Below are positions 1 through 20,356 of a DNA stretch of 20,356 bases, piece by piece. Position numbers and translations under genes: made by a program. Each line of letters opens with the position of its first letter. Positions within the stretch are counted from its first letter, which is position 1. The DNA is from Clostridia bacterium (lineage in GTDB: Bacteria > Bacillota_A > Clostridia > Christensenellales > Aristaeellaceae): contig JAGBAU010000321.1 in NCBI GenBank assembly GCA_017938785.1, positions 1 through 20,356 of the forward strand. Reading direction: 5' to 3'. Under the pieces are notes generated by a model. That model saw only the letters and a list, made by a program, of their open reading frames with translations, was not told where the DNA came from and ran no database searches.

Positions 1-22
1 CCCATGAAAGGAGTTTACCCAC

Positions 23-3000
23 ATGACCACAGCTCCCGTATAGGAAGTACCACGCGCGGCGCTGACAAACGAGACACTGCCGGATATATCCTATGTCTGC
101 TATCACCGGCACTCCTGTGTCAGCAATATCCTGCTCACCGACAGCGTGGCAACCAATGAGGACTATGCCCGCCGCGCTGTCGCGCTGGGGCACACGGTTC
201 TGTCCTCCTGCGAACACGGAAACCAGGGTATGTACCATCAGTGCGCGTCTCTGGCTGAACAATATGCGCTTCGCTGGCGCTATGTGACCGAAGCATACTT
301 CGTAAAGGATCGGCACGAGAAGGACAACACCAACTGCCACCTCATTCTGGCGGCAAAGACCCGCAAGGGCGTTGGTGACCTGAACTTCATTCTGTCCGAG
401 TCCAATATCTCCGGCTACTACTATCGTCCGCGCATCGATCTGGAGCTTTTGCTTTCTCTGGATCCTAAGGATGTGTTTGTCACTACCGCCTGTATCGCCG
501 GCGTGTTCAAGTATGGTGAAGAAGCGGCTGAACGTCTGATTTTGCGCATGGCAGCGCACTTCCGCGATAGCTTCATGCTGGAAGTACAGTATCACAACAC
601 CGATAGGCAGAAGGAGCTCAACCGTTTCCTCCTGAGGCTTTATCGGGCACATGGCATCCCTCTGATTATGGGAACAGACAGTCATTTCATCTATCCGGAG
701 GACGCCGCCCTTCGCGAACACCGTCTGGAAGCGAATCATATCCGCTACGAGGATGAAGGAGGCTGGTATATGGACTATCCATCCGGCGCCGAGGCCTTCC
801 GACGCTTTCAGGAGCAGGGCGTTCTGTCTGATGCACAGATTCATGAGGCCATTGAAAATACCAACATATTCCTGACCTTTGAAGATGTCATGTTTGACAA
901 AAGCAAGAAGCTGCCGACGATCCATCCGCATCTGACACAGGAACAGCGCAATCAGAAGTATATGGAACTGATTCTGGGCGAGTTTGAACGGAAGACCGCA
1001 GAAATGTGCGAAGCAGAAAAGGCTGTTCGTATGGAAGGATTGAGGTACGAAGCCAACACTGTCACCTCCACCGGTATGAGCGACTATTTCCTTCTGGATC
1101 ATGAAATTGTACGTCGTGCTGTAGAAAACGGCGGCGTCATCACCAAAACCGGCAGAGGAAGCGCCCCCAGCTATTACACCAACTCTCTTTTGGGCTTGTC
1201 TTCCATTGACCGTTTCTCCATTCCGGTTGAAATGTTTCCGGATCGCTTCATTTCCGCTGACCGCATCCTTTCCGGTTCGCTGCCGGACATTGACATGAAC
1301 GTTGCCAACCGTGAAGCCTTTGAGCAGGCGCAGACCGAAGTTCTTGGCGAGTGGCACGCAGCCCCAATGGTCGCATTCGGTACATTGAAACGCTTGTCCG
1401 CATGGAAAATGTACTGCCGCGCTGCAAACATTCCATTTGAAACAGCCAACGAGGTGGGCAATCAGCTGAAGGAATATGAAACTGCCGTCCGATATGCGGA
1501 AGAAGGCGAGGAAATCGAGCTTTCAGATTATATTCCGGAGCAGTTCCGCGATCTGATCGCTGCAAGCGAACAATACATGGGTATGATCGACTCCATTTCG
1601 CCGCATCCCTGTGCCTATCTACTGTGTACAGAGGATATCCGTCGCGAAATCGGCGTCATCCGCATCAACAGCAAGACAGGAAAAAAGCAGCCTGTGTTTG
1701 CTGCCTTCATTGACGGGGTTACCGCCGAGCTATACGGTTATCTCAAAAATGACCTGTTGATGGTGGACGTCGTCCGAACCAATCAGGAAGCATTCAGACG
1801 CATTGGCATGAAACAGCCTGATGTCAGCACTCTTCTGGATATGACGCGCAATGATCGCGACACATGGCGGATGTACGCCGAGGGCCACACCATGGGCCTC
1901 AATCAGGTGGAGCAGGAGAAAACACGCGAAAAGGTCATGCGGTATAAGCCGAAGAATATCACGGAGCTTGCCGCCTTCGTTGCCGCTGTTCGTCCTGCAT
2001 TCAAATCCATGCTGCCCACATTTTTGGATCGGAGGCATTTCGATTATGGAATTCCTGCTTTCGACAAGCTGATCCAGACGAGGGACATGACCTCCAGCTT
2101 CATCCTGTATCAGGAACAGGTCATGAAGGTTCTGCAATACGCAGGCTTCACTGCTCCCGAGTCCTATTCCGCCATCAAAGCCATTGGTAAGAAGCACCCT
2201 GAAAAGGTGATGCCTCTGAAGGAAAGATTCATGGAAGGTTTCTCTGCAAAGACGGACGCACAGTCTGCAGAAAAGGTCTGGAAAATCATAGAAGATGCTA
2301 CCTCGTATGGTTTCAATAGTAGTCATGCTGTCTGTGTGGCACTTGATTCCCTGTATGGAGCATGGCTGAAGGCTCATCACCCGTAGGAGTACTACACAAC
2401 ACTCCTGTCAGGCTATGCCGATAAAGGAGATAAGGATCGCATTGCGCAGGTCAAGGCTGAGATGAAGCGGGCTTTCGGTATCCGGATTGCGCCCTGCAGA
2501 TTCAGGCAGGACAATCGGGATTACTATATCGATCACGACGAAAACACTATTTCCGATGCGTAGACCTCTGTCAAGCACATCAGTCGGCGTGTCGCCAATG
2601 CGCTCTACGATATGCGCGACACATTTTATGTCTGTTTCACCGATCTCCTGTACGATATGGAGATGCACCCGGCGTTTGATTCTCAGGCAATCGAGATTAT
2701 GATTCGCCTCGACTACTTCAGGGAGTTTGGCATGATTGGAAAACTTTAGAAACTCTTCCATGAGTTCAGAAACGGAGAATTCCGCTTCTCCAAGGCCCAT
2801 GTAGCCGCCACCCAGCAGACACGGCTGCATATACTGCGCCGTCTGGAAAGCGAAATGACAGACGAGCCCGTTTCACCTTATGAACAGCTGCGCTTTGAGA
2901 TCGAGCACTGTGGAACGCCACTCACTACCTTTGATGATCTGCGTGATGAATATGCCGTGCTGGAAATAGATGACAGGTACAGCCCCAAACTGCTGTTATA

Positions 3001-3196
3001 CAGTATTGCGACGGGGCACACCGGCATCATGAAGATCAAGAAAGCTCTGTTCCGACAGCAACCTCTGGACCCCGGCACAATCCTGAAGCTTCTTTCATGG
3101 GAGCGCAAGCCGTCCTATCGATTTGTGGACGGTAAGCCCAAGCCTAACCGAAATGTCACGGAACTGTGGATGACTGGATACCAAGTTCTGCAATGA
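23..3196 (+). CDS. dnaE: Phage DNA polymerase III alpha subunit (DnaE-type) with four in-frame TAG codons
   Basis: This is a C-family replicative DNA polymerase of 1057 codons, a little shorter than cellular DnaE. The start is set by AAGGAG at 7-12 ahead of ATG 23. TAG codons lie in frame at 41, 2384, 2561 and 2747 (codons 7, 788, 847, 909), and translation ends at TGA 3194. An N-terminal PHP domain (YHRHSCVSN, near residue 27 on) is followed by the palm motif PDIDMN with Asp422 and Asp424. The third catalytic Asp is probably Asp577 in KNDLL. YQEQVMKVLQYAGF and GFNSSHAVCVALDSLYGAWLKAHHP match the conserved fingers region. The first long open stretch stops at the TAG after LKAHHP, and the frame continues as EYYTTLLSGY, which is normal family sequence. 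The last ~100 residues (YAVLEIDDRYSPKLLLY and on) resemble the C-terminal region of phage and mobile-element DnaE. Under the standard code only a 6-residue peptide would be made. It lies first in the visible operon. Confidence 0.93.
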
Positions 3197-3211
3197 CAGG
3201 TTAAGCCCTGT

Positions 3212-3233
3212 GCGTAGAGTTCACACTCTACGC
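3212..3233 (+). other. Perfect hairpin just upstream of the suppressor tRNA
   Basis: GCGTAGAG (3212-3219), loop TTCACA, then CTCTACGC (3226-3233) gives eight perfect base pairs. It starts 15 bases after the dnaE stop and ends 5 bases before the tRNA. No T-run follows, so it is not a classic intrinsic terminator. It may separate mRNA from tRNA, act as a processing signal, or attenuate transcription. The role is inferred. Confidence 0.6.
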
Positions 3234-3238
3234 TGCAT

Positions 3239-3324
3239 GCTCCCGTGGTGGAATCAGCAGACACGTTGCTCTCTAAAAGCAATGCCTGAAAGGCGTACAG
3301 GTGCAAGTCCTGCCGGGAGCACCA
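3239..3324 (+). tRNA. Amber suppressor tRNA, anticodon CTA, leucine-type class II
   Basis: The cloverleaf folds by eye. Acceptor GCTCCCG (3239-3245) pairs with CGGGAGC (3314-3320), followed by A73 and an encoded CCA (3321-3324). The D arm is GTG/CAC. The anticodon stem TTGCT/AGCAA (3266-3270, 3278-3282) encloses loop CTCTAAA, so the anticodon is CTA (3273-3275), which reads UAG. A 14-base variable arm (T, GCCT-GAA-AGGC, GT) makes it class II. The D arm resembles the neighbouring host tRNA-Leu(CAG), and A14, A15, T48 and A73 match known bacterial leucine identity features. Known tRNA-Gln has a short variable loop, which excludes it here. Oddities: the usual GG of the D loop reads AG, T-loop position 55 is G instead of T, and pair 49-65 is A-C. 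The gene sits inside the operon whose TAG codons it should read. Confidence 0.93.
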
Positions 3325-3497
3325 TTTTTACCACTTACATAATAAACCGTAGAAGGAAGGGATCCCATCGCAACCACTTATACGACGCAATCATCCCTGA
3401 CTTCACGGCAGTTATGTCCGCACATGGCTACACATGGCAGACATTGAAAGCTTCTGCCATTGAGCATCCCGATCAACAAAAGGAAGGAGTAACCAAT

Positions 3498-3812
3498 ATG
3501 CAATTTGCCCCCTAGCGATTCGTACATGTCGGCTTTGGCAACGTCGTCTGTGCCAACCGCATCGAGTCCATTCTCATGCCCCTGTCATCCAATGCAAGAC
3601 GACTGTGTAAGACCGCAAAGGATGAAAAGGTGTATATGGATCTTACGGCAGGCCGCGCCACCAAGGCGTTGATCCTGCTGGAGGATGGCAAGGTGTACGG
3701 CTGCGCGTAGACTCCGCGCACCATCGTCCAGCGCATCCACGAAACAATTATTGAAGGAGAATCCGAAGATGAAGATACTGAACCAGAGTGCGAAAATTCT
3801 GAAGCCGACTGA
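3498..3812 (+). CDS. RemA-like (DUF370) protein with two in-frame TAG codons
   Basis: ATG 3498 follows AAGGAAGGAG (3480-3489). TAG occurs at codon 6 (3513) and codon 71 (3708), and TGA at 3810 ends a 104-residue product. The core RFVHVGFGNVVCANRIESI, then MDLTAGRATKALILLEDGKV, follows the order of Bacillus subtilis RemA (FINIGYGNMV... YGRRTRAVIIMDSDHV...), a DNA-binding activator of biofilm matrix genes. The second TAG aligns with a hydrophobic position of RemA, just before the PETV-like segment (here TPRTIV). About 25 acidic residues follow the core, which RemA lacks. The last 44 bases overlap thyX. Its role in a phage is unknown; binding phage or host promoters is a guess. Confidence 0.78.
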
Positions 3813-4383
3813 CGGCTTACAGGTGCTTCGCGATATCGAATATGCAGGCCGCAACTGCTACCGATCCGAAGGCAAGATCACCGAAGACAGCGCGCCGCGT
3901 TTTGTACGTTCGCTGATCCGCCGTGGCCATCTGTCTCCGCTGGAATTTGCAGATATGACTGTGGAATAGATCACCTCCCGCGACGTCATGGCTGAAATCA
4001 CCCGTCACAGGCTCGCCAGCTTTGCGATCGAGAGTCAGCGTTATGTCAATCTTTCCGGTGACATCGCCTTTATCCGTCCTCTGTTCTACAAGGATGGCGA
4101 TCGGGCAACTGATTTCTGGCTGGAATGTATGAAGGATGCCGAGGAATCGTATCACTTCATGCAGGAGTGCGGCATGCTTCCTGAGGACGCAAGAAAGGTT
4201 CTTCCGAATTCCACAGCTACCCGCATCGTCATGAAAGCCAATCTTAGAGAATGGCGGCACATCCTTGGATTGCGCATGAGCAAAGCTGCCTATCCCGAAA
4301 TGCGCATCCTGATGCGAGAGTAGTTCAAACAGGCCAAAGCAACCATTCCGGTTGTTTTCGACGATATGGAGGTGCCTGAATGA
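3769..4383 (+). CDS. thyX: Flavin-dependent thymidylate synthase ThyX with two in-frame TAG codons
   Basis: ThyX makes dTMP from dUMP using FAD and methylenetetrahydrofolate. ATG 3769 follows GAAGGAGA (3753-3760). TAG codons at 3967 (codon 67) and 4321 (codon 185) are read through, and TGA 4381 ends a 204-residue protein of family size. The ThyX signature RHR-x7-S is present as RHRLASFAIES, followed by QRYVN. The first TAG lies 11 codons before this signature, in a beta strand (DMTVE*ITSRDV) where the family is hydrophobic. The second lies in the last helix before IPVVFDDM (MRE*FKQAK), where relatives carry an aliphatic residue. Under the standard code the first TAG would remove the signature motif. 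It overlaps remA upstream and the glutaredoxin-like gene downstream (ATGA). Confidence 0.93.
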
Positions 4384-4598
4384 AAATCATTCTCTATTCC
4401 AACCGATGTCCCTGCTGTGATGTGTTGAAGACGCGCCTGGATGAGGCGGGTATTGATTACATGATCAATAGCAATACCGAAGATATGCTCATGCAGGGAA
4501 TTACGTACCTGCCGATGCTGTCCGTGGACGGCGAGATGATGAATTACCCGGCTGCCCTTGCATGGCTGAGTGAAAGGATGAACCCCGATGCGAATTGA
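4380..4598 (+). CDS. Glutaredoxin/NrdH-like thiol redox protein
   Basis: This 72-residue protein begins MKIILYSNRCPCCDVLK. It has a CPCC active site at the end of the first strand, and the conserved cis-proline segment of the thioredoxin fold appears as TYLPMLSVDGEMM. It probably reduces disulfides in reductases, and the neighbouring nrdD and thyX suggest a place in dNTP supply. The start overlaps the thyX stop as ATGA. It contains no TAG, so it is among the few phage genes readable in either code. NrdH proteins normally feed class Ib reductases, so the partner of this one is uncertain. Confidence 0.8.
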   Translation: MKIILYSNRCPCCDVLKTRLDEAGIDYMINSNTEDMLMQGITYLPMLSVDGEMMNYPAALAWLSERMNPDAN

Positions 4599-6453
4599 TA
4601 AATACAGAGATCATGCATCCCATTAGGATTTCATTTCCCGCTACGGTAAGGCGATCAATGCCGCAACCGGCAGTGAGGTAGATCCGAATGCGAATGTCGA
4701 AAGAAAGAGCATTGCCACCTTGGAAACGGAGCTGTTCAAGCGCGATGCCATAGCAATCAATCGGCTGGCTATGTATCAGAAGCTCAGTCAGATGTATGGT
4801 GTGGATACTGCCGAGGAATACCTCCGCCAGCTTGAGGAGCATGAGATTTACCGTCACGACGAAACCGGCGTTATCGGAAAACCGTACTGCGCATCTGTTA
4901 CGCTTTATCCGTTCCTGTTCCATGGGAACACCCTGATCGGCGGTACCAGCGAGGCGCCGAAGAATCTTGCTTCATTCACCGGCTCATTCATCAATCTGGT
5001 GTTTGCTCTGGCGTCGCAGTTCTGCGGAGCCATAAGCACTCCTGAGTGGCTGGCATACATGGACTATTTCGTTCGCAGGGAATACGGTAACGATTACTAT
5101 CTTCACGCGGATGAATGTGTAGATGCTTCCAGCCGTAAGCGCACCGTTGACAAGGTAATCACCGATGCCTTTGAACAGGTAGTGTACAGCTTGAACCAGC
5201 CGGCAGCGGCCAGAGGGAATCAGTCTGTCTTCTGGAATATTGCCTACTTTGACAAGCCTTACTTTCATGGCATGTTCGAAAACTTCGTCTTTCCGGACGG
5301 AACGCCTATGCAATGGGAATCCGTGAACTGGCTTCAGAAGCGTTTCATGAAGTGGTTCAACAGGGAACGCCTGCGTAAGCTGCTCACCTTCCCGGTGGAA
5401 ACGGTGAATCTTCTGGATGATGGCAGCGATTACGTCGATCAGGAGTGGAAGGACTTTACCGCCGAAATGTGGGCAGAAGGACACAGCTTCTTTGTGTACA
5501 GATCGGACAGCGTGGACTCGCTGTCATCGTGCTGTAGATAGAGGAACGAATTGCAGGACAACACCTTCTCCTTCACGCTCGGCGCAGGCGGCGTATCCAC
5601 CGGCAGTAAGTGCGTCATGACCATCAACGTCAATCGCCTGGTGCAGAATGCAATCTGGGATCTTGGCCTAGAGGATGTGCGCGAAGCAATGAGTATTCAG
5701 GTTGAGAAGGTTCACAAATACCTGCTGGCGTTCAATGAAATTCTTCACGAACGCAAAGAGGCCGGACTTCTGCCCGTATATGACGCCGGATTTGTCAATC
5801 TGGAAAAGCAGTATCTGACGATTGGCATCAACGGATTCATTGAAGGTGCTGAATCGCTGGGAATCGACATTGATCCCGCAAATGCTGACTACATTGCCTA
5901 TGCGGAAGCAGTTCTCCAGCCCATCTATGAAGCCAACCGAGCTGCCCGAGGCAATGGAATCCTCTGGAATACGGAAATGGTGCCTGCGGAGAATCTTGGC
6001 ATCAAAAACGCCATGTGGGACAAGGCAACAAAGCTGTTTGTTCCCCGCGATTGCTACAACTCCTACTTTTTCCGCGTTGAAGATCCGAAGGTCAACGTAC
6101 TGGACAAGCTGATGCTTCACGGCAAGGCTTTTACCAAGTATCTCGATGGCGGCAGTGCCTGTCACATCAATCTGGACGAGCATCTGACGAAAGAACAGTA
6201 TCTTCTACTTCTGGAAGCAGCAATCAAGACCGGATGCAGCTACTTTACCTTCAATGTTCACAATACCCTGTGCAAAACTTGTGGATATATCAGTAAACAC
6301 CGGCTTGTTGAGTGTCCTGTATGCGATAGCAAGGATCTGGACTACGCTACCCGTGTGATTGGCTACCTGAAGCTCGTTTCCAGCTTCTCGAAGGAGCGTC
6401 AGGAAGAAGAGGAGCGCCGCCATTACAACGATGGATTGGAGGAGTTCAAATGA
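4588..6453 (+). CDS. nrdD: Anaerobic (class III) ribonucleotide reductase NrdD with two in-frame TAG codons
   Basis: This glycyl-radical enzyme reduces ribonucleoside triphosphates to dNTPs without oxygen. ATG 4588 is the chosen start, ahead of TAG at codon 13 (4624); a second TAG is at 5539 (codon 318) and TGA 6451 gives 621 residues. SDSVDSLSSCCR*RNELQDN continues straight into TFSFTLGAGGVSTGSKCVM, so the two open segments are one protein. From memory the family reads CCRLRNE there, which supports leucine. A C-terminal zinc site (CKTCGY and CPVCDS) and the glycyl-radical segment TRVIGYL (Gly592) are intact. There is no ATP-cone domain of normal size at the N terminus. The start overlaps the upstream redox gene, and the stop overlaps the FTR-like gene as ATGA. 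Confidence 0.95.
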
Positions 6454-6644
6454 GAGTCATTCTGAATCCCGATGAGGGCTTCGTCAGGAACCTCAAAAAG
6501 CGCATCAAGGCTAACAATAACTTTTGCCCCTGCAAATAGGAGAAGAAGCCTGAAAACAAGTGCCCCTGTAAGGATTTCCGGGAGCATCAGGATTGTCATT
6601 GCGGCCTGTACATCAAAGTTAAGGATGGCGATGATAAATGCTGA
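6450..6644 (+). CDS. Small ferredoxin-thioredoxin-reductase-like protein with one TAG
   Basis: This 64-residue product starts at ATG 6450, overlapping the nrdD stop. TAG is at codon 30 (6537) and TGA at 6642. Cysteine motifs run CPC (26-28), CPC (38-40), CHC (49-51), then GLYIK. This is the layout of the ferredoxin-thioredoxin reductase catalytic chain, which holds a 4Fe-4S cluster next to a redox disulfide. The spacing between the first two motifs is shorter than in plant FTR. The TAG lies right after the first CPC motif (CPCK*EKKPENKCPC), where relatives known to me read CPCRLEK. It probably supplies electrons or thiol reduction to the anaerobic reductase encoded on either side; that role is inferred. 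Confidence 0.8.
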
Positions 6645-6883
6645 TCTGTGTGGAATGCGGCGCGTTGTTTGAGCAGGCAAAAGTCGTATTTGAGAGGCAT
6701 GGGCTGGACTCTCCGCCATATGAAGAGCTTTGCGTATGTCCTCGCTGTGAAGGAACCAATATCCATCAGGCATGCCGCTGCGATGTATGCGGTGAATGGA
6801 TTACGGGCGGCTATGTTGTCACCGTTGACGGCGACAGAATATGCGATGACTGTTATACCAAACGTGACGTCGAAGACGACTGA
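6638..6883 (+). CDS. Small zinc-ribbon protein
   Basis: This 81-residue protein has four CxxC pairs: CVEC (4-7), CPRC, CDVC and CDDC, with a short acidic tail. That suggests two zinc ribbons. The fold is clear but the partner is not. It starts at ATG 6638, overlapping the end of the FTR-like gene, and stops at TGA 6881, five bases before nrdG. It contains no TAG. Its place between nrdD and nrdG suggests a link to the reductase system, but that is position only. Confidence 0.75.
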   Translation: MLICVECGALFEQAKVVFERHGLDSPPYEELCVCPRCEGTNIHQACRCDVCGEWITGGYVVTVDGDRICDDCYTKRDVEDD

Positions 6884-6887
6884 CCCA

Positions 6888-7364
6888 ATGCTGAAATATG
6901 TGGAGTGTGCAGTCACAATGGCGGAGGCGCCGAGAGAAATCAGCTTAACGCTGACGATTTCCAACTGTATTTTCCGCTGTCATCACTGTCACTCTCCATA
7001 TCTTCGGCAGGATATCGGGAAACTGCTGTAGCGCGACCTTGATGCGCTGATTCGGCGTTACAGCGGACTCATAACATGCGTTTGCCTCATGGGAGAGGGA
7101 CAAAACGTGCCTCAGCTTGAACAGGCATAGAGAATCATCCGGTCGTCCGGTCTTAAAACCTGCTTATATTCAGGCAGCAGGTCTGTTGAACCATTCAGAT
7201 TTCTGCTCCCGTTACTGGATTACATCAAGCTGGGACCATACATGGAAGAACTGGGCGGGTAGGATAGCCCAACCACAAACCAGCGGTTCTACAGAGTTTC
7301 CGCTGGCACACTGATTGATGAAACGTGGATGTTTCACAGAAAGAAGGAAGAATATGACCATTGA
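6888..7364 (+). CDS. nrdG: Anaerobic ribonucleotide reductase activase NrdG with three in-frame TAG codons
   Basis: NrdG is a radical-SAM enzyme that installs the glycyl radical on NrdD. ATG 6888 is used, with a weak ribosome binding site; an internal ATG at 6918 is possible. The cluster motif Cx3Cx2C is Cys27, Cys31, Cys34 in ISNCIFRCHHCHSPYL. TAG codons are at 7029, 7128 and 7260 (codons 48, 81, 125), and TGA 7362 gives 158 residues, the family size. After the third TAG the text reads DSPTTNQRFYRV, the conserved NrdG tail. I recall the family as GGLDSPTTNQRFY, so this is one of the best leucine sites. Its pairing with nrdD in one operon supports the call. The end overlaps the Nudix gene. 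Confidence 0.93.
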
Positions 7365-7998
7365 ACAGTATCGTGAAAAGTACGGAGATGCAGTCGTCAT
7401 GGGCGTAGATCGTTCCATGGTAGCTGATTACTAGAAGGGCGATTTCACCTGCCGCAGAGACGCCATCCTGCTTTACGGCGGCGACGTTATAACGCTCAGA
7501 GATTGGGTACAGCAGCACATGAAGCCCATGCTCCGCTGTGAAGCCGAATGCAATCCCGCATTCAAGCAGATCATTCCGTATGTGCTGATTGAGCACAAGC
7601 CCTCCGGCAGAGTATACATGACCACCAGAATTGGCGGCGACGAACGTCTCATCGGACAGCATAGCATTGGTCTCGGTGGGCATATGGACGAGGGCGAATC
7701 CATCATGGACTGCCTGTACCGTGAACTGGAGGAAGAAGTCGGTCTCGCCAAGGCAGATATTGCAGACATCACCTTCTGCGGATTCATCGCCAAGGAAGGC
7801 AACGAAGTGGACAGCGTTCATCTGGGTATGGTCTACTATGCCTATACCGACCATGAAGACATTTCCTGCCTTGAGGCCGATAAACTCACTGGAGATTGGT
7901 TCACGGTAAGACAGATGGCTGAAGCCCGTAGTAACGGCTATATGGAATCCTGGAGCGCACTCTGCTTTGACAGGCTGCTGGCAAAGGAGGAAGAATAA
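7354..7998 (+). CDS. Nudix hydrolase with one in-frame TAG
   Basis: Starting at ATG 7354, inside the end of nrdG, the frame meets TAG at codon 27 (7432) and then runs open to TAA 7996, giving 214 residues. The Nudix box is intact at residues 109-131: GHMDEGESIMDCLYRELEEEVGL fits Gx5Ex7REUxEExGU. Such enzymes hydrolyse nucleoside diphosphates linked to another group, and here may act on nucleotides or oxidised dNTPs. The substrate cannot be read from the sequence. A shorter standard-code start at ATG 7519 would still keep the Nudix box, so this gene is a less strict test of recoding than nrdD. Residues 1-55 upstream of that ATG look coding (RRDAILLYGGDVITLRDWVQQHM). Confidence 0.85.
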
Positions 7999-8339
7999 TG
8001 GCGATCATTACCGGCGTCCAGCCCGATGCACCTACTGAAACCAACGAAAATGGCGGCAGGCAGTCTAAAACGCCATATGCGTTTCATTTTCTTCCTCCTC
8101 ACGCCGTTTTTGCAGCGGCTGAAGTTGCAAAGTATGGCGCTGAAAAGTATGGCGAAACGCTGATTGACAGGAATTACAAGAAGATTTCCGCCGAGGAACA
8201 TGTCAATCATGCCATCCAGCATCTGTTTGCCTATCTTGCCGGTGACGACAGCGACGATCATCTGAGCCACGCGATTCTCAGAGCAATGTTTGCATTTGAG
8301 GTTGACCATGAAAGAGACAGAACAGACGGTTACGCCTGA
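7998..8339 (+). CDS. DUF5664 family protein (dATP/dGTP diphosphohydrolase-like, N-terminal type)
   Basis: This 113-residue protein has the family pattern GGRQSKTPYAFHFLPPHAV, then KYGAEKYGE, then HVNHAIQHLFAYLAGDDSDDHLSHA. This resembles phage proteins annotated as dATP/dGTP diphosphohydrolase or MazG-like, and HxxH/DDxxxH-type residues could bind metal. The start ATG shares its first base with the TAA of the Nudix gene, so the two are coupled. It contains no TAG and ends at TGA 8337, overlapping the next gene. It likely adjusts the nucleotide pool, but the exact reaction is uncertain. Confidence 0.78.
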   Translation: MAIITGVQPDAPTETNENGGRQSKTPYAFHFLPPHAVFAAAEVAKYGAEKYGETLIDRNYKKISAEEHVNHAIQHLFAYLAGDDSDDHLSHAILRAMFAFEVDHERDRTDGYA

Positions 8340-8856
8340 TCGGTTGCGTATATAGTGCGCTGATCTGTCACTTCGATGCCCCGGATTTGCTGTTTTGCGT
8401 TATGAGGCCGGTAAAGCAACCGTAGACATGCTCTGCCATGTTGACAATCGCACTGCAAAGGCGTCTCACGGCGAACTGCTGAACACGATCTATATTCGCA
8501 TGATGTCAATAGCGTCAGATATCGATGTTTTCGTGCGCGAAAGAGCTTTTTCACGCTTCGCAAGAGAAACTCAGGCGCTTAACAAGGTTGTTGGTATCGC
8601 TGATCTGGTTGCATGGCAGAAAGATCAAGCCGTCTTTTGCGAAATTGCGCCTACAACGGTCAAGAAACTGCTCACAGGCAGCGGAAGATCTGAAAAAGAA
8701 GCAGTCGCAGGAGCTTTGGAGCGTTATTTAGGCTTCCAGATATACAAAACGGATGACGAAAGCGACGCTGCAGCGGTTGGGGTTGCATGGCTCCTGCAGG
8801 AAAAATTGTTGGGAGAAAATCGATGCCGCAATACTGGCGAAGGTGAACAAAAATGA
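8308..8856 (+). CDS. RuvC-like Holliday junction resolvase with one in-frame TAG
   Basis: ATG 8308 lies inside the previous gene's end. TAG is at codon 16 (8353) and TGA at 8854, for 182 residues. The RuvC fold is supported by the first strand RI*CADLSLRCPGFAVL with catalytic Asp19, by Glu78 in FVRERAFSRF, and by Asp149/Asp153 in TDDESDAAAVG. EIAPTTVKKLLTGSG is the conserved segment of the phage RuvC-like group. The TAG sits in the first beta strand, one step before the catalytic Asp, where RuvC proteins read RILGID or RILGLD, so leucine is expected. Starting downstream of the TAG would lose the first catalytic residue. It probably resolves branched phage DNA before packaging. It is the last gene of the operon. 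Confidence 0.9.
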
Positions 8857-8859
8857 GAG

Positions 8860-8911
8860 GTGTTATGTTCCTATCTCTTTTCGGATGGGAACATAACACA
8901 TTTTTCTCTTT
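8860..8911 (+). terminator. Intrinsic terminator after the replication and nucleotide operon
   Basis: GTGTTATGTTCC (8860-8871) pairs perfectly over 12 bases with GGAACATAACAC (8888-8899), followed by ATTTTTCTCTTT. It starts three bases after the RuvC-like stop and closes the operon. Confidence 0.92.
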
Positions 8912-8933
8912 ATATCTCATCCTGTTTCCCGGA

Positions 8934-8962
8934 TTGACTCTTCTCAGGCCGAGTTATACAAT
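8934..8962 (+). promoter_or_regulatory. Sigma-A-type promoter for the HTH-integrase unit
   Basis: TTGACT (8934-8939), a 17-base spacer and TACAAT (8957-8962) lie after the terminator and 57 bases before the HTH start. This is close to consensus, so the HTH and integrase genes should be transcribed separately from the upstream operon. Confidence 0.75.
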
Positions 8963-9019
8963 GACTATGGGCCTGGGTAGACCTGTTCAAGATATCAAAA
9001 TATACATGGAGGTGAGTAC

Positions 9020-9256
9020 ATGCCTAAACTGAAGCAATCGGAGTATGACTTGAAGGTCAGACAGTTTCAGGCGACAGTAGCAAAGCAGCTGATTCTATAG
9101 GGATATAGCAAGGATCAGCTTGCGAAATTGCTTCGAATTAGCCGTTCGGCACTATGGGCACGTTTACGGGATCCGAAGCAGTTCCGGGTTGGAGAATTGC
9201 ATTCTCTACACTATCTGCTGAAGTTTTCAGAGGAAGAGCGACACATTTAGTTTTGA
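9020..9256 (+). CDS. Small HTH regulator with an in-frame TAG at codon 27 and a second near the end
   Basis: ATG 9020 follows GGAGGTGAG. The frame reads 26 residues, TAG (9098), then GYSKDQLAKLLRISRSALWARLRDPKQFRVGELHSLHYLLKFSEEERHI, a second TAG (9248), Phe and TGA (9254). The segment after the first TAG is a Cro/CI-like helix-turn-helix (QLAKLLRISRSALWARL) followed by a helical tail. With TAG read as sense the product is 78 residues. With standard reading only a 26-residue peptide without DNA-binding motif is made. The second TAG could equally be the real stop, since only one residue follows. It lies between its own promoter and the integrase. It may be a repressor, a Cro-like protein or an excision regulator; the sequence does not decide. 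Confidence 0.75.
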
Positions 9257-9260
9257 AGTA

Positions 9261-9284
9261 CTCCCAGACATCAAAGTCTGGGAG
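9261..9284 (+). other. Perfect hairpin between HTH and integrase genes
   Basis: CTCCCAGAC (9261-9269), loop ATCAAA, GTCTGGGAG (9276-9284) gives nine perfect pairs. It is followed by AGATCTATAGGAGG, not a T-run, so it is not an intrinsic terminator. It could stabilise the integrase mRNA end, be a processing site, or be a protein-binding palindrome. Confidence 0.6.
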
Positions 9285-9304
9285 AGATCTATAGGAGGTA
9301 TAAA

Positions 9305-10435
9305 ATGAACATTACCCGTCTACCCAGCGGAACATGGCGAGCGCGTGTCTATATTGGAAAAGTGAATGGCGTATCGAAGTATCAGCCATTTACTGGGGAT
9401 ACCAAGAAAGAAGCTGAGATGCTCGCTATGGAATTCCAGATTGAGTTCAAGAAGGATCCTGTAAAAGCTCTCATGAAATACGGCGTAGAACCCACAGATA
9501 CGCCCTCAGAGACGCCTGCTGTTTCATATGAGGAAATGACTGTCGGAGAGGCGATTGACGCCTACATCGCCAATCTGGAAGGCGTAGTATCCGCAACAAC
9601 AATTCGTCGGTATAAGAAAGATCGTGAGAAGTTTTTCAAGCCGCTCATGGAGATTCAGCTCAAGGATTTGAAGCAGCCCGTTATCCAAACGGCAGTATCT
9701 GCAGAGGCAAAGCATTTTGCACCTAAATCGATTCACTGCGCACATGGGCTGCTGTCTGCTGCTCTTGGCATGTACAAGCCGGACTTTGTGCTAAAAACAA
9801 ATCTGCCTCCGATTCCGGAGCCGGATCTTCACATTCCCGAGGAACAGGATGTAAAGCGCCTGCTTCAGAATATCGAAGGCAAATGGCTTGAAGTTGCGGT
9901 TTTGCTTGGGGCTTGTGCCGGTATGCGACGCTCCGAAATCTGCGGTCTGAAGTTTTCGGATATCAACCTTGACAAGAACACAGTGCAGGTCAGGAGAACG
10001 GTTGTGAAGGATTCGGAAGGGAAGTGGATTGTGCAGGAGCGGACGAAGACTGTCAAGAGCAAGCGTGAGATTGAACTGCCTGGCTTTATCATTGCGAAGC
10101 TCTGGAATCAGCCGCGCGACAGTGAGTTCGTTGTTCCTGTAAAACCGGATACAGTATCGAAAGAGTTCATCGACACCAGAAACTCTCTCGGGCTGAAGTG
10201 CCGCTTCCATGACTTGAGACATTACAACGCCTCGATCATGCTTGCGCTGAACGTCCCAGACAAGTATGCGATGGAACGTATGGGATATTCCACGCCTGCA
10301 ACTCTAAAGAAGGTTTATCAGCATACCATGTCCGGAAAGCGAGCAGAGGTCAACAATATGATCAACAGTCACATGGACGAAATGTTTACCGGCATTGCCT
10401 CTGTCTCCGATACTGAAAACAGAGCATCAGCATAG
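9305..10435 (+). CDS. int: Phage tyrosine recombinase (integrase)
   Basis: This 376-residue site-specific recombinase has an AP2-like arm-binding N terminus (ITRLPSGTWRARVYIGKVNG... TKKEAEMLA), a core-binding region (EAIDAYIANLEGVVSATTIRRYKK) and a catalytic domain. Catalytic residues visible are Arg208 (CAGMRRSEICGL), His302 and Arg305 (HDLRHY) and Tyr338 (KKVYQHTM). AGGAGG (9293-9298) sits ahead of ATG 9305. The frame contains no internal TAG, in contrast to most other phage genes. It reaches TAG at 10433. If TAG is read as sense, the frame adds three residues and ends at TAA 10442, so the enzyme is functionally the same in both codes. Integrase next to a tRNA 3' end is the usual layout for integration into a tRNA gene. 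Confidence 0.95.
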   Translation: MNITRLPSGTWRARVYIGKVNGVSKYQPFTGDTKKEAEMLAMEFQIEFKKDPVKALMKYGVEPTDTPSETPAVSYEEMTVGEAIDAYIANLEGVVSATTIRRYKKDREKFFKPLMEIQLKDLKQPVIQTAVSAEAKHFAPKSIHCAHGLLSAALGMYKPDFVLKTNLPPIPEPDLHIPEEQDVKRLLQNIEGKWLEVAVLLGACAGMRRSEICGLKFSDINLDKNTVQVRRTVVKDSEGKWIVQERTKTVKSKREIELPGFIIAKLWNQPRDSEFVVPVKPDTVSKEFIDTRNSLGLKCRFHDLRHYNASIMLALNVPDKYAMERMGYSTPATLKKVYQHTMSGKRAEVNNMINSHMDEMFTGIASVSDTENRASA

Positions 10436-10485
10436 AAATGTTAAATGTTTGTGTTATGCCCAAATGGGAGGTTTTCGATAATTTC

Positions 10486-10516
10486 CGTGACTCCCACGTG
10501 GCTCCTTCGTGGCTCC
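10486..10516 (+). repeat. Three 11-bp-period direct repeats, candidate integrase arm sites
   Basis: CGTGACTCC (10486-10494), CGTGGCTCC (10497-10505) and CGTGGCTCC (10508-10516) begin exactly 11 bases apart, about one helical turn. They lie between the integrase stop and the tRNA-Leu junction, where arm-type sites for an AP2-like integrase N terminus are expected. The role is inferred. Confidence 0.65.
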
Positions 10517-10538
10517 CGGCGTTTTTTGAGAGAAAAAC

Positions 10539-10603
10539 ATGTTCAAATATGCGAACATTATTCCAGTATTCTGCACTATATTGTTCGATATACTCCGAAC
10601 AAT
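10539..10603. repeat. Two related inverted repeats near the attachment junction
   Basis: ATGTTC (10539-10544) pairs with GAACAT (10553-10558), and ATTGTTCG (10580-10587) with CGAACAAT (10596-10603). Both share TGTTC...GAACA. They may bind a regulator or accessory recombination protein. Confidence 0.45.
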
Positions 10604-10634
10604 AAGAAAACCGAACGTTATCAACATTCGGTTT
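10604..10634 (-). terminator. Intrinsic terminator of the tRNA operon
   Basis: On the minus strand, right after the tRNA-Leu CCA end, AAACCGAA pairs with TTCGGTTT (plus-strand arms 10608-10615 and 10627-10634), followed by TTTTCTT. This side of the junction is probably phage-derived, so the element may restore a terminator to the interrupted operon. Confidence 0.7.
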
Positions 10635-10635
10635 A

Positions 10636-10723
10636 TGGTGCGGGAAACAGGACTTGAACCTGCATGTCCTAAGCGAACACTAGAACCTGAATCTAGCGCG
10701 TCTGCCAATTCCGCCATTCCCGC
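10636..10723 (-). tRNA. tRNA-Leu (anticodon CAG)
   Basis: Acceptor GCGGGAA pairs with TTCCCGC, followed by A73 and encoded CCA at 10636-10638 (complement). The anticodon loop TTCAGGT gives CAG at 10687-10689 (complement). It has a long class II variable arm, and the D arm TGGCGGAATTGGCAGACGC is leucine-type. It is the last tRNA of a three-gene operon, and its 3' end faces the integrase, so it is the likely phage attachment target. Confidence 0.95.
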
Positions 10724-10732
10724 ATATTAAGT

Positions 10733-10817
<85 letters not shown>

Positions 10818-10847
10818 ACAATAGATTGCCAAAGTCCCAAGCTCAAA

Positions 10848-10923
10848 TGGAGCTGGCGAAGGGACTTGAACCCGCAACCTGCTGATTACAAATCAGCTGC
10901 TCTGCCAATTGAGCTACGCCAGC
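10848..10923 (-). tRNA. tRNA-Thr (anticodon TGT)
   Basis: Acceptor GCTGGCG pairs with CGCCAGC, followed by T73 and encoded CCA. The anticodon loop TTTGTAA gives TGT. It is a 76-base class I cloverleaf and the first gene of the tRNA operon. Confidence 0.95.
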
Positions 10924-11001
10924 CTATCAATGATCGGCTGCCTTCGCCCTTTCGGCAGCCTCGGCGGAATTTCTTCCGTCGTTGCGTTGGCAACGAAATA
11001 T

Positions 11002-11029
11002 ATTATACATGATTCTCAGGATTTGTCAA
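11002..11029 (-). promoter_or_regulatory. Promoter of the tRNA-Thr-Tyr-Leu operon
   Basis: On the minus strand TTGACA (11024-11029) and TATAAT (11002-11007), both perfect consensus boxes, are separated by 16 bases. They lie about 80 bases upstream of tRNA-Thr. The leader between holds a short GGCTGCC/GGCAGCC inverted repeat (about 10936-10960). Confidence 0.88.
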
Positions 11030-11109
11030 GCGGTTTTTTCAACTTTTTTCAACTTTTTCTGAAATTCCCCGTCCCGTCGCAAAGCGGGCACATTTCATGC
11101 TGCAATACA

Positions 11110-11128
11110 GCGGGGCTTAAAGCCCCGC
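11110..11128 (-). terminator. Possible terminator hairpin after the ZIP gene
   Basis: GCGGGGCT, loop TAA, AGCCCCGC (11110-11117, 11121-11128) forms eight pairs directly after the transporter stop. The T-run on the minus strand is poor, so efficiency is uncertain. Confidence 0.5.
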
Positions 11129-11129
11129 G

Positions 11130-11858
11130 TCAGCACAGCATATTGATACAGGCCATGATGGCGAACCCGCCCAGGGTGATCAGCGTACCGCAGCGCATTC
11201 TGCCGGTACGAGCCGCGCAGGGCACCATCTGGGTGAGAATCACATCCATCATCGCACCGCCGGCAAAGGCCAGCATGAAGGGCAGCAGCCCCTCCGCCAT
11301 CCTACCCCATAGCGCCCCCGCCACCACGCCGAGCCCATTGAGCAGACCCGTAGCCAGGGCAATGCCCATCACCCGGCTGCGGCGCACGCCTGCGCCCAGC
11401 AGCGGAGGAATCATCACCACGCCCTCCGGCAGGTTTTGCAGGGCAATGCCGATCACCACCGTGTGCGCCGCGGCAGGATCCATGCCGTTCAGTCCAATAC
11501 CGCCCGCCATGCCCTCGGGCAGCTTGTGTACAATGATTGCCAACACGAACAACAATTCCGGATGCAGCCGGAAAAACCCGGCTCCGCCCTTCATCGCCCC
11601 GGATACTCCGCCGGCCAGCCGAATCAGCAGCGCGCCGCAGGCCGTACCCAGCAGGAGCATGAGCATACCCGTCCCTGACGCCATCTCCATGGCGGGCACA
11701 AACAATCCGAAAACCGCCGCAGCCAACATGACGCCCGCGGCGAAGGCCGTAACAATGTCATTCCAGACGGGTGTGACCCGGTTGAACAAAAAGCCGCAGC
11801 CGGTTCCGATCAGCGTGGAGCCGCCGATGGCCAGCGCGGCCAGGATTACAGTTTCCAT
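11130..11858 (-). CDS. ZIP-family metal transporter
   Basis: This 242-residue inner-membrane protein has about eight hydrophobic segments. The ZIP metal-site motifs are HKLPEGMAGG and LQNLPEGV, in the helices that carry HNFPEG and QNxPEG in ZupT/ZIP proteins. It likely imports zinc or another divalent cation; the ion cannot be read from sequence. GAGGAGGG precedes the start. The stop is TGA and there is no internal TAG. It is divergent from the PHP gene. Confidence 0.88.
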   Translation of the reverse strand: METVILAALAIGGSTLIGTGCGFLFNRVTPVWNDIVTAFAAGVMLAAAVFGLFVPAMEMASGTGMLMLLLGTACGALLIRLAGGVSGAMKGGAGFFRLHPELLFVLAIIVHKLPEGMAGGIGLNGMDPAAAHTVVIGIALQNLPEGVVMIPPLLGAGVRRSRVMGIALATGLLNGLGVVAGALWGRMAEGLLPFMLAFAGGAMMDVILTQMVPCAARTGRMRCGTLITLGGFAIMACINMLC

Positions 11859-11925
11859 CTATGCAAACCCTCCTCTAAAGAGTGGTTCTGCAGAATATGC
11901 CGGAAACCAGAATCCGGTTACAAGG

Positions 11926-11954
11926 TTGACAACATGCCGGAAAAAGCGGATAAT
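11926..11954 (+). promoter_or_regulatory. Promoter of the PHP phosphoesterase gene
   Basis: TTGACA (11926-11931), a 17-base spacer and GATAAT (11949-11954) lie 24 bases upstream of the start codon. The spacer holds one copy of ATGCCGGAAA; another copy is at 11897-11906. Confidence 0.8.
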
Positions 11955-11978
11955 TGATCGAGACAAGGAGGCGTTTTC

Positions 11979-12806
11979 ATGGCTTTTGCAGATATGCACA
12001 TTCACTCCCTCTATTCGGATGGTTCCTACTCCCCTGAGGAGATCGTGCGCCGTGCACGCGCCAGCGGCGTGGAGCTGATTTCCGTGTGCGATCACAACCA
12101 GGTACAGGGCACCCTCGAGGCGGAACCACTGGCCCGGGCAGCGGGTTTGAAATATGTGCAGGGCGTGGAAATCGACGCCATCCATGAAGACGCCGACATC
12201 CACATCCTCTGCTATGGGGCAAACCTTGCCGATGAAGCCCTGCTGAATTATATCCACCGGGCCCGTTGGACCCTGGACGAGATGAGCACGGAGCTATTGC
12301 GCCGCATGCGCAGGGATTACCCCCAGACCAGCCTGGAGGAATACGAAACCTTCACCCACGATACCTCCCGGGGCGGCTGGAAGATGCTGCAGTACATGCA
12401 GTACAAGGGTATCACTCCGGACCTGAAATCCGGCTTCCCCTACTACGACCGCTACCGCGTGACCTATCAGGACGCCGGTTTCGATTCCGCTGAGGACATC
12501 ATTCGCGCCATCCACGCCGCCGGCGGCCGGGCGGTGCTCGCCCATCCCGGCGTCGTGTTCCCCACGGGCCGCATGAGCCAGTTTGAAGCCTGTGTGGAAC
12601 GCGCCATGGATCTGGGTCTGGACGGCGTCGAATGCTACTACGTGCGCCATAGCGTCGGTCTCACCCGCAGCTGCGTGGACATCTGCAACCGCCGGGGCGC
12701 CATGATCACCGCCGGCAGCGATTGCCACGGCGCATTCAACCACAATGAAATCGGCCAGACCCGCACGCCCCTGGACAAGCTGGTGCTCAATGGATTGGAG
12801 ATATAA
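11979..12806 (+). CDS. PHP-domain phosphoesterase (TrpH/YciV family)
   Basis: This 275-residue metal-dependent phosphoesterase starts ADMHIHSLYSDGSYSPEEIV, with SVCDHNQVQG, GVEIDA, VLAHPGVVFP and TAGSDCHG carrying the metal ligands of the PHP fold in order. Relatives hydrolyse 3',5'-nucleoside bisphosphates or act as 5'-3' exoribonuclease on short RNAs. Which applies here is not decidable. AAGGAGG precedes ATG 11979 and the stop is TAA. It is a single-gene transcript closed by a terminator. Confidence 0.88.
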   Translation: MAFADMHIHSLYSDGSYSPEEIVRRARASGVELISVCDHNQVQGTLEAEPLARAAGLKYVQGVEIDAIHEDADIHILCYGANLADEALLNYIHRARWTLDEMSTELLRRMRRDYPQTSLEEYETFTHDTSRGGWKMLQYMQYKGITPDLKSGFPYYDRYRVTYQDAGFDSAEDIIRAIHAAGGRAVLAHPGVVFPTGRMSQFEACVERAMDLGLDGVECYYVRHSVGLTRSCVDICNRRGAMITAGSDCHGAFNHNEIGQTRTPLDKLVLNGLEI

Positions 12807-12832
12807 AAAAGAACGCAAATGCGTTCTTTTTT
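12805..12832. terminator. Bidirectional terminator between convergent genes
   Basis: AAAAAAGAACGC (12805-12816), loop AAAT, GCGTTCTTTTTT (12821-12832) makes a perfect stem with A/T tails on both sides. It serves the PHP gene and the convergent pentapeptide-repeat gene, whose stop lies in it. Confidence 0.93.
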
Positions 12833-13433
12833 ATACCAATTCTACGCCGACCATGGCTGCGATATACGCCGCCTGGGCAACGCCTATCTTTGCGCCGCGC
12901 AGCTCAGCGCAGCCCTCTGAAACCGCCATGCCTTCAATTTCGCAGCCGGACAAATCCACGCCCTTCAGCGGTGTACGGAAGAATTCCGCGCCGCGCAGGT
13001 CACACCCGGCAAGCTCCAATTTCCTGATCTTCGCTTCCGACCAGAATACCTCGCGCAGCACGCAGTCCTGAAGCCCACAATCCTCCCAGTTCGTTCCGGC
13101 AAAATTGGCATAGCGCAGGCTGCAGTTTGTGAATCGGCTGTCCCGCAGGCGCGCGCCGGTGAATATTGCACCGTCACCCCTGCAGCCGTCGATGCTGCAC
13201 TTTTTGAAATAGGCGCCGCTGAACCGGCAGTTGGCAAAGTCGCAGCGGTCCATGCGCACTTCGTAGAGCAGCGCATCGGAAAAATTACAATCCACGAAGC
13301 GGCAGCGGGAAAGCTGCACATAACTCAATTCCAGATGGCTAAAATCGCCGCCCTCCAGAGTGATTCCCTCGAAGCGCTGGTTTTCCAGCGTTCCGTCTCC
13401 CTCGCGTGCCAATATGATGGCCCTGTTCAGCAT
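12831..13433 (-). CDS. Pentapeptide-repeat protein
   Basis: The start was set at the ATG for MLNRAIILAREGDGT because GGAGG lies seven bases upstream; a longer frame upstream would cross another gene's terminator. The 200 residues carry many repeats of the A(D/N)LxF type (for example CRFVDCNFSDALLYEVRMDR, CDFANCRFSGAYFKK), which build a right-handed quadrilateral beta helix. The C-terminal 35 residues are non-repeat and hydrophobic. Such proteins range from gyrase protection to scaffolds, and nothing here shows which. The stop is TAA. Confidence 0.85.
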   Translation of the reverse strand: MLNRAIILAREGDGTLENQRFEGITLEGGDFSHLELSYVQLSRCRFVDCNFSDALLYEVRMDRCDFANCRFSGAYFKKCSIDGCRGDGAIFTGARLRDSRFTNCSLRYANFAGTNWEDCGLQDCVLREVFWSEAKIRKLELAGCDLRGAEFFRTPLKGVDLSGCEIEGMAVSEGCAELRGAKIGVAQAAYIAAMVGVELV

Positions 13434-13474
13434 AGTATCCTCCAACTTCAACAATTCTGAAAGCATCATAGCAC

Positions 13475-13511
13475 AAAAAAGCGGACAACCACAAGGATTG
13501 TCCGCCTTTTT
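13475..13511 (-). terminator. Terminator of the large coiled-coil gene
   Basis: GCGGACAA (13481-13488) pairs with TTGTCCGC, flanked by AAAAAA on one side and CTTTTT on the other. It is placed just after the stop of the 13517-15781 gene. Confidence 0.88.
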
Positions 13512-13516
13512 ATGCA

Positions 13517-15781
13517 TCAAATCAGAATCGGCAGAGGTTTTTCCAACAGCGCCAGGCTGCGGGGCATGCCCGCCAGTATGTTCTTCAAATCCACCAGGCA
13601 TTCCACCGGCGCTTCGGCCAGGATGCAGGGCAGAGCTTTTTGGGCGAAGGCATAGTCCAGCGCCTCACCGGCGGAAATCTTGGCCGCCGCCGTCATGGCT
13701 GCGCAATAGTGCCACATCATGTTCAGGCTGTAGCGGGAAATGCGCACGTTGTGCATGGCCAGCGCATCGCGAATCTTCTGCATCCTGCGCTCCAGGGCCG
13801 CAGGCAGCGCGGCGTCCACCAGGAAAGCGTCCTTCAGCGCGCTCATGCGCACGGGGGAGAATCCGCCCGCAGCGGCCGTTTCCACGCGCCAGGGGGTCTG
13901 TGCACTCACAGGCTCAAGGCGAATCATAAAGCTCCGTTCCAGCGCCTCAGGGGACACTGGGAAGCCAGCGCCGCTGTCCGATAGGGCGGAGATTACCAGC
14001 AGGTTTTCACCGCCGCACAAACCGCAGCTCACATCGCTGTCCGGGGCAGAATTGGCATTTCGCACCAGCGCCACGGCAGGAAGTTCATTATCCTCCAGCA
14101 AAGCCTCCGTGCGGGCGGCGGCTGCGCGGCTGCATCCGCCGGCCAGCTCCACATAGCGTCCCGAATCCTGGGCGCCCAGCGCATGGGCCAGGGCGCGGCC
14201 CACGATGCATTTATCCGTTGCCGCCTCGCCGGAGAGCAGGATACGCTCACCCAGCGCCGCACAAACCAGCAGGTTTGCCGCCTGGACTTCGGTCAGCTCC
14301 ATGCCTTCCGCTTCAAAGGCGCGCTTCAGGCGGGCAATCCACTCCTCACGGGTGGGCGCTTCATCTGAAGCCTTTGCAATCTTCTTTTCTTCCTTCACCG
14401 GATGGGCCAGCAGTTCGGCAGCGCGGCTGGTCAGTGCAAACTCGCGCAGCCTCTCCTCAAAGCGCCCATCGTTCAGGGCCGCAAAGGCGTCCTGGGCAAA
14501 TTCGGCAGCCTTGCGGGCCTCGGCGGCGGCATTTTCATATTTTTTCAGTTCATCCTGCGCTTTGCGGGTCTTTTCCACGGCATCGCGCAGGGCGGCAGCC
14601 TCTTCCTCGCGTATCTCCTGCTTGAAGGTTTCGCGCAGGTTGCGCTTATCGCGGCGCAGCTTGTCCAGATCCGCCAGGGACTTGAGGCGCTCCGCCTCCA
14701 GATCCTCTAGCTCGCGGCGCAGCACGGAATTGGAAAGCTCCTGTACGCGGCCATCCAGCGCACCGGAGAAATCGGCCATCTCTGCGATGGAGCTCACCAG
14801 ACGCTCACGAATTTCCGGGATGCTCCAGGCATTTTTCAGGGCGTCCAGGGCCTTGTCCAGCGGATTCTCCACCGGGCGGCCCATGGCGCTGCCGGGCACG
14901 GGATGACCCAGCTGGTCCACGCGGGAATGCCGCCATTTTTCTTCAATGATTTCCTGCAGGCTGCGGTTGCGCTTGGGATTCAGGCCGGACTGGGCCGCCA
15001 GAGCCTGCTGTATGGGGCTCATCTGGCCGTGCACAGGCAAGGGCTTGGGCTGTGGATCATGGCTGATCCAGGGCTTTTCCGGCTCCACAGGCACTTCCTT
15101 CTGTACCTCAGACTCCTTGGGCGGCTGGGGTGCGGGCGCAGTTGCCTGGGCCTCTCCGCGGGGCGCAGGAACGCCGATCACCGAGGCCATGGCGCCGGGC
15201 AGGCGAATAGCGAAGGACAGGGTCTGGCCCAGAAAGCCAGGAATGTCAAAGCGCTGCAGCTCTTCCTCCGGGATGGAAGCGCCGTCCGGCGCGATCTGGC
15301 CCTGCGCGCCCTCTTCGGCGGCGGGTGTATAGGCCCAGGTCTGGTTTTCACCTGAGCGCAGCAGACGGGGGGTGCCCGGTGCATCGCCGGTCCAGTCTCC
15401 CTGCTCGGTATCGGCAGAGAGAATTTCAAAGATCATATTTTCAGCGGGTTCGCGCACCACATCCGAATAGACGATATGGGCGTTTTTCTCGGTTTCATCG
15501 CCGTGATAGTTTTTATTGGGGCGGATTTTATCATTTTCACCGGCGTGCTCGCGAAGGTCGAGCACACAATAGCGGCCCATGCGGCGCATGCGGGCCTTGA
15601 AGTGGCTGGATTCATTTTTATCCGGGACAATGCGGATACAGCCCTCTTCGGGATAGGTTTCCGTGCCGTCAAAAATTACATATTTCCCTTCATTCTCCAC
15701 CAGCAGAGGTTTGAGCCTGAAATAGGACTTGAGTGGATTATCCTCCTCAAGTATTCCGATACACAACTTTCCCGGAAGCAT
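13517..15781 (-). CDS. Large coiled-coil protein with a degenerate AAA/P-loop-like C-terminal domain, function unknown
   Basis: The start at MLPGKLCIGILEEDN is chosen because GGAGGAAAAGC precedes its ATG; the product is 754 residues. The N-terminal ~170 residues look like a beta-rich domain (KYVIFDGTETYPEEGCIRIV). A proline-rich linker follows (about 205-265), then a charged coiled coil (about 340-435, many EELK/RRDK-type heptads). The C-terminal domain resembles an AAA-type ATPase in layout, but the Walker A region near residue 511 reads LLSGEAATDKC, without the normal GxxxxGK(S/T) spacing. The later VALVRNANSAPDSD segment lacks a clear Walker B acidic pair. A fragment resembling sensor and lid follows (SPEALERSFMIRLEP). 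It may be a non-hydrolysing relative of McrB/MoxR-type proteins. I do not recognise the family. It stands alone with its own promoter and terminator. Confidence 0.7.
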   Translation of the reverse strand: MLPGKLCIGILEEDNPLKSYFRLKPLLVENEGKYVIFDGTETYPEEGCIRIVPDKNESSHFKARMRRMGRYCVLDLREHAGENDKIRPNKNYHGDETEKNAHIVYSDVVREPAENMIFEILSADTEQGDWTGDAPGTPRLLRSGENQTWAYTPAAEEGAQGQIAPDGASIPEEELQRFDIPGFLGQTLSFAIRLPGAMASVIGVPAPRGEAQATAPAPQPPKESEVQKEVPVEPEKPWISHDPQPKPLPVHGQMSPIQQALAAQSGLNPKRNRSLQEIIEEKWRHSRVDQLGHPVPGSAMGRPVENPLDKALDALKNAWSIPEIRERLVSSIAEMADFSGALDGRVQELSNSVLRRELEDLEAERLKSLADLDKLRRDKRNLRETFKQEIREEEAAALRDAVEKTRKAQDELKKYENAAAEARKAAEFAQDAFAALNDGRFEERLREFALTSRAAELLAHPVKEEKKIAKASDEAPTREEWIARLKRAFEAEGMELTEVQAANLLVCAALGERILLSGEAATDKCIVGRALAHALGAQDSGRYVELAGGCSRAAAARTEALLEDNELPAVALVRNANSAPDSDVSCGLCGGENLLVISALSDSGAGFPVSPEALERSFMIRLEPVSAQTPWRVETAAAGGFSPVRMSALKDAFLVDAALPAALERRMQKIRDALAMHNVRISRYSLNMMWHYCAAMTAAAKISAGEALDYAFAQKALPCILAEAPVECLVDLKNILAGMPRSLALLEKPLPILI

Positions 15782-15947
15782 GCTTTTCCTCCATAATCTG
15801 CATATTTGGCCGCTTCTTCCATTCACTTCGGCGCAACCCCGGCCGAACCTGTTCATTTTTACACGAACAAAGACAAGCGCCGGTTCCTCCCGCGCTCATC
15901 TGAAATTTTTACGGATATACCCACATCCGCAACTTTATATTTACTCC

Positions 15948-15977
15948 ATTTTAGCATTTGTTGTTATATTCTGTCAA
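15948..15977 (-). promoter_or_regulatory. Promoter of the large coiled-coil gene; content of the 15782-16117 gap
   Basis: On the minus strand TTGACA (15972-15977), an 18-base spacer and TAAAAT (15948-15953) give a leader of about 160 bases before ATG 15781. The rest of this 336-base divergent gap holds the promoter at 16026-16055. I see no further gene in it. Confidence 0.7.
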
Positions 15978-16025
15978 GTATACGGGATTATTTCATTATT
16001 ATTGTGAAAAGACGAAAGGTTTGAC

Positions 16026-16055
16026 TTGCCAGTATAGCGTCCCTTCGGCTATAAT
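16026..16055 (+). promoter_or_regulatory. Promoter of the oxidoreductase operon
   Basis: TTGCCA (16026-16031), an 18-base spacer and TATAAT (16050-16055) sit 62 bases upstream of ATG 16118. Confidence 0.65.
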
Positions 16056-16117
16056 AAAAGCAGGATTTCATCCGAAAAAATGCAAATTTATTCACCTTGA
16101 GAAAGGGGAAAGCTTAA

Positions 16118-17242
16118 ATGAAAACCATCAATGTTGGCGTCATCGGCTGGGGCTTCATGGGCAAAACCCATACCCAGTGCCTCCGCAGCATCGCCCTGTT
16201 CTATCCCGGCATCGATTTCAAGGTAAACCTTCGCTGCATCTGCACCCGCCGCATCGAAAAGGCCCGGGAAGCCATGCGCGATGCAGGCTTTGAAACCTGC
16301 ACCGACAACTGGCGCGAGCTCATCGCCATGGAGGACATCGATGTGGTGTCCATCTGCACTCCCAACCAGGATCATGAGGAAATGGCCATCGCTGCCCTGG
16401 AAGCGGGCAAGCATGTCTACCTCGACAAGCCCGTGGCCGTAACCGGCGAGAGTGCCATGCGCATCGCCGCAGCCGCCGAAAAGGCAAAGGGCAAGACCCG
16501 CGTGGTTTTCAATAACCGATACATGCCCGCCACCATGCGCGCAAAGCAGATCATCGAAGAGGGCCGCATCGGCAAGATCATGCACTTTGAGGCCCGCTAC
16601 CTGCACTCCGGCTCCATCGAGCCCAATAAGCCCATCGGCTGGAAACAGCAGATGCAGGCAGGCACCCTGCTGGATATGGGCAGCCACGTGCTGGATCTGA
16701 TGACCTGGCTCATTGGCTATCCCGCCCGCGCGCTGTGCCGCACCCGCGTACTGTATCCCGAGCGCCCCACCAAAGACGGCGGCGTGGAAAAGCAGCTGGC
16801 GGATGACCACGTACTGATGATGCTGGAAATGGCAGACGGCGCACTGGGTGTCATCGAAGCCAGCAAGATCGCCACCGGCTCCAACGACGACCTGATCTTT
16901 GAAATCCGCGGTGAGAAGGGCGCGCTGCGCTGGGATTTGATGGATCCCAACTATCTGGATTTCTACGATACCACCGTTCCCGGCAGCCCCATGGGCGGCC
17001 TGCGCGGCTTCACCCGCATCGAAACCGTGGCCCGCTATCCCGCTCCGGGCGGCGCATTCCTGCCCCCGAAAAACACCATCGGCTGGGAGCGCGGTCATAT
17101 GCACTGCTACTACACCTTCCTGGACGCCGTTGCCCACGACCTGCCCGCCGATGACAACACCATTGCGGAAGGCGTAAAGCTGCAGTGCCTGATGGACAAG
17201 ATGCTTAAGTCCAACGAATTGGGAAGCTGGGTGGAAGTCTAA
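16118..17242 (+). CDS. Gfo/Idh/MocA-family NAD(P)-dependent oxidoreductase
   Basis: This 374-residue protein has an N-terminal Rossmann fold (NVGVIGWGFMGKTHTQCL), the family segment CTPNQDHEEMAIAALEAGKHVYLDKPVAV whose lysine is part of the catalytic EKP-type motif, and a C-terminal alpha/beta substrate domain (GTLLDMGSHVLDLMTWLIG, with the expected Asp and His). Family members oxidise or reduce sugars, inositols and related polyols; the substrate is not readable. GAAAGGGGAAAG precedes the start. The TAA stop directly abuts the ATG of the next gene, so the two are translationally coupled. Confidence 0.92.
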   Translation: MKTINVGVIGWGFMGKTHTQCLRSIALFYPGIDFKVNLRCICTRRIEKAREAMRDAGFETCTDNWRELIAMEDIDVVSICTPNQDHEEMAIAALEAGKHVYLDKPVAVTGESAMRIAAAAEKAKGKTRVVFNNRYMPATMRAKQIIEEGRIGKIMHFEARYLHSGSIEPNKPIGWKQQMQAGTLLDMGSHVLDLMTWLIGYPARALCRTRVLYPERPTKDGGVEKQLADDHVLMMLEMADGALGVIEASKIATGSNDDLIFEIRGEKGALRWDLMDPNYLDFYDTTVPGSPMGGLRGFTRIETVARYPAPGGAFLPPKNTIGWERGHMHCYYTFLDAVAHDLPADDNTIAEGVKLQCLMDKMLKSNELGSWVEV

Positions 17243-18085
17243 ATGAAGCGCAAACTGATCCGCAGCCTCGCCACCGCCGCTGCCTGCCTGCTGGTTTGCT
17301 CCAGCGCGCAGGCAAAGGTGGAGCTGCTCGCCGCCACCGTGGGCAAGGGTGATGCGCTGCTGGTGCGTGCGGGCAATTATACCTGCCTCATCGATACCGG
17401 CAAATCCGATGCGGAGAAGAACCTGGACAGGGTGCTCAGCCACCTGAAGATCGACGCGCTGGACGCAGTGTTCATCACCCACACGGATAAGGATCATACC
17501 GGCGGTTTGAAATGGCTGCGCAAAAGCGATATCGAAATTCGCGCCATATATGCCTCCCGCTACTATCCGGAAACCACCACAAAGAAGCACCAGGCCGTGA
17601 AAACCGCCGAAAAGCTTGGCCTGGAGGTCAACTGGCTGGGCGCCGGGGACAGGGTTCCCCTGGGCGATTCCGGCGCGGTATTCGAGGTTGTGGCACCGGA
17701 GAGGGAAATTCCCGGCAATGAGGACGACAACTCCCTGGTGATGATGCTCAATTCCCCCGACGGCCGCATCCTCTTCGCCGGGGACATGGAGCGCCAGGAG
17801 GAGAAGAGCCTTCTCTCCTCGGGTGCAGACCTGCACTGCGATGTTTTGAAGGTACCCAACCACGGCGACAGCGACGCATGCAGCGCGGATCTCATCTCCG
17901 CCTGTGCACCGAAGATCGCCGTCATCTCCACCGATACCGATGAAAAACCGGATACGCCTGATTCCAGGGTGCTCAAGAACCTGAAAAAGGCCGGCTGTGC
18001 CACCTTTATCACCCAGGATTGCACCATGGGCGTCTACGTCACCCTGGATGCCGGAGAAGTTCAGGCGAAATATGTGAATTGGTAA
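17243..18085 (+). CDS. Secreted ComEC-like metallo-beta-lactamase-fold hydrolase
   Basis: A 280-residue protein with an N-terminal signal peptide (MKRKLIRSLATAAACLLVCSSAQA). The mature part matches the MBL domain of ComEC/Rec2-type proteins: GKGDALLVRAGNYTCLIDTG, the metal motif THTDKDHTGG, LFAGDMERQEE, and KVPNHGDSDA. It lacks the ComEC membrane domain, so it would act outside the membrane, perhaps as a nuclease or phosphodiesterase. The signal peptide has a cysteine but not a proper lipobox (LLVC). It follows the oxidoreductase with no gap. The link between the two activities is not obvious. The stop is TAA. Confidence 0.85.
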   Translation: MKRKLIRSLATAAACLLVCSSAQAKVELLAATVGKGDALLVRAGNYTCLIDTGKSDAEKNLDRVLSHLKIDALDAVFITHTDKDHTGGLKWLRKSDIEIRAIYASRYYPETTTKKHQAVKTAEKLGLEVNWLGAGDRVPLGDSGAVFEVVAPEREIPGNEDDNSLVMMLNSPDGRILFAGDMERQEEKSLLSSGADLHCDVLKVPNHGDSDACSADLISACAPKIAVISTDTDEKPDTPDSRVLKNLKKAGCATFITQDCTMGVYVTLDAGEVQAKYVNW

Positions 18086-18121
18086 AAAACACCGCCGCAC
18101 ACATGTGCGGCGGTGTTTTTA
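18084..18121 (+). terminator. Terminator after the MBL-fold gene
   Basis: AACACCGCCGCAC pairs with GTGCGGCGGTGTT around loop ACAT, followed by TTTATTTT. A-runs on the left also allow function toward the minus-strand gene ending at 18129. Confidence 0.92.
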
Positions 18122-18128
18122 TTTTGAA

Positions 18129-18413
18129 TTATGCGTCTTCCTCGTTGGGCAGGTGCTCGGCTTCCCTCGCGCGGGCGGCTTCCTCCTGAGCGATACGTTT
18201 ATGTTCCGGCAGGGTGAAGAACACGCCGATGATCAGCGCACTGAGCACCACGCCGATGATCTGGCCGACTCCGGCGTACAGGAGACCGCCGAGCATGCTG
18301 AACACAAACGTAATCAATGCGGAAAGCCAGCCATGGCGCACGCTCTTTCCATAAACAAACGCCAATACAGCTGTTACAACCGATACGGGAATACAAATTG
18401 CCATGTGAGCCAT
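18129..18413 (-). CDS. Small membrane protein, function unknown
   Basis: The start at MAHMAICIPVSVV is selected by AAGGAGGT seven bases upstream. The 94 residues contain three likely transmembrane helices (ICIPVSVVTAVLAFVYG, LSALITFVFSMLGGLLYAGV, IGVVLSALIIGVFF) and a charged cytoplasmic tail rich in Glu, Ala and Arg. I do not recognise a family. It is divergent from the YbaK-type gene and ends in TAA. Confidence 0.75.
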   Translation of the reverse strand: MAHMAICIPVSVVTAVLAFVYGKSVRHGWLSALITFVFSMLGGLLYAGVGQIIGVVLSALIIGVFFTLPEHKRIAQEEAARAREAEHLPNEEDA

Positions 18414-18435
18414 ATGCACGACCTCCTTCCCGTTC

Positions 18436-18464
18436 ATTATAACAGAATTTATGCCCCTGTGCAA
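18436..18464 (-). promoter_or_regulatory. Promoter of the small membrane protein gene
   Basis: On the minus strand TTGCAC (18459-18464), a 17-base spacer and TATAAT (18436-18441) lie 23 bases from the start codon. Confidence 0.8.
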
Positions 18465-18500
18465 CCCAAAAGCCAAAAGCCGTCCAAAAGACCAAAATTC

Positions 18501-18529
18501 TTGAACCCGACGGGTATTTGTGCTATAAT
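18501..18529 (+). promoter_or_regulatory. Promoter of the YbaK-MazG operon
   Basis: TTGAAC (18501-18506), a 17-base spacer and TATAAT (18524-18529) lie 33 bases before ATG 18563. Confidence 0.82.
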
Positions 18530-18562
18530 CGGTAATCATTTGCAAGCAAGGAGACGATCACC

Positions 18563-19036
18563 ATGTCGATTGAACGCGCACGCGCACATCTGCGGAAATG
18601 GAATCTGGAGGAACGCATTCAGGAGTTTGAGGTCTCCAGCGCAACGGTGGAGCTGGCCGCGAAGGCGCTGAGCATCGAGGGCGCACGCATCGCCAAGACC
18701 CTCAGCTACATGGTGGACGGCGGCGCCGTGCTGATCGTGGCCGCCGGCGATATCCGCGTGGACAACCGCAAGTTCAAGGATACCTTCCATACCAAGGCCA
18801 AGATGCTCACCCCGGAACAGGCCAGCGAGCTGATCGGCCATGCCGTGGGCGGTGTGTGTCCCTTCGGCGTGAACGAGGGTGTGAAGGTCTATCTGGACGA
18901 ATCCCTGAAGCGCTTCAATACGGTGTTCCCCGCCGCAGGCAGCTCCAACAGCGCCATCGAACTGACCATCCCGGAGTTGGAAGAAACCTCCCTGTGCACG
19001 GGCTGGGTGGACGTCGCCAAGGAAGTGGAAGCATGA
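18563..19036 (+). CDS. YbaK/EbsC-family aminoacyl-tRNA deacylase
   Basis: This 157-residue protein of the YbaK/ProX editing family hydrolyses mischarged aminoacyl-tRNA, commonly Cys-tRNA(Pro). Conserved segments are STVELAAKAL-like (SSATVELAAKALSIEGARIAKTL), KFKDTF, and GHAVGGVCPFGVNEGVKVYLDESL, with the final FNTVFPAAGSSNSAIELT loop. AAGGAG precedes the start. The last four bases (ATGA) overlap the MazG-like gene. Confidence 0.9.
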   Translation: MSIERARAHLRKWNLEERIQEFEVSSATVELAAKALSIEGARIAKTLSYMVDGGAVLIVAAGDIRVDNRKFKDTFHTKAKMLTPEQASELIGHAVGGVCPFGVNEGVKVYLDESLKRFNTVFPAAGSSNSAIELTIPELEETSLCTGWVDVAKEVEA

Positions 19037-19359
19037 CCATCAACGAATACCAGAAGCTGGCCATGACCACCCTCAACCCGGAGCTGAGCAAGAGGGATGT
19101 GCTGCTCAACAGCGTCATGGGCCTGTGCGGCGAAAGCGGCGAAGCCATCGACCTGGTCAAAAAACACCTGATGCAGGGCCATGACTTCGATCAGGAAAAA
19201 TTCGCCAAAGAACTGGGTGACATCGCCTGGTACCTGGCCGAAGCCGCCACTGCCATCGACATGGACCTGGAAACCATCCTCCAGATGAACATCGATAAAC
19301 TCAAAAAGCGCTACCCGGAAGGCTTTGATTCGGAGAAATCCAAGACCCGCACCGACTGA
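19033..19359 (+). CDS. MazG-like nucleotide pyrophosphohydrolase
   Basis: This 108-residue all-alpha NTP-PPase has the metal-binding pattern GLCGESGEAIDLVKK followed by KELGDIAWYLAEAA, the EExxE...ExxD arrangement of MazG-type proteins. It likely removes pyrophosphate from non-canonical or excess NTPs or dNTPs. It is coupled to the deacylase by ATGA overlap and ends in TGA. Confidence 0.9.
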   Translation: MTINEYQKLAMTTLNPELSKRDVLLNSVMGLCGESGEAIDLVKKHLMQGHDFDQEKFAKELGDIAWYLAEAATAIDMDLETILQMNIDKLKKRYPEGFDSEKSKTRTD

Positions 19360-19375
19360 ACCATCAACAAAGCCT

Positions 19376-20047
19376 ATGAAAAATGACAACGGTCCTTTTT
19401 TCCTGATCCTTGTGCCGGTTGCCGCCTTCATACTGTACCGCCTGTCCCGGCATATAACCGCCAGTAAGGACGTCCGAAACAGCACAACGGCCCTGCTCAT
19501 TTCCAGGCGGCAGCTTCTGCGTATCGCCCTGTGGCCTTATATCCGCAGGATGCTCTTTTTCCTTATACCGGTTGCCTTCGTGCTGGCCGCCGCCTGCATC
19601 GGCCGCAGAATCAGCCTCGTTACCGCAATCATCAGCTTTATGCTGGTGTCCGCATTCTTAATTCTGGTATGTTTTCCCCGGATTCAGTCGCAGTACCTGC
19701 CGCTGAGACGATTGAAAAACATCTCTGGTTTCGATGAAATCTTCGCCGGAAAGCAGCTGCACTGGCTGAACGGCGCATGGGGCTATGCCGATGATGAATG
19801 GTTCATCCGTGTAGGCAACGAACACAGCGTCGCGCTGCACGCTGGCGAAATCAACTTCCAGCAGCCCATTCGCAGCGTATCTTTCAGCTGGAAGGCTCCG
19901 AAGTTCAAGGGCAGTGGAGGCATGACCATCATCATCTGCCAGCTGCGCTTCACCGGCCATGACGGAGAAACCATCACCGCCTGCACCCAAACGGATACCA
20001 ACATCCTCAACTGGATTCAATCCCATGGCGGCAAGCTCTCCCCATAA
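19376..20047 (+). CDS. Membrane protein of unknown function
   Basis: The 223-residue reading begins at MKNDNGPFFLILVPVAAF, 17 bases after the mazG-like stop, with no clear ribosome binding site; coupling is possible. Three hydrophobic helices are visible (PFFLILVPVAAFILY, LFFLIPVAFVLAAACIG, VTAIISFMLVSAFLILVCF), followed by a soluble C-terminal domain of about 115 residues (LHWLNGAWGYADDEWFIRVG...). The family is not recognised. The stop is TAA. Confidence 0.7.
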   Translation: MKNDNGPFFLILVPVAAFILYRLSRHITASKDVRNSTTALLISRRQLLRIALWPYIRRMLFFLIPVAFVLAAACIGRRISLVTAIISFMLVSAFLILVCFPRIQSQYLPLRRLKNISGFDEIFAGKQLHWLNGAWGYADDEWFIRVGNEHSVALHAGEINFQQPIRSVSFSWKAPKFKGSGGMTIIICQLRFTGHDGETITACTQTDTNILNWIQSHGGKLSP

Positions 20048-20059
20048 ACCCATACATTA

Positions 20060-20098
20060 GAAATCGGGCCCGTAGATTATGGGCCCGATTTCGTGCTT
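20060..20098 (+). terminator. Terminator-like hairpin after the membrane protein gene
   Basis: GAAATCGGGCCC (20060-20071) pairs with GGGCCCGATTTC (20081-20092) over 12 bases. Only a broken T-run follows (GTGCTTTG). Confidence 0.7.
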
Positions 20099-20130
20099 TG
20101 AATCATAGATACTTATAGAAAAGAAACAAA

Positions 20131-20165
20131 GAATCCCTGCCCCATTCTTGCCGGGGCAGGGATTC
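20131..20165 (-). terminator. Terminator of the ABC transporter gene
   Basis: GAATCCCTGCCCC (20131-20143) pairs with GGGGCAGGGATTC (20153-20165), thirteen perfect pairs. On the minus strand it is followed by TTTGTTTCTTTTC, fitting the leftward gene that ends at 20208. Confidence 0.88.
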
Positions 20166-20207
20166 GTCATCTTAGCGGCGCCAGCCTACCGGCCGAGGCG
20201 CCTCGCC

Positions 20208-20356
20208 TCACATGAGGTGGGTATCGACGGGGCTGAAGTCCAGATAGGCTTCGTCGCCGACGTTAAAGGTCTTGCGGCCGACGGGATGGTTGTCAGCGAT
20301 GCGGACCAGGGTATCGCCCACCATGACGTGGTAGTTCTGGTAGGAACCCATGAAGC
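20208..20356 (-). CDS. C-terminal end of an ABC transporter ATP-binding protein (TOBE domain), partial
   Basis: Only the last 48 residues are in the window: FMGSYQNYHVMVGDTLVRIADN, then FNVGDEAYLDFSPVDTHLM and TGA. This matches the TOBE domain that ends PotA/UgpC-type ATPases, with the FxGxxxxYxV opening typical of polyamine (spermidine/putrescine) importers. The ATPase domain and start lie beyond 20,356. Confidence 0.75.
   Translation of the reverse strand, partial: FMGSYQNYHVMVGDTLVRIADNHPVGRKTFNVGDEAYLDFSPVDTHLM

What the first reader, a model, noticed from the sequence alone, without database searches (positions are those of the whole stretch)
3239..3324. TAG is probably read as leucine, not glutamine
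The suppressor has a 14-base variable arm, A73, A14, A15-T48 and a D arm like tRNA-Leu. In E. coli, LeuRS is known not to depend on the anticodon, and tRNA-Leu amber suppressors (supP) are known, so a tRNA-Leu with CTA should be charged with leucine. Independent protein evidence agrees at sites where I recall the family residue: NrdD CCR*RNE, NrdG LGG*DSPTTNQ, FTR-like CPCK*EKK, RuvC-like RI*CADLSL, ThyX MRE*FKQAK, DnaE GKL*KLF and ISDA*TSV. Amber recoding in phages is generally modelled as Gln (code 15), so a Leu version would be a distinct code.
Basis: partly seen in the sequence, partly recalled or inferred. Interest (0 to 1): 0.95.

Follow-up and report, generated by a model that had tools for sequence, protein, structure and literature searches.

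The report
Phage reads amber stop as leucine
A phage region in a bacterial chromosome carries a leucine-type tRNA that matches the stop codon TAG, and its in-frame TAG codons lie where related proteins mostly have leucine, so this phage likely reads TAG as leucine instead of the glutamine reported for other recoded phages.

Summary
The finding holds up. The tRNA at 3239-3324 is real: CTA anticodon and the four leucine marks I checked (A14, A15, U48, A73), found together in 12 of 13 tRNA-Leu and 0 of 11 tRNA-Ser of my set. Nine of 13 phage genes hold 18 in-frame TAG codons; 12 genes end in TGA or TAA, the integrase alone in TAG. Of 15 TAG columns with relatives, 14 hold leucine at least once; 46 of 78 cells are Leu, none Gln. 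NrdD residue 318 is Leu in 120 of 120 homologues, DnaE 847 and 909 in 70 of 71 and 66 of 69; DnaE 788 is mixed, more Tyr (44) than Leu (31 of 85). Across related phages TAG faces Leu in 384 of 477 sense cells. The CTA tRNA recurs in the four related contigs that cover the region. A T4-like phage probably does the same. Twelve papers read in passages and searches showed UAG=Leu in eukaryotes, none in a phage. Charging and incorporation are untested. New variant of phage stop-codon recoding.

The parts
3239..3324 (+). Leucine-type suppressor tRNA, anticodon CTA
   Evidence: ARAGORN; Rfam tRNA 44.2 bits; A14, A15, U48, A73
3212..3233 (+). 9-bp perfect hairpin just before the tRNA; role unknown
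   Evidence: sequence; fold
23..3196 (+). dnaE-like DNA polymerase III alpha, 4 in-frame TAG (41, 2384, 2561, 2747)
   Evidence: Pfam, PHROGs, TAG positions
3498..3812 (+). RemA-like, 2 in-frame TAG (3513, 3708)
   Evidence: Pfam PF04025
3769..4383 (+). ThyX, 2 in-frame TAG (3967, 4321)
   Evidence: Pfam PF02511
4380..4598 (+). glutaredoxin-like (named by eye), no TAG
   Evidence: conserved in kin
4588..6453 (+). NrdD, 2 in-frame TAG (4624, 5539)
   Evidence: Pfam PF13597
6450..6644 (+). FTR-like small protein, 1 in-frame TAG (6537)
   Evidence: Pfam PF02943
6638..6883 (+). small cysteine-rich protein, no TAG
   Evidence: conserved in G001
6888..7364 (+). NrdG-like radical SAM protein, 3 in-frame TAG (7029, 7128, 7260)
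   Evidence: weak PF04055, place next to nrdD
7354..7998 (+). NUDIX hydrolase, 1 in-frame TAG (7432)
   Evidence: Pfam PF00293
7998..8339 (+). small protein of unknown function, no TAG
   Evidence: conserved in G001
8308..8856 (+). RuvC-like, 1 in-frame TAG (8353)
   Evidence: Pfam PF02075, PHROG 159
8860..8899 (+). terminator-like hairpin, 17 pairs, followed by a run of T
   Evidence: z -9.92
9020..9256 (+). small HTH-like gene (by eye), 2 in-frame TAG (9098, 9248)
   Evidence: no Pfam or PHROG match
9305..10435 (+). tyrosine integrase, no internal TAG, ends in TAG
   Evidence: Pfam PF00589
10636..10723 (-). tRNA-Leu(CAG), likely attachment site (inferred)
   Evidence: ARAGORN

Best explanation
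This phage likely translates its in-frame TAG codons as leucine by means of its own leucine-type tRNA with a CTA anticodon, which is predicted to be charged by the host's leucyl-tRNA synthetase. Shown: the tRNA and its leucine marks; 18 in-frame TAG codons in genes whose relatives read on with sense codons; leucine as the prevailing residue opposite TAG; and a CTA tRNA in the same gene order (dnaE, tRNA, remA on one strand) in four related contigs. Inferred: charging by LeuRS, competition with host RF1, and actual incorporation. Also inferred: the tRNA sits inside the block of replication genes that need it, while the integrase has no internal TAG and uses TAG as its own stop, so the leucine code would be on only while that block is transcribed and TAG codons would block leaky production of lytic proteins in the prophage.
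For: Identity marks A14, A15, U48, A73 in 6 of 6 CCA-ending Leu-type suppressors, 12 of 13 tRNA-Leu, 0 of 11 tRNA-Ser, 0 of 1 Tyr, 0 of 2 Gln, 1 of 6 Arg. Window columns: 15 of 18 sites have sense relatives, 46 of 78 cells Leu, 0 Gln; score Leu 12.6, Ile 9.4, Gln -9.6; sense-codon control right in 1137 of 1140 samples. NrdD 318 L 120/120, DnaE 847 L 70/71, 909 L 66/69; solved NrdD 4coi has Leu at 318. Clade: best residue Leu in all 11 contigs scored, e.g. G001 36.9 against Ile 24.2 over 47 sites, G007 58.7 against 37.9 over 62. TAG faces Leu in 384 of 477 sense cells at 65% identity or more, CTG being its commonest partner. Synteny of the tRNA. Stops TGA 11, TAA 1, TAG 1.
Against: DnaE 788: Tyr 44, Leu 31, Met 6, Phe 3, Gly 1 of 85. 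Leu leads alone at only 9 of the 15 window sites, ties at 4, and does not lead at 41 (G, V) and 3967 (Ile 2, Leu 1). Non-clade kin alone: Ile 8.7, Leu 8.6 over 12 window columns, and 26 of 200 samples of Met codons reach as many Leu-led columns. Solved relatives have Ile/Ile/Leu and Cys at the ThyX sites, Met and Val at the RemA sites. 15 of 477 clade cells are Gln. Three of 18 sites have no informative relative. Cells come from related contigs and are not independent. The window tRNA has unusual A18 and G55. No Gln-recoded positive control could be run.
Confidence: 0.92

Rival explanations
1. TAG is read as glutamine, as in the known code-15 phages.
For: The usual model in the paper passages read (PMC9523058, PMC8346664, PMC10607447); 15 of 477 clade cells are Gln.
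Against: 0 of 78 window cells Gln and score -9.6; clade score G001 -26.0, G007 -36.8; the tRNA lacks the marks of the two tRNA-Gln in my set.
Confidence: 0.01
2. TAG is read as isoleucine, methionine or another hydrophobic residue.
For: Ile is second in the window score (9.4 against 12.6) and level with Leu when only non-clade kin are used (8.7 against 8.6). One survey predicts an Ile isotype for 10% of 180 phage amber tRNAs (PMC10879173, passage).
Against: NrdD 318 and DnaE 847, 909 are almost purely Leu; clade cells Leu 384, Ile 21 of 477; the long variable arm and the four marks are of tRNA-Leu type.
Confidence: 0.04
3. TAG is read as tyrosine or serine by a class II suppressor.
For: Bacterial tRNA-Tyr and tRNA-Ser also have long arms; DnaE 788 is Tyr in 44 of 85 homologues.
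Against: Window scores Tyr -4.2, Ser -8.9; Ser genes in my set mostly have G73, and the one host tRNA-Tyr checked has G15 and C48.
Confidence: 0.015
4. Ordinary nonsense mutations in a decaying prophage, or assembly errors.
For: Prophages do decay; the left end of the element is not in the window.
Against: All 18 internal stops are TAG in frames otherwise open; several TAG sites are shared with other phages; TAG exchanges with Leu codons across the clade; a CTA tRNA recurs at the same place.
Confidence: 0.01
5. A pyrrolysine tRNA, as the program's label says.
For: Label and anticodon.
Against: The body is leucine-type and the columns are Leu. Pyrrolysine enzymes were not searched for.
Confidence: 0.005

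Closest known systems
Amber-recoded (code 15) phages: crAss-like, Lak, phAss-1
   Same: TAG as a sense codon in phage genes within a host that stops at TAG; phage-borne CTA tRNA
   Different: Those are assigned Gln (passages of PMC9523058, PMC8346664, PMC10607447, PMC7886860); here Leu, with a leucine-type tRNA
NCBI code 16 and other UAG=Leu codes in eukaryotes (chlorophycean mitochondria, phyllopharyngean ciliates, a rhizarian)
   Same: UAG=Leu with UAA and UGA kept as stops in the ciliate and mitochondrial cases; the ciliate suppressors are leucine-type tRNAs (passages of PMC11687900; rhizarian: PMC5304391)
   Different: Those are codes of a nuclear or organelle genome; here it is a phage code inside a host using TAG as a stop
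E. coli supP, a tRNA-Leu amber suppressor (recalled)
   Same: tRNA-Leu body with CUA anticodon inserting Leu at amber codons
   Different: supP is a mutant host gene; this is a phage gene with 18 client codons in the window
Phage amber tRNAs beside HDV-like theta ribozymes
   Same: Phage-borne CTA tRNAs
   Different: Their predicted isotypes are Gln, Trp, Ile, Tyr (PMC10879173, passage); no HDV-like ribozyme reached Rfam's cut-off here

Membership tests
Amber-recoded phages in general | In-frame TAG codons in conserved phage genes | tested here: met
   18 in 9 of 13 genes; relatives have sense codons there
Amber-recoded phages in general | Phage-borne tRNA with CTA anticodon | tested here: met
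   kin
Code 15 (TAG=Gln) phages | TAG columns mainly Gln | tested here: not met
   0 of 78 window cells; 15 of 477 clade cells
Code 15 (TAG=Gln) phages | Suppressor of Gln type | tested here: not met
   A14, A15, U48, A73 as in tRNA-Leu; the two tRNA-Gln in the set lack A73
Code 16 (TAG=Leu, rest standard) | TAG columns mainly Leu | tested here: met
   DnaE 788 is an exception
Code 16 (TAG=Leu, rest standard) | TAA and TGA remain stops | tested here: met
   12 of 13 phage genes end in TGA or TAA
Code 16 (TAG=Leu, rest standard) | Sense codons keep the standard meaning | tested here: met
   1137 of 1140 samples right, for codons with at least 15 sites only
Leucine-inserting amber suppressor tRNA | Leucine identity marks | tested here: met
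Leucine-inserting amber suppressor tRNA | Charged with leucine and inserts it at UAG | not testable with these tools
   needs a charging assay or peptides

The most novel reading that the evidence does not exclude
Phages have reassigned TAG to leucine at least twice: in a temperate clade of Clostridia phages, where the CTA tRNA sits inside the very gene block that needs it and the integrase keeps the host code, and in an unrelated T4-like phage whose suppressor resembles its own tRNA-Leu(CAA). In the temperate clade the leucine code acts as a lock on lytic genes that opens only when the early block is transcribed.
Probability: 0.55. Interest if true: 0.82.

Novelty: new variant of a known kind. 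Interest (0 to 1): 0.74.

Why it matters
Annotation tools for recoded phages translate TAG as glutamine (table 15; PMC11210395, passage), so proteins of this clade would be wrong at every TAG. A leucine version shows that the amino acid chosen in phage recoding is open, and suggests a rule: synthetases that do not read the anticodon (LeuRS, recalled) let a tRNA become an amber decoder by anticodon change alone. It also gives a sharp prediction, leucine in TAG-spanning peptides, that existing gut metaproteomes could test.

Tried and rejected
Own genome: not held, so the left end of the element and this host's LeuRS, release factors and tRNA set were not seen. Gln positive control: 10 contigs with a Gln-like CTA tRNA pattern gave only 3 TAG positions with any match and no usable column, so the control rests on sense codons. 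Whole-sequence tRNA identity was too weak for G001 and G012, where Ser came slightly ahead of Leu (0.653 against 0.645, 0.645 against 0.628); replaced by position marks read at fixed offsets. G006 was considered as a further Leu phage and rejected: 23 columns, Ile 1.5, Leu -0.4. G010: 16 columns, Leu 6.2, Ile 6.1, unresolved. G008 matched the tRNA pattern, but ARAGORN finds no tRNA in its locus L037. No HDV-like ribozyme reached Rfam's cut-off in the five sources searched. Promoter-like sites were no more frequent than in shuffles (12 against 11.6), nor terminator-like sites (9 against 9.9), so no promoter is claimed. Solved structures: ThyX 67 aligns with Ile, Ile, Leu and ThyX 185 with Cys, RemA with Met and Val, FTR-like with a poor match, RuvC-like not covered at its TAG. 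'Leads' breaks ties by order: of the 13 Leu sites of the window, Leu leads alone at 9 and ties at 4.

Full report
What is there. The window is one end of a phage element followed by host chromosome. From 23 to 8856 run eleven phage genes on the + strand: DnaE, RemA-like, ThyX, a glutaredoxin-like protein (by eye), NrdD, an FTR-like protein, a small cysteine-rich protein, an NrdG-like protein, NUDIX, a small protein and a RuvC-like protein. A strong terminator-like hairpin closes them at 8860-8899. Then come a small HTH-like gene (by eye; no Pfam or PHROG match) and a tyrosine integrase (9305-10435), next to a tRNA-Leu(CAG) gene at 10636-10723. Integration there is inferred. To the right lie genes read as host genes; the two best matches of one of them are Clostridia MAGs at 77-78% identity, and one DnaE fragment 88% identical to the window's is named Candidatus Ventricola, a Clostridia genus.

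The tRNA. ARAGORN places a CTA tRNA at 3239-3324. Rfam scores it 44.2 bits against a cut-off of 29 when searched alone; the larger gathering search had not listed it. It has A14, A15, U48 and A73 and a 14-base variable region. Among CCA-ending tRNA genes in my set these four occur together in 12 of 13 tRNA-Leu, 0 of 11 tRNA-Ser, 0 of 1 tRNA-Tyr, 0 of 2 tRNA-Gln, 0 of 5 tRNA-Thr and 1 of 6 tRNA-Arg, and in 6 of 6 Leu-type suppressors (window, G001, G007, G009, G012, G343); three Gln-like-pattern suppressors lack them. That LeuRS does not read the anticodon and that supP exists in E. coli are recalled, not tested. The window tRNA has A18 and G55 where G18 and T55 are usual (numbering mine); the effect is unknown.

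The TAG codons. Nine of 13 genes hold 18 internal TAG codons; 11 genes end in TGA, 1 in TAA, and the integrase, with no internal TAG, ends in TAG. TAG is 18 of 303 leucine-plus-TAG codons. In 17 host-kin loci TAG ends 24 of 155 long ORFs (longest-ORF heuristic). Three Clostridia genomes carry two or three RF-1-family genes each, and the phage contigs G001 and G007 show none (the family does not tell RF1 from RF2). So TAG looks like an ordinary stop for such hosts.

Columns in the window. Relatives came from IMG/VR and from Clostridia genomes. Frames were accepted only if third codon positions varied most. Fifteen of 18 sites have a relative with a sense codon; 7432 has only TAG in its relatives and 9098 and 9248 have none. 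The 78 cells are Leu 46, Ile 12, Val 5, Met 3, Ala 3, Tyr 2, Ser 2, and one each of Gly, Pro, Glu, Phe and Cys; Gln 0. Leu leads alone at 9 sites, ties at 4, and does not lead at 41 (G, V) and 3967 (Ile 2, Leu 1). A BLOSUM-based score gives Leu 12.6, Ile 9.4, Met 7.5, Gln -9.6; the same score names sense codons rightly in 1137 of 1140 samples of that size. With non-clade relatives alone (12 columns) Ile 8.7 and Leu 8.6 are not separated.

Deep homologue sets. The 120 best listed of 8000 scored NrdD homologues all have Leu at residue 318 (nt 5539). Of the 120 best listed of 1612 DnaE homologues, those that reach the sites give Leu in 70 of 71 at 847, 66 of 69 at 909, and at 788 Tyr 44, Leu 31, Met 6, Phe 3, Gly 1. 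The last is the clearest result against Leu at one site; the nearest relatives there have Leu. The homologues were found with the TAG=L translation but aligned with X at TAG. Of 51 shorter DnaE relatives above 70% identity, 33 end just before residue 788 and 10 just before 847, as expected for recoded kin read with the standard code. The solved NrdD 4coi has Leu at 318.

The clade. Leu is the best residue in all eleven contigs scored: window, G001, G007, G012, G343, L093, L094, L095, L097, L098, L099. G001 (72 kb; NrdD pieces 92-94% identical to the window's) gives Leu 36.9, Ile 24.2 over 47 columns; G007 gives 58.7 and 37.9 over 62; for both Leu also leads when only non-clade kin are used (18.7 against 15.2; 36.6 against 25.1). 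Between clade members at 65% identity or more, TAG faces TAG in 176 of 653 cells and a sense codon in 477, of which 384 are Leu (80.5%), Ile 21, Gln 15, Val 8. Leu codons face Leu in 70-81% of all their cells. CTG is the commonest sense partner of TAG (217), though it differs at two bases. Cells are not independent. In G007 and G343 the tRNA lies about 40 bases behind dnaE and before remA, thyX and nrdD; in G012 it lies just behind dnaE with remA about 5 kb on; in G001 it lies just before remA with dnaE about 14 kb away. The bodies differ: G001 and G012 share a D-arm feature with the tRNA-Leu(GAG) of Clostridia kin, G007 and G343 resemble other tRNA-Leu. The body varies, the leucine type stays. 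The pattern I used needs U33 and so would miss variants like G012; it matched 6 IMG/VR contigs and 1 of 396 genomes of the order of G012, so these counts are lower bounds.

A second lineage. G009, a T4-like contig (portal, DnaB-like, RNR and UvsX matches), has a Leu-type CTA tRNA 81% identical to its own tRNA-Leu(CAA). Its UvsX TAG column is Leu in 117 of 119 homologues. Over 17 sites the score is Leu 6.0, Ile 5.8, Gln -8.6, with sense control 1061 of 1160; one helicase site is Glu in 11 of 11 and the portal site Tyr in 4 of 5. I count this as likely, not settled. G010 is unresolved and G006 is not Leu.

Literature. I saw passages of twelve papers, none in full. Phage TAG is given as Gln in PMC9523058, PMC8346664 (Gln in 75-85% of aligned cases in three Lak groups), PMC10607447, PMC7886860, PMC11210395 and PMC13037316. 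One survey predicts isotypes for 180 phage amber tRNAs: Gln 69.4%, Trp 19.4%, Ile 10.0%, Tyr 1.1% (PMC10879173). PMC12386605 reports amber suppressors; the word leucine does not occur in it. PMC8629427 is a genome-wide code screen. UAG=Leu is described for ciliates (81-88% Leu columns) and code 16 (PMC11687900) and for a rhizarian (PMC5304391); PMC8002223 mentions UAG suppression as Leu in mammalian systems. Searches for TAG or UAG as leucine listed no phage case. The library is partial; Borges et al. 2022 is not held and is only recalled.

How it works. Best reading: host LeuRS charges the phage tRNA, which competes with RF1 at UAG; the phage ends these genes with UGA or UAA and so terminates through RF2 (recalled specificity). 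As the tRNA lies among its client genes, the decoder would be made together with them. The integrase, needed when the block is silent, keeps the host code. That this is a lock on lytic genes in the prophage is inference; similar ideas are in print for Gln-recoded phages (mentioned in PMC12386605, passage).

Noticed in passing
L045-L052 (G009, IMGVR_UViG_3300047547_000041): T4-like contig with its own Leu-type CTA tRNA and TAG codons at mostly hydrophobic columns; likely a second TAG=Leu lineage.
   Followed up: partly
L056 / G006:39313-39389: Leu-type D arm with CTA anticodon but no long variable arm; 23 TAG columns in this contig do not point to Leu or to any one residue.
   Followed up: partly
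L078:1347-1432 (G012): The suppressor has C instead of T at position 33 of the anticodon loop.
   Followed up: no
window 3239-3324: A18 and G55 replace the usual G18 and T55; the 18-55 contact seems changed on both sides.
   Followed up: no
window 3212-3233: Perfect 9-bp hairpin ending 6 bases before the tRNA; possibly a processing signal.
   Followed up: no
L010:4318-7251 (G001): NrdD is interrupted by about 1 kb; a matching database protein carries intein and LAGLIDADG-type domain labels.
   Followed up: no
L010:17264-19096 (G001): Group II intron pieces between the tRNA-remA side and dnaE.
   Followed up: no
window 9020-9256: The small HTH-like gene before the integrase has TAG ahead of its HTH-like part, so under the host code it would stop after 26 residues.
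   Followed up: no
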